Below, piece after piece: positions 1 to 64,000 of a stretch of 64,000 nt of DNA (within the stretch, counting starts at the first letter, position 1; every line of letters begins with the position of its first letter). A program made the position numbers and the translations under genes. Source of the stretch: Cladochytrium replicatum. Taxonomy: Eukaryota; Chytridiomycota; Chytridiomycetes; Cladochytriales; Cladochytriaceae. The DNA is taken from NCBI GenBank assembly GCA_025526935.1, contig JAHLKD010000003.1:496001-560000 (forward strand), read 5' to 3'. The notes under the pieces were generated by a model. The model worked only from the letters and a program-made list of their open reading frames with translations. It searched no databases and was not told where the DNA came from.

Positions 1-1048
1 TCTTCGCTGTCTTTATGGAAATGTCGACATACGTAGGGAATGGCATCAAGGCTGTTGAAGTACTTCCAGGCAACGTGGGCTACTTGAACATCTCCACCTT
101 TGCCCCACCGAAGTTGTCGACTCCATTCTTCCAGCACGCCATGTGTCTTTTGCAGCACACGAACGCTCTAATCATCGACATTAGGTGTGAAGATCAGCTG
201 TTGAACTTGTGTGTTCAACAGCTAAACCATATCTTAATGACTTTTATGACTTTAGGGAGAACGGAGGAGGGGACAGTAGCAATGGCCTTCTCAGCTACTT
301 CACATCTGGACGCACGCATTACAAATCCATGTACTGGCGGCCCGAGAACCGCACCACGAAGGAGTACACCCTCGAAACTGTTCCTGGACCACGCTACAAC
401 ACTAACCAAGACGGAGACGCGAAACGTCCCGTGTTCGTTCTCACGAGCAAAGACACGTTTTCGTCCGCAGAGGCCTTTGCGTTCTTCATGAAAGATCTCG
501 GCCTTGCGACCATGGTCGGTGAAACGACAGCAGGAGGCGGACACCCGATTCGCTATGTGAGAGCCGGCCACGACGCTTTCAAGGCCTCTGTCTCGGTCGG
601 AGTCTCGTACTCAGCCAAAACCGGAGTCGGTTGGGAGAAGATCGGGGTGCCGGCTGACATTGCTGTGGCGGCCAGTCTCGCCAAGGAAACTGCACATCTG
701 CTTGGGGTCAGAGCAACTCTCGGCAAACTCAACGCGCTCGAGCCTGCGTCCCTCAGCCCGGCAAAGCGGATGCTTCTTAAGCGCAGTGAGGTGACAATCA
801 AAGAGTTGGAAGAGAAGTTGGCTAAGGCTAACATCGGTGGGGAGCCGGCGCCGGACGCTTCTGACGCTGTTGAATCACCCTCAAGCGAGTCAACGAGTAC
901 CCCTCGTGTGGTTGGCGGCCGAAGTGAACAGCTTCCACCTGGGGTTCATGCCATCAACAACTCGGACGGCACAACCACCAAGATTGAAGTGAAAGAACGT
1001 TTCTTCCTTGGGATCAAGATTCGAACGGAAAAGGTTTTGAAGGATTGA
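1..1048 (+). CDS. S41-family (IRBP/tail-protease-like) peptidase, 5' truncated
   Basis: Serine peptidase of family S41, to judge by the order of motifs: a GNVGYLNISTF strand, ALIIDIR followed by ENGGG, the nucleophile segment TFSSAEAFAF, and VGETTAGGG. The first exon runs off the left edge, so the N-terminal helical part is missing; the ATG at 15 is probably internal. A 71-nt intron (185-255) splits the conserved Arg of the DIR-ENGGG block and splicing restores the family motif exactly. After the peptidase core comes a poorly conserved tail of about 100 residues rich in Glu, Ser and Pro, ending in a basic segment at the TGA (1046-1048). Its substrate is unknown. It is convergent with the TRAPPC10 gene, 124 bp away. 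The family call is firm; closer orthology is not. Confidence 0.85.
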
Positions 1049-1172
1049 ACAGGATTACATATTGTTGTACGATAATCAAATAGTTGTAGCTGTTGCGCTG
1101 ATCGGTGTGATCCAAATAAGTGAATCAGCGTATGCAAATACACAAAAAGAAAACCAGAAAACAGGTTATGAG

Positions 1173-4100
1173 CTACTGACTCCTCAGGTAGCCCGACTGT
1201 CCCATTCTTGATCCCACACCTTTCGCCGATCTCTGCGGTAACGCTGGCGGTGGCGGCGGAGCAGTTGGTGCAGCCTGCGTTGCTGGGGGTACATCCGGAA
1301 TGAATATGCGGTTGCTCTCGGCTTTTGGCGCGACAACGATCTGCCGTGCAATGTTGGGGTATACAAGTCGAATCGATGGAGATGCTGTCTGTGCGTTGTT
1401 ACCGGGTTGACTGGACAACTGATCGTGGTGATGATGGTGATGTTTGCGGCGATATTTGGAGAGAGTTTCGACGTTGACGACTGGTAGAAGCAGGTTGCCG
1501 GTCTGCAGTGGGGCAAGGACAAATGCATACGTGTGCGGTTGATCACGCTGAGAATAATAATGAAACACCTATGAGTCTTTACAAAATCGCATTATCGATA
1601 TCCTGTTTCACCTTGAGTCTGAGAGTCTGCTTCCTCCGACCAGAGAACATCCAATACTTCAGATCCGCGTCGATATTCAGCATGCAGTCGATCTCCTCCT
1701 CCGCGGCGTGCCATTCCAGTGGAGTAAGTCTCATTTTCAACGTCACGAGATCGCCTAGTGTGACGTGCTCTTGGTCTTGTTCTGAGGGGATGTCAAAGTC
1801 CACGCTCACCAAAATCTACGGAGAAACAAGTCAAAAGTCTTCCTATTTGAACCATTCGCACAAGTTTTACCTGGTAGCTTGGTTTGTTGAACGAGTAGCT
1901 GACAGACTGCTGAGCAGGTTGGATGAGAGATCTGACAGTTGGACCCTGAACTTTCTTGACAGCCTTTTTCACCAAGTGAGAATCAATGATTAAATCGAAT
2001 CCTGTACGATTATTCTGCACGATCTTCCTACCTCTTCAAACTCTAACATTAACGACCGAATATGTTCCTTCACGTCCGAATCTTCAGATGCCATCGCAAA
2101 CTCCAATGATGCCGCATTGTAAATCGACAACTCCAACTCGTCGTGGATAGCATAAGGTGTGCAGTCGAGGTTGACAAATCCAGTTTCTCGAAGATGCCGC
2201 GTCAGGAAGCCCTTGTATTTTGTCATTCCGCGAGTTAGGAGGAGCCCATTCAAGATGTGCTCGACATAAGCTTGAATTTCTGCAATGATTCATGGAAACA
2301 TATATAATACATCGCCAACGACGAATATTTCGGAGCTTACCGTCCCGCATGGTATGGTATGCCACAGTCAACACGATCGGGTTCTTCTTGTCGTCTGGAA
2401 ATTGTTTTAAATAAACATAGTTGAGCAATAATAAGAATATGATAAGCATTCTGATGCTGACCTTGATTTGAAGTTGAAGATCCCTCAACCCGATAGAGCA
2501 AAGACAGCTTTGCACCGCTCTGTATGACCGAAGACGTTGCCAAGTGGTTTCCGAGCTCCGTTAATCCTTCCACAGGTGAGACTATCGCACTCGTGATCCG
2601 CTTCGGCATTGACCCGTTTCCCACAATAAAGAACTGAATCAAAGTGCTACATACATGCACTCTGTAAGTACGAGAAGAGGGACGAGATTTTTGAGTCCAC
2701 CTTTTTAGACTCTGTATGACACTGTGGCCGAACGAAAACGGTATGGTGATCTTCATTGTTTCGACGACGGAAAATAGTTTCTTCTTGCCTTCTCGATCGG
2801 TGAAAGATAACACAAAGCGAACCTTCAAATGGCACAAAATGTTTGGAACTCTTTGTGTTAAAGAGAAAACGCTAACTTCACCTTATGTTCATGGATGTTT
2901 AGTTCGGTCGGCGTAAAGGGGACTGAGAACTGAACAATTTCGCCTGGATGACAGTCTGGAAGCGCAAGCGTCCCCGTCTTTGTCAGCTGGATTGTTCCTT
3001 GTCGATGTTCGCCATCCTCTGGAAAGAATGTTAAGAACTACATGAACTACTTGAACGACCTTGCAATCTACTCGACTGTACCACTGATTTGGATGTTACA
3101 CGCTGTCGCGCTCGGAAGCTGGATCGACATTCCAGGCATAGGGTATATCGCCAAAGAAGCTTGGCGAACGCTAGCCTCGTTCAACTTTATCCTAACCAAG
3201 AACTCAGCACCTTTTCAATCCCATTAGCATTCGGGTTTGCGTCATTAAATCTTCTCAATCGAAGATTACCGTGTTCTGCCAGGTTTGCGGAAATCGCGAT
3301 GGACGTGCTGCTTTCAACGACCTTGTACACCGGTTTACGAGAAGGTGTGCCAAGATTGAAGTGGAAGGTGAGCTGTCCGAAAGAGATCACCAGCTTATCT
3401 GCAACGTAATCTCCGGGGATGGAAGCGCGCTATAAGACAGAACCAGCATCGTGTGACATCAGGATCAGTACTCTAACAAATCGGTCCCCCTACATCGCAT
3501 GATAGCCGCAATACATTGTTGCCAGGATGTATCACCGTGTTCTTTGACCTGAACCTGATCTCAGATCCTTCTGTTCCAAGAAGTGTCAACTTAAGAACGT
3601 CAGCTTTGATTTCCTGAGGAACCGAATCTCGTAAGTGGGCAACAATCCACAGAAGTATGGGGTTTGGTGTTACCTTTGGCAAAATAGTGCTAACTTGAAC
3701 AATTGCTACAAGATCGTCATCGTCTCCAATCTTGTTGATCAACGTCGACATGTCCACCGAGAACAACTGAGTCCGTTCAATTGTCATCGCTTCACAAAAT
3801 ACATCAGTTAAAATTGCCTCCAGAAAAATAAATCGAGCTCGTAAAACATACCGGTGTCAAGCTTCTGCACGGCCGATTCAAGCTCATCGGCCCAATGCGC
3901 GATCCTCGGCAAAGAGAACTGCGAGCTAGGGTTCGAAACCAAAAAATGCAAGGACTGTATGTATTCCGACACGGGCCCAACGTGTTTCTGACACTCTGCG
4001 AGTTTCTCAAGCAGAACTGCGTCGATGGAGCTCCACCCATTCTCGGCATACTTGAAACTCATGGTACTCCAGAGCTCCGCAGCGAGCTCGTACTGCCCGC

Positions 4101-6214
4101 GAGTGCTGTTTTCAAAGGTGTCAGGAAAGTATTCCGCGCGTGTTGTAGTAAGGCTTACTAGTGTAGAAGCGCAATTTCGCTTTTGAGGAGCCAGGATGTA
4201 CGTTGGCGACGACTGGCTTCGAAGCCTTTCACAGCAGCACCTGTGATACGCTGAAACGAGAGCGTGGGAAGTTGTTTGTCATCCTGATTTCGTAGATTAT
4301 TTCAGAGTGTACCAGATAGAGGTTGTCAAAGTCCTGAACGGACTTCAAACCCTGCTTGAGATCAGCGTTGGAGATCTTTTCAAATGAAGCGTCTGCGGTT
4401 TCCGCTGCGGAGGGCTCTGTGATAGGAGACATGGAGGATTCTTTGGGAGAAATGTACAGCTTGGATGCAAAGCCCAGCTTGTCGAGCTATAAACCAAAGA
4501 TTAACGTTGTGAAAATGGCTGATCATTTTGGAGCGGCCCACCTGCATTCGAGCGTACTGAAGCAGTTCGGCTTTTGCACTTTCGTAGAGTTGGGCGACTG
4601 GGGCCGGCAAGTTTGACACTGCAGCGAGCTCCTCGGTCTGCCCGATCACACTCATACAAGCCGAATAGATCCAAGATTCGCAAAAGAAAGGTGTCAGTTG
4701 GACCTTTAAACACACAATACATTAACATTCTAAGAAATGTGTAAATGCATTTCGGTTTGCCTGATATTCACGGAGGGTACGGGAAAAGTCGACGACGAAG
4801 CGCTTGGCGCGCTGACATATTTCGATGGGCTGACCGAGTTTGAAGAGCAGCTGACACTGTCGAGAGAAGAGGTACAATCGGAAATCAAAGATGGTGATTT
4901 GGTTCTGCATGATGAGCTCGCGGTAAGGTTTCTTTTTGAGGTTGAGAATGTCCATGCTGTCGTCCTCGGGTTCAGATGCGCCAAAGGTCTGGAACCATGG
5001 TGCGCCTTGTTCTGTAGTGACGGTTATTTGTAACGTGTGCTGGTGACATTGAGTCCGGATTCTCACCAGTTAGTGTTTGGAAAAATGATGCTTCGAGCTC
5101 GTCGTATTGCATCAGTGCGTCGTCATAGAGATTCATCAGCTCGTATGCGAGGGCCGAACCTTCCTGTTTAAAAAGTTCAAAAAGCAAAAGACAGATTTAA
5201 TCTCTCGACCCACCTTTAGGATGAAGAACTGACAGTAGTTCCAACCGGGCATCAATCTCTGAGAATCCATGCGGCGGATGTCTTCCTCGAGCTGGACCAT
5301 CTGCTGGCCGAAGCTGGAGATGATGGCCTCCTTGATTTTTTGGAAGAATTCGTTCCAGGTGTCCGCTTCCTTGTTGTCACTGGACAGTTTCAGCTGGATG
5401 CATCTGCAGGAAATGCGGAATAGTATTGGCACGGCGGTTGAATCATGTGGAGTTGCCTAACTCAAACCTATCCCTTTTGGTGCTGAAATCCGCCTTGATC
5501 TTGTCAAAGACGTTCCCGCCACCGACGTTGAGGAATCTGTTCTTTTTCTGGGTGTCTGCGCTGGACACGTAGACGATCAGCCATTCCTGGTTCTTTTTGT
5601 TGGCAATGATGTTGAGCCAGTCCTGGATCTGCTTGCGCACATATGATTTGTACGTGTCGTTGTCCTATTGGCAGACAGACACAGTTGGTCAGTCCAGTGA
5701 GTCCAGGTCCTTACCATGACTTTTCAGTCCTTTGTCATGCAGTCCCATAACATCCCTTACACGGTGTGCCCCCGCGGATCCAGTCCTTTGTCATGCAGTC
5801 CCAAAATATCCCTTACACGGATCCAGTCCTTTGTCATGCAATCCCACCCCCACACACACACACTGCGCAGGCACGGGGTAGCACATACATCACAATTGAC
5901 CAAGTACATGTGAAGAAAGAAGTTCCCCGGCTGCACGTTCATGGGGAGAGATTTGGGAAACATATCGACGGAAAACCTCTTCAGTTCGATATCCAAAGAG
6001 TCGATGGCCCTGACATGCTGAGCAGTTCTGCTGATGGGGTTCTGCCACAGCAAGTTTCTGAGGGGCAATCTGTTGACAAACTCCTCAGCGATGTGAGGCC
6101 ATATCTGGTACTCGTCGGCGACTAGCAGCAACAACCAAGATCAGTGATCAGCACATAGTGATAGTAGTGGTTGCACCCACAGGTGACGAGGGCCTTCTTC
6201 TCGACGACCTGCAT
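1173..6214 (-). CDS. TRS130: TRAPP II complex subunit TRAPPC10/Trs130
   Basis: Large subunit of the TRAPPII tethering complex and Rab (Ypt31/32) exchange factor at the Golgi. The reading starts at ATG 6214 (MQVVEKKALVT), and successive exons match the family in order: LPLRNLLWQNPISR, HMYLVNCD, a QDWLNIIANKK-EWLIVYVSS block, FDKIKADFS, an RLYLFSRQCQLLF helix, LAECQKHVGPVSEYIQSL, and the C-terminal beta-rich region with LAPLQTGNLLLPVV. Clear introns include 5665-5888 (GTATGT donor; joins NCD to DNDTYKSYVRKQ) and one near 1552-1605 joining RLK to RDQPHTYAF. A His run and a Pro run lie in the C-terminal tail before TAG at 1173-1175. Roughly ten introns; not every boundary was resolved. It shares a 75-bp upstream gap with DPM2. 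Confidence 0.9.
5725..5866. repeat. Three-copy tandem repeat plus CA run inside a TRAPPC10 intron
   Basis: A unit beginning CAGTCCTTTGTCATGCARTC starts at 5725, 5781 and 5824. The first two copies continue into a shared CATCCCTTACACGG-like segment. The third breaks off into a (CA)n microsatellite at about 5845-5866. All of it lies within the intron 5665-5888, which is the longest clear intron of that gene. Confidence 0.85.
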
Positions 6215-6289
6215 GACCAACAGTATGCCAGCCACACTTGCAAGCCACACATCGCATCCCATTCGAATCCAATCCAACATCCCCTACCA
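6215..6289. promoter_or_regulatory. Shared upstream region of TRAPPC10 and DPM2
   Basis: Only 75 bp separate the two divergent start codons. No TATA box is evident, so the two genes probably share a bidirectional promoter or have interleaved 5' UTRs. Confidence 0.5.
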
Positions 6290-6683
6290 ATGGTAAAGGA
6301 TCGAGTGATTCAATGAATTGATCAACCGATTGATTTAATAATTCAATAATTCAATAATGCAATAATTCAACAATTCAATTCAGGCTTCGCTGGCTGACAG
6401 GCTCGTCGGGGGCTTCTTTCTGTTCGTCAGTGTGCTGGTGTTTGTCTACTACTCTGTATGGGCTCTGCTTCTGGTATGTTTAGCATTGCTTGCAATTCCT
6501 CGCCAACTCTTTGCCCAGCCCTTTGTCGATGTCTCGTCACACATCCACTCGTTGTTCCCTCCGCGTGTGTGGGCCATCCGTGCTCCGCTTCTGCTCCTGG
6601 TCATCGGTGTCACCGTCATTGTGTCGTTCATATCGCTGGTCATGATCCGCTCTGCTGCCCAAAAGAAACCAAAGCTCCATTAA
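6290..6683 (+). CDS. DPM2: Dolichol-phosphate mannosyltransferase subunit DPM2
   Basis: Small ER membrane subunit that stabilises or regulates dolichol-phosphate-mannose synthase, needed for N-glycans, GPI anchors and O-mannosylation. The first exon is just the ATG (6290-6292), followed by GTAAAG. Intron 6293-6383 and a 45-nt intron 6474-6518 are removed, giving 85 residues, against 84 for the human protein. The product reads MASLADRLVGG, then a first membrane helix with FVYYSVWALLL, the loop PFVDVSSHIHSLFPPR, a second helix, and a Lys-rich tail ending KKPKLH. The splice across the second intron reconstitutes the family-typical LLLPFVD. AATAAA lies about 45 bp past the stop. It is divergent from TRAPPC10. 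Confidence 0.93.
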
Positions 6684-6765
6684 CTACCCATCGTGGTTCA
6701 ATTCAAAATGTTCTGTTTTTCCTGAAATAAAATTCTTATTTCCAAATCTTGCCTAGTCAGTCATC

Positions 6766-8707
6766 ATGGCGTCTCTTGGAAATCTCTCTCCCAGATCTCC
6801 TTCTGCCTCTCCAACCTCGGACCCTGTTCCGCAAGTCCAAGTGAGTCTGCTAAATTACCTTTACCATCGCCTGCATCGTCCGTGTTCTAAATCCCAAATA
6901 GACGTACTCCGGTTTGTCAACTGCCACCCAGGAAATCCTCAGAACCGTCGTCAACCGCCCTCCCCCACATCCAGCCGCTATCTCGCTGCCAAACCTCTCT
7001 CTCCCAACTACCCCGCTCACAAACGCTCTCTCGAGCACGCTGTTCTCAAGATCACAGCAGGCTCTAGGTCTCGCAAGCCCAACGACAGCCTCGTCCCCCT
7101 CAGAATCCCCTTCTGCTCCTGCTCCAATTCCTGCACCAGCTACTGGCGCCGCTCCCTTCATCCCTCCAGGTCCAACACCCTGCCCGCCACTCCCGCCTCT
7201 CCGTCCGCTCGCCAAAGCGCCTCCAACTACTGCCCCGCTCCTGCTCCTCGCTCAGAGAAACACCCAACCAACAACAACCCATCAACCCACATCACCGTAC
7301 GCTCCTCTCCTCCCAAAACCAAAGAAAAGGTCCAACAAACCACATGCACCACCACACCATCAACAACAAACTCCACCGGAACCACCAGAAGAAGACAGAA
7401 ACAATTCTACGGGGGAGTGGAAGGACTCTGAAACTCGTAATCTCATCCACATCCTCTCTTCGGGCTGGTACGACCGGTACCGGTCTGTAGGCCACAAACG
7501 AAAATCAATCCCTTCTTCTGATGTACCAGCGGAGATCACCGCTGCCGTGCGTGCCAGAGCGATCGCGGCGGACATGACCACAAAGAAAAAAGTCGTTGAA
7601 GAAATCACGGCAGAGCTGAGGAAGCTGGGCGTCAAAAGGGCGGTCAAGCAGGTGCAGACAAAAATACAGCGACTCGAGCGCGATTTCAAGAGCGCGTGTT
7701 TTCTCGAGCGGCCGGGTGGGCACGTTTCCGACGACGAGGAGGGAGGAAACGACGACGAGCCGAAAATGACAGGGGATGTTGAAGGTGCGACAGTGGAGAT
7801 GGGCAGTAGTATTGCAGAGGTTCGAGAGAAGCAGAGGGCTATGTGTGCGTATTTCGACGAGCTTTTGATCTTCATGGTCCGACCACCGAGCGTTGCTTCG
7901 GAGACTGTGGAAGTAGTGTCGGCTCGACCGGGCAGCGATATCGAGCTCGATGGGTTGAGTCAGCAGCGCAAAGCACCGACGGTGGGGGCGTCGAGCGCAG
8001 TGGGGGTGGTGTTGGGAGTGTATCCCAGCGAGTCGAACTTTGGCGCGGCGGCCGACACTATGGATATGGACGGTGCTGTGATGGCTAGTTCCCATGTTGA
8101 TTTCGAGGCGTTGTTGTCGTCGTGGTACATCGGCAACGGTCGGAGGAAGGGAAAACGTCATCAGGATGAGCAGAGCGGTCGACCCCATTCAGACGATCAC
8201 CACCCACTGCATTCCGACTATCCTCACCGCATGCACAAAAAGCAAAAGATGGACTCTGGGCCTGAAGACAACCCCACCCACAACGATGACAACGAGCCAT
8301 CACTGTTTCGCCTTGAAGAACGACGTGTCGTGGCGCTCGAAGCCAAAGTCGCCTCGGACATTGCGTACCAGCAGCGCCAAGTCGAGCTCCAGTCCCTCCA
8401 GATCGACCTCCTCGCCGAGAAACTCCGTCTCCAAACCGAAGAGCTACGGACGAAATCCGATCGGTGGGAGAAAGAGAGCGAGATGAAGAGGGAGCAGTTT
8501 CGAGCGGAGATGGAGGAGCGGCAGAGGGACGGGGAGAGGCGTTTCGAGGAGTTTCGGATGGAGATGGAGGCCAGGCAGAGAGAGAGGGAGAGCGAGAGGA
8601 AGTGGGAGCTGGAAAAGATGGATGCGGAGAGACAGGTGCTTTTGCTGAAATTGCAGCTGGCACAGTTGGGTGGTAAAGCGAGAGGAGGCACACTTGATGG
8701 TCCATAG
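6766..8707 (+). CDS. Myb/SANT-like DNA-binding protein with C-terminal coiled coil
   Basis: Predicted transcription-factor-like protein of 626 residues, from a 75-nt first exon and a large second exon starting at 6902 (intron 6841-6901, GTGAGT...ATAG). Residues about 30-175 are Pro/Ser/Thr/Gln-rich and of low complexity. A trihelix or Myb/SANT-like module follows: it starts EWKDSETRNLIHILSSGWYD and ends with a basic helix containing KQVQTKIQRLERDFKSA. An acidic and Ser-rich middle comes next, then a long Glu/Arg/Lys coiled coil (about residues 470-610) with ELRTKSDRWEKESEMKREQF. This layout resembles fungal Myb/SANT-like proteins of unknown target, some of them transposon-derived. Assignment rests on pattern only; no specific orthologue is claimed. 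Confidence 0.7.
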
Positions 8708-9178
8708 GTTTATTTGCCGCTGTACAAAACTATATCAAATGTAATGTCGAGACAAGAAACACAGTCGAACTTGCAGTCTAACGGAGTGCATCGCGATGTG
8801 ACTTTTCTCTTCTGTTTTGGCGCTGGATCGCTTCAGCCTTGTGCTAGATCGCTATGTTATCTTCAAATACGAGTTTGACAGGCGGGTCAGTGAGGCTCCT
8901 GTCAGCTTCGACCACCTTCCTTCCCTAGATCGCTCGTGCGGGTCCTGCCCCAGTCCAACACTCACAAACACAACAGCACAGACGCGCAACCAACTTACGC
9001 TCAACCGAGAGCTTAAGTCGAGAACACGTAATATTTGAAGAAGTGCACACTTATAATGAGCCCAATCCCCCGCTCTTCTCGATCCCATTGTTTCACCACA
9101 ATCAAGCATCAGGCAGCAAAGTACAGCCAACCAGTCGATTTCCGAAAACAGGATCATTGAAAGTAGCCCAACATCAAA
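8708..9178. other. Gap between the Myb/SANT gene and the copia remnant
   Basis: No convincing gene. A 73-codon plus-strand ORF at 8817-9038 has no recognisable features. No LTR is evident immediately left of the copia homology, so that element is 5' truncated here. Confidence 0.5.
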
Positions 9179-12100
9179 ATGCCCAAGGTTGAACCGGATG
9201 CATTCAATCTTGTCAACAAATCAATCATGCAGAATTGTTTGGTCGGTAGTCGCACGAAGCTGAAGCAGAAGCCGATTTATTCTACAATAAGTCTAGCTCC
9301 GAGGAAACTTTTCTGTCTCTTTTCCGGTGTCGTAGGTTTAATCTACGACAGACAGAAGAAGAGATATTGGCAGATCATTGTCGACGAACAACCTCGTTTC
9401 ATCACAATCTACTTCCTGAATCGAAAGAGTGATGCGGCCGATAGTATGATTCGACATATCGCTGATGTAGAGAATCGCAATCACCCATTACACGTTGCTG
9501 AACTACGTTCCGATTCAGGAGAATTGATTACGAAACGGTTGATCCAATGGTGCAATACCAAGATTCCTCGTATTCGCGTCCACCCAGCTCCCCCGTCAGT
9601 AAAGGAGCTCGATGGTCTATCAGAGCGGAATATACAGTCGATCAAGTATATGTCAGAAACGATGCTGCTACAAGCCAGACTACCGCAAACACTTCAATTT
9701 GTGCAACTTTCCATCCTATACGCTGCGGTCATCAAGAAGCTACTTTCCATTCAGCTGTGAATTTGATTCCATACTGTGCTTACCTTGACAAGCGGATAGA
9801 TTTGGCAACTATCCACGCCTTTGGAACACTCGTTAGTTTGTGGATCTCACACGAACAAAGGTTGGCGCACAGAATCAGAGACAAGTCTGAACTAGGTCTG
9901 TTTCTGATACAAGGGTGAAGACCTGAAGATCGTCATAGCACTCAATTTTCGGACAAACACAATAGGCGAATACTTCCATGTTACGTTCCACGAGGGAGTT
10001 TTTGTTGGTTATAATCCTACCCGACAGTTACTCGACGATCTTACGGTACAATGTCCACTGAAGGCCGGGACATATTTCGATGTTGATCAAATACCAACCG
10101 GGGATCAGGAGGTGCAAGAGACGACTGTTGAGTTTGTCTCAGACAATTTCCCGATTTCTACCGTTGCAGATGAAGAAATCGATGAGGATACGAACGACAA
10201 CCCCATATATTACCGCTTAGAAGAAGCCGGTGACATGCATGTTGTTGAACATTTACGTGGACTACACGATGATGACCCAGACGATGCTGATTACGATCCA
10301 ATTGCTGCTTTATTGACTCCACAATCCATTACTGAAGAATCTCCGAATTTGTCTTCCGTATCTCCTGTAGAGGAATATGATGCACAACTCGAAAGTGATC
10401 TTCAATTCATTGGAGAATATGTCGACGAAGCGTATGCAGCAAGAAAACGAAAACGTCAAGCAAGTGCAAATTTGTCGAACGCCAAAAGGAAACAAAATTC
10501 CTTGTTTACCCAGTCCGTTCCTAATATCGATTGGACCCTGAAGGCCGATTCCTCATATCCAACACAACCAATTGCGAATGGAAATATACGGACTGCACCA
10601 AAGACTCTTCGTGAGGCTTTATCACGATCCGATGAGGCTCCATTCTGGTTAGCGGCGATGAAGGAGGAAGTCACACAACTAGTCGGCAACAATACTTGGG
10701 CCGAAACGTTTTTACCTGATGGACGGAATTTATTATCGGGCAAATGGGTTTTCACATATAAGCTTGACGAACATGGCAATATTACTCGATTCAAAGCACG
10801 TTGGGTCGTACGAGGATTTTCACAGATTGAAGGATTGGATTTCGATGAAACCTATTCTCCAGTTACGAAAACGTCCACGATCCGTTTTCTGATTGCATTA
10901 GCAGCATTAGTCGGCATGATCATATTCCAGTTTGATATCAAGGGTGCATATCTCAATGCGATACTGGAAGAAGAGAACTACGTCGAACTCCCTCATGGTT
11001 TCGGGCGAGTAGATTTCCGGAATCGACCCATCGTCTGCAGACTTATCAAAAGTCTGTACGGTCTACACCAGGCAGCTCGAGAATGGTACAAAACTCTTTG
11101 GAAACAATATCTCAGTGTTGGTTTCGTGAGGAATATTGCAGACATCTGTCATTTCTGGCGATACAATCCAACAAATAATACCCGCGAACACACTACCGTT
11201 CATGTCGATGATATACTACATTTTTCCACAGATCCAAACGCATATCATCGGTTTCAGACCGATTTGGAAACTTCGTTCACAGTAGGCAGTACTTCGAAGG
11301 CGAAATGGATTCTGAAAATGGAGTTATTGCAGACAACGGAAGGATATTTCCTTAGCAATTCATTGTACGTAAAGAAGATTCTCGAAGAAGCGAACTTATG
11401 GGGTACCAACATCAAACCGACCAAAACACCGATGTCAAAATCATATATCTTTGATGAGACCACACCAACACTGTCCGATGCCGAGGCAACACAATTTCGA
11501 TCAATGTTAATGAAGATATCGTACGTGGCGACTAAGACACGACCGGATATTTCATACGCAGTCAATATTATGGCACAACATCAGATTGATCCTCGACAGT
11601 CTGAATCAAAGGCTCTCTATCGATTACAATGATATTTACTCGGTACTTGGGATTACGCTTTACACTATACACGGACTGGTATCACGTCTCCGATGCTAAG
11701 ACCCGACGGTCTCTACATGTTTGATTCGGCTAACAACCCACAAGGTTATGCCGATGCAGACTGGGCGAGCGATGCAGATAGATACTCACGAACCGGTTAC
11801 GTGGTAATGTTCGCTAATGCGGCAATCAGTTGGCAATCGATTCGACAACAGACTATTGCAGCCTCGTCGTCGGAAGCCAAACTGTATGCGCTGAACGAAC
11901 TATCGCGTGAGATGAAGTGGATGAAAAATCTTATGACGGGTATCGGAATTACGTCGTTCAATCCGCTCCGTTTATGGCAAGACAATCAATCCACCGAGTC
12001 TATCGCAAACAATCTGTCAACAACAAACGGACTAAACACATGGACGTTCGCGAGAGATTTGTGAATCTCCAAGTTGAACAGAAACATCAGGAGTTACACC

Positions 12101-12216
12101 ATATGGATACTTCTGATATGATCGCGGACATCTTAACTAAACCTCTTGGAAGTAAATTATACCTTAAACACAGGGGCTCGTTGGGGCTAGTCAGTCAGTC
12201 TTCACGGAGTGCTTGA
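9179..12216 (+). mobile_element. Ty1/copia retrotransposon remnant 1 (integrase, RT, RNase H)
   Basis: Degenerate copia-type pol on the plus strand. Integrase pieces start near 9179 (SIMQNCLVGSRTK), shift frame near 9750, and pass through the HEGVFVGYNP segment at about 9985-10015. The long ORF 10112-11632 holds reverse transcriptase: KWVFTYKLDEHGNI, FDIKGAYLNA, SLYGLHQAAREWYKTLW, and HVDDILHFS in place of the usual YVDD box. A TGA at 11630-11632 interrupts it, and the next block carries RNase H motifs (GYADADWASD, SSSEAKLYAL, WQDNQS). The final part shifts frame again and ends with ADILTKPLGSKLY. No gag, protease or flanking LTRs were found. It is clearly dead. Confidence 0.92.
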
Positions 12217-13393
12217 AAAGCTCTTCCTTTCAGAAGGAAACAACATTTCTGGACTTTTACAGGCGGCAGGGACACAAGTACGGCATTTACAGAGGAATGC
12301 CTGTCACTGCAAAGGTTGACGAGTTCCAAGCGACCATCAAACGAGCAGATGAGGACCGTGAAAGGACAAAACAGGTCCTCAAACAGTCAGAACGACTGTT
12401 GAACATGACAAAAGATCTTGAAGAGACTGCAATGAACGAGAGAAGGACCCGCATCGCAGCAGAAGTGCGAGAGAAGGCTCTCATTGATGAATTGGGCAGG
12501 GCGGGTGCATTGATTCAGCACGGCGAGCACGAAGAGCTAGCAAGATTCAGGGAGATCACCGCTGCAATGGAAAGGGAGAAGCAGGCAACTTCCCAGGAGA
12601 TTTCACAATGGAAATCACGTGTGACCGCCCTGGAGGGAGAGCTTGCTGCTCTGAAACGACAGGCTGGTCATTCAGAAGCTGCAGCACTTGCGGCGCCAAC
12701 ATCAACAGGCGGCCTAATAAGCATATCGTCGGCTATCAAGGGGATTGGTAGAATTCCGAAGGTACATCGAACCAGTTCTCCAACGAGTTCCCTTGCATTG
12801 CTTAGCCTGCAGCAGCACCGTCGTACGGCTATCCTTTTGGTGAAAGAGGTCATCCAGGGTATCTGCTTCCAGATGCATAAGATCAATGAGGTTATTTATG
12901 ACCTTAAATTGCCGTCTCTTCCACCATCAATCAAGTACGTCAACGTAAACTACGAAGTCCTCTCCCGAAATGAGTTTTTACGGCCCATATTTGTTGAATC
13001 AGACGACCACTCAAGCCGAATATCAACTTCAAGTAGCAGTGCTCGGAGCAGCCTTAGTCTTCTTAGGGTGCACATTTTGCTCGAAACTGGATACGGCACA
13101 ATAATTCGCTAAGTACGTCTGCCACTATCTATCGCATGTTCAGGGCATTAGTGGATGCTTATCCTTCTGAGTGGCTAAAGTTCTGGACGGCATACATCGG
13201 GCATCTTTCGTCCATAGTGGATTGGAAACCTTGGAAGACAGGTTTAGTCAAGGATTTCATGCTTTCAAATGACGACATTGATTGGTTAATCAGGACTGGG
13301 TTGGCGAAGGACGTAACCAGTGGTGGATGGGACTCTGACGATATGAACCAGATACAGAAGCTGATTTGGGCTGTTCCACCTATCAACTTGTGA
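12213..13393 (+). pseudogene. Coiled-coil ORF and following ORF downstream of copia 1, unrecognised
   Basis: Two plus-strand ORFs (12213-13112 and 13136-13393) lie directly after the copia remnant. The first has a long charged coiled coil (about residues 30-150, with ADEDRERTKQVLKQSERLL) followed by a Ser-rich tail. The second, containing LVDAYPSEWLKFWTAYIGHL, looks globular. A GTACGT sits just after the TAA at 13110-13112, but splicing there would not remove the stop. They may be the two halves of one host gene broken by frameshift or by the copia insertion, or transposon-derived. An acceptor-like TTTTACAG at about 12262 suggests that the true coding start may be inside the first ORF. Function unknown; gene status uncertain. 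Confidence 0.4.
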
Positions 13394-13520
13394 TTGGAGT
13401 TTTGTTTCTTTTTACGATAGTGTTTCTAAAATACACACTGTCCACACAGACACAAAGTGTTCATGTAAATATCCGTGGTCTAACTCAAAATTCAATCAAT
13501 CCTCTCCTGGGCAGCAAAAA

Positions 13521-13679
13521 CCGGGCGGGTCAGGGTCGGGTACGGGTTTCAACTACTTCGGGTCAGGGTATTCCCTTTGTACCTGTCAGTGACCCAGCGG
13601 GTCCCCAGACAAACACGACCCGACCCAAAGGGTTTGGTGCGGGTCACCACTGAAACCCGGACCCGACCCGCACCCGCCG
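13521..13679. mobile_element. Palindromic MITE-like element with GGGTC-rich inverted ends
   Basis: About 29 bp at the left (13521-13551, CGGGCGGGTCAGGGTCGGGT and on) and at the right (13651-13679, reverse complement CGGCGGGTGCGGGTCGGGTC and on) are near-perfect inverted repeats, both running into CGGGTTTCA. GGGTC/GACCC motifs recur inside. The right edge CCGCCGAACCTTA matches the edge CCGCCGATCCTTA beside the hAT transposase (near 19810). This suggests a non-autonomous hAT-like element. I could not identify an 8-bp target duplication. Confidence 0.6.
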
Positions 13680-13979
13680 AACCTTAATCATATGTAAACC
13701 TTTGCTGTGATCTGATCCGGGCTTCACTTCTACAAGTGGATGATAGAAAAGTAATGACAGTTTACTATACCTATGGCCGCAATAAATATAACCCATGAAG
13801 AAATAACCGGAGGTATCCAAACTCGTAATAGATCATCATCTATATGCTTTAGTTCAATAGTTAGAAATGTTGCTCAGTGAAGAGTGACATTTCTGTATAT
13901 CGGGCGTTTGTGTTTTTGTACTATCAATGACTGGATTGGCCAAGTCCATCAATCGAAATACTTAACATTAAAGTTTGTG
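13680..13979. other. AT-rich spacer between the MITE and copia 2
   Basis: No ORF, LTR or RNA gene recognised. Copia homology on the minus strand fades out at about 13980-14000. Confidence 0.5.
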
Positions 13980-16485
13980 ATGTTGGGTTTAAGCCAACAA
14001 ATACTCCCTCATGAAAAGTAAAATGAAAATATTCGCTTATGCGTTTGGTATTAAGATTCAAAGCATGAATGATTTTCATATCTTCACCCTTTTAACCCAG
14101 AAATAGTCCTAGCTCTGACTTCTCTGATACTTTGCGACTAGACCTTTGTTCTGGAGAGATCCAGAGACTAACCAGGGTACCAAAGGTGTGAATGATTGCC
14201 GGATCAATCAGCTTGTCAAAGTAAACAGCATGTGGTACATTCTTAGTTCTAGAATGGTAAACACAATTTTTGACAGTCACAGCATAAAGGATGGCAAATT
14301 TGATGAACTGTAAAGTATGTGGAAGACCAGCTGTTTTCAGCATAGACTTGTACATCTCTTTCATTGAATGGACATTCCGTTCAGCAAGACCATTCAGTTC
14401 TTTGACTAATGCAGGTGAAGGATGCGCATGTATGCGTGGTGTGGTACCTTGTCACTACGCCAAGTCAAGAATTGGTTTGACAATAATTCTCCAGAATCGG
14501 ATCTCACTTCATAGACGTGAAGTGGCAGAAATCTATTTTCAACATCTGCAATGTGTCTTAGCATACTATCAGAGGCTTCGCTCTTTCGTTGCAAGAAGTA
14601 GATTGTGATGTGAGAACTGTATTCATCTACGATAATCTGCCAGTGACCTATTGTTTTGCCATTTCTGACAATTGGTACTGCATCAGTATGTAGGCGATAT
14701 AATTTCCTCAGTGCTGGACTTAGCGTTGAGTAAATTGGAGTTTGTACAGCCTTAGTCTGATTGCAAATTATGCAGTTCTGTAAAATAGACGAGTTAACAA
14801 AATCAAGTGCATCACTCCTGACTTTGGGCAGTTTCTTTCCCAGAGAATGTAAAGTTTGCAGGATTTTCCGCAAATGTATGTGACCAAATTGCCGGTGTAA
14901 TCTAGCTAATTTGTTGATGGTCACAGCTGAAACGTTGTTTACTCCATTATCAGCCATTGTTTGGGAGTATAGACTTAATGTTGCAGATGAAGCTCTGTCT
15001 AAAACTTCACCCCTGTAATTTCTAGTTTTGTTAGAATCTTTTGGGAAAACATTGTTGTCCTTCACTGTGTCAAACCTTACACCAGACGTGGTTGTCTGCT
15101 GCTCTTGGGCAGTGTTTGTAGTGGTACCAGGTAAAACATTCTGTTTGCCAACAGAGAGTGCAGAATTAGAAAGATTTGTCAAAATAGCTGCACCTATTTT
15201 GGAAGAGTGTTTAAGTAATGGATTAGTAGTATCCAAACTTCCATGAAGATAATATAAACCTCCACGTCTTAAACCAATGGTAATACATTGTTCAGTTCCT
15301 TTGTTTGACAAATAGACTTTGTCTTTGGTAAAACTGACTATATCACCTTCATCCCCGATGATGCTATAGACAGATATAAGTGTATCCTCTAAATCGGGAA
15401 CAAAAAGTGCATTTTGAATGTGTTTTATTGAACCATTTGACAAAACAAGTGCAATATCTCCATAGCCTTTAATAGGAATGGGATGATTGTCTGCCAAGTA
15501 AACATCTCCTGCATCATTAACATAAAATAAATTCTTGAATGCATGTCTGTCTGGAGTCATCCAAGCAGTAGCACCAGAGTCAATCAAACCGAGAGGTTTG
15601 GCATTTACGTAGATTGCAGTTGGTACTCTTCAATGCTGTGATAATAGAGGGATGTGTAAAATCCACAATATTATTAGCTTTGAAGATTGAAGAAAAGGAT
15701 TTCATGGATTGTACCTTTCTGGAAGGTTCAGATTCCTGAGAATTGATATCCATGTTCTGTGATGTAGAGCAGGAAGCACGAGATGCTTTTATCTGTTTGC
15801 GTTCCTCATCATTCAAACTTTTGGCTAGTTTGCGTTTCCTGCAGAAATTCTGCGTGTGGCCAGATTTGCCACAGAAATCGCAAGAGAATTTGTTGTTCTT
15901 CGCATCCTTAGATTTTGATGCGGCACGATTGTTTGCAGTCTTACTGTTGGCATTTCCTTTATGTGAGGAAGCATGTTTCTCAATCAAATATTTGAGTTGT
16001 TTACACTCTGCAGAAGAATGAGAAGAGTTGGGATGTAACACACAAACCTCATGAGCAGCATGAGCTTTCGGTAGTCTTTTGGTCTTTGCTCGCATGGCTT
16101 TGCCTTTGATTTGAGGTGAATCTGAAGGAGTGTAATCGCGAGTTACATCCATTTGAATGATTTCTCTCATCTCAGCAAGTAAGTTCTGCATTGTTCTCAG
16201 GTAATGGTGTTCTGATTGTATCTTCTGACCAGAATCATCCTCATCATCAAGTAGATCAGGTTCATACTTTGCGAAAGTGTCCATTGAGATGTCTCTGAGT
16301 AAAATCGAAAAGGATTGTAGATTGATATCAGGTTCACTGATCTTTGAGCAAACTCGAGTGAGAAATTCGTGAATAACAGCTTCAGCTGGTTGGGTTGAAA
16401 GCTTTTCCTCGGTGAGTTGAATCAGCTCAGCAATGAATGATTTACTACTCGCAATAGGATTCTGTCCAGGCGGTCGCTTTCTCAA
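13980..16485 (-). mobile_element. Ty1/copia remnant 2 (gag, protease, integrase; minus strand)
   Basis: Same family as remnant 1 but keeping the other half. Reading leftward: Gag (16485-15580) with the CCHC knuckle CDFCGKSGHTQNFC; a frame change near 15590; then protease with LIDSGATAWMT; the integrase zinc-binding HHCC region (LHRQFGHIHLRK ... CIICNQTK); the integrase core (VDEYSSHITIYFLQRKSEA, EVRSDSGELL); a second frame change near 14400; and GLAERN followed by LVSLWISPEQR. It ends at the HEGVFVGLNP segment near 13985, where RT should follow but is absent. Gag has no ATG (the first in-frame codon is TTG), so the 5' end is truncated as well, with no LTR beside it. Confidence 0.92.
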
Positions 16486-16569
16486 CTCCTGGACGGTACT
16501 TCAACAGATGAACAGTCTAAACAACAATTTATATTTAAAAGAGTGGGTTATCATCAGTTGCTTCCAACT

Positions 16570-19399
16570 CTAATACCACATCAAAATCCTCGCCAAAATA
16601 TGCACCTTTACAAAATCCTCACTAACGTCACTTTTTGAATCTAGGGAATCATTTTTGAACGGTTCTTCAGCACTCAATTGATGCAACCAGTCATGACGGC
16701 ACATCGACGCATTTATTGTTCTTGGAGCAAGGCGGTTGCGAGTTGCAGGTACCAAATCAACCCCGGCTGAAAACTTTCGTTCGACTGGAGCGCTTGTTGC
16801 TGGTATTCCTAAATAGTCCATTGCCATCTGGCTTAGGGCTGGAAAGTTCACACTTCCAACGGTCTTCCACCAGTCCATAATATTGATTGGCTTCCCATCA
16901 GAATCAATACCGTCGCATTGTAGACAGCGCTATTTAAGATGATGAGAACTAATTGATCAAGTTAGGTGCTTCAAATGTACCGAAGAGCTGAGTCTAGCTG
17001 TACAGGAGTGCAAGATGGAACCTGCCAAGCTACGGAAAGGGAGGTCGTTTGACTGTTTCGCAAAGTTATTTTGCCAACGGTCCACCTTGTGGATCGATCA
17101 AGAGCGGCAGGCCACACGTAAGAAAGGGCAGCGAACGGCGGTGCCTCTTCGTGAGAGCCAAAAGTTTCAATCTGGCGATGCACATCAACTAAACAAACAC
17201 GATGTCGCATCAGGCTGCCTACCACCCCAGAGACAATGTTTAGGAGTCGCATTGCACACAGAGTACTCGAAAGAATGGATCCTATCAAAAAAAGTGAATA
17301 ACTCCGCTGCTTAATGGAAAATTTCGTGAAGCATATATTTGTCCGGAGTACCTGATCGCCAAGATAGCGATCCAGCTCATCTTCTTCCTCAGGAATCTCT
17401 TCTTGCCAGATGAAAACGGATCTAATGGCTCTCAAGCGTTCAGCGTCCGTTTTTTTCTGTCTATCACCGGAAGCTCCGCTCGAATCGTGTCGATGTTCTG
17501 GCGTGTTTCCAAAAACATCGGCACCACTGTTCTTGATTTTCCGTGACTTATACGATTCCTCCCAGACTTTCCGCACTAGGGTGACCTGATCCCTTCCTAC
17601 ATCTTTCTCCCAAGCCTTTGAAAATCGATAATATTGATCCTTAAAACCAGGATCGAGTACCGTAGCAACTGCTAAACACGGGCTCTTAGCGATTGAGTAA
17701 TATATTCTCAGCTTATCTAGTGCATTTCGAAATGCTTTGGTGAAAGTTTTATCCATTTCTGCCTCCTCTAGGTCCTCCAGTTGATCGATAAGATCGTTGT
17801 AAAATGGAATAACAAGCGGAAGTGTTGGATATCTAGACCCCTCAATTGCCTTTGATATAACCTCGAAAACACTCAAACCATCCCGGATCTTCTGTAGGAC
17901 CTCCCATTGCTTTGGATTTATTGACCAATCTTTCAAAGAATCTTCAATCCAGCATATTTTGTCCATTGCCTCTCGTAGCTGTAAGGCTCGTTTGACCATA
18001 TAGAATGTGCTATTCCAGCGAGTTGTCACATGGATAATTGGTTATAGAGGAACCAGTTTCACAAATTGGCACGAATCAATAAATGAACTTTGTTGTTTTG
18101 GGGAAGACCGGATTCCTCTGACTAGCCGTCGAAGAAGGTTTATGACATTAACGCCGGAGTTATCGTCATTTGCGACTGTGTCCCCTGCGGGCGCGAATGT
18201 ATCGATAAAATCCTTTGCTGCAAGATTGATAATGTGTGCCATACACCGCATGTGTTGAGTTTCTGCAGACCACGCAATATCCCTATCTTCCAAGAGCGTC
18301 TCCAGCTTAGCACTCATGGTAAAGTTGTTTGAACCGTTGTCGGTTGTAATGCACAATAAGCGTTCACCCGATAGCATGCCAAATTCATCCAGACACTTGA
18401 CAAGCTGACTAGCCATGGCGACGCCTTCATACTTTCCAACCATCGGAATCATCTGCAGCAGCAAGTCCTGCGGCTCCCATTCTTTCGTGATGAAGTGGGC
18501 AGTAATTCCAAGAAAAGAAATCTGGTTCTTCGATGTCCAACAGTCAGCTGTTATTGATACTTTTGAAGGCGAACCAACAATCAGACCTTTAACGAGCTCC
18601 TTCTGCCTATCGTAAAGATCCATCTCCTTTTGCTTCACTGCTTTTGCCGTCTTTGGTGTATACTTTGGCTGAAAAGTCTTCAGCATGCTGACAAAGAACT
18701 CGTTCTCCACAACAGTAAAAGCCTGATTGTCTGCAGCAATCCAGTCCAATTCGACTGCCACACTACGTCTGGATTGAACACAAAGTTTTGCTCCTTCTCC
18801 TGCGAGCCGAAATTCAATGTCTGTTGTCCCTTGGGGACGATGTCCAACAGTCCAAGCGACCTGGCAATACTTCCATGGTGGTTTTTCAGATGCTGGAGGA
18901 AGTTTTTTGTTGATCCCGTCTTATCGACCTTCTGGCTCCACTTGCATTTCGCAACCAAACATGTTCTCAGACCATTATCAACCTTATAGTAATCCTTCGC
19001 TATGCCGCCTCGACTACCTCTACAGTCGGACATGCTATCAACATCTGCGTCTGATGAAAGCATTGATGGATGAACTTATCCAGCTGCAGGCTCCTGTCGC
19101 ACTGAAGAGTCAGCAAAACTAACGTCGGCAGGAAGCTCTGGTGCATGCTGAGAAGCCAGGCCCAACTCGCTGGAGTCATTGGAAGAAGATGTGGAGCTTG
19201 GCTCTCGAGCGCTGCTGTTGCCACCGTGTCCTGATACACGTCTGCGTTTGTCCTGAATGCTGTTCCCCTCGCTGGACGCCTCTGAAATTTGGGGGGCTGG
19301 CAGACTTCGCTTCCGTGTGTCAAGCGGATGACTGTCCACCAGTCTTTGGCTTGCGTCGGACGCTGCCTTACGCTTTGGTTTAACAAAGGCGGCGTCCAT
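16570..19399 (-). pseudogene. hAT-family transposase, degenerate
   Basis: Reading leftward from ATG 19399 (MDAAFVKPKRK): a Ser-rich basic N-terminus; a BED-type zinc finger region (CLVAKCKWSQK ... FLQHLKNHHG); the RNase-H-like core with ITADCWTSKNQISFLGITAH, CITTDNGSNN and HMRCMAHIINLAAKDF; then VTTRWNSTFYM, AVATVLDPGFKDQYY; and the C-terminal dimerisation domain (DYLGIPATSAPVERKFSAG) ending near 16570. It is broken by an in-frame TAA at about 19076, a frameshift near 18770, an in-frame TAA at about 18042 and a further frame change near 16900-17000. No intact left terminus was seen, because copia remnant 2 abuts it at 16485. Confidence 0.9.
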
Positions 19400-19504
19400 T
19401 TTTGCTGTGGTGTGGCTGGAACGTTACTGACTCTAAGTGTCCAGGTGCACAGAAAGTCTCGAGGTCTGTCGTGGTAGAGATTGTTTGTTACAGAACTTCT
19501 GTTG

Positions 19505-19665
19505 TGACTTCTTGGAAAGTGTCCGGGTGAGACAGAATTGTATTGCTAGTAACATTGATAGATAGTTAGTTGTACTTGATAAGGATCACTGAAGTACCAT
19601 CAATGAGTTGAGAAAGTGTCCAGGTGGACAGAATCCTATTGCTAGTAACATTGATAGAGAGGTTA
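19505..19665 (+). repeat. Direct repeat resembling the start of copia gag
   Basis: Two copies of a unit of about 47 nt (GAAAGTGTCC...GACAGAATYSTATTGCTAGTAACATTGATAGA) lie at about 19514-19562 and 19611-19656, with a shorter relative at about 19434. The second copy, with its upstream GAGTTGAGAAAG, closely matches (inverted) the first bases of Gag in copia remnant 2 at about 16440-16487. Confidence 0.7.
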
Positions 19666-19721
19666 CAGAAAGAACAATAGCTTTGTTTTAGCTTCCCTAT
19701 CACATCAGGTTTTACTCAGGT

Positions 19722-19812
19722 CTGATTCTTGACCCGAGAAGGGTTTTGCTACTGGACCCGATACCTGACCCGGACCCGACCCAAAAGACCCTGAAAGCCG
19801 CCGATCCTTAGT
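19722..19812 (-). mobile_element. Probable hAT terminus with GGGTC-type subterminal repeats
   Basis: Several GACCC/GGGTC motifs end in CCGCCGATCCTTA. Read on the minus strand this begins TAAGGATCGGCGG, like the right edge of the MITE at 13.68 kb. It lies about 320 bp upstream of the hAT transposase start, as expected for the 5' end of that element. Confidence 0.55.
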
Positions 19813-19973
19813 TTGTGTATGTGCAGAGTTTTGTGTTTCTCCAATCACGCTCTTATGCCACAGTACCGGAATCTGATATCGCCACAGGCTCTTTGAATTG
19901 TGCAAACAATTCAAATATACTGTTGTTTCGGCTTTTATAATTTACCTATGACTATAGATTTATAGGAATATCT

Positions 19974-20354
19974 TGTTGGATTTCATGTTTGTTTGGCTTC
20001 ATCAAATTTTGTTTGTTGGATGTTTGTTGGCATGTTTTCTCTATGACTTGGATGTTTCCTTTGGTGGAAGTTGGGATTCATGTTGTTCAGGTGGATTCAT
20101 GTGATGGCTTGCTTTGGAGGATCTTTCTGGAACTTGTGTTGGCGATTGTTTATTGGTCGTCAGATCCTTTATAAGGGGCAGTACTTCAATAGAGAGCCTT
20201 GCGCTTGTGCAAACAGTTTCGGAGCTTTATAAAAACTCTTCATATCTAATATAAACATTATTCTCTCAAATAGAGAGATATAGATCCCAGAGATCGTTCT
20301 CAATAACCATTGTGAGCAGAACACTTAGATTAGCTAGCTATAATCTTGTCTACA
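19974..20354 (+). mobile_element. Candidate solo LTR (copia type)
   Basis: The stretch starts TGTTGGATTTCATG, has TATA-like TTTATAAGGGG and TATAAAAAC and an AATATAAACATT motif, and ends TCTTGTCTACA. That is the TG...CA frame, length (381 bp) and order of signals expected of a copia LTR. The flanking pentamers (TATCT and ATGAC) do not match, so a target duplication was not confirmed. Confidence 0.45.
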
Positions 20355-20832
20355 ATGACATTTTCTCTACGAGGAATATATATATATATAGTACCTTGCG
20401 CTAATATCATACGAGATGTACTCGAGTATGATATAATTGTCAACAGCAAACTGATTAGCATCACATTCTTTTTCAAACGCATGATGTCTCGCAGAACTCT
20501 ACTAGATTCCAATGAGTGAAGGAGGACGTCTTCATGACCAATAGTTAAAAATGCCAGTTCTTTCATGTAATGTATGATTACGCATGAACTTGTCCCAGAC
20601 GTCTCTGGTCAGGCTATTTCCCCTCAGTGTTGGTAGTGGATGACGACTTGGGTAGCGAGTTCTATATATGGGCATGCATCAACACTTGCTTCACAATAGA
20701 GATTGATATTCGGTGGATTCAAACAAGATGTGATAAAATTATTAAACAAATTGCAGCATAATGTTGGGAACTCAACAACCGAAGCTGCATTCACAGAACA
20801 CGGCCAGCACACCAGCAGACAGCAAGTCCAAA
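20355..20832. other. AT-rich intergenic region downstream of CENP-C
   Basis: It includes a short (TA)n run near 20379-20391. Small minus-strand ORFs (20330-20566, 20624-20812) show no family features. Confidence 0.4.
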
Positions 20833-23428
20833 CTATGCCTTCTCCTCTACAAGCCCTCGAGGTCGTTCATTCAGTTTCTTGATTACTTTAGTTTCTTTGG
20901 CTGAAAACCAGTAGACTCGGGCAGTTTCATCTCCAACATTGACTATTCTGTACAAATTCACTAAAACGAGTTGGTTAAGCAATCGAACAAACCAAACAGA
21001 AAACTCACTACGAGGGATAAATGACATAGTTCCAGGGCCAATCACGAATTCAAGGTTGTTCATGCGGATGCGAACATATCCCGTCACAACCACCAATCCC
21101 TTCAACCATTTTAAGAACTACTCTCGACAAGCAGATGATGGCATACCATGGAGAAAAGTCTGGTATTTTTTCGTGGGATCTCGCAGTTACTAGGAATCTC
21201 GAATAATCCAGCTGAGAAATGTTCGCCTTCGCTGAAAAGCTTTTGAAACAGAAAATCTCGATGCTGAAGTCTCTTTGGGTTCATCATGTTTGGTGTTGAA
21301 AACAGCGCTGTAATATCTCCAATGAGAGTTTAAACTGATGACAACAGAACACTTAAACCTTGTTCTTTGTAAACTCCCTGCGTACTATCCCATACTTTCA
21401 CAGGGATGGGTTCGTCAAGCTCAAGTGCTGGTTTACTCGAGGAACTAGTGTTTACATTAGCGCGCCGTTTCCTTGTTGGATGGGGGTTGCTGGGGGCATC
21501 CTCTTCTTTGATCTCAACACTAATAAGTTCAGGCAAACGTACAGACAAAGAACCTGTGTCACTTAAGTCAGGGAATCCTGCGTGAAGAACAATTTCGCTA
21601 AACTTGCCATTGCCCACAGAGCATCGGTACACGGCCTTTTCGCATTTCCAAAACTTAACAGGTTTGATCCTAGTGCGATGGCTTCGACGGACCTCATTGT
21701 TCTTTCCTGTCACACAAAATACACTTGAACAATATTTTGATAAAGCTTAAGGTGTACCTTCTACAGAGGGAGACCGAAGAACGGGTTTTGGCTTAGAGCT
21801 CTTGGTCCCTCGTGAAACAACCTTTGTGGTTGTCTTTGAATCTACTGCGGGGCTTCCGCTATTCTCAACACCCTCAAGCGCCACCTCAGCGGAGTAATCT
21901 GAACCAGTTGTTTCTGAGACAGAGGGAACTGCCTTTTTTGCAGCCTTCTTGGGCCCCTTTGAGCGGCCATCACTTCCGCCCTTCTGAGGATTATCAATCG
22001 ACGAGTTTTCTGGTTGTGCAGTTTCGTTAATTCCCGATCTATCACTCTGAGCACGATGAGAAACAATATTAAGTTACAATGACAATGACACATACTGGCG
22101 CATCTTTCTGTATGACATTCTCCTTTGTCAAGCGGCGGGGCCGCTTTGCTGAGCCGGGTTGGTGTTCCGGTGTTGGTGCACCCCTCTTCTTCAAAGATCC
22201 AGGAGTAGTCTCCTCCTTTCCACCACGGCCATCATTTCTCTTTCCACCACTACTTTCGTCGTCCGGTCCTCGTTCACCATTTGGCACATCACTCCCGCTC
22301 TTCTGTGCCATCTTCATGCTGGTACGCTTCTTGTTACTGACTCGCCCCATATCTTCGTTGGTTTGAGTGTCACTCGATTCTTCAACCGAACCTCCATGTG
22401 CGAGTGAGCTAACCTCAAACTCATGATCTGACAAGTCGATTGCTGTTGCAGGACTTTCAGTCGACCCCCTCTTTCTCCCGGGGCACGCGTTGGATAATGC
22501 CAAGCTACTCCCATCACTTCGTCGTACTGGAGCATTTTGCCGAATAGGGGGGTCGAAGTACTCTCCATTTGCATCCATTCTCGAGTCGGTATCGCTGGAA
22601 ATAGAGTCACTGGTCGCTCTTTCCAAAGAGGCACCAGCTCGAACATGCGGTCGATAACTTGAAATTGACGGTGGTTGCTGGTCACTGTCGTACTCTGCAC
22701 GAGCAGTCAAGGATTTTGGGCCATTGCTGCTCTCCACTGCGGTGCTTTCGGCTATATCACGGCTGGATTAACGAGAGTGTAGGATCCTGTTGTTTCAGCA
22801 TCATACCGGTAGTCTCGGCAGCAGGGGATATCGGATGTGCATGAGCCCCATTTTTCGATGCACCACGTATCGATGTACCTGTTTCACAGTCCTCGGAATC
22901 CAGTCCATCTTCGTCATCTCGCAGAGCTGGCAAGCTTGTGATTCAATAAAAACTCTTCTGCCACTTCCAAAGTAGAAACTACCTCGATTTCCATGTCCTA
23001 TTGCAACAAAATCAGCTCGTCGTTTCATGCATTTTGAAAATATTGTACTCAGAAATGTGGATGGCTTTCCCTTACGTTTCACCGTATCCCGCTTAGCTGG
23101 TATGAACTGTCAATACGGATACAAAGTAAAGGCTGAATTGTCGAAGCTGACTTGCAGCGTCTCCCTCTAGGGCTTTAGTGTAATACTCCTTGTAATTCAT
23201 TCTCCCATATTCATCAGTTCCGACTTTCTCTGGTGCGACGATGCCTGTGCGCCTTTGCAACTTTTAGCACACAGTGTTGAAATACGATAAAAGATCGTAC
23301 CTCCCTACACCAGGCTGATGGAAACGAATAGGGCGCGATTTGTTGAGACGGGGACCTCGTTGCAGTTCCTGCTCTGGAGGTGACATTGGGGCCAGATCGT
23401 GAAGCAACGCGTAGCGGTGTAATTCCAT
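20833..23428 (-). CDS. MIF2: Inner-kinetochore protein CENP-C/Mif2
   Basis: Centromere protein that links CENP-A nucleosomes to the outer kinetochore. The first exon (ATG at 23428, or 23387) reads into RPIRFHQPGVG and, across a short intron, RRTGIVAPEKVGTDEYG, like the conserved Mif2 N-terminus. A long disordered middle rich in Ser, Asp and Lys follows. The CENP-C motif RRSHRTRIKPVKFW sits at about 21660-21690, and the C-terminal cupin dimerisation fold reads GEHFSAGLFEIPSNC, GYVRIRMNNLEFVIGPGTMS, and (across an intron) YRIVNVGDETARVYWFSA. The stop is TAG at 20833. Roughly eight introns of about 45-55 nt; several middle junctions (22.7-23.0 kb) could not be closed. Its first exon lies in the same open frame as the upstream FANK1-like gene. 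Confidence 0.88.
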
Positions 23429-23479
23429 CCGAATTGGGCAACCACCGAAATTTATGAAGTAAAAAAATAGTACGAAGGT

Positions 23480-25250
23480 GAAAGCAGAATGAGTCATGTC
23501 TGTTATATTCATACAGTTTGATTTGTATGATAGCATTTCTAATCTCGCAGACGGACGTCCGGAGGGTGATCGTGATGCGTTGAACGCTGGAAGCTGCTTT
23601 CCCCCACCCCGCACAGAGCTTGGCGCTTTCGGTTGCTTTCCTTTTATCAACGCAACCTCGTGAGGCTGAACATCTCCGTCGATTGAAAATATGCTTATAA
23701 CACTAGAATGTCGCGTAGTTTTCGAACGAGTCGTGCGATTGTTAACCCGGGAAACCGAGCCCGACTTTAGCGATGGCTCGTTCAGTGTCCCAACACTGCC
23801 TCCAACTGGAGCAGAAGTAATATTTGCGATCGCTGCAACCGCCGCAGCAGCTGCAGCTACTGCAGCTGCAGACATCCCGTCACCATCAACCTCTGCCTCT
23901 AATGATATCAGTTTTGAGCGAATCACTTCAGCGATCGCATGATGGCCACCGTTTTCTGCGAAGTCCAGTGCGCTGAAACCGAACTCTGTCTTAGCTGTGA
24001 CGTCCGCCCCATAGCGCTCAATGAGTTCTCGGCACAAATCCTTGTTTCCGTTCAGTGCGGCGGACATCAGTGACGTCATGGGGTGCTTCTTGTCAGGCCG
24101 CTGTACAACAAGAGGCACCTTTGCTCCGCCATAAGAGAATGGTCCAGTACGCATGACGAAGGGAGAGCTAGCTGTTGAAGCAAGGGCAAACTCAATCATC
24201 AGTCGAGCGGCTCTCACATTTTTTGATGTACTGCAGAGTCGATCAATAGGTGTCTGCCCCGCCACATCTTCTCTGTTCAAATCTGCGCCTCCATTTAGCA
24301 ATGCTTCAATGATACTTATTCCGTTTTTTCCGTTCGCATTTTCAACTGCCCACATCAACGGTGTGGATCCCCCTGTTTGTGAAGGTCCGTGAATTCATGT
24401 TTAAGATTTTTGAATGTGTTACCTTGATCGGCCTGATCAACGTCAACTTTAAGACTGATGAGGGTTTCCACCGCTTTTAAATTTCCGTATGTGACAGCAA
24501 TGGACAATGGAGTCTTCCCAGATTGGGTAGTTGCAGCCATAGACGCTCCATTGTCTATCAGCAGTTTCACGACCTCTGCATTCCCATGTTGATACGCGAT
24601 CTGTTTGACCAAAGGTGTGAGGCCCCTGTGATTGTGGATTGGCACGCGTTGTACCATCAGCAAGCTTTTTCCAAATCGATCTCGAGTCTCCATGTTCAGT
24701 TCCCGCCCGTACTGCGAAAGAAGTTGACCAACAATGATTACATTCCCTTCTTGAGTTGCACGCAGCAGCTGAGTCACAGCCTTCTGAAGTTGGCTCTCGT
24801 CTAGAATCAGATGAAAATTCTGTTCAATCCTTGTTTAGCTGATGACAGTTGTTCTCACCTGTCGTCTGGCATTCCGCTTGAGCGTATTGCCTACTCCAAT
24901 CTACCCAGTTGGCGGCAGTCGGTCGAACGCGCAGTTTGAACCTGTACCGAGTGGACGGGGTGAGACCATCAACTTTGATTTCATTGTGAGAGCCTTCGTA
25001 GATTACATCAAATACGGGGTCTTCGTTTGCAGCACGCGACAACTACGCTGGTCAGTTTTGCCAAACAGTGATATGAAAATAATCAAGCACCTGGTAAGTC
25101 CACTCTGTCGGTTGAGGAGCCATCGGATCAGATGTTCGAAAGTCCCACCGCACGTCTGCAATCCTGGCAAACACTGACTTGAAGGTTACTACAGGTAGTG
25201 TCGCGGTGAGAAGTGATGGAGTCCAGAATTCCCAGAAAAAGTCGGCTTCC
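23480..25250 (-). CDS. FANK1-like protein: fibronectin III domain plus ankyrin repeats
   Basis: An FN3 domain (VRWDFRTSDPMAPQPTEW, then DGLTPSTRYRFKLRVRP and WSRQYAQAECQTT across introns) is followed by ankyrin repeats: LLRATQEGNVIIVGQLL, GNAEVVKLLIDNGASM, GKTPLSIAVTYGNLKAVETL, GSTPLMWAVENANGKN, TSLMSAALNGNKDLCRELI, FGFSALDFAENGGHH. That order is the FANK1 architecture of animals and flagellated eukaryotes. Animal FANK1 is linked to ciliated or spermatogenic cells, so a flagellar role is inferred here. A poly-Ala stretch and a basic Ser-rich tail follow the repeats. The 5' end and start codon are unresolved. No stop appears before the frame enters the CENP-C first exon (stop at 23264), so the 3' end is unresolved too. 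Confidence 0.75.
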
Positions 25251-25252
25251 AA

Positions 25253-25717
25253 ACATATGCCTCATATCTCCATTGCTTAATCCATGCGTGAGGGACACTT
25301 TTGGCAGCAACTTCTTTCGATCCAGTGAGCTCGGAAAGAGTTGAGAATGACCCTGCAAGTTTCCACCAAGCTGTGGCGACTCACGACCAAGAAGCGGAGG
25401 GAGAGAGCGTGGTAGAACCGGAGAAGTACCCGACGGACTGGATGCGGGGGGTATAGACGGGATAGTTGGGACGACGGACCCAGAGTTGTTACTTTTTGTG
25501 TGGAAACAGCATTCAAGGTTGCGGCCAGGTTAGACCCTCCAGCCTGATCTGTGAAGTGCTTCGCACCGCCTCCAAAACTTTTGAGTGCCTTTGCAAGTGA
25601 TGAAAATTGGAGGGACGGGGGGTTGTCGAGGGCATGAGGTGGCTTGAAGACTGTGGTGAGGATCTGCACAAGTATCTGGTCAACATCAGGATGAGACAAC
25701 TGAGCGGACTGAAATCG
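25253..25717 (-). CDS. Unrecognised exon(s) upstream of the FANK1-like gene
   Basis: After a TTTCAG acceptor at about 25718, a minus-strand frame opens with HPDVDQILVQILTTVFKPPH and LQFSSLAKALKSFGGGAKHF. An adjoining frame continues as a Ser/Pro-rich stretch (TIPSIPPASSPSGTSP). It may be the 5' part of the FANK1-like gene or a separate gene. I do not recognise the family and could not find the start. The stretch 25740-26130 upstream is open in several frames, with no family signal seen. Confidence 0.4.
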
Positions 25718-26158
25718 AAGAAGTCAAAAGAAGATGTGTCAGTGCCATGCGTAAGGAATGGCGACTGGGAACGAACCTCCCAAGCTATTCGGTATTCGCC
25801 CCTGGTTTTGCCAAGAAATGCCCAAACAAAATGTCGAAATCACTACAAATGTGGAGTCGACAGCAAAATCACGAATGGCATGGACGACATGTAAAGGTAA
25901 AGGCATCCAACACTTGGTCGAACAGAAGAGACTCTGGTCGACCGCCATGCCCTCATTGGGATGATCGGAATGGACACAGCCGCCAAAGGTCATCTCACTG
26001 GGGAAAGGGTTTTGGAGTAAGTACCTGACGTCCTTGAAGTTGGTAACCAACTGATGGATTTTAGGACACATTAGTACACTGAAAATAATGTATATTAAAT
26101 GCGCCGAAATACGCCAACTCATACAAAGCAACAATCAGAAACTATCTTTTGCGTCCAT

Positions 26159-28255
26159 TTAGTCGACTTCCTCAACAGTAGGGCCTGACGGGTCACCACC
26201 ACCAGGCGCGCCAGGGAACCCACCCGGAGCACCGCCAGGGAAACCGCCCGGACCACCGGGGGCACCACCTGCACTGTACACTTTCATCATAATAGGGTTC
26301 GCAACCTTCTCGAGTTCCTTCTGGTGGTGCTCAAACTCCTCCTTTGCAGCCTCCTGGTTACCGTCCAACCACTTAATCGCCTCATCGATTGCCTTCTCGA
26401 GGGTAGTCTTGTCAGATGCTTCGAGTTTGTCTGCAAGCTTCTCATCCTGGATGGAGTTGCGTAAATTATAGGCGTAAGACTCAAGACCATTTTTGGCTTG
26501 AATACGCTCGGCCGCAGCTTCATCTTCGGCCTTGTACTTCTCAGCTTCTGCGACCATACGCTCGATATCTTCCTTCGACAAACGTCCCTTGTCGTTGGTG
26601 ATGGTGATCTTATTCGAACGACCGGTGGTTTTGTCGACAGCGGTAACGTTGAGAATACCGTTCGCGTCAACATCGAAAGTAACCTCAATCTGAGGGACAC
26701 CGCGGGGCGCAGGAGGGATGCCGGTTAGTTCGAACTTGCCAAGAATGTTGTTGTCCTTGGTACGCGCACGTTCACCCTCGTAGACCTGAATGAGCACACC
26801 GGGTTGGTTGTCAGCATAGGTAGAGAACACCTCGGACTTCTTCGTTGGGACGGTTGTGTTTCGCTTGATAAGAGCAGTCATCACACCACCTGCAGTTTCA
26901 ATACCGAGCGACAGGGGAGCGACATCGAGCAAGAGCAGGTCCTGGGTCTTCTCCGATGTGTCGCCAGTCAAAATAGCGGCCTGGACCGCAGCCCCGTACG
27001 CGACAGCTTCATCAGGGTTGCTGAAAGATTGTATTAGGATGATTGGTAACGTAACGTTTGTAGACACTTACATCGACTTGTTGGGCTCCTTTCCGTTAAA
27101 GTAGTCAGACACGAGCTTCTGAACCTTGGGGATACGAGTGGAACCTCCGACCAACACAATTTCGTCGACGGAAGACTTGTCGATCTTGGAGTCACGGAGA
27201 ACCTTCTCGACAGGGTCGATTGTGGAACGGAAGAGATCGGCGCAGAGTTCTTCGAAACGAGCACGAGTAATGGAAGTGTAGAAGTCAACTCCCTCGTATA
27301 GAGAGTCGATCTCAATGGAGGTTTGAGCGGCAGAAGAAAGAGTGCGCTTTGCTCGCTCAGCGGCAGTGCGGAGACGACGAAGAGATCGTGGGTTGCTGGT
27401 GAGATCCTTCTTGTATTTGCGCTTGAATTCCTCGCAGAAGTGAGAGACTAGGCGGTTGTCGAAGTCCTCACCTCCCAAGTGAGTATCACCGGCAGTTGCC
27501 TTCACTTCGAAAATACCGTCCTCAATGGTCAAGAGGGAAACATCGAATGTTCCACCACCAAGATCAAAGATCAAAACGTTTTTCTACGAAATTGATCAGT
27601 AAGTTGAACATAAATTATATGAAATTTGTATGTACCTCTCCAGCAGTCTTCTTGTCCAATCCGTAGGCGATTGCTGCAGCAGTGGGCTCGTTGATGATGC
27701 GGAGGACGTTAAGTCCAGCGATGGCACCAGCGTCCTTGGTTGCCTGGCGTTGAGAGTCGTTGAAGTAGGCGGGAACGGTAACAACCGCGTCCTTCACAGT
27801 GCCTCCAAGGTAAGCCTCCGCGGTCTCCTTCATCTTCAACAACACCATCGACGAGATCTCCTCAGGTGTGAAAGTCTTTGTCTCACCCTTGTACTCGACC
27901 TGAATGAAGGGCTTGCCGCCTTTGTCGATGACCTTGAACGGCCAGTGCTTCATGTCGGACTGCACCTCTTGGTCGGTGAAACGACGACCGATAAGGCGCT
28001 TCGCGTCAAAAACGGTGTTGATCGGGTTCATCGCAACCTGGTTTTTCGCGGCATCACCGATCAGACGCTCGGAGTCCGTGAATGCGACGTAACTTGGCGT
28101 GGTTCGATTACCCTGGTCGTTGGCAATGATTTCGACACGGTCATTCTGCCACACACCTACACAACTGGACAGAAGAGTTAGATATGGTTTGCAAAGGAAG
28201 TTCAGTTAACATACCTGTAGGTAGTACCCAAATCGATACCAATGGCTTTCGTCAT
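26159..28255 (-). CDS. SSA1: Cytosolic Hsp70 chaperone (Ssa type)
   Basis: ATP-dependent chaperone of 647 residues. Four exons splice cleanly: 28215-28255, 27636-28164, 27072-27583 and 26162-27020, then TAA. Signatures: [15 protein letters not shown] (reconstituted across intron 1), the [12 protein letters not shown] phosphate loop, [13 protein letters not shown], the substrate-domain start [20 protein letters not shown], a Gly/Pro-rich tail ([13 protein letters not shown]) and the C-terminal EEVD, which marks a cytosolic rather than ER or mitochondrial member and binds TPR co-chaperones. The EEVD is read as VEEVD followed by stop. The exon arithmetic is in frame throughout. A heat-shock-element-like motif lies about 90 bp upstream of the start. 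Confidence 0.97.
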
Positions 28256-28345
28256 CGCTAGCGAAGATGTGAAGGAAGTTCTCTGAATTAAACTGAAATT
28301 CAAGTGACAGAGGGGTTGGGGGGTCTTTATTTGGACGCGTCGGCA

Positions 28346-28355
28346 CGAATTTTCT
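28346..28355. promoter_or_regulatory. Candidate heat-shock element upstream of HSP70
   Basis: CGAATTTTCT fits two alternating nGAAn/nTTCn units, about 90 bp upstream of the HSP70 ATG. Another partial match (GAAGTTCTCTGAA) at about 28273-28285 is out of phase. Two units are a weak match, so this is only a candidate. Confidence 0.35.
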
Positions 28356-28518
28356 GCCTTTCATCGACGCGTTTCCATGACGTTCCACATCAGGCGAAAT
28401 GTGGCACAACGTCGAATCCCCTGGAAGTTCATCCCAAATGATATAATGATATGGGGAGTTGAATTGATTCCATACAGAAAACTGCGAAATAAACAAGCAT
28501 ACATACAACATGTATTTG

Positions 28519-30213
28519 CTATTCTGATATCAAGAGCCTGTCATTTATGGTGCCCCCTAAAATGTTAAAAGGGTCGCAGATACGTCGGAAATGATTGTAG
28601 CGCTTGATTGGGAATTGCTGAGAAAGTAATGTCCGCCTAGTTTCCAGCTCTTGGGCATCGCGGGGTATCTCAATTTTGGCCCAGTGTTGTCGACATCCAT
28701 ACTTTTTCCAAAGCCTGCTCTCGCACTCATCGCGATACTTCGAAAAGCTCGACGTGATCCTTTCCCGCAGCTGTGTATCATCATTCGGCAAATATTGAAT
28801 GATTCCAACCCAGGCAAATAGCGAACTGCTATTCCAAGGACCATGCAAACCCGCCGGGCTCATATTCGATCGACTTGAAGCTGTCCACCTCATCTCAATC
28901 GGTTCATGCGCAGGAATTTCCCTCTCATCAATCAAATCCAAAAGCTCCTCTATGTATTTGATATCCTTCGAAACTGCCGGCCGTCCGAACAGCGAGGTAC
29001 GACTGTATGAATTTGGGGTAAGGGGGACAGGGAAAGCAACTTCACTAACCCACTGCTGAGCCCCACAATCGAAACCAAGAATTTCGTCACTCCAACCGAT
29101 CCGTGTCCCTTGAGATAGCTTCCAGTATTCTGCACTTGCAGCGTTTATTCGAGCCACCAGATTCGCATCTGTCGGCGATGCCATGTACATTTTGTCTCGA
29201 AGTTCCGTGTTACTCAAACGGCTTAGAGCCTCATCGTCAAGCAAAGGGACCTGGTCCGGAAACGACGAAGATAGATCCTTATAGAGAGTCCTAAGAGGTT
29301 TCAGTCGTTCGACAAGAGTTGGTTTCGGTAGTTCTTCTTTGACACTGTCAGTCACGGGGTTGCACTGAACTACACACACATCCCGCGTGAAAGGAAACCA
29401 CATGTATCGCAAATGTCGGTTCTCCTTGAGCCATTTCGCGTGATTTTCTTTGACGCCATCCAGTGTTGTCATGAACGTACGTTCGACCAACCGATGAGCT
29501 GGTACACACTGCAGTGTGACTTCTGCGACGATTCCAAGAGCACCAAGCCCGCATCGCGCAAAATAAAAGAGTTCCCGTTGATCCTCATTGTCTGGGGACA
29601 GGTCTAGTGTTCCCAGACCCGGGGTCACAAGTTTCATGTCCACAACAAAGTCATCAACAGGTGCGATTTGCGCTCCGCTTCCGTGCGCACCAGTCTGGAT
29701 GAATCCGCCGATCTGCTGCTCGCGTATGGAAGCGTAGTTCGGCAACGTCAAACCATACGGGCGTATTGCTTCAACCAACTGTGCCAAAGAAAGTGAATCA
29801 AAGAGGTGCAGAGCTGAAATAAGATTCTGACTTACCGAATCAATACGGGCTCCAGCCTGTACCTTGACTCGCCCAGCGCCAACATCAACATCAAGCACTT
29901 TGTCCATGAGGGAAAGATTCACCATCCCGTCTTTGCAAAAGCCGATTCCATTAGGGCTTAATCCCGACCCCACTGGCCTAAGTTTCCTTCTGAATGAATG
30001 AGCATCGGAGACAAGCTCTTCAAGTTCCCGCAAGGTACTGGGAATATGATATGACCTTGTATCAACCGAGTGTGTTCCCGACCAGTTAACGAAGCTGGTA
30101 GAATCATTTGAGCCGTCATCTCGAGAAAATCCGAATCTGGTTAACCAAGCGGCTGCCCCTAATGCTGTGAGACTTCCGCCAACTTTCAGAACTCTACTTC
30201 GGAGAAACTGCAT
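28519..30213 (-). CDS. GLDH: L-galactono-1,4-lactone dehydrogenase (plant type)
   Basis: FAD flavoprotein that oxidises an aldonolactone to ascorbate or a related compound, passing electrons to cytochrome c at the mitochondrial inner membrane in plants. ATG 30213; a basic and hydrophobic N-terminus (KVGGSLTALGAAAWLTRFGF) suits mitochondrial import and an anchor. Family landmarks in order: NWSGTHSVDTRSYHIPSTL, RKLRPVGSGLSPNGIGFCKD (a Leu in place of the His that binds FAD covalently in aldonolactone oxidases, as in plant GLDH), YASIREQQIGGFIQTGAHGS, ARCGLGALGIVAEVTLQC, SDEILGFDCGAQQWVSE, HWAKIEIP. The frame is open throughout, but 29779-29835 is a 57-nt GTAAGT...CAG intron lacking stops; removing it restores the family sequence and gives about 545 residues. 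Confidence 0.92.
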   Translation of the reverse strand: MQFLRSRVLKVGGSLTALGAAAWLTRFGFSRDDGSNDSTSFVNWSGTHSVDTRSYHIPSTLRELEELVSDAHSFRRKLRPVGSGLSPNGIGFCKDGMVNLSLMDKVLDVDVGAGRVKVQAGARIDSVSQNLISALHLFDSLSLAQLVEAIRPYGLTLPNYASIREQQIGGFIQTGAHGSGAQIAPVDDFVVDMKLVTPGLGTLDLSPDNEDQRELFYFARCGLGALGIVAEVTLQCVPAHRLVERTFMTTLDGVKENHAKWLKENRHLRYMWFPFTRDVCVVQCNPVTDSVKEELPKPTLVERLKPLRTLYKDLSSSFPDQVPLLDDEALSRLSNTELRDKMYMASPTDANLVARINAASAEYWKLSQGTRIGWSDEILGFDCGAQQWVSEVAFPVPLTPNSYSRTSLFGRPAVSKDIKYIEELLDLIDEREIPAHEPIEMRWTASSRSNMSPAGLHGPWNSSSLFAWVGIIQYLPNDDTQLRERITSSFSKYRDECESRLWKKYGCRQHWAKIEIPRDAQELETRRTLLSQQFPIKRYNHFRRICDPFNILGGTINDRLLISE

Positions 30214-30413
30214 GTCGTGGGCGTTCGAGGATGGTTAAATTTTCAAAAAATGTGGAATGTAATATTCATTAAGATGAGTAAAATTGACGAGCTATGGTTA
30301 AGAAAAGAGATCGATTGCGATTGTTAGGCCCGTATAGTGGATAACAGAGGTAGAAATTTTCTACATAATTCCCTTCACGTTTCTCTAAGTTCTCGGACAT
30401 ACGGCTCGTTGAC

Positions 30414-30835
30414 CTAAATTTTATTGTAGTTTTTTGGTGGTATGTAGGGAGATAGGTCGCCGAATCGTTTCCTCTTGAACTCCCCTTGAAAGCGGTCTCG
30501 CGAGGTTTCTGGTGGGTAGGAGCTGTGACACTCTATTGCCCCTTCCATGTAGCGTACACGTCGTTTGATCGACTTTGGCATCTCTGAGCTAACTTTCATT
30601 GGTTGAGATATGATTCTCTGGCCGACCACGGGAGTTGCAACGGAGGTCCGTTCGACACTGATTTACTCCAGAGACGTTCAAATTTGGGTACAACTCCGGT
30701 GCAAGGAAATTGATGCCAGAGACGATAAAGAGTGCGGGCGGTGAAACTTTTAATTTTCCAAGTCCTCTCGCGTGGTGGAGTATGATACAATATTACGTTT
30801 TCGGGACTGAAGCACCAACTTGGGCATCGCACCAC
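30414..30835 (-). CDS. Hypothetical small basic protein
   Basis: Two overlapping minus-strand frames. One (30629-30414) reads KSIKRRVRYMEGAIECHSSY ... GDLSPYIPPKNYNKI; upstream, an ATG near 30826 starts MPKLVLQSRKRNIVSYSTTR in a frame that would need an intron to join it. The basic composition and plausible splice context suggest a real small gene, but no family was recognised. It lies between GLDH and the Utp18-like locus. Confidence 0.3.
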
Positions 30836-31027
30836 TTTTCTTGATCAGCGTGACATTTGTAAGCAATCGACAAGCAGGAATAAGTCAACTTCAATCCTCT
30901 AATCCTTCAGATCAATCCCTTTCTGTTATATCCTTCGGGTTGGCCATGTTTTTCAAAGGGCGACGACAGTTCAGTTAGAGTATGTAAGTGGAGATGTTAG
31001 CACAGAGAGTTGTCAACATCACAACAA

Positions 31028-32160
31028 TCAATACCGATTATATTGTTTAAAATTTGTGCATAATCCCCCAAACGATACAGCAGTGCCTTCCTTTATCATT
31101 CCCAATCGCCATGTAACCTCCACTTGGAGAAAATCGAGAGAATTAATGTAGCTGAGGGGAGTTCGCTCTATTGGCCAGTTGCGATACACGAGCATTCTTG
31201 AAAGATTCACCATTCTCAAGGAATCTTTCTTGGCTCTGCTAGATATGGCCAAAATTTGAGAGGCAGGGTGAAAACGAAGCTGGTGGATAGAGGTAGTAAG
31301 GTTTGGAATGGACTTCAGAGATTTTGGTGTTGCTGACGTATGACAGTCCGAGCCAGAGTAAATATTGACAATTCCGTACTTTGAGCTGCCAAAACGATAC
31401 CATTGAGAGCATACCATATTGCAAAATACATGGAGTCATCCGAGAGTGAGAAGACCTTGGTGTTTACCGCCCCATCTTCTCTGAACTTATGAACCAGACT
31501 CCTCGTGGACAAATCACACTGCCATACGACGCCATCGGCACCCATCGAATAACTCTGAGCTGAAGTCAACAGAGCGTACAACGGGCAAGTTCATTTTCAT
31601 GTCGGCAATCCATAGTTTCGTTGCGCGATTTAGCATTAGGAGAACGCCGGCACGACATTGTAGAATGATGCAGTTTCGACATGGGGACAGATAGCTTTTC
31701 TCGAAAGAATTTTCGTCGTGTTCTCTGACCCCCGGTGCTTTATTGACTGTCCCTGATTCCAGATCGTAAGTGTAGAAGAATCTGCGCATTCTGGTCATTA
31801 GAATCTCTCGACCATCGGGAGTGAACACTGTATATCTGCAAATCTTTGAGGGTGATACTCTGGATCTTAGGGTTAATCTTAGGGTTCACTTTGCCGTCGA
31901 TCTAACAGGCACATGTTTATTAATAAGTCGAAATCTATAAATTCCCAAAAATACTCACCTGGAATAAGCGAACAGTTCTATCTAGACCTACTGTCATTAG
32001 AACTGGAGCCCTTGGATGAAATTTGAGAGATTTGACGACAGACTGTAATACAAACACCCCGAAGAAGCCTACGTTGAATTGCAAGTTACCTCGCTTTTGA
32101 CAGCTAGCATGGCCGGTTGGGTCAAACCCGACAGAAATTTCAGATCGCTACCGAGGGTAA
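31028..32160 (-). pseudogene. UTP18: Utp18-like WD40 protein, disrupted
   Basis: Clear similarity to the beta-propeller of Utp18/WDR50, a U3 snoRNP (small-subunit processome) protein: SLKFHPRAPVLMTVGLDRTV, IDGKVNPKI, FTPDGREILMTRMRRFFYTY, WQCDLSTRSLVHKFREDG, SIHQLRFHPASQILAIS, SPSGGYMAIGNDKG, ALLYRLGDYAQ. Introns join the first blocks, but the frame then breaks at about 31565 (SVDFSSE to YSMGADG), about 31390 (YFAI to SKYGIV, unless a 29-nt intron exists), about 31133 (NSLDF to SPSGGY, next to a T run) and about 31080. The acidic N-terminal part of Utp18 was not found. It is either a decayed or partial copy, or a real gene with assembly errors. Confidence 0.7.
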
Positions 32161-32335
32161 GCCCGAGGTTGGAAAACTACATTTCTTGAACTGGCCAAAT
32201 TTGGTGGCAGTAAACAGTAACAAGGCACCTGTGTGTAGAAAATTGGGGAAAAATAATTTCACTGACCAAAATCTCAACTTACATACTTGCTGGTCAATGA
32301 TTTTTTTGCGATAAAATATACAGAAGTGGATGGTA

Positions 32336-34010
32336 TCAGTAACCTCGTGAATACGACGAAGGATAGGAGGGAGAGGAAGGGCTTTGCAAAGATGGGGTTG
32401 CTCCAGTGGGAGATGCAAAAGCAGGAGATTCGACATGGATGTGTTTAACAGAACTTTTACGAGTGCCAGTCCCACCAAGAACACTAGCACCAGGGTTGCT
32501 GGGTGTTCGTAGGAGGATATCCATCCGAGCCGCGTCGTCGACCTTAATTGCAGTCCGTTGTTGAACTGATCTGCCGAATACTTGGCGAGAGGCATAGGTG
32601 TTTGCGAATTGACCGGTGTTACGAAACCCCCAGATGAAGTAGACAGCGGTACAGCGGTTTATCCACGTTTGCAAATTGTATAGGTCTGTTTCCATAAGCA
32701 TCGAGCTCGAAAGCTGACTCACCAATGAAGTCGTCCCGGTTGCTGTAACTTGTTTTGCGTGAAACAAATTTGCGCCCGCGCTCGCCATATTTGCGATTCG
32801 TGTATCGCTCATCGGTCGAAGATGGGCCACTCTTCGAACGTCCCGCTTCGGCAACGATCTTCATCACGCATGAGTCGATTGCAATGATCTACAAAGAGAT
32901 GTTTAGTCATGATATCCCTCTTTGGAGTTGTGGGCATACCAGCGCAAAGGCGCACTTTATGTTCAAAATAGGGCTCAGAATCTTGCTCAAGAGTGGGCTT
33001 TGAATGCTCGTCGCTACAGTCAGGATCACACCAACTGTGTCAACCACCAAAAGCATGAAGAAGCTAGACTTCAGCAGATGTTTCGAGAACCACGGGGAGT
33101 CAATGGAAATTAGTCGAGTTTGGAGATACATACTTGCATCCCCGAATACACTGACGCATTCTTCTCTTTCAGAATCTGAATTCGCACAGTGTAGAGGATT
33201 CCAACCGTGCAAAGTAGCTCTGAAACTGCAACAGTCGCATACGCTGGCGTGTGTGCAGCCCAAATCTGTTAAAACGGTGAACGAGCTCAATGAGCAGAAT
33301 CTATACCCAGAAGCTATACCAGAAAGAGTTTACTTACTTCTGTTGAGAAAAGTACTTGCGTGACATAACGCTTGACACATATAAATCCGCCCAGCAACAA
33401 ACCCGAGAAACAGAACACATTGGAGGATCAGAAACACCTGAAACTGGGTACGCGGAAGGACGGCGTTCATCTTCAACATGTTGAGGACAACGATGCCTTA
33501 TTCACTAACCCACTTCTCACGTTTATCACTCAGACGACTCCAGAAGGATTCTTGATCTTACCCATAACGGCTCGTCGAGAACTATGGACCAGCGCGCTGA
33601 TGATACTGACAGCACGTTATACTCTTTATTTGTTTTGGCAAAAGAAACGAATTGAATATGTCACAGAGCAACTTAAAAGCATGATCACATAAATACCAGC
33701 AGGTTGAAGAGTTTCCATGTTCGTTGCAATAAATCCGGCAATGGACATGGCAAGAAGCACCCTACAGTAGATTCCATAGCCTACTCGCCAGTACAGATAC
33801 GAAACCAGTGTCACTTGTTAGAAAAAGATGATCGGAGTGCATTGTCTGCAGTTGCAAACTGAAACAGATGTGAGCCTCTTCTGGTTTGAAAAGGGAGGAC
33901 CTACCCAGGCGATTCCAACTAGTGTTGAGTCTGACATGACAAAGATGGAAAGAAAGATACTACCCGCATGAAAAACCCCAAATAAAATAAGTTGAGGGGT
34001 TGGTGTAAAC
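32336..34010 (-). CDS. Multi-pass membrane protein, unrecognised
   Basis: Minus-strand exons encode several hydrophobic segments: LILFGVFHAGSIFLSIFVMS, RVLLAMSIAGFIATN, FQVFLILQCVLFLGFVAGRI, FFMLLVVDTVGVILTVATS, NIKCAFALIIAIDSC (spliced). They are followed by a hydrophilic tail of about 170 residues with many Ser and Arg residues, ending PSYPSSYSRGY at TAA 32336. The layout (several helices, then a long cytosolic tail) would suit a 7TM receptor-like protein, but no family motif was recognised. The frame breaks at a run of five G near 32620; with four G the reading LYRCLLHLGFRNTGQFANTY is continuous. The start near 34,010 is uncertain. It is divergent from the F-box gene. Confidence 0.5.
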
Positions 34011-34174
34011 TGTCATTGACTCAAAAAGTGAAATGATGTGTCGCCTTACACCACGACTGTCGGTTGTCACACAAGGAGGAAAAGAGTGCGCAAAATATCC
34101 GAGCCGTTTAAGATGTCTGAATGGGATGAAATCAACATCTCAAACAACGATCGCGCCACATAATCACACACCCC

Positions 34175-35404
34175 ATGGCACAGCTTCTCCCACCTGAGGT
34201 CTGGCTCAACATTCTGAAGTATCTTCGTCCGAAAGAGATCGCAAGATTTGCGCTCTGTTCGCGCTCATGCGAAGGTCTAACAAAGGAGCCGTACTTATGG
34301 ATATTAATGCTACACCGCCGCTTCACTGCGGAGCATATTTCTCAAGGCATTGACAATCTGGCTTTAACGAGCTCCCTTCCCGTCAGCCATGTTCTTAGTG
34401 AACAGGATGCGGATACCAGTGCGACTATTTTGGCAGAGAATGAATCCGCGCAGTGTGACCAACAAATTGGATTGTCGCTAAAACAACTGCAAGATCTGTA
34501 CCGAAAATTGGGTGAGTAGGAACACCTCAAAGCAGTACTCATATCTGTTAAGCTACCTTAAAGTTCCCTGCAACTGAAATGGCCATTACCTGGGGCGACG
34601 ATCAGCGCTATTGGAGGAGGGAATCTGACCCGTACAGTCAAAACGGGTCAGTTATGAGGGTTATATCAGTCTGGTGGTTCCATGTACGCTAAGAGTTTGA
34701 ACTGTGGCGATCATATTGTACTTACTCTGCCGATAGGTAAGCGGGAACATCTCTTTTGTTCCTCGTGGATATTATCAGCCTGTCTGGCATCTGAAAATTT
34801 CATCCTTTGATCCCGCAAATATCGGTCAGATTGCATTTTCCGCTAGAGTTGATGACAATGCCGCGAACGAGGAGCACCCTAATAGTTGTGCTGTTCAAGA
34901 ACTCGGTGCAATTGCTGCTTCGACCAATGAGCTTGGCTGGTTTGAATTGAGGCTGCCCGTGATCGATGTTGGAGCCTCCTGGAAATGTGCCGAATTTGTA
35001 AACGTTGCATTTGCGGTAAGCAGTGTCCGCTGCATATTAGTTTGTGTAACAAATATTTTTCACAGGCGGTTCAGCACACTTCTAACAAGCAAGGCCTTTT
35101 TCTTTCACACTTCGAGCTGCGACCTGTTGACGCACTTCCGATCGAAAACGAGGTTTCCCACTTTGTTTGCAACCCCTTGAGTGCGACGCCCCTGTCGATT
35201 TCTGCAGAAGTGCCTCCTGTGCCCACCACTGGAATTATTCGATATCCGCGACGGATTCTTCCGTGGCCGACGCTTCCAATAAACGACTTACGAAGCCGTA
35301 GCTCCATTTTAGCCCCTCAACTTAATATTTTGACTCTCCGATCCCCGGTCGTCTCCCCAATAACACCACCCAGCCAGCTAGGAGAACAACGTGAGAGAAA
35401 TTGA
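34175..35404 (+). CDS. F-box protein with C-terminal PP2 (phloem protein 2-like) domain
   Basis: Probable substrate adaptor of an SCF ubiquitin ligase. ATG 34175 starts an F-box at once (LPPEVWLNILKYLRPKEIAR ... CSRSCEGLTKEPYLW). Across an intron (donor after TTG G at about 34512, acceptor near 34551) comes EMAITWGDDQRYWRRESDPY, then VISVWWFHV joined by a second intron to SGNISFVPRG, YYQPVWHLKI and GWFELRLPVIDV. This matches the order of the PP2 domain of plant F-box/PP2 proteins, where it acts as a sugar-binding (lectin) module. A third intron (GTAAGC at about 35017) leads to a Pro/Ser-rich tail ending at 35404. The ligand is unknown; glycan binding is inferred from the plant family. Confidence 0.75.
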
Positions 35405-35524
35405 GGAGCATATAAATATGTTCACATTTTTGTGTTGTACGGTGCTTTTGCTATTTCACTGTTATATCCAACGAGTAAATACAATAAATCAAACACATGA
35501 TGTAAGTTTGGTGTCAAGATGATT

Positions 35525-36270
35525 TCAGACAACTGTTTTCTCTTCCAATGGTTCGGATGATTCTTTCAACACACTGATCGGCCCAACTGAGAGAAACGTG
35601 ACATATTCAGAACTTCGCATTTGGCACAAAATGTGAACGTTACCTGCACGAACCTCCACCGAATAAGATCCATCGGTTTTCTTGTATTTACGCAACCGGC
35701 CTTCAATCATAACGTGAGCTCTGAAGGACTGATAAGTGACTTCTCACTTCAATGTGTCAAAACTCACCCAGCCCTAATCTCAGGGCTCAAAGTCTGATCA
35801 GTGGCCACATCAAAGTATGATCTAGAGACCCTCTGTTCGTCAGTGTCTCGCTTCTGGTACACATCGGCAGAAACGAGGGTAATGCGCGTGGTAACCCTGT
35901 CGCTGTACTGACTCTGAAACGCTCGAGGCTCACGAAATACCCGGCCGCTTAAGAATACTTTGTTGACATCGTTGAACTCGATCGCTTGGGAATCTGTTCC
36001 TACAAGGTGTACTCCAAGTAAGAGCCACAACTGACTTCAGAGAGCATATAGGAACCTTGATCTGTCTGATCGGAAACATTTCGGGACACTGTGAAGGCCT
36101 GGAAACTCCGGTCAACGAGCACAACAAGCTAAAGGTGGTGGGCTACTTACTTTGGCGAGCTTTTGGGACGTGAATGGAAGTTCAAGGCTATACAAAGGCA
36201 AACCAACTCGAGTTTGCTGAATCAGGAGCAATCCTAGCTTGAGTGGACGAGCAGTTGCAGTTGCGAACAT
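35525..36270 (-). CDS. RIM1: Mitochondrial single-stranded DNA-binding protein
   Basis: Binds single-stranded mtDNA during replication. ATG 36270 opens a 40-residue first exon, rich in Arg and hydrophobic residues and lacking acid clusters (MFATATARPLKLGLLLIQQT), a good presequence. Splicing to AFTVSRNVSDQTDQ and TDSQAIEFNDVNKVFLSGRV leads into the OB fold (TTRITLVSADVYQKRD, SYFDVA, then HVMIEGRLRKYKKTDGSYSV across an intron whose acceptor is CAGAG). The family SSB pattern of a strand followed by G-rich turns and the VEGRLR-like strand is clear. The stop is TGA at 35525-35527. It is divergent from the Ariadne ligase gene, 329 bp between starts. Confidence 0.85.
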
Positions 36271-36599
36271 TTTGGAAAATGTCAAACACAACGACGATAT
36301 GGTGGCGCAGGGTCGAGTGGGTACAGCAGTTTCTTCTTGGATATACAAGAAGGTTGATAGTTAGAGCATTTTACAATGCGGGTGTAGCCAACACAGTGGT
36401 TAAATGTCTGACAAGCAAGAATTACAAATCCACCCAATTGTCCGACCTCCAAGGTTCACGTGACTCTTCCAGAAGCAGCTGTGTTGGAGCGGATTGCTGC
36501 GAGGTGAGGGTCAACGGAAGAACAATTGCAGAAGCTAATTGCCTGTCCCAAACAGATTTTTTAATAACATTCTTCACATTCAAGCCAGAATTCAGATCA

Positions 36600-38321
36600 A
36601 TGTCTGACTACGACGATGACGCGATGGACAGCCAAGGTGAAGAAGATATCGACGATGAGGAGATGCAAGATGACTACGAAGATGAAGAAGAAGACATCGA
36701 TACAGATGCAGACGGTGACGCCTACGGCTTTACAAAGGTTGTCCCTGATCGGGATATCAAGAAAGTTTACGAAATCGACTTCAAGGCGGTTTCTGTAGAA
36801 GAGATAATCCAGTTTCAGAACCAACAAATAACCCACGTGGCTGGAATTCTCGGTTGTCTCGAAGAGCACGCTGCGACGCTCTTGCGACACTTTCGGTGGA
36901 ACAAGGAGCGGCTAATCGAAAAGTACATGGAAACCCCGGAGGACGTGTGTGCTTCAGCAGGTGTTATTCTAGACGAGCATACTCGCCCAAAATGTGTCGT
37001 AGTACCCGGCTTCATGTGCGACATTTGTTGCAACGATGAGGTCGGGCTTGAAAGTCTGGCGTTGCAGTGCGGCCACAGATTTTGCAGAGATTGCTACTCG
37101 CACTATCTGAATCAGAAGATCGGCGAAGAGGGAGAGTCACGGCGTATCCAGTGCATGATGAACGGGTGTAAGGTGATCGTCGACGAGAACACTATTGGAC
37201 TGCTCGCGTCTCCACAGGTCAACCAAAAGTTTGTAGTCTTCTTTGACTGTACGCTCAACTAACCAGCCTCACTTAGATATCATCGGTTACTGGTTCGAAC
37301 ATATGTGGATGATAATGAGTTTTATCGGTGGTGTCCTGCTCCGGGTTGTGAATATGCTATCAACGCGCCCGGCATTCCACAGTCTGGTTTACGTGAGGTT
37401 GTTCCAACTGTAAAGTGCAAGTGCGGGACAACATTCTGTTTTGGGTGCGGACTGTCGTTTGACCATCAGCCGGCAATTTGCGAGATAACCAAGAAGTGGT
37501 TGCAAAAGAATGCGGACGACTCTGAGACTGCAAACTGGATTCACGCAAACACGAAGGAGTGCACAAAGTGCGGAAGTACGATCGAAAAGAATGGGGGCTG
37601 CAATCATATGACCTGTAAAAAGTGCGCATATGAGTAAGTTGCTGTGAGTGACTTCTTCTTTATCCATGATTGACAAAGTTACATAGATTTTGTTGGGTTT
37701 GCATGGGTCCTTGGCAAGAACATGGCACGTCGTGGTACAATTGTAATCGGTTCGACGAGAAAACATCCGTTGACGCCCGCGACACTCAAGCGAAGTCACG
37801 CCAAGCTCTGGAGAGGTATCTTCATGTACGTAGAATTGCGAGGATGTCTATATCGGAATGCTAAGCTAAATCTCGTTCGAAAGTATTACAATCGGTACGC
37901 AAATCACGAACAGTCGGCAAAGTTGGACAAGGAACTTTACGAGAAAACGGAAAAGAAGATGGACGAGATGCAGCAAAGCTCAGAGTTATCGTGGATCGAA
38001 GTGCAATTCCTGAGACAAGCGGTCGCGGTTCTCCTGCAATCTCGAGCCACGTTGAAGTGGACCTACGCCTTCGCATACTACCTCACGCGCAATAACCAAA
38101 CTGAGTTGTTTGAAGACAACCAGCGTGATCTGGAGATGGCGGTGGAGCACCTTAGCCACCTTTTGGAGAAGCCCATTGAGCCCGAGAAGATTGCTGAGCT
38201 TAAGCAGCAAGTGCTCGACCGGACACAATACGTATCGATGAGGCGGGAGGTTTTGTTGACTGATACGTGCAAGGGGCTGCAGGAAGGTCGCTGGATTTAT
38301 AATATTGAATTGAGGCGATGA
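36600..38321 (+). CDS. ARI1: RBR E3 ubiquitin ligase, Ariadne-1 type
   Basis: RING-between-RING ligase of 520 residues; exons 36600-37228, 37277-37633, 37687-37825 and 37884-38321 keep frame exactly. An acidic N-terminus ([18 protein letters not shown]) precedes a UBA-like segment, RING1 ([11 protein letters not shown] ... [16 protein letters not shown]), IBR ([12 protein letters not shown] ... [13 protein letters not shown]) and RING2 ([19 protein letters not shown], where the Cys of GGCNHM is the expected ubiquitin-accepting residue). The helical C-terminal Ariadne domain follows ([20 protein letters not shown] ... [12 protein letters not shown]). It works with E2 enzymes and neddylated cullins in known relatives. 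The frame is open upstream to 36243, but that part overlaps the SSB start, so ATG 36600 ([12 protein letters not shown]) is preferred. Confidence 0.95.
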
Positions 38322-38924
38322 ACTATTTTGAAACTGGATTCTGTATTTTAGTATTGCTGTCTTTAAAAGTTACGTTTTAAGGTAGAATCAAAGAACGCGC
38401 ACAAAATCAAAGGGATTAGTCTTGACCACCAAACAGGGGTAAGATTGACAGATGCTCCAAATCAGGGGGGGAGCCTAAAACCCAATGGTAAATAGACAGA
38501 CAGGCCTCATATAAAAATTTTGATGAGGGGTCTATGGAGGTAAATCTTCAGCATCAGACTCGATCATCCTAACCAAATAACCTGGAATTGCAAAATGAAG
38601 GAAATCAGCAACCAGGACCAGCACAACACTAGTCATTGTCAAACAGGGTTTCGCTGAGGTTCAGTTCTGTGCAGCTCCCCAACATCCAACCGTTCCATTG
38701 CAATTGATCTGGACTGTGAGTTTGGTAAATATGAAGCAGTTTAGACATATGCTTACCCTGACAATACTTCTACCCCCAAGCGGAGGAGTGTAGGAATCAA
38801 TATGCGGGATATTTTGCAAAATGACAAACTTTTTTGGATATAATAGTGAGCAACCCTTTGCTAAAGAATAAACCTCTGGTAACTTAACAACGACAATAGT
38901 GATGTTGTACATACATCAATATGA
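38322..38924. other. Gap between ARI1 and copia remnant 3
   Basis: AT-rich, with no gene recognised. Its right part may be decayed copia RT, but the similarity is too weak to place before about 38925. Confidence 0.4.
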
Positions 38925-39480
38925 TTTCTAGGGAGCTTTCCTCACCGGAACAATTTGTGGAACAAACATCTTAAAATGCCTCATGGGTCCAAGAAGTTTA
39001 ACGCATCACTCCAAGAAATTTTTGTACCCTTTGTAAACTAATCAAGAGCATGTATGGTTGGATCAAGCTGCCCGAGAATGGTATATCACTTTATGGGAAA
39101 ATACACAATTAAGGATTTTGTACGAAATTTGTCAGATGTCTGTCATTTTGGGTGAAAAATTCCTAGTAAACATGCTGTATTCATAATGTTAGTAGAATAT
39201 GAACTCAAGACCTCACAGGGGTGCTATAAAATATTAAAAAACTGGGAGTAGAAACGGAACAAGGTTAAATTCCTAACTAACCTTGATGTAAGGACGCACA
39301 CAATGATTGAGAAATCGGCATGAGTCTCTGGATCGACCCTACTTAACCATGTTAAAGCAATATACTCTGCTCCACTTACGCCAATTCACCATAGTAACTG
39401 ACAAATCCAAGTCTACTCAATAGATCATAGGCTCTGAACAGCAGCTCGTTTAAGGTCTATTACAGTCCATGGTCTAAAAA
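38925..39480 (+). mobile_element. Copia remnant 3, heavily decayed RT fragment
   Basis: Plus-strand frames echo the RT of remnant 1 in the same order: GAFLTGTI-like for GAYLNAIL, MPHGSKKF for LPHGFGR, LDQAAREWYITLWENTQ for LHQAAREWYKTLWKQY, FVRNLSDVCHFG for FVRNIADICHFW. Stops and frameshifts separate every block. Similarity is lost after about 39200-39480. Confidence 0.7.
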
Positions 39481-40113
39481 GGCAGTTTGGAACAAATAGA
39501 TAGCATTTACATCACACTGGCACTCACGAATATGTAACTATTGAGTGAGCAGTGATAGTCAAATGTCCAGCAAATGCAGAACATTCACTAAATAAGAGAG
39601 GAGTGAGTTCTATCAGTGCCAATATCGGCATAGAGATAGTATATTTTCCTGTTAGTCGATGCTACTGTTTGTCTGTATCTCCATGTATCAGGAAAGCAGA
39701 GTCCTTGGTAAAGCTCATACTGCCTGCGACTCATGGCAAATATTTGGCCATGCCATTTTCATTTATTTGAAATGGTGAACTTGCAGTAATATGGGGATGG
39801 TGGTGGAGCATCAAACTTTTTTCAACTGAATGTTTGTGTTCTTTTTTGAGCTTTATGCAAATTGTCACTCTTGAAATGTTGTGTTGGTTAAACTAGTGGC
39901 TGGGCACAGGATAAAAACAATAGTATTATAGATGGATTGGTTGAAGTGCAACCTATTGGACATCATTTCAGGGCCAGAGAAAATAAATTGTATTTAATGA
40001 GGAGAACATTCTTATACTGTTTGAACAAACAGTTTTAACAAATGGAAATTTGCAGACTTCATGAAAAGAGGCACATTTTTATGCAAAGCTGTCTCCAGAA
40101 GCTTTTTCAATTG
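39481..40113. other. AT-rich intergenic region downstream of the MAPKKK
   Basis: A 72-codon plus ORF (39552-39770) shows no family features. No RNA gene or repeat was recognised. Confidence 0.4.
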
Positions 40114-43100
40114 TTAGCTAGTTGGCTCAGGTGACGGAGCAGGAGACGGCGCAGGGGAGTTATCTTCACTTGCAGCATATTCAGTAGAATCATTAGAGAG
40201 TAAGAGATTTGACTGATCCTTTTGAGGCAGAGAATTTTCACCACGAATAGCAGTATTGTTCCCATTATCCAGTGTCTGGCCATCAGAGTCACTCTCGTCT
40301 TCACTTGATTCTACTCTTTCTGCACTGTGGCGTGCTATTGATTCCATCTTCCATTCAGGAAAGTTGAACGAAGCTTCATCAAAATTCAGAACAAATTGAT
40401 GCTTTGTTAATAGATCTGTTGCAGTTGGCCGTGAAGTAGGATCAATCTTGATACAGTCTCTTATGAATGATAGTAATATGTTTGAAAAACTGTTATCTGC
40501 ATCAGGAATAGGTGGACTGTTGTAGTTTCCAAGCCTGAAAAGAATTTGATTTTCATTTTGAATTGTAAAGCCTGTGTGATCTTTTTTGCTGGACAATAGC
40601 CAAGGTGTACATCCAGTACTCATTTCAAGTGCTACACAGCCCAGAGACCAAATATCTACTTTCGCTGAATAACCTGTCTTTGCAGATCGAACTACTTCAG
40701 GAGCCATCCAGGGAACAGAACCTTTAAGTGACATATTATTATGAACGGCATAGGGAACTGCTGACACTAAATCCAAAATCAGGGAAACTGTTAAATGGAG
40801 ATTTCAACCTTAGATACCTGTCTTTTTAGAGATACCAAAATCTGCAATTTTCACTTGCCCTTGAGAACTTACGAGCACTATAGACCTTAATTAGCTTGAT
40901 AAATAAGGTATTTATGACACATACAGTTTCCACTTTTGATATCTCTATGGATGATCATGTGTTTATGCAAGTATTCTAAACCCCGCAGGGATTGAACAGT
41001 TATTGATTGAACAGCTGGCTCAGTAAAAGCACCAGTTTTTTGGAGAAGGGATGCAATTGAGCCACCATCGACATACTCCAGAAAGAGAGAAATAGTGTTC
41101 TCTTGAACATCATAACCTTAAAAACAACATTACTCTTCCAAATGAAACATGGTAATCTTTACAATATTACCAAAATATTTGACAATATTTTCATTGTCCA
41201 AACAGCTGAGTAACTCAATTTCTTGCCTTAGTGCATCGACAACTCGCTTTTTGGTCAACTCTCGGGCACCAGGTAGCTTTGGCTGAACAAAATTGACCTG
41301 CCAATAGAGCTTTGTAAGGTTCCTTAATGTTTTCTCTATAAAATATACCTGTTTAACTGCCATAACTTCATTTGTGGTCTTGGATAATCCTATCCACACT
41401 GAAGCGAATGCACCTTCCCCAAGCTTTGCCCCTCTCACCCATGACAGTTTTATTTTTTCTTTCTCAGAAAATGCAACCGCATCATTTCCACCTCGAATAC
41501 TGTTATTTTCCTTGCTATTTTCATTGAGATTCTCTGAGAGTCGGGGGAAGGGGATAGGTTCTGAAACTAGCTCATGTTGATCTCTAATAGCCAACCCACG
41601 AGAAGATGAACCAGCATCAAGTACCACATCATCTCCAAAAAGCGCATCAGTGACTGCACTTGTGACATCATCTACAACTGTGGAAACAGAATCTTGCAGT
41701 GAGCTCAAAGTGCCAGAAGCAATTCTTTTTGTGTGGTCAATCAATGATATAGCATTCTTAATATCAGGCTCAATGATAACGTTACTCCCTCCCTGATTGA
41801 GAAATTTTGAGAGCATTTCTTGCCATTCATGCAATGATTTTGAGGAATCTCTTTCTGATTCTTTGCTTTGTAAAATCAGTTGGGAATTTGATGGCAAGTT
41901 ACTAGCTTCTGATTCTGGGAAGTAATAAGACAACTTTTCTCTGATATTATCAATATTAGGTCGTTCCGTCAAAAGTCTTGATTTTGAAAGGAACTTTGAC
42001 CTGGTTGTTCCTCTACGCAACTTCCCTGATTTTGAAATGATATGAGGATTACCATCAGGCACAGATACAACATGAGGATCACTATCTGGTTGAATCAAAA
42101 CCAGTGTTGGGACAATCTACACAGATGACATGAGCATAAATCAACAATGCTTTGTCTACTTACTGGACTATTGGAATTTAGAGCATCCCCCATGGACATC
42201 CTGTGTTCAAGCTTATAAGGTTCAATTTTCTCAGCTTCATCAGAATTACTCTGGGGTAATTGTGAAGTAGAATAGTGAAGCAAAGTTGGGGTGAAATGCT
42301 TCTGATCATAATTGTTCATTACAGAGCCATGAACTTCCACTTCATGATTAGTCTGATGTGCAAGTGAGCTGTGAAGCAGAGTTTGAGTATCTGACTGCTG
42401 GTTGTCTGACTGCTGATTGTTCTTGTCCTGTACTGCATTTAGCGTCATTGAAACATCGCCTGCTAGAACATTTGCTTGATGCTGGGGTTTGCTTGGCTGA
42501 ACGTCTGAAGGTGGAGCATTCAAAGCAGATTCGTGACCTAAACCGGTCAATGATGCGCTTGAAGTCTGACTGTGCGACCGAGCAGTGCGAAGTGACTCAA
42601 ATATGTCCCGGACACTCCGCACCGAGCGCAATCGACCAGATTTTTCTTCGTGCGTTGCCGTGTTGCCTTCACTCAGCGAAGCACGAGAAGCGGGTCGCGA
42701 TTCAGAACCTGTTGCCCTAAAGAAGCCCAAAGCGCTTTTTGGCCGAGTTTCTCCACGCCGACCGTCAAATGAGGTTCGCAAACGCGACAGCGTTCGTGAG
42801 AGCTGCTCAGACAGACTATTTCGCTTCCCAGCGCGTCCCGGATGATCGGAATGACTGTCTATAGACCCTTTTCTGAAGGGTGCCGGATCACCGTCCGTAT
42901 CAAAAGTAACCGTTTTTTGGCCCGTCCACTTTGAAGGTGAGGCATAGACCTGAATAGACATTGTCAATTACGTCAAGAAACTTGATGGTTCACTCACTGG
43001 AGATACTCTTCCAGAAATCGGCGACTCGAGGACTTCCTCCACCTGTGGCTCCACACTGTCGATCGATTGCTCAACTCGCTCACTCGAGCGAGACCAAGGT

Positions 43101-43258
43101 CTTGAACGGCTCTTCCTCCGCTCAATAGCGCTCGATATTCGCTCCGAGATGTGTGACGAAGTCGTCTTGAAGAAGCTAACCAACGAGTGCTCGGAATCGA
43201 GCGGATGCAGTTGGCTCTCCATCACCACACAATGAACAGGCGGTGGCGCGGAAAGCAT
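40114..43258 (-). CDS. MAP kinase kinase kinase, STE11/BCK1-like
   Basis: Serine/threonine kinase with a long regulatory N-terminus. ATG 43258 (MLSAPPPVHCVVMESQLHPL) opens about 600 residues of Ser/Arg-rich, disordered sequence over three exons, with a Gln-rich patch (NNQQSDNQQSDTQ). The kinase domain follows: glycine loop GAKLGEGAFASVWIG, VAIK-type lysine EVMAVKQV, HMIIHRDIKSGN, KIADFGISKK, and VPWMAPEVV with DIWSLGCVALEM; the APE and the WSLGC block are typical of the STE11 group. Introns interrupt the domain at about 41300-41350, 41120-41170, 40870-40930 and 40770-40820. The C-terminus is acidic and ends in a PAPSPAPSPEP run at 40114. A cell-wall or stress MAPK role is inferred only from family. 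Confidence 0.87.
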
Positions 43259-43310
43259 CTTCTGCGTTTATCTACTACAATATTCGTGGAACTTTATTGA
43301 AGTCTTCCAA

Positions 43311-44344
43311 TTACACAATTCGCTCTAAGTCTCTAGCGTAGTTCAGAGCTTGGCGAATAATCTTTCCGGCGGGTATCTCAACGGCTTTGGAGTCCTCTTC
43401 TGCAAAAACGACCTTCTGCCGGTCTAACGACCAGTTTCGCTGCAGGCCAGCATATAAGCCGAGTCTCGAGTTTAACATTTGCAATATTACCTCCTTTGCG
43501 AAGCTCAAAAGATCATCCTCGCTGGTGAAGTAGAGCAAAGTCACAGCGTCGCTGATAGGAAGGGAACTGTATGCCTTTTCGCTGCAACTAGCGATCTCGT
43601 GCCTGCAATGTCAACCCATAAATAATGTGACATACAGGCATCCGAACTTCTGAATTCAAACCTGATCGTCTTCATCAATATATCGATAAAGAAAACGTAC
43701 TCTTCTGCAGGAACGTTCGATCGATTTTTCCAGACCTTATTGTAAGATCCTTCCATCAATGACTGCTCGATTTCAACGGGATGCTTGATGTAAACTGAGT
43801 CCATCTGTGCAGCATCGATTTGTTCGAGTTCAGTATGAAACTCCGAAATGCGGTTTTGCGCCAAGAGACGGAGCAAATTGAGTCCCAGTACGCGAAGCAT
43901 CTGCTGAGATGGAGGCAGCCTGGTGAAGTTGGTTTGAAACGACCTAATTCTAGGATATTAGTTTTTACCTTCGATCCGCATAATAAGCTTTGAGCTGCAA
44001 GATATAGCGCTCAAAAGCTGGTATATTGTGATCCTTTGCGGCCCAGAGCGCTCCAAGTTCGAGAGAGTCCCCTGTATAGAACATTTAGGAAGTGAAGCCT
44101 GGCGATAATTCTACGACATACTTGCGATGACCGAACTTTCGATTGGGTGACCATGATCAACTGGTTGCAAGGCAGATTGCTTCACAAGGAGAAGCTATGC
44201 CAAAAGTGAGACGTGAATCCGTCCTCAAGGATTAAACACCCTTACTTTGATGCGTGCAAGTACAGATTCACATTTTCGGAGGTCGACTTTAGGTTTCGCC
44301 AGCTCTTTCTTAAGTCCATCGTTCAAATTCACCACTTCATCCAT
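43311..44344 (-). CDS. RPN12: 26S proteasome regulatory subunit Rpn12 (PSMD8)
   Basis: Lid subunit of the 26S proteasome. ATG 44344 ([20 protein letters not shown]) leads through short exons to [33 protein letters not shown], then [55 protein letters not shown] and, across an intron (AG|GTTTGA to CAG|GCACGAG), [15 protein letters not shown] and [15 protein letters not shown]. The C-terminus [17 protein letters not shown] ends at TAA 43311. The match to PSMD8 covers the whole length, including the PCI/winged-helix part. The upstream partner GRX3 starts only 32 bp away on the other strand. Confidence 0.93.
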
Positions 44345-44376
44345 CTGATTACGTATGGTGGCTTGGATATTTCGCA
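44345..44376. promoter_or_regulatory. 32-bp shared upstream region of RPN12 and GRX3
   Basis: Start codons are at 44344 (minus) and 44377 (plus). The gap is too short for two separate promoters, so transcripts must overlap or be nearly leaderless. Confidence 0.5.
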
Positions 44377-45809
44377 ATGACGGTGATTGAACTCACAGAA
44401 GACGAACAGATCAACCAAGTTTTCAAGAGTCCCGATGCTATCGGGGTTCTTAACTTCTGGGCATCCTGGGCTGAACCATGCAAGCACATGAACACCGTAT
44501 GCAATGCATATATTCACAGAGACACTTCATCCTTACTAACCTTGCGAAGGTTTTCAAAGAGTTGGCGAGCCAAAACCCGGGTCTGGTTTTCATATCGGTG
44601 CGAACGATATTTATCGTTTTGTGTGTTTGCTTAAGTCTTCTTAGCTGGAAGCTGAACGTGTGCCCGAGATATCAGAGAACTATGAGATTGAATCAGTCCC
44701 AACTTTTGTGTTTGTCAAGGTAGCTATGGTCATTGGCTGCTGAATATATGTTGAGCGGCAGTTGCTTTTGGGAAAAAGGGAGCTTCTGTGCTAGATCGGG
44801 TGGATGGTGCGAACGCTCCGCAGCTTACTTCGTTGGTGTCGAAGTACGCCAAATCGGTCGTTCCACTTGCAGTCCCTGCGAACCCGAAATCAGTCGAACA
44901 TGACGTACCATCAGACCTGAATACGAAGCTGCGTAATCTTATCAATCGCTCAAGAGTTGTGTTGTTCATGAAGGGTACACCGGAGGCACCTCGATGTGGA
45001 TTCTCAAGGAAGACAGTGGAGCTTCTGGACTCCCTCAAGGTTCCCTACAGCACGTTCGACATTTTGAGTGACGAAGACGTTCGTCAAGGTTGGTCTATTG
45101 TTGAATTTCTTGAACTCGCCTCATATATGTTTGTTCGTAGGACTCAAAGATTTCAGCAAGTGGCCAACATACCCTCAGAGTAAATTGCGTCGGATTAATT
45201 GCGATACATTTTTAAACTTATTTTTGTAGTTTACATTTCTGGAGAGTTGCTCGGAGGACTTGATATCTTAAAGGAGATGATTGACAATGGCGAATTCCAA
45301 ACCTTAATCAAAGACGCAGAACCAATGTCCCAGGAAGCGCGCTTAAAGCAGCTGATAAATAGGGCTTCTGTAATGATATTTATGAAGGGCAACCCTACTA
45401 CACCTCGATGTGGATTTTCACGCCAAGTTAGCTTATGCCATCACCATCTCAGCGCTGTACTTACATAATGGAAAATAGCTTGTTGAACTTCTGCAGGAGC
45501 AGAACGTTGAGTTCGACTATTTCGACATTCTGGAGGATGAAGATGTCCGGCAAGGACTGAAGGTAAAATATAGAAACAAATTTTGTTTGCTGTTATGAAC
45601 ATACGTATCAATGAACTTCACACTTTCAATTCGAACAGGTATACTCTAACTGGCCAACGTATCCCCAAGGTAGCAAAGTACATAGAGGGGTAAACTTTTA
45701 TCATTAACGTTGGTGAACAGTTTACGTAAAGGGCGAGCTTATTGGCGGGCTGGATATTGTTAAGGAGCTCATCATATCAGGAGAGTTCGCATCCCAGTTG
45801 GCAGTGTAA
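44377..45809 (+). CDS. GRX3: Monothiol glutaredoxin Grx3/PICOT, thioredoxin plus two glutaredoxin domains
   Basis: Cytosolic-nuclear iron-sulfur chaperone and iron sensor. An N-terminal thioredoxin-like domain ([56 protein letters not shown]) is followed by two monothiol glutaredoxin domains, each with the CGFS active site: [20 protein letters not shown] then [17 protein letters not shown], and [20 protein letters not shown] then [17 protein letters not shown]. The stop is TAA at 45807-45809. Introns are short; the one at about 44716-44760 could not be closed in frame (VFVK to AFGKKGAS) without a one-base change. Two glutaredoxin domains is the animal arrangement; yeasts have one. AATAAA overlaps the region just past the stop. 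Confidence 0.93.
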
Positions 45810-45912
45810 TAATAAAAACTACTCAGTTTTGTTCACCGCTATTTATTGGACCAAACCGCGATTAATACGTGTGCTCCCATCAATGGTACAATCAATCCCA
45901 TCTCTGATCGTC

Positions 45913-46670
45913 CTACACCAATGTATCCTCGTTTCTGCAAAGTCGATGTGATAAGATCATATGCATCGTACATAGTGTGAAAACTAACCTCAAAAACTCT
46001 CCAATATCTGCTTGGTGAAGAACAACGATGCCGCTTGGGTCCAGTTTACGACAGTCCCCTGTGGACTTTGCCGTTACCCCAAATCCCTGTTCCATATTGA
46101 ATCTCATACACACAACCATGCGGATTTAGTGTCTTACCAGAGGAACGTCCGACATAGAATAAACGACAACACCTTGGTTTTCTGGTGTATCTTCTGTGAT
46201 TCGACCCAAATGTGCCTTGAGGACGTGATTTCCGTACAGGAACGGCATCTCTCCATTCGGTTTGACCCAAACTTTGTACTTGGCATACTGTGCCAAATAC
46301 TCCAACGCCGTAATGTGCAGCCGGAACTTGCCGGTTTTAGTGAACTTCCCGAAGCAGATTCCAAGCGACATGAGCTTATCCCGTGTCACTGAGGTTGCCT
46401 TTTTCATGATCGACTCGCTTGGTGGCCAATTAATTCAGTGCAAATTTTGTATTTGAACAGTTTTCTGTATTTGATACCTGACGTAAAACACCCTGTCTTT
46501 GTGAAGTCGGAAGCAGTATGGTTCATCAGGTCGGTCGATCAAGTGCTGAATGTTTCGGCCGATACTACACAACCAGGGCATCAGCTCTACTCTTCCGTTT
46601 CTCTGTTCAAATACAATTTAGACAGCTTTGTGAAAAACGTCTTCGTTTCTTCTTCTGTGAGTGGTCGCAT
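45913..46670 (-). CDS. NIP7: 60S ribosome biogenesis factor Nip7
   Basis: PUA-domain protein required for 27S pre-rRNA processing and 60S assembly. ATG 46670 ([19 protein letters not shown]) and a second exon ([27 protein letters not shown]) make up the N-terminal domain. A further exon holds [40 protein letters not shown] and [18 protein letters not shown]; the last holds [12 protein letters not shown] joined to [20 protein letters not shown] and [13 protein letters not shown] plus the terminal residues. The stop is TAG at 45913. Similarity to human NIP7 is continuous, with about 180 residues expected. Confidence 0.94.
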
Positions 46671-46771
46671 GTCAACAACTTGTATGATGTGGCGAAGTGT
46701 TGATTGTGCCACGAGTAGTACTGTGAAACCACCACACCTGCTCACGTGAACAAGCGCTCTGGTGAACAGAC
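46671..46771. promoter_or_regulatory. Shared upstream region of NIP7 and ribosomal protein uL15
   Basis: A gap of 101 bp separates the divergent start codons of two ribosome-related genes, which suggests co-regulation through one promoter. It contains CACGTG at about 46743-46748, an E-box-like palindrome. Confidence 0.5.
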
Positions 46772-47530
46772 ATGGTAAGCACTCAAACTGGCTGTTAGTT
46801 GTTGGAACCTGGATGCTGGTGCCGATGATATGAAGGGCGCGTATGCACTTGATCGAAGATAGAGAACACAGATGGATGGATGGATGGATGGATGCTTCGC
46901 GAAGTTTTGTTATGTCTTGAACTGTTTGATAATTGGAGACGGTCGCCTGTTGCCAGCCAGAAGCAGCTTCTAAAAGCATATCTTGTCATCTAGGCCACAC
47001 GACTTAAGAAGAACAGGAAGAAGCGCGGACGTAAGTTTCTGATGCTTCAGGTAGTGATAGTAGACCTAACGTTCTTGCAGACGTTTCCGCCGGTCATGGT
47101 CGTGTTGGGAAGCACAGGAAGCATCCTGGTGGTCGTGGTAAAGCCGGTGGTATGCACCACCACCGCATCAACTTCGATAAGTACCACCCCGGCTACTTCG
47201 GCAAGGTCGGTATGCGATACTTCCACAAGACCAACAACCAGTACCACAAGAGCATTGTCAACATTGACAGGCTATGGACACTTGTCCCTGAAGAAGCCAG
47301 GTCGAACTCGACTGCTTCAAAGGTCCCGGTTATCAACGCACTTGACCACGTACGACCCACCCTTTAGTCATCGAATGATCAAACTGATTCCACGTTATTA
47401 GGGCTTCACAAAGGTGTTGGGTAAAGGAAAGCTCCCCGAGGTTCCGTTCATTCTCAGGACGAGATTGGTCAGCAGGAAGGCGGAAGAGAAGATTGTTGCC
47501 GCGGGTGGGCGTGTGGAGTTGACTGCTTAG
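46772..47530 (+). CDS. RPL28: Ribosomal protein uL15 (RPL28/RPL27A)
   Basis: Large-subunit ribosomal protein of 145 residues. Exon 1 is only the ATG (46772-46774), followed by a 219-nt intron; then exons 46994-47030, 47081-47349 and 47402-47530 join in frame. The product reads [93 protein letters not shown] and ends RVELTA. An ATG-only first exon with a long first intron is usual for fungal ribosomal protein genes. The tetranucleotide GGAT repeat lies in that intron. It is divergent from NIP7. Confidence 0.97.
46871..46894. repeat. GGAT tetranucleotide microsatellite in the uL15 first intron
   Basis: Five to six units of GGAT in tandem within the 219-nt intron 46775-46993. Confidence 0.9.
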
Positions 47531-47734
47531 TTATCTCGATTCGGAATATAATTTCATGTGCACACACTCTATCTTTGATGAGGCCGGCGAAATGAACAAT
47601 TGGTGAACAAGTTGATGTTCTACGCAATATTACTTTGAAAGTGGTTGGTGGATTATTTTTATCTTCACTAAACATTCACTCACGAGCCCCACTATCCTTG
47701 TGGGTGGAAAATAATACAAATGACTTAAGTCTTG

Positions 47735-50700
47735 TTAATCCTTGTTTCGCTTGGGAACGAGGTCGTAACTGCCAAAAATACCATGGTCTAAACGCACACC
47801 TTCGGGTCCTCCTGCGGTATTATGGGTCATATGTGCGGGAGGTATTTCTTTGGAAATGCCGGTCATCAGGGAAAATACTGGGTTAACCCCAGGCAACCCA
47901 ACGATTCCATAAATTCCGTGATCAATTGTGAGGGTTTGATCCATTGAAGCTGTGCGCCCTTGATGGCTGTACACACCAGACGACCCTGTCATTAATGAAG
48001 TAGACGGAGAGCTTAAAGCGAACCCTTTCAATCCATAGATCCCATAGTCAATGACTCCAACATGTTCAGAATGCTTCGTGTCCGTTGTTTTCTGGGCGTT
48101 GTTGGTTGCCCTTGACTGTGCAATTTGTAATACACCGTTTCCCATTCCTTTGCTTCCGGTCATGAGTGAAAGAGCTGGCGTTGTGCCTGGCAGACCTATA
48201 ACCCCGTAGATCCCGTGGTCGATTCCTCGAGCGTGCGATTGGTGTGCAATTGCTCTCGGTACGTTGCTACCGTGGACGGCTGATGACCCGGTCATCAATG
48301 AAGTTGGCGGTCCTTTCGATGGAATTCCCAACACCCCGTACACACCATAGTCGATGACGACTCTCTGCAAGTCACGTTTGAAATGATCACTGTGGGCGGC
48401 GGATAATCCAGTCATCAATGAAGTTGCGGGTTCTATGGATGGAATGCCCAAAACTCCATATATACCGTGATCAATTATACCTTTATGAGCATCGTTGACT
48501 TTCTGGTTGAGGAGAACGGCTTCTTTTAGTGTGTTGGTATGAGCGTTCTTGCTTCCAGTCATCAGAGACAGGTTGGGGCTGATTCCTGGTGAGCCGACAA
48601 TGCCATATATTCCATGGTCAATAACAACCGATTGAGGGTCCGCCTTGTTGAGCACATTTTTATTTCCCGATTTATTGATGACCTTATCGAGATTGAAGTT
48701 TCTGTTGTGCGATGCTGTCATTAGAGAATATGGAGGCTCTAAGGATGGAATTCCTTTCAAGCCGTATATCCCAAAGTCAATCACACCTTTATGGAGATCG
48801 CCACGTTCAGAGAAAACAAGTAGTTCAATAGCGCAGCCTTCCGTGGGGATCAAGTTGTGATCAACTTGACTCTGTTGGTCTGAAACGCACAGCTCTATTG
48901 CTTGATTATTGATGTGATGCTCCCCAATGGATTCTTGCTGTATTTCCTCATCGTGTTGATCTTGAGAAACATTGTAATGTTGGTAAAGTTTCTCCAATCC
49001 TTGCCAAACAATGGGCAAATCCCTTTCCCGAGCGTCAGTTATGCTTGTATCCACACCCGGCGAGTACAATTCAAGGTCATCAGGGTTGATGTGATTAACA
49101 GTCATATTGTCCGGGGCTACAACAAGGAGCTCTTCAGCTTGGTCATTGAGATCATCAGATGACGCATCTCCGAAAAATTCGGTCCATTCGCTTGTCCCGA
49201 GCTCTAGACAGACGACAAGCTCTTCGGCAAAGCCGTTGGAGCACACGTATTCCCTTTTAGCTCCGATAAGGTTCTCGACAAAGTTTAGCTCGATGGCTTG
49301 TCCACCGATACTTTCAGAATTGCCTAGAATATGGATTTCGGCTCCATACTTCTCAATGGACTCTTCTAGCCTCACGTGTCGATCCATTTCAACTTTGTTA
49401 AGCTCTTCAATTCCTTGCCACATGGCTAAAATTCCAGCAGACTTTGGAGCACTTAAATTGTTTTCATTCTTCATCTCCATTTCGGCTAGCTCTGAATATT
49501 CAGCTCCAGACATTGGCTTTGAAAGACGACAACTGATAAGTTCTTCTGCTTGATTGTCAAGGATGTCATCTGATTGTATTCCGTCAGTCTCTGTCTTCTT
49601 ATTAGATATTGGCTCAATGGGCGAGCCCTCCCTCGGTGCCGGACGGTCAGCAGATTCCGCTATTTCGGCGGAAGTGTGAGAAGAAGGTTTGGATGGTGCG
49701 ATTTGAGGAAGTGCTGTTTTCTTCGCAAAGACATGCTGCTTCTGGTCAGCAGCTGGAGGGACTGATGCCGGCTGAGATGCTTTCTTCGCAGGCCTCTTGT
49801 GCTTTGGAGGAGGCGGAACACTGGGTGGTTGCGGTTCAAAAGAGCGGGTTGGCTCGACCGGTTTTTCTTCAAAAGGAGCAGTTTTGACGGCAGATGGATT
49901 GCTTCTCAGTGATACAATTCGCTTATGATGAGTACGGGTGTTTGACTGCACGGAACGCTTATTTTCGATTTCCTCTTTGATTGCTGTTTCACCGACAACC
50001 CCCGGTTTCTGCAACTTCGGCGGAGAAGGAAATCCCAGAAATGTATCCATACTTTTGCGAAGTCGAATATATCGACGGGGGTATGTTGAAATGCTTTGAA
50101 GGTATGCGAGATTTTGGCGACGTTCCAGCAACCAGCGATAGTGGTCATAATGTGGTTCTTTAGATTCGAGTCGTTGAAGAATAGCCTGCAGGATTTCATA
50201 AGGAAAGGATATTATAATTTAAGAAGTTTTGTACTATACCTGGTTTTCTGCATCTATTTTGTTATGCTCCTGTTGACGAGAAACGTAATTGAGCGAGTGG
50301 CCGTAGCTCAACTCATCCTCCATCCATGTATAATCTTTATGGTTTCCCTCTGCTTTCATAATGTGAGACATCTTGTCTAAAAGAATTCTGTTCTCTCTTT
50401 CTATCTGGGCGATTCGATCTGCATTGCTGGTTTAGTGGTGTGCATCATTAGATTTATTCACTCCACCTTCTTCAACTTGCATTCGCTTGAGCTTCAGTTG
50501 TAAATGCATGTGTATTCTCGGAGGTGCGTTATCAACAGTTGGTCTAGCTTTTGCCAGTTTCTCAAGATGAAGCCGCCGGTCAGCTAGGTCCCATTGCTTT
50601 GCTAGCAGTTTGTTGCAGACAGGATGGAAAGGGATATAATGACGATGTGCGGTAGGGTCCTTGAAATTCCGTCCTCGTTGCAAGGGCTTGGGTTTGGTAT

Positions 50701-51403
50701 GCTCATTAAATTCAGAGATCAGCGTATGCTCAAAAGTGCCGTCGTTGGGTGCTGTCCATTGACGTGGGTGATATATCTCGTCACCGAGTGCATTTCTGAC
50801 GTCGCTCTCATTTGAGAGAGCTTGTTCACCATATGTTTTGTATTCAGGAGGCTCCTGATGATTGTGAACATACGGTTCATCGCTGGCGTTAACAATTGGC
50901 TCCTCATGAAGCTGATTTTGGGCTATGTCATGAAAGTTTGGGTCCGCCGCAAGCCATATCACATCTGCTGCAGTGTTTTCTTGAGATACTTCCTGTGCCC
51001 ATCCAGAATCATATTGCTCGCCAGTGTCCTCGGGCTGAGAAAGTTCGGCAGCACCATACTGTTCATTCCCCATGTTACTACTCTCTGTTCCTCCGTGAGC
51101 CGTCCCCTCGCCGTTCTTAACTTCAAGATCAAACTCATCAAAGTCGTATTGGTTTATCTGACTGTGATTCTGTGCTACTTCGCTGGTCTCCGATTCATTT
51201 TTGGCCCAATCTGTGGCAAGATTCACTTCAATCTGTGTTCATACACTTGGAGTGACGCAACCCAGATCATGCTCACCTGCCTGCTTCAAGCCATAGTCAT
51301 CACCCTTTAGCTGGACATTATCAAATCGACTTTCGGTTGCGGTGAGATCGCTGTCATCGTTAATTCCGAACTGGTCTATTGCTAAAGGTGCAAGGTCGGC
51401 CAT
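47735..51403 (-). CDS. CFAP97/Hemingway-domain protein with two internal repeat arrays
   Basis: Very large predicted ciliary protein (about 1,150 residues). ATG 51403 (MADLAPLAIDQFGINDDSDL) splices to an acidic Asn/Gln/Glu-rich region, then a CFAP97 domain: ARPTVDNAPPRIHMHLQLKL, RIAQIERENRILLDKMSHIM, SLNYVSRQQEHNKIDAENQA, ILQRLESKEPHYDHYRW. This parallels CFAP97D1, including the ILxRLxxxKPHYD box. A basic Pro/Ser linker follows. Next come six copies of a short NxQAIELxV motif and two copies of a WQGIEEL block. Finally there are eight copies of an IDHGIYGxxGxPxxxPxxSLMTG repeat, 40-57 residues apart, up to the stop at 47735. The last 2.4 kb of coding sequence is one exon. The domain identity is firm; I do not know either repeat type. 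Confidence 0.8.
47740..48790 (-). repeat. Eight-copy protein repeat (IDHGIYG ... SLMTG) at DNA level
   Basis: Motif cores lie near 48761, 48601, 48455, 48335, 48205, 48031, 47902 and 47769, spaced about 120-170 nt. The cores are conserved and the linkers between them vary in length and sequence, so the array is old and under constraint rather than a fresh tandem duplication. Confidence 0.9.
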
Positions 51404-51578
51404 GTTTTTGTTGGGAAAGCCCGACTAAAGTGAAAAGGATATTCTGCTGTACTCCCAACTTGATTGGTCCAGTTCTCTGATTTGCCCAGTTTTGTGTCTT
51501 GCTTAAAATAACCACATTGAGGTTCAGCTGATGTTAGAATTCAATAATTTTCAAAAAACTTGATAAAAAACAGTGAAT
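51404..51578. promoter_or_regulatory. Upstream region of the CFAP97 gene
   Basis: 175 bp between the CFAP97 start and the GATA stop. It holds an inverted CCAAT (GATTGGTCC, about 51457-51465). No RFX-type X-box was recognised. Confidence 0.3.
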
Positions 51579-54150
51579 CTATGCAGTTCGCAATTTCTTC
51601 CTCCCACTTCCAGTCCCCATATCTTCCTGAGCAACATCTGTACCTGCTCCGCTTGTGCTATCATGAACCTGAACGGGACGGTCGTCCAATCCATCTTCCT
51701 TCCTACCACGATTGTCCAACATCGTACTGCTGTCGTTCGATGTGGTCATCGCATCTTCAGGGGGATTATCAAATGGCCTTCGAGTCCGCTTCTGGTTTTG
51801 TGGAGATGCATGCCGTGGTATTGAAAGTGGAGCAAGATTATGCCTCCGTTGTGTCCGATGTGCGTTTTCGTCTTCTCTACGTTTTGCAAAGCTCTGCAGC
51901 CGATGGAGCACTTGTTCATCAGCTGCATCGCCTGCTCCGACCAGCACAGCGGGAGAGCCGGACGAACGACCACCAAATCCACCTGTACTGTCTCCTCCTG
52001 AGCCATTGTCGCTGAGGTCCGCGCGCAGCCGTTGCCGTTTTCGCATCAACTTCGCAAAGTGCAGTCCGCAAGCATTGCACAGTGTGCGCGCACCATCTGG
52101 TCCCCGCCTCCATTCTGGAGTTTCAGAGATGTTGCAGGAATGGCATCGGCCTGGTCTTGGCATAGAACGCTAAATAATGAAGATATAGTCTAAATTCTTC
52201 AGATGTTTGGTAAGGATATCACTTACGTTGCGCTTTTGATACTTCGGCCTGGGTGGAGAGGTCGGATGTTTTGTTTTATCAAATTCACTTTCTTCATTTT
52301 GTGCCTTCTCACCAATTTGATAAGAGATACATTCCAGGCAAAGTTGACGGACTTACCTCCATCGAAAACGTAAACTGGCAATCCTGAATGAATTGGTGGA
52401 ACTCGCCAACTTTCGCAACGAGATCAGCGACAATTTGTTCAAAATCTTCTTCATTGTTCGCAGCATCTTCTCCGTTCCCAGAATTCTGTACAATTTTCGC
52501 CAGGTTTCGAATTATATCACAGTAATCCATGACCTGTTCGATCGCCTCAACGTTTAATACTGTGCTTGACTCGGTCGTGGACATATCGTTGCGCTCATCA
52601 AGTTTTGAATTTTCTGGGATACGGGTGTTGACTGTGAGGCTAGTTTTTCCGGGCCCATGCTCGTCTGATATCAATCGGCCACCGTCTTCCTCATCATCCA
52701 TGGGGAGAGCGCCGCCATGTGACGATGATTCAGTATCCAATATTCTTGTCGTAGCGGGATGGTACGATCTTGGTCTCGATTCGACTGTAGACTCATTCAA
52801 GCGTGAACTTTCAGAATTGAGACTCTTTGCTGAGGTCGCAGTGGCCGAAGATGATGATGCAGAGGTGGCGAAATCATTACTGACAGCTATGACCGTAGAA
52901 TTAGCCGCGCCTACTGCCGATGCGATTGCTGAAGAAACTACAACATCATTTGCTGAGAATGAGGACTGGTGAAAACCCGGATGACCAGGAATTCCAGCTT
53001 CATAAGCGGCTACTGAGGGATTGCTGTGCAGTGGCCATCGATCATGTACAGGTTGCGCCGGATATGGATCATGGTATACATGTTGGTCTCGATTCCAAGT
53101 GGCCGATGTTTGTGGTCGATTGGAATACCACCGCTCGAACGATTCATAAGAAGGTGCGTATGACTGGAATCTAAGTGATTGGTTTGAGAGGTAGAGAACA
53201 TATTAGGTTGTGAGACCTTACGCATGTTGATCGTACATAGTTGGGCGAGTAGGCGGTCTTTGCTCGACGTGTGTTCGCGGCGAACGTGGAATATTGTCCA
53301 TTGGGTGATTCGTATATTGACGATCCTTGCCAATTTGATGACCGTATCGTTGTCGAGAAGCACCTTGAGGCGATATTTTGGGAGAACATTCAAGGGGGAC
53401 AGGTATTGCATATTCGGGCATCGAAGTTGGAGAACTTCTTCGCTCAATGTAGTGATGGTGCAAGTGCTGGTGCTGGTACTGGTAAAAATTTCCCGATTCA
53501 TACCCCCCCTGGTGGTGAGCTCGCGTGTCAAACGAATCGGAGAAGCCAGATTCCCCCGAGGGCTCTCCACACGATTGGGTATTCTCACGCGGAAATTCTC
53601 CGTGCATTCTGTCATGAGGCGAATGTACAGAATGTCGATACGATGGACGATGATAGTTGTTGCTGACTTGGTAAGACGAATTCGAATGAATCCAGTAGGG
53701 TTCGGTAGGATGAGAATACACTCGGGAAGCCGCATATGAGTGGGAGGAATATGATCGCGGTGTGTCATTGTTTTGCAGCTGAGAAAGCGATGGTCCTGGT
53801 CGAGAGTCCCGACTTGGTGATGATGAGCCCCGTTGAGGTTGCACATTTGGATATTGCTGAGAGTGAGACGCGTTGATTCGTTGTTGAGTTGTGCGATGTT
53901 GGGACAACTCTCTCATACGAACGTTAACGGCAATCTCACGTTCCCGGTTGTAGTCGCTTCGTTGAATTAGGGACGCTTTTCTTTCAAAGCCTTTGTTTTC
54001 TTCGCTCTCTAACGAATTCCGGTGATGATCGTCCGCCGGGTGAACGGTGCGATCATTGTTGAGTTCCCGACGACCATAAGGAGGTGGTGGTGAGGTATTC
54101 CGCAGACTTTCGTCAGGCGCAAAAGACGTCAAATGTGGAGATGAAGCCAT
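51579..54150 (-). CDS. GATA-type zinc finger transcription factor
   Basis: ATG 54150 ([20 protein letters not shown]) opens a long, disordered, Ser/Arg/Gln/His-rich region spread over several exons, including [20 protein letters not shown] and an Ala/Ser-rich stretch. A helical segment ([20 protein letters not shown] ... [20 protein letters not shown]) follows. The last exon carries a single GATA finger: CHSC, an 18-residue loop, then CNAC ([20 protein letters not shown]), with the basic tail [10 protein letters not shown]. The stop is at 51579. The single C-terminal finger with preceding helical and disordered regions resembles fungal GATA factors of the light-response or nitrogen type, but no specific orthologue can be claimed. 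Introns: at least four, not all closed. Confidence 0.85.
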
Positions 54151-54823
54151 TGCCCTTATGCACAGGTTGAAAAGTAGAGCAATAAGACAGCAGATTCTGA
54201 AATAACAGTGTTAAAATGTACGAATGAACCATAACGTAATTCACAATAATGTGTCTGTGGACATACGGTATGCTGGAGTTCAAATTCCGTCTTCACAAAA
54301 ATGTCGCTGAATAGCTGGCCACAGAACGCTTGCTCTTCCGTCAGGTCATGCGACGCTGCGAGGGAAACCAGACCGTACTGGGAATGATGAGCTTGTCGCG
54401 TTGCACAAAGAGATCGGAGGATCGGCAAAAATCAACCTTGGATTTGTTTGAGTATCGACATGTATGTTTGCAAAAGGCTCTAATTTATTCTCGCAGCACT
54501 CAGCGTGACGAACAAGGCGCTGACTTAACCGATATAATAAGAATAAATGTCTCAACATGTCAAATTGCTCTGATGCGTGAAAACAGATCGGCGGAAAACC
54601 TCGGTTATTTTTATCGGTTCGCCGATCTTTTTGTCAAATTTCTATCGATCTGCAGAATTTCGTGACTCACAGCCTCTTCAAATACACCGGAAAACATAGT
54701 ATATTTGCTGCAATAAGAAAATGAAGCAAAAAGCCCGCAAATGAAAAGAAAATAAACCAAAAAGCATGTTTTCGAAATATAAACCGATAAATCGATCCAG
54801 TGGCAAGTAGTAGAGCACATTAG
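54151..54823. other. Region between GATA factor and spastin
   Basis: 5' flank of the GATA gene and 3' flank of spastin. Minus ORF 54156-54428 and plus ORF 54330-54665 show no family features. Confidence 0.4.
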
Positions 54824-57253
54824 TCAAGCCCCGTAAGTACCGTATTTTCCATTCCAATCCTCAAAAGATTTTAGACTCTCAGGGGATACGGAAGGGCGAA
54901 TAGTTGTGCTCGCTTTTTCAAAGTCATGAAGGGAGATCGGTCTGATTTGATCCATTGGGGTTGATATAATATTTTCGCCAAGGGATCGGATCGGCCCCAA
55001 GGACGCCTCGCGAGCTAGTGCTGTTATATCGCTGCCAGAATACCCTTCCATACACGCTTCAATAAACGAGATATAATGCTGTGAATGACACGGACCTTCA
55101 GTCAAAGCAATTAATCTGCGGCAGTCATTTTCTGCCAGCGTATGTCTTTGATCCCCCATCAGGTTATCAATGAACGAACGGCGAGTGTTTGGTTCCGGCA
55201 GCGGAATATAAATTCGCTTTACCTGGAATGTACATGAGTTTATGGCCACTTAATGGGGAACAGCGGAACTCACCAAGCGTCGTAGTGCCGCCTCATCCTA
55301 TTTAGGAATTTTATCAGCATCTTAAACATACCAATCTGCTGGAAAACTCACCAGCTCTTGTGGACGATTTGTTGCACCCATTACCAGTAATCGTTCTTCT
55401 GTTGATGTCGTTATACCATCGAATTGCAACAGAAATTCCGTTTTCAAACGCCTTGATGCCTCATGTTCAGATTCGCTACGCTCCGTGAGGATAGAGTCGA
55501 TCTCGTCTAATATTGAACACAAAACGACAGCAAGCAAAGAAGAGTAGAACGTCAACGAATCTGTCGACCGATATCCGTTGATCCGTACCAATAAAAATAA
55601 CGGAAGGCTGAAGATGTCTGGCCATTGCAAACAGTGCGCGTACCATTTTTCACCTTCGCCCACAAACTTAGACGTAAGAGAAGATGCACTGATGGAGAAA
55701 AAGGTCGCATTTGATTCATGCGCAACCGCCTAGTTGGAGCTTTTAGCTGCATTCCAATCCACACTTAAGAAGCCCAAAACCTTTGCTAACATAGTCTTGC
55801 CAGTTCCGGGAGGCCCGAAAAGAAGTACACCCTTAGCTGGAGACCGCAATCCTGTGAAGAGCTCCGGTCGAATGTAAGGAAGGATGACAACTTCCCGCAG
55901 AGCTTGTTTGGCAGCCTCGAGCCCCACTAAATTTTTGAGATTTGTTACTGTCAGTGTGAAGGTGATAGATAACGGCAAACGCTCCCTCACCGATATTTTC
56001 CCAAGAGATCGACGGTTTATTGACCACAACATCATTCAGGATTTTGTTGGCCAGGGTTGTGTCAATTCCAGGTGGCAATTTCGCTGTCTTAGATGTAGTC
56101 TACGTGGCGAAAGCAGCACACATTAGTCCTCAAGAATAAACAACTTCGAGAGTATACTTCGAATTTATTCGCCGACTTAAGGTTTGAGTTCGATGACTTA
56201 TTGCTGACTGGCCGGGACGATCGAGTTGACTTGAGTGCGCTGTTGCCGCTCGATGCGTGCGATGAGGGAAGTGAATGAGAAGCTGACTGTCTCGAGGCTG
56301 ACGAATTTTTTCAGGCCAAGCCAAGAAAAGAATGGATCAAACTCGACATACCATTTATCCCGATATCCTTCACTCGCTCTTCGATCTGCCTGATGTTCGA
56401 CCGCAATTTCTGATTTAACGTTTCTGCCTTCTCTCTAGATGTATGTATGGTTAAATACACCGGGGCAGAATTAATGCGATGAGATATACCTCTCTTCTAG
56501 GCTCTGAAACTGGAGTTTCAATGCCATTTTGAGGTCCCTCAGTCCTTTCCGGTACATGTCCAGTGCTGCGACAACATCTCCGCGCTCTTCCAATTCAATG
56601 GCCTCTCTGGTGAGTTTGTATCCCAAATCAGCTAGCAATTTATGATGCGACAAGCTCGCATAGTTGGTAGAGGGACGATCCATAGTTGTTGTTCCAAACG
56701 TATCGGCAGATGCAGTTCCGAGCTTTTCAATCGATGACTGTCTCGAGATGGAGCGATTACTCGAGCTCGGTGAAGGTGCTGATGGTGTGCTACTTTGTAG
56801 GTAGACTGTGCGTAGAAGGGGCGTCGAAGGTCGAGGTGGTATGATTCGTTTCTTTGGAGTTGATGAAGACACTGCGGGGCACGAGCGGTTGATACGATTG
56901 CTTTCGACGCTTCTGGTTGATTCACTGATGAGGTTTTCACCATCGGATGGGGTTGCGTTATCTGGTGGTCTCAACGACTTCCGGGTAGTGTGTTTGGATT
57001 TGAGCTGTGCCTGGTTTACACGGAATTTGAAGAGCAAGAAGCAGAATGGAACGCAGCAAATGAGAATCAGAACTGAACTAGCTAAAGTTGAAAAACGATC
57101 TGAGGTATAATCGAGAGAACGCGGAATGGTAACCAGCTTCTGTGTTACAGGTGGTGGCGGACTTGTGATTTGGAATAGCCAGCTGAACGCTGAGCGAGGT
57201 GCCGGAGAATGCTGTTGAGGGGCTTTCTGGTGCTCTTTCCGGCGTCGGTTCAT
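54824..57253 (-). CDS. SPAST: Spastin-type microtubule-severing AAA ATPase
   Basis: Hexameric ATPase that cuts microtubules and shapes ER or endosome membranes. The best start is ATG 57253 ([16 protein letters not shown]); an N-terminal hydrophobic hairpin-like segment ([19 protein letters not shown]), a Ser/Pro linker and a MIT domain ([35 protein letters not shown]) follow. The AAA core begins [20 protein letters not shown] and [20 protein letters not shown], with Walker [13 protein letters not shown], then [20 protein letters not shown], Walker B VIFIDEID (across an intron), [10 protein letters not shown], and the C-terminal [20 protein letters not shown]. The frame breaks once, at an A5 run near 55651 (an A6 would restore [18 protein letters not shown]). 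Stop at 54824. Confidence 0.9.
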
Positions 57254-57912
57254 TCCGTCAGCCGCTGCATTTTGCACTGGAGAGCCGCCCCAGTCTTCAC
57301 GCCTTGCGAGTGGCTGAGGGTAATAACGACCCCAGTTGCAGTCCAACAACAGCCACACGATGTCAGGACAGCAGGTTTTTGAATCTTTCAACTTCAAGAT
57401 CAGTTAACTCACATCTGCATTCATCTCGTCGCGTGGTCGTCAAAGACGCTGGTGCCCTTCGCACCTCCAGTGGCATTCTCTGCCTTCGTCCCACTCACCA
57501 TTTCGTTGCTGACTGTGGGGTTCATTCTCGGTTCGGCACTGTTGATGTGAGTTTCTCTGTTGGAAATTCCCTGCGTTTAACGTCTAATCGTTAAAAAGAT
57601 ATGAGTTGAATGTGACCAAGTATAACAGATCAACGCTTCGGGAGTTGCTGTTAGTTGTACCAGCATCTCTATTCACTGGTACTGAGCTCGCTTCAACCAA
57701 CATTCTAAAAGCGTATTCATTTTTTATCAGGATTCGGAGTCATTTTCCTTTTCCTCGCAGGTTCGTAGCGTGCATGTTCGTTTTGAGAAAGCTAATGCCC
57801 ATCCTTTATTTCGCTTCGTGGTTTCGGTGCGACAGTCGGCATTTATATGTAGCGTATGTGCCATCACGGAAATAAAACTTGTTTTTGCCTTGGTTTTCAT
57901 ATCCTCGCTGGA
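57254..57912. other. Spastin upstream region and LAMTOR3 3' flank
   Basis: The spastin frame stays open upstream to about 57397 but has no further ATG. Plus-strand ORFs here (57199-57594, 57606-57875) lack recognisable features and are treated as shadows or chance. Confidence 0.4.
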
Positions 57913-58550
57913 TTACTGGTGCATCTTCTCGGCCAAGGCGGCTACAACTTTCTTCAGCTCACTACCGACATCCATCATAATACCTGTTCACAAATACGTT
58001 CAGGTTAACACGACAGAGAATAGAAAAGAGCTGCGTACCGCTGTTCGATGCCGGGCTTGATACCAGTGTAATGTAAAGTGGTGGGCAGGAAAACTGTGTC
58101 AGCTCCATGTTATCAAACGACGTGTAAATCATTCCGCCTTTTCCTAAGCCCAATTTAGATGCCTAGAAACAGGTGCATATAAGGAGGAGAAAGGATAAGA
58201 GGATATGGAGCTATACTTGATCGTTGGCGAATGCGAATGTGGTTGAAAGCAATGGGTCAACAACATGAGGAGACACTAACGGGGATATAGCTAAAATGAT
58301 AAATGCCAGCGCGTCAGTGTTCACATCAATCCAACTGGCGCACCGAGCACCTTTGGCAAAGAGCGAACCATCCTTATCTGCAATGACCACCGCGAGCAGG
58401 CCTTCGTTGCTTCATCGATGGTTAGAGGACGATTTCGACCATTATTAGTAGGTAAAACCCACTTCACCAGCAACGACTCGAGCAAATTCTAGACGAAACG
58501 GTAAAGACTGAACATTAATCATTCTCAAGACACGATTCGCTGACCTCCAT
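57913..58550 (-). CDS. LAMTOR3: Ragulator subunit LAMTOR3 (MP1), roadblock/LC7 fold
   Basis: Small scaffold of the Ragulator/Ego-type complex that recruits Rag GTPases and TORC1 (and MEK1 in animals) to the lysosome or late endosome. ATG 58550 (ME, then NLLESLL after an intron), GLLAVVIADKDGSLFAKGAR, SPHVVDPLLSTTFAFANDQA, SKLGLGKGGMIYTSFDNMEL, TQFSCPPLYITLVSSPASNS, then GIMMDVGSELKKVVAALAEK and MHQ at TAA 57913. It aligns with LAMTOR3 at about 120 residues (FALATDQGSKLGL and SSSANTGLI equivalents). About four short introns. Dikarya usually lack an evident LAMTOR3 of this form, so a canonical copy fits an early-diverging fungus (inference). Confidence 0.85.
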
Positions 58551-58574
58551 TTTCGACTATGCGCCACTTTTGCA
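58551..58574. promoter_or_regulatory. 24-bp shared upstream region of LAMTOR3 and DHPS
   Basis: Only 24 bp lie between the divergent ATGs at 58550 and 58575, the shortest such gap in the window. Confidence 0.5.
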
Positions 58575-60016
58575 ATGTCGAACCACACAGCGCCGTCAGG
58601 AGCAGTTCAAGCAGTACTCGTCCAGTCGGAACCACTTCCCGAAAACGTTCGTGAGGTCCGCGGATACGATTTTAATGATGGAGTAGACTATGCGGCCCTG
58701 ATCCAGTCTCTTTCGACAACTGGATTTCAAGCAACTTCATTTGGCGATGCAATCACAGAGATAAACCGAATGGTATGATGATAATATCTTTTCGCTCACC
58801 ATTCCGCTCACTAATTTTAACCCTTCGATTGGAATGGCCAGCTTGGATGGAAGCTGTCTGACGAACCAATCGCCCCAGACGAGCAGCCTGAGTTTGTTGA
58901 ACCTGACGCAAGGGCGAAAGTCAGAGCGAAAATCTTTCTGGGCTACACTTCGAATCTAGTTTCATCAGGTCTCAGAGAAACGATCCGATATCTCGTGCAA
59001 CATAAGATGGTGAGTATATCTAGGAGTCGAGCGTGTGGAACGCTGAATACGCCGGCTATGTAGTCGTTTCGATACATCTGGGTTGAACCTTGTTGTTTCT
59101 TTGCTACTCGGCGATGTAGGTGGACGTCCTGGTGGCAACTGCAGGTGGTGTCGAGGAGGATATCATCAAGTGCCTTGCACCAACGTATTTGGGCTCATTC
59201 GGCCTTGCCGGGGCGGAATTAAGAAAGAAGGGACTGAATCGAATCGGAAACCTTCTTGTTCCAAACAACAACTACTGTTTGTTCGAGGACTGGGTTATGC
59301 CGGTATTGGACGAAATGCTGACGGAGCAACGCGAGCAGGTGATTCTGATGTATTGGATCGGAACGTATTACAAAGCTAAACCCATTACATTAGAGTAAAA
59401 TCTGGACTCCGTCGAAGATGATACGCCGGCTGGGCAAAGCAATTAATAACCCAGATAGTATTTGCTATTGGGCATACAAGGTTTGCCCACATTTGGAGAG
59501 CTGACATTGATGTTGACATGCAGTTCACTTCAGAACGACATTCCAATCTATTGCCCCGCTCTTACTGATGGCTCATTAGGAGATATGATATACTTCCACT
59601 CCTATAAATCTCCCGGGCTCATTATCGACATTGCCGGTGATATTCGAGCGGTGAACAGCGAAGCTGTTTTTGCAAAGAAGACAGGCATTATCATCCTCGG
59701 CGGAGGAGTTGTAAAACATCACATCTGCAACGCAAACTTGATGGTATGGCTGAACTCACATTTTTGACTTGCCTGTGCTAACGCGCGCGGATTTGTTCGA
59801 AAGCGCAATGGAGCTGATTTTGCGGTCTACATCAATACTGCCCAAGAATTTGACGGCAGCGATGCAGGTGCGAGACCTGATGAAGCTATTTCATGGGGCA
59901 AAATCAAAATGACGGCAGAGCCGGTGAAAGTTTACGCCGATGCGACGTTGGTGTTTCCTTTGATTGTTGCAGAAACTTTTGCGAAGCACAAGAAGAACGT
60001 AAATGATGAGGAATAA
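58575..60016 (+). CDS. DYS1: Deoxyhypusine synthase
   Basis: NAD-dependent enzyme that transfers the aminobutyl group of spermidine to a lysine of eIF5A. Exons read [40 protein letters not shown], then [107 protein letters not shown], and [17 protein letters not shown], which holds the active-site Lys of the GGGxVKHH box. The end is [20 protein letters not shown] through [20 protein letters not shown] to TAA 60014-60016. All introns seen are GT-AG and restore the family sequence. Confidence 0.95.
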
Positions 60017-60344
60017 AGAAAGAGAATACACAGAAACCCACGGCACCAAAACTGTTTGAAATGCCAAAGAAACATGAAAAGGGACCCCTCAGTCAAGAAA
60101 AATAAGTCAACACAGGCGTTGCCTCTGTTTGTTGAGCTTGACATAATTTTTTGATTCATCTTCGGGGAAATTTGGAATCATAGCAACGAAACAGACATCA
60201 CTGGAGGATTCCTCTTCCAAGCACGTATTGAGCTATTCGCGACCAACCATTCAAGTTCTTCGAAGACGCAATACTCGATGTAGATGTAGGAAAGAAAACG
60301 GGAAGTCATGTGATATTCAGCCACAGCTGAGAGTATTTAAATGC
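60017..60344. other. Convergent 3' intergenic region
   Basis: The 3' ends of DHPS (plus) and the kinase gene (minus) face each other here; no feature recognised. Confidence 0.5.
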
Positions 60345-62759
60345 TCAGGTATCGTGGAGAACCGGAAACCATTGGAATGGCTCGTTCAGCCATCGGTGAG
60401 ACAGGACCTGTACATTTCCGTGAGGAAGCAAAATAAAGTACTAACATGATCTGATTAACGAACCTCTTCCATTGTAATTCGATCTCCCTCGTCATAAGTT
60501 AACAACTTCTCAATCAGATCAACAGCAACTGCGATCTGTGTTAGCTGAAACTAATATCTATTGGAGATCAAGAGACTTACCAACGTTATATCGAAACGGA
60601 ATCTTGTAGATTCCTTTAATGATATCTTCTCGTGTCTGAAAGGGATTTTCGCCAAAACAGACGGTAAACAGCAGGACACCCAAAGTCCTGTGATTTAACG
60701 AAGATCGTCAGTCTTTATACATCTAGCTACCTGAGGCGACAACTTACCACACCTCAGCTTCCGGTCCCCGATATGCGTACCCTTGGACAATCTGTGGTGA
60801 CGCGAAATGAGCGGTTCCATTAAACTTTGTGAAGAACTCCTCTTTGGAATTTGGAATGCGAGAGGCTGATCCAAAATCGATAATTTTGATGTTGTAGTCT
60901 TCATCGACGACAATGTTCTTTTGGAGCATGTTCAGGTTCATATCGGTAAAAACAGATCGCACTACCTCGTCCTTAAGATCTCGGTGTACAATTCCCATTC
61001 TATGCATGTAACTCACGGCATTTGCGATCTGCTTGAATATACACGAGGCTGTAAACTCAGGGAATCTGTGATCTTCGTATGCCGGTCAAGTTTACGGACT
61101 TGTTTCATTTTTTTTAAATGAATCTCACTTACGTGCATCTTAAAATCAAAATGTTGCAGTGCAGGTTTGGTGAATTCTGAGTAAAGAATGGTAACAAACC
61201 AAAAGCAGCTTCTCAATTTACCAATGCATTCGAATAGATCGCACGATGTGCGTCTCCGAATCTTCTTTTCCTGCTCTTCCGAAAGCCTGAACAGCGGGCT
61301 GCACTCAGAATTTTTCTCAGTATCGGCCTGTGCCTTTGAACGGGGCTCAGGTCGAAGGCCTTGATGCTTTGTTGGGTTCAGTTTTCGGTTGTGGGCAACA
61401 TCCCACGGGGTTCCATGCAGTTCTGTGATCAACAAAATGTAATCCTTCTCGTGAATGTGCTCCAGATACTTGATGATGTTTGGGTGGTCCAAACTCATCA
61501 ATATTTGGATTTCCAAAGGCACTTTCCCAGACAAGTCATCGTTCACCCAAAGTTCCCTAGGAACTTTTTGCCTGATAATGAACTTAACCGCTACCTTTTA
61601 AAATGCACTGCATGGGTTCTTTTGGTCCCGAAAATATTACAGCCCAACGTACCTCCTTCCTATCTGCCAATCGTGTAGCTGTCAAAACAAACCCAAAAGC
61701 TCCATCACCCAACAGATCACCGATCCGGTATCGCGAGCAAAAGCTCTTCGACAATGTCTTTTTCCCAGACATTAATGCCACCACTTCCGAATATCTCCTG
61801 TTTTGTTCTTCGTCGCCCGACTTTTTGGAAGTTTTAGGTACTTGTGGTGAAGCCAAGATGTTGCATATTTGTTCTTGCTGTTGTAAATCAAGCTCGGCGG
61901 CAGGAGCGTGGCCGGCTACTGTATCAGTTTGTGAGTCCTGAGAGGCAACAATCGCAGCCCCTGTACGATCCACGGCCGATTTCTGGAAAATCTCAGACTT
62001 TTTCACCGCCAACTTTTCTGATGTTCTCATGACCGGTTTCCGTTCCAACGAAGGGCGAGCGGCAAGGCTAGGTTTATCAGTCAGCGAATCTTTCCGGTTT
62101 TCAAGCGATATTTTTGTGCCTCGATTTTCTGATAATTTCAGCTTTCCCAACGACGGTGGACGATCTGGAGTTTCAAGCCTGTTCTGCGCCAGCAATGGCC
62201 CGACTCGATTGGTTTGACCCACAAGGATGGGGCGTGAAGGAGCCGATCTTGACTTTGTGGAACTTCTCTCATCCTGAGTAACATTTTTGGACATCATTGC
62301 CGACAAGTTGGTGTTCCTTTGAACGTTCGTTGATGCATTCCATCTTGAAGGAGTCGTCCATTTAACCGATTGGATGAATCGTGCACTGGATCGATTTCCA
62401 GCTGCCGAAGCCTCCTTTGTGGATCGTGCCTTTGTTTCCTCGTCTTTTGAAACACTCGTCGACCTCACCAGTACAGTCGTCGAGCCTTTGTTGGCTGAAG
62501 GTGGGCAACTTGCTGCAGTTCGTCGTGGTTTTATCGAATAGGCACCGCCTCGAAGTGTCTCTTTCTCACCGCTCGACACGGGAAGGGGAGTGCGATTCGG
62601 ATTTGAGCCGCTTTTGACGACAGCTGTTGGCGAATCCCTCTCATGGCGGCGAACGATACCTCCAAATAACCATGCCGACCTCTTTTCTGGACTATTCTCG
62701 ACCGCCTTCTGCCTGGTAGATGGCCTGTATGTGATTGAATCGGCCGGTTTGGAAGGCAT
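60345..62759 (-). CDS. PAS-kinase-family (PSK-like) serine/threonine kinase without visible PAS domain
   Basis: ATG 62759 (MPSKPADSITYRPSTRQKAV) opens about 345 residues of basic, Ser/Thr-rich disordered sequence. The kinase domain follows: YRIGDLLGDGAFGFVLTATR, VAVK-type lysine, PLEIQILMSLDHPNIIKYLE, YILLITELHGTPWDVAHNRK with an inserted basic loop (GLRPEPRSKAQADTEKNSEC), RRTSCDLFECI, MHRMGIVHRDLKDE, NIKIIDFGSASRIP, GTAHFASPQIVQGYAYRGPE, WTLGVLLFTVCFGENPF. The HGTPWD ... RRTSCDLFECI layout is that of the fungal PSK/PASK group, which links nutrient status to sugar and glycogen use. A final exon (VLSHRWLNEPFQWFPVLHD) ends at TGA 60345-60347. Introns lie between most kinase blocks. Confidence 0.87.
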
Positions 62760-63132
62760 CGCGAAGTCCCGCGTCAGTCACATGTCATTTAATGTACCTT
62801 CCCGCGTTGAAACAAACATCGAATAGGAACTTATAAGGCAAAAGGTTTTCTCTTTACTTGTTTCGTTTGAAAACCAGTTTTTTTTTCCAAAAAAAACTTT
62901 ATCTTTCAACGATACAGCATGCTCTTCGATGATTGAGCCTTTGATGGAAATTTAGAAGACAATTCTTGGGAGAGACCTAATACACATTTGCTATCTTGAT
63001 TGTTCCAGATTTATAACGTATCAGGCAAAGACACATGGCCGAACGCTATTTAAACCGCAACTCTCCCCACATCACCATCCACAGAAAGCACCAAACCTGC
63101 CTCCACCTCATCAATCCTCAGACTTCGCAGTT
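62760..63132. promoter_or_regulatory. Intergenic region with a candidate promoter for the 63.1-kb ORF
   Basis: Upstream of 63133 there is CTATTTAAAC (about 63044-63053), then a CA/CT-rich leader of about 75 bp up to the ATG, a pattern common before strongly expressed fungal genes. The left part is the PSK 5' flank, with an A/T-run at about 62880-62905. Confidence 0.4.
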
Positions 63133-63402
63133 ATGAGCATTTGCAACTTTACAGGTGGTGCCATTGGTGCATCCTGCTTCAACGGAACTACGGCTTCGAT
63201 GCTTGTGAGTAGCAACGTGACGATCGAAAACAAACTCGACAAGCGAGACTGCGGCTGCTGCGGATCCCACTCGGGAACCGACACTTCGTTGGATGCATCA
63301 ATCACTGCTGGGGGAGTATGGTGGACTGGTTGGCCCGCATTCAACTTGTACCATTGCTCCAGGCGGAGACGGATCGCAATCACGTTGGGCGACTCGAGGT
63401 GA
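63133..63402 (+). CDS. Hypothetical small Gly/Cys-containing protein
   Basis: ATG 63133 starts MSICNFTGGAIGASCFNGTT, then NVTIENKLDKRDCGCCGSHS. The frame ends at 63402, although a GTGAGT at 63203 or later introns could alter it. There is no clear signal peptide or membrane segment. The promoter-like leader upstream supports plus-strand transcription; the longer minus-strand frame (63111-63710) is an alternative that cannot be excluded. Function unknown. Confidence 0.35.
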   Translation: MSICNFTGGAIGASCFNGTTASMLVSSNVTIENKLDKRDCGCCGSHSGTDTSLDASITAGGVWWTGWPAFNLYHCSRRRRIAITLGDSR

Positions 63403-64000
63403 CCAAGAAACGTGAGGCTGATATCATGAAGGATGTTGAAGGGTGGAATGCTTTTGATCTGAAAGCCCATGTTCCAGGTGTGGGCAAATTTGGCGCTTGG
63501 GATGCATTTATGGTACGTTCCTCCCATCAGGGCAAGCTTTTTTTTTGTGCAGACTGCTGCGCGACATGGTGGATAACGTAACAGGACCAATTGCCTTCTC
63601 CATCCATATTCCCTCATGCCAATGATAGACAAAGTTTCGCACATTATCCAAGAGAGCTCTCTGATCTGTACCTCACACAGCTGTATCTCCAATCTCGGTC
63701 TCTCCGACAATATCTGAATATCTGACCTATGAATCTATGATGTGTTAGGAAGTTTGTTGCATGCAAAAATATATGTGAAAGCACATAAGATCTACACTTC
63801 CATTTTTGGTAGTAATAAGTGCACTTACCATTGGCCCTCCCCTATCCCCTCCAACCCAGACTCTGCAAGTTTCAAGCACTTCAAGCGCCGCTCAGGGTCT
63901 GACTGCAATTAATCTTGCAATCATTGAGTCAGGTACATCCTCCAGCTCTTGCCATCATTGTTACTCAATTTATTACCTGCCGAGGACACTTTACTCCACA
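63403..64000. other. Right edge of the window
   Basis: No gene recognised on either strand with confidence. The plus frame open to 63581 may hold a second exon of the preceding ORF. Confidence 0.35.

Follow-up and report, generated by a model that had tools for sequence, protein, structure and literature searches.

The gene that we analysed lies on the minus strand of the window (the whole 64,000-nucleotide stretch of DNA), where, in the joined reading, it runs through four exons from an ATG at position 51403 to a stop at 47735, exactly the extent that the original prediction had assigned to it (Table 1). The joined exons encode 1166 amino acids (aa) with no internal stop, and are interrupted by three GT-AG introns of 66, 48 and 54 nt. 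This exon model was deduced from GT-AG introns and the reading frame, and its sole soft point is the acceptor of intron 1, which was picked because it keeps the frame and because the open frame of a duplicate gene copy (see below) resumes at the matching place. The end of the CFAP97 domain and every repeat of the tail share exon 4, a single open frame of 827 codons, so that the fusion of domain and repeats in one long exon, as originally proposed, holds independently of any splice-site choice. Upstream of the domain, aa 1-230 carry a net charge of -34.

Table 1. Features of the CFAP97-domain gene, in window coordinates.
Feature	Position	Strand	Description
Whole gene	47735..51403	-	4 exons; 1166-aa CFAP97-domain protein with repeat tail; stop-free spliced model
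Exon 1	51277..51403	-	Conserved N-terminus, aa 1-42; dN/dS 0.15 (bootstrap 0.04-0.45) vs. duplicate
Exon 2	50467..51210	-	Acidic N-terminal stretch and start of CFAP97 domain
Exon 3	50240..50418	-	CFAP97 domain, middle part
Exon 4	47735..50185	-	End of CFAP97 domain, Pro-rich linker, A blocks, B array, stop
CFAP97/Hemingway domain	50069..50647	-	aa 231-389, split by introns 2 and 3; PDB and PF13879 matches; dN/dS 0.05
Pro-rich positive linker	49571..50068	-	aa 390-555; 16% Pro, net charge +11
A block I	49166..49570	-	Motifs at aa 563 QAEEL, 607 WQGIEEL, 647 QAIEL, 670 FAEEL
A block II	48791..49165	-	Motifs at aa 700 QAEEL, 745 WQGLEKL, 779 QAIEL, 802 CAIEL
B array	47738..48787	-	aa 817-1166; 7 full units and one half unit
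B terminal half unit (VRLDHGIFGSYD...)	47738..47797	-	Start at 47791; also kept in duplicate

Judged by sequence similarity, the segment aa 231-389 is a genuine CFAP97/Hemingway domain, in agreement with the original prediction. The best match is the CFAP97 chain of PDB entry 8snb (E = 1.6e-37), which we take to be the sea urchin protein; further matches are bovine CFAP97D1 (8otz, E = 1.5e-17), another CFAP97D1 chain (9v10, E = 6.5e-17), a 'KIAA1430 homologue' (9e2g, E = 2.7e-11) and CFAP97 in 9e78 (E = 1.6e-7). In the genome search, read through the intron, the Pfam family PF13879 scored 58.2 bits (cut-off 25.6), whereas exon 2 alone reached 20.4 bits and stayed under that cut-off because the introns split the domain. 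The likeness to the family (PF13879: CFAP97, CFAP97D1, CFAP97D2) is that of a homologous domain over its whole length and extends to the setting, a genome with several flagellar families. The solved relatives, however, are chains of 158-231 aa, whereas the present protein is 1166 aa long, begins with an acidic N-terminus and continues beyond the domain in a 777-aa tail with A and B repeats. When exon 4 was compared with the PDB CFAP97 chains, the match was confined to its CFAP97 part, and the other CFAP97 loci of the genome (contigs C50, C42 and C30) showed no match to A or B.

The C-terminal B array contains eight starts of a motif with the consensus [IV]D[HYF]G[IV]YGxxGxPxxxPxxSLMTG. Eight such repeats had been noted; the eight starts are present, but only seven carry the second half SLMTG (SLMTA in unit 1), the eighth being a C-terminal half unit. 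Full units 1 to 7 have their start residue (I or L) at window positions 48781, 48622, 48475, 48355, 48223, 48052 and 47926, and unit 6 lacks the first P of the consensus. Their mean identity is 60% over 26 aa, and five positions (G6, Y8, G12, S21 and L22) are invariant among 13 aligned B units. Comparison of one half of the array with the other gave a score of 243, against a best of 65 in 1000 shuffles, which, together with the dN/dS contrast reported below, rules out chance or low-complexity repeats. A recent DNA tandem array was also ruled out: third codon positions of the units are 34% identical, compared with 72% for first and second positions, and Tandem Repeats Finder listed no array at the repeat region because the DNA of the units has diverged. 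Successive unit starts are 53, 49, 40, 44, 57, 42 and 45 aa apart; this variable spacing speaks against the proposed periodic ruler and does not call for a strict lattice register. Modelling of A and B in isolation gave no usable structure: the isolated repeats reached pLDDT values of 38 and 33, with no confident fold, from shallow alignments of 7 and 2 rows, as expected for modules that would fold on a partner and also for any orphan sequence with a shallow alignment.

The A region occupies aa 556-815, an acidic stretch (net charge -41) flanked by the Pro-rich linker on one side and the B array on the other. Six copies of an NxQAIEL repeat and two WQGIEEL blocks had been noted here as separate arrays. 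The six sites exist, although they are (N/G)xAxEL-like and fit that pattern only loosely, and so do the two WQG(I/L)E sites (positions in Table 1); yet they belong to one structure, namely two tandem blocks of ~135 aa with four motifs each in identical order: QAEEL, WQG(I/L)E, QAIEL and xA(E/I)EL. Corresponding motifs of blocks I and II are offset by 137, 138, 132 and 132 aa, and the block-vs-block score of 77 exceeds the best of 2000 shuffles (58). The loose (N/G)xAxEL-like pattern also occurs once outside the A region, at aa 96. For A block I, seven weak PDB matches, mostly DARPins, were found (E from 0.066 to 1) and dismissed.

The original prediction had not recognised the repeats, and our searches likewise returned no family for them in Pfam or PDB. 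Neither a 13-sequence B profile (no chain at E<=10) nor a two-unit B stretch matched any PDB chain, and 0 of 13 single B units matched Pfam at E<=10. Equivalent searches with known modules of the same genome succeeded: one 31-aa FAM166 unit retrieved FAM166A/B/C chains (best E = 7e-6), a SHIPPO profile retrieved ODF3/CIMAP1 chains (8.7e-20), and CFAP77 retrieved CFAP77 chains. With exon 4 as a whole, NCBIfam/Pfam gave Csd2 (E = 1.6e-4, 21 bits vs. a cut-off of 182), two weaker matches and Med13_C (E = 2.5); all scored far under their curated cut-offs and were dismissed. Within the genome, a 26-base pattern of the B motif start had nine matches, six in this gene and two in its duplicate, the ninth (contig C69) being judged a chance match from its three forward frames; genome-wide protein searches with three B units and the A region found only this gene and its duplicate. 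Outside the genome, pattern searches gave 9 matches among viral contigs and 125 among prokaryote genomes; as expected for a eukaryotic protein, no match was confirmed. Two open papers contained one of four motif strings, and both were unrelated, judging by title and abstract. On these comparisons, B appears to be a repeat that matches no family in Pfam or PDB.

In shape (25-31 aa, rich in Gly, Tyr and Pro, tandem), B resembles the PYG and GFG repeats, which the available text of PMC10973386 describes as short lattice-binding repeats. The PYG module (FAM166/CIMIP2, C10orf82) is, like B, a short tandem Gly/Tyr/Pro module of ciliary proteins (PMC10973386, same portion), but B has no detectable sequence kinship with it and the site of PYG is the inner surface; an origin of B from FAM166/PYG was rejected, as B found no PDB match while the FAM166 control worked. 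GFG repeats (CFAP77, EFHB) are tandem units of about 31 aa with Gly-Phe-Gly, according to that excerpt of PMC10973386; B carries GIYG, and GIFG once (in the half unit), and has no PDB match at E<=10; a comparison by eye with the CFAP77 of this genome showed nothing convincing for a GFG origin. For the Mn, NWE and SNYG modules B also had no PDB match at E<=10, with the proviso that Mn units, as described in the part of PMC10973386 at hand, are too short for such searches. With SHIPPO (ODF3/CIMAP, STPG), B shares G-x-Y near the unit start and P-x-x-S-L near the end, but PGP is missing from the 13 aligned B units, whereas PGP or PAP is found in most SHIPPO units of this genome. The hhalign score of B against SHIPPO (10.7) was reached by 25 of 400 column-shuffled controls, and the swapped comparison (11.8) by 12 of 400; the profile alignment covers little more than PxxSL, and by this borderline comparison kinship with SHIPPO may exist but is not claimed. 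The accessible part of PMC11779644 depicts CIMAP1 alongside CFAP97D1, both as external proteins of the doublet.

A second copy of the gene is present on contig C61 of the same genome (50.5 Mb, 198 contigs), inside a stretch that is collinear with window positions 40142-62759, the longer pieces being roughly 67-77% identical in nucleotides; the collinearity suggests an old segmental or whole-genome duplication. This copy is no longer intact, with two in-frame stops and about seven shifts of frame, while the GATA gene next to it is still open (125 of 183 aa identical). Most probably the copy became a pseudogene recently, but the breaks may also stem from assembly errors. We compared the window gene with this duplicate over 1071 aligned codons (Nei-Gojobori), including 39 codon positions with two candidate frames that were resolved by local score; 1-2 residues at aa 563-566 look misassigned. 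The estimates come from a single comparison with a broken copy within one genome, rather than from an independent lineage. With dS at 0.95-1.18 in every region (~1.1), dN/dS was 0.05 in the CFAP97 domain (bootstrap 0.02-0.09), 0.11 in the B motifs (0.06-0.16) and 0.39 in the B linkers (0.22-0.64). The B units are thus selected almost as strictly as the CFAP97 domain, and the contrast between motifs and linkers at equal dS indicates that they are held as units on freer linkers. For A, the motif value (0.26, bootstrap 0.12-0.51) is below the linker value (0.40, 0.25-0.64), but the ranges overlap, and stronger conservation of the A motifs is only suggestive. Of the 7 duplicate B units, 6 are most similar to the window unit in the corresponding position (the exception, duplicate unit 3, is disrupted by a stop), which indicates that the order of the B array is old and has been kept.

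These values bear on the suggestion that the repeats expanded neutrally and serve no function. The broken state of the second copy speaks for it, in that one copy seems dispensable, whereas it is at odds with the lower dN/dS of B motifs (0.11) than of linkers (0.39) in one array, and with a protein identity of the units that still stands at 60% when third positions have fallen to 34%. Provided that the alignment is right, neutrality is contradicted for B in this lineage, less certainly so for A, and we give this explanation next to no credence.

The genome contains 24 matches to Fungal_trans (PF04082) and, above cut-offs, the flagellar families RIB43A, CFAP77 (in two places), SHIPPO and FAM166-type (one match). 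This combination of fungal transcription-factor domains and flagellar families indicates that the host, judged from its gene content, is most likely a flagellated fungus, which upholds the flagellated setting assumed at the outset and makes an axonemal role of the protein likely. As for relatives, flies and mice that lose CFAP97-family proteins have damaged axonemes, according to the available portions of PMC10425847 and PMC7444823; these portions hold no mention of chytrids, and the string 'fung' occurs twice in one of them, in general remarks. Among the matches listed in our literature search there was no cryo-EM study of fungal doublets.

The original prediction had suggested a periodic tubulin- or doublet-binding ruler as in microtubule inner proteins. 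The papers on CFAP97D1, as far as their accessible parts go, point elsewhere: CFAP97D1 and EFCAB3 are lost from the sperm doublets of Tssk6 knockout mice while all inner proteins are kept (PMC13066092), a legend of PMC11779644 lists CFAP97D1 among the sperm microtubule-associated proteins that are external, and a review classes CFAP97D1 as outer-surface (PMC13406575). This external placement argues for an outer, not an inner, site for CFAP97. An inner protein or periodic ruler can draw on the likeness of B to inner-surface modules, in size and composition only (excerpt of PMC10973386), but apart from the outer placement of CFAP97D1 it has to accommodate a B spacing that varies between 40 and 57 aa and the fact that B matches neither FAM166 (PYG) nor any other PDB chain; we regard it as very improbable. 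Solved structures contain three CFAP97 chains in 8snb and nine over 8otz and 9fqr (8OTZ being a 48-nm and 9FQR a 96-nm model), numbers that would fit one CFAP97 copy per 16 nm; 9e78 and 9y6s, with 8 chains, show no simple fit to the 16-nm count.

A role in assembly or transport would place the protein in the cell body or the transition zone, outside the mature axoneme, with the repeats binding tubulin or transport particles before assembly. Against this, the solved doublet structures include both CFAP97D1 and sea urchin CFAP97. In Drosophila, Hemingway is required for assembly of the sperm flagellum and showed no apparent localisation to mature sperm, as would suit such a role, but Drosophila CFAP97D1 has been observed in cilia (both from the available text of PMC10425847), and overall we consider this role improbable.

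Taking the evidence from relatives and from selection together, we tentatively favour, at somewhat less than even confidence, an outer-doublet CFAP97 anchor with a flexible multivalent tail, whose B units would clasp a repeated axonemal partner, perhaps tubulin. By homology and chain counts, the CFAP97 domain would anchor each molecule to the outside of the doublet, with a copy about every 16 nm, which is also what its animal relatives appear to do. The tail would be mostly unfolded when alone, with the seven full B units acting as separate binding modules on freer, variable linkers. As the units are more selected than the linkers, every unit probably grips a single copy of some partner found repeatedly along the axoneme. 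The likeliest candidates are the tubulin lattice and a surface protein repeated on that lattice; tubulin binding by the tail is possible. The tail would then act like a line of staples, stabilising the doublet or fastening accessory complexes to it, and the acidic A blocks may add further, weaker docking motifs for a different partner.

The same features could also be read as a linear-motif scaffold, anchored by CFAP97, for soluble partners (a kinase, light chains, docking factors) instead of tubulin, in which the A and B motifs would each recruit signalling or assembly proteins in several copies. Motif arrays typically combine conserved motifs with variable linkers, are irregularly spaced and lack a confident fold, as seen here; mouse CFAP97D1 shares a module with EFCAB3 and the kinase TSSK6, according to the available part of PMC13066092; and the net charge of -41 in the A region is not what one would expect of a protein that binds the acidic outer face of the microtubule directly. 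At about 25 aa, most of them conserved, the B unit is however longer than most linear motifs. A scaffold of this kind is possible, and we hold it with some doubt.

Within the reading of a clasping tail on an outer-doublet anchor, the B unit might be a previously undescribed axonemal lattice-binding module of flagellated fungi, whose outer-surface clasps, reaching out from the CFAP97 anchor, would mirror on the outside the PYG, GFG and Mn modules of the lumen, a stronger claim that we consider rather unlikely as it stands. Outer-surface proteins of ciliary microtubules are, in the accessible text of the review PMC13406575, less defined by motifs than luminal ones. A selected repeat array on a conserved doublet domain provides a concrete handle on fungal flagella, in the form of one protein and one motif.

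By eye, the full units of the B array (part of the repeat tail of the main CFAP97-domain protein) are of two types, PS and PG. Read along the array as S G S S G S G, they come close to alternating, with unit 6 being divergent. Such near-alternating units would perhaps meet alternating sites. Also by eye, 'IDQFGI' and 'DDYGLK' in the conserved N-terminus (exon 1, window 51277-51403) resemble halves of the start of the B motif.

On contig C30 of the genome (G000), two long open frames, 383 and 490 aa in length, lie behind a further CFAP97 gene and share its strand; neither frame has a Pfam match at E ≤ 0.001, and this gene and the downstream frames are possibly another fusion.

Neighbouring genes and mobile elements in the window
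Feature	Position in window	Strand	Remark
NIP7-like PUA protein	46126-46434	-	ordinary neighbour
Glutaredoxin	44755-45183	+	ordinary neighbour
Retroelement with RVT_2 reverse transcriptase	9162-12205		RVT_2 match
hAT-like transposase fragment	16971-18041		Pfam hit is weak and under the cut-off (E = 1.8e-4)

The retroelement, which we take to be copia-type, belongs to a young family, as its copy on contig C61 is 97% identical across 3048 bases.

Window positions 40142-62759 are collinear with about 274400-294200 of C61, with nucleotide identity of ~67-77% in the longer pieces. CFAP77 is paired in G000 (one gene on C1 and one on C4), and another CFAP97 gene, distinct from the main gene, is likewise paired (C50 and C42). 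Taken together, the collinear block and the two gene pairs suggest that the genome of Cladochytrium replicatum, a flagellated fungus, has been duplicated.
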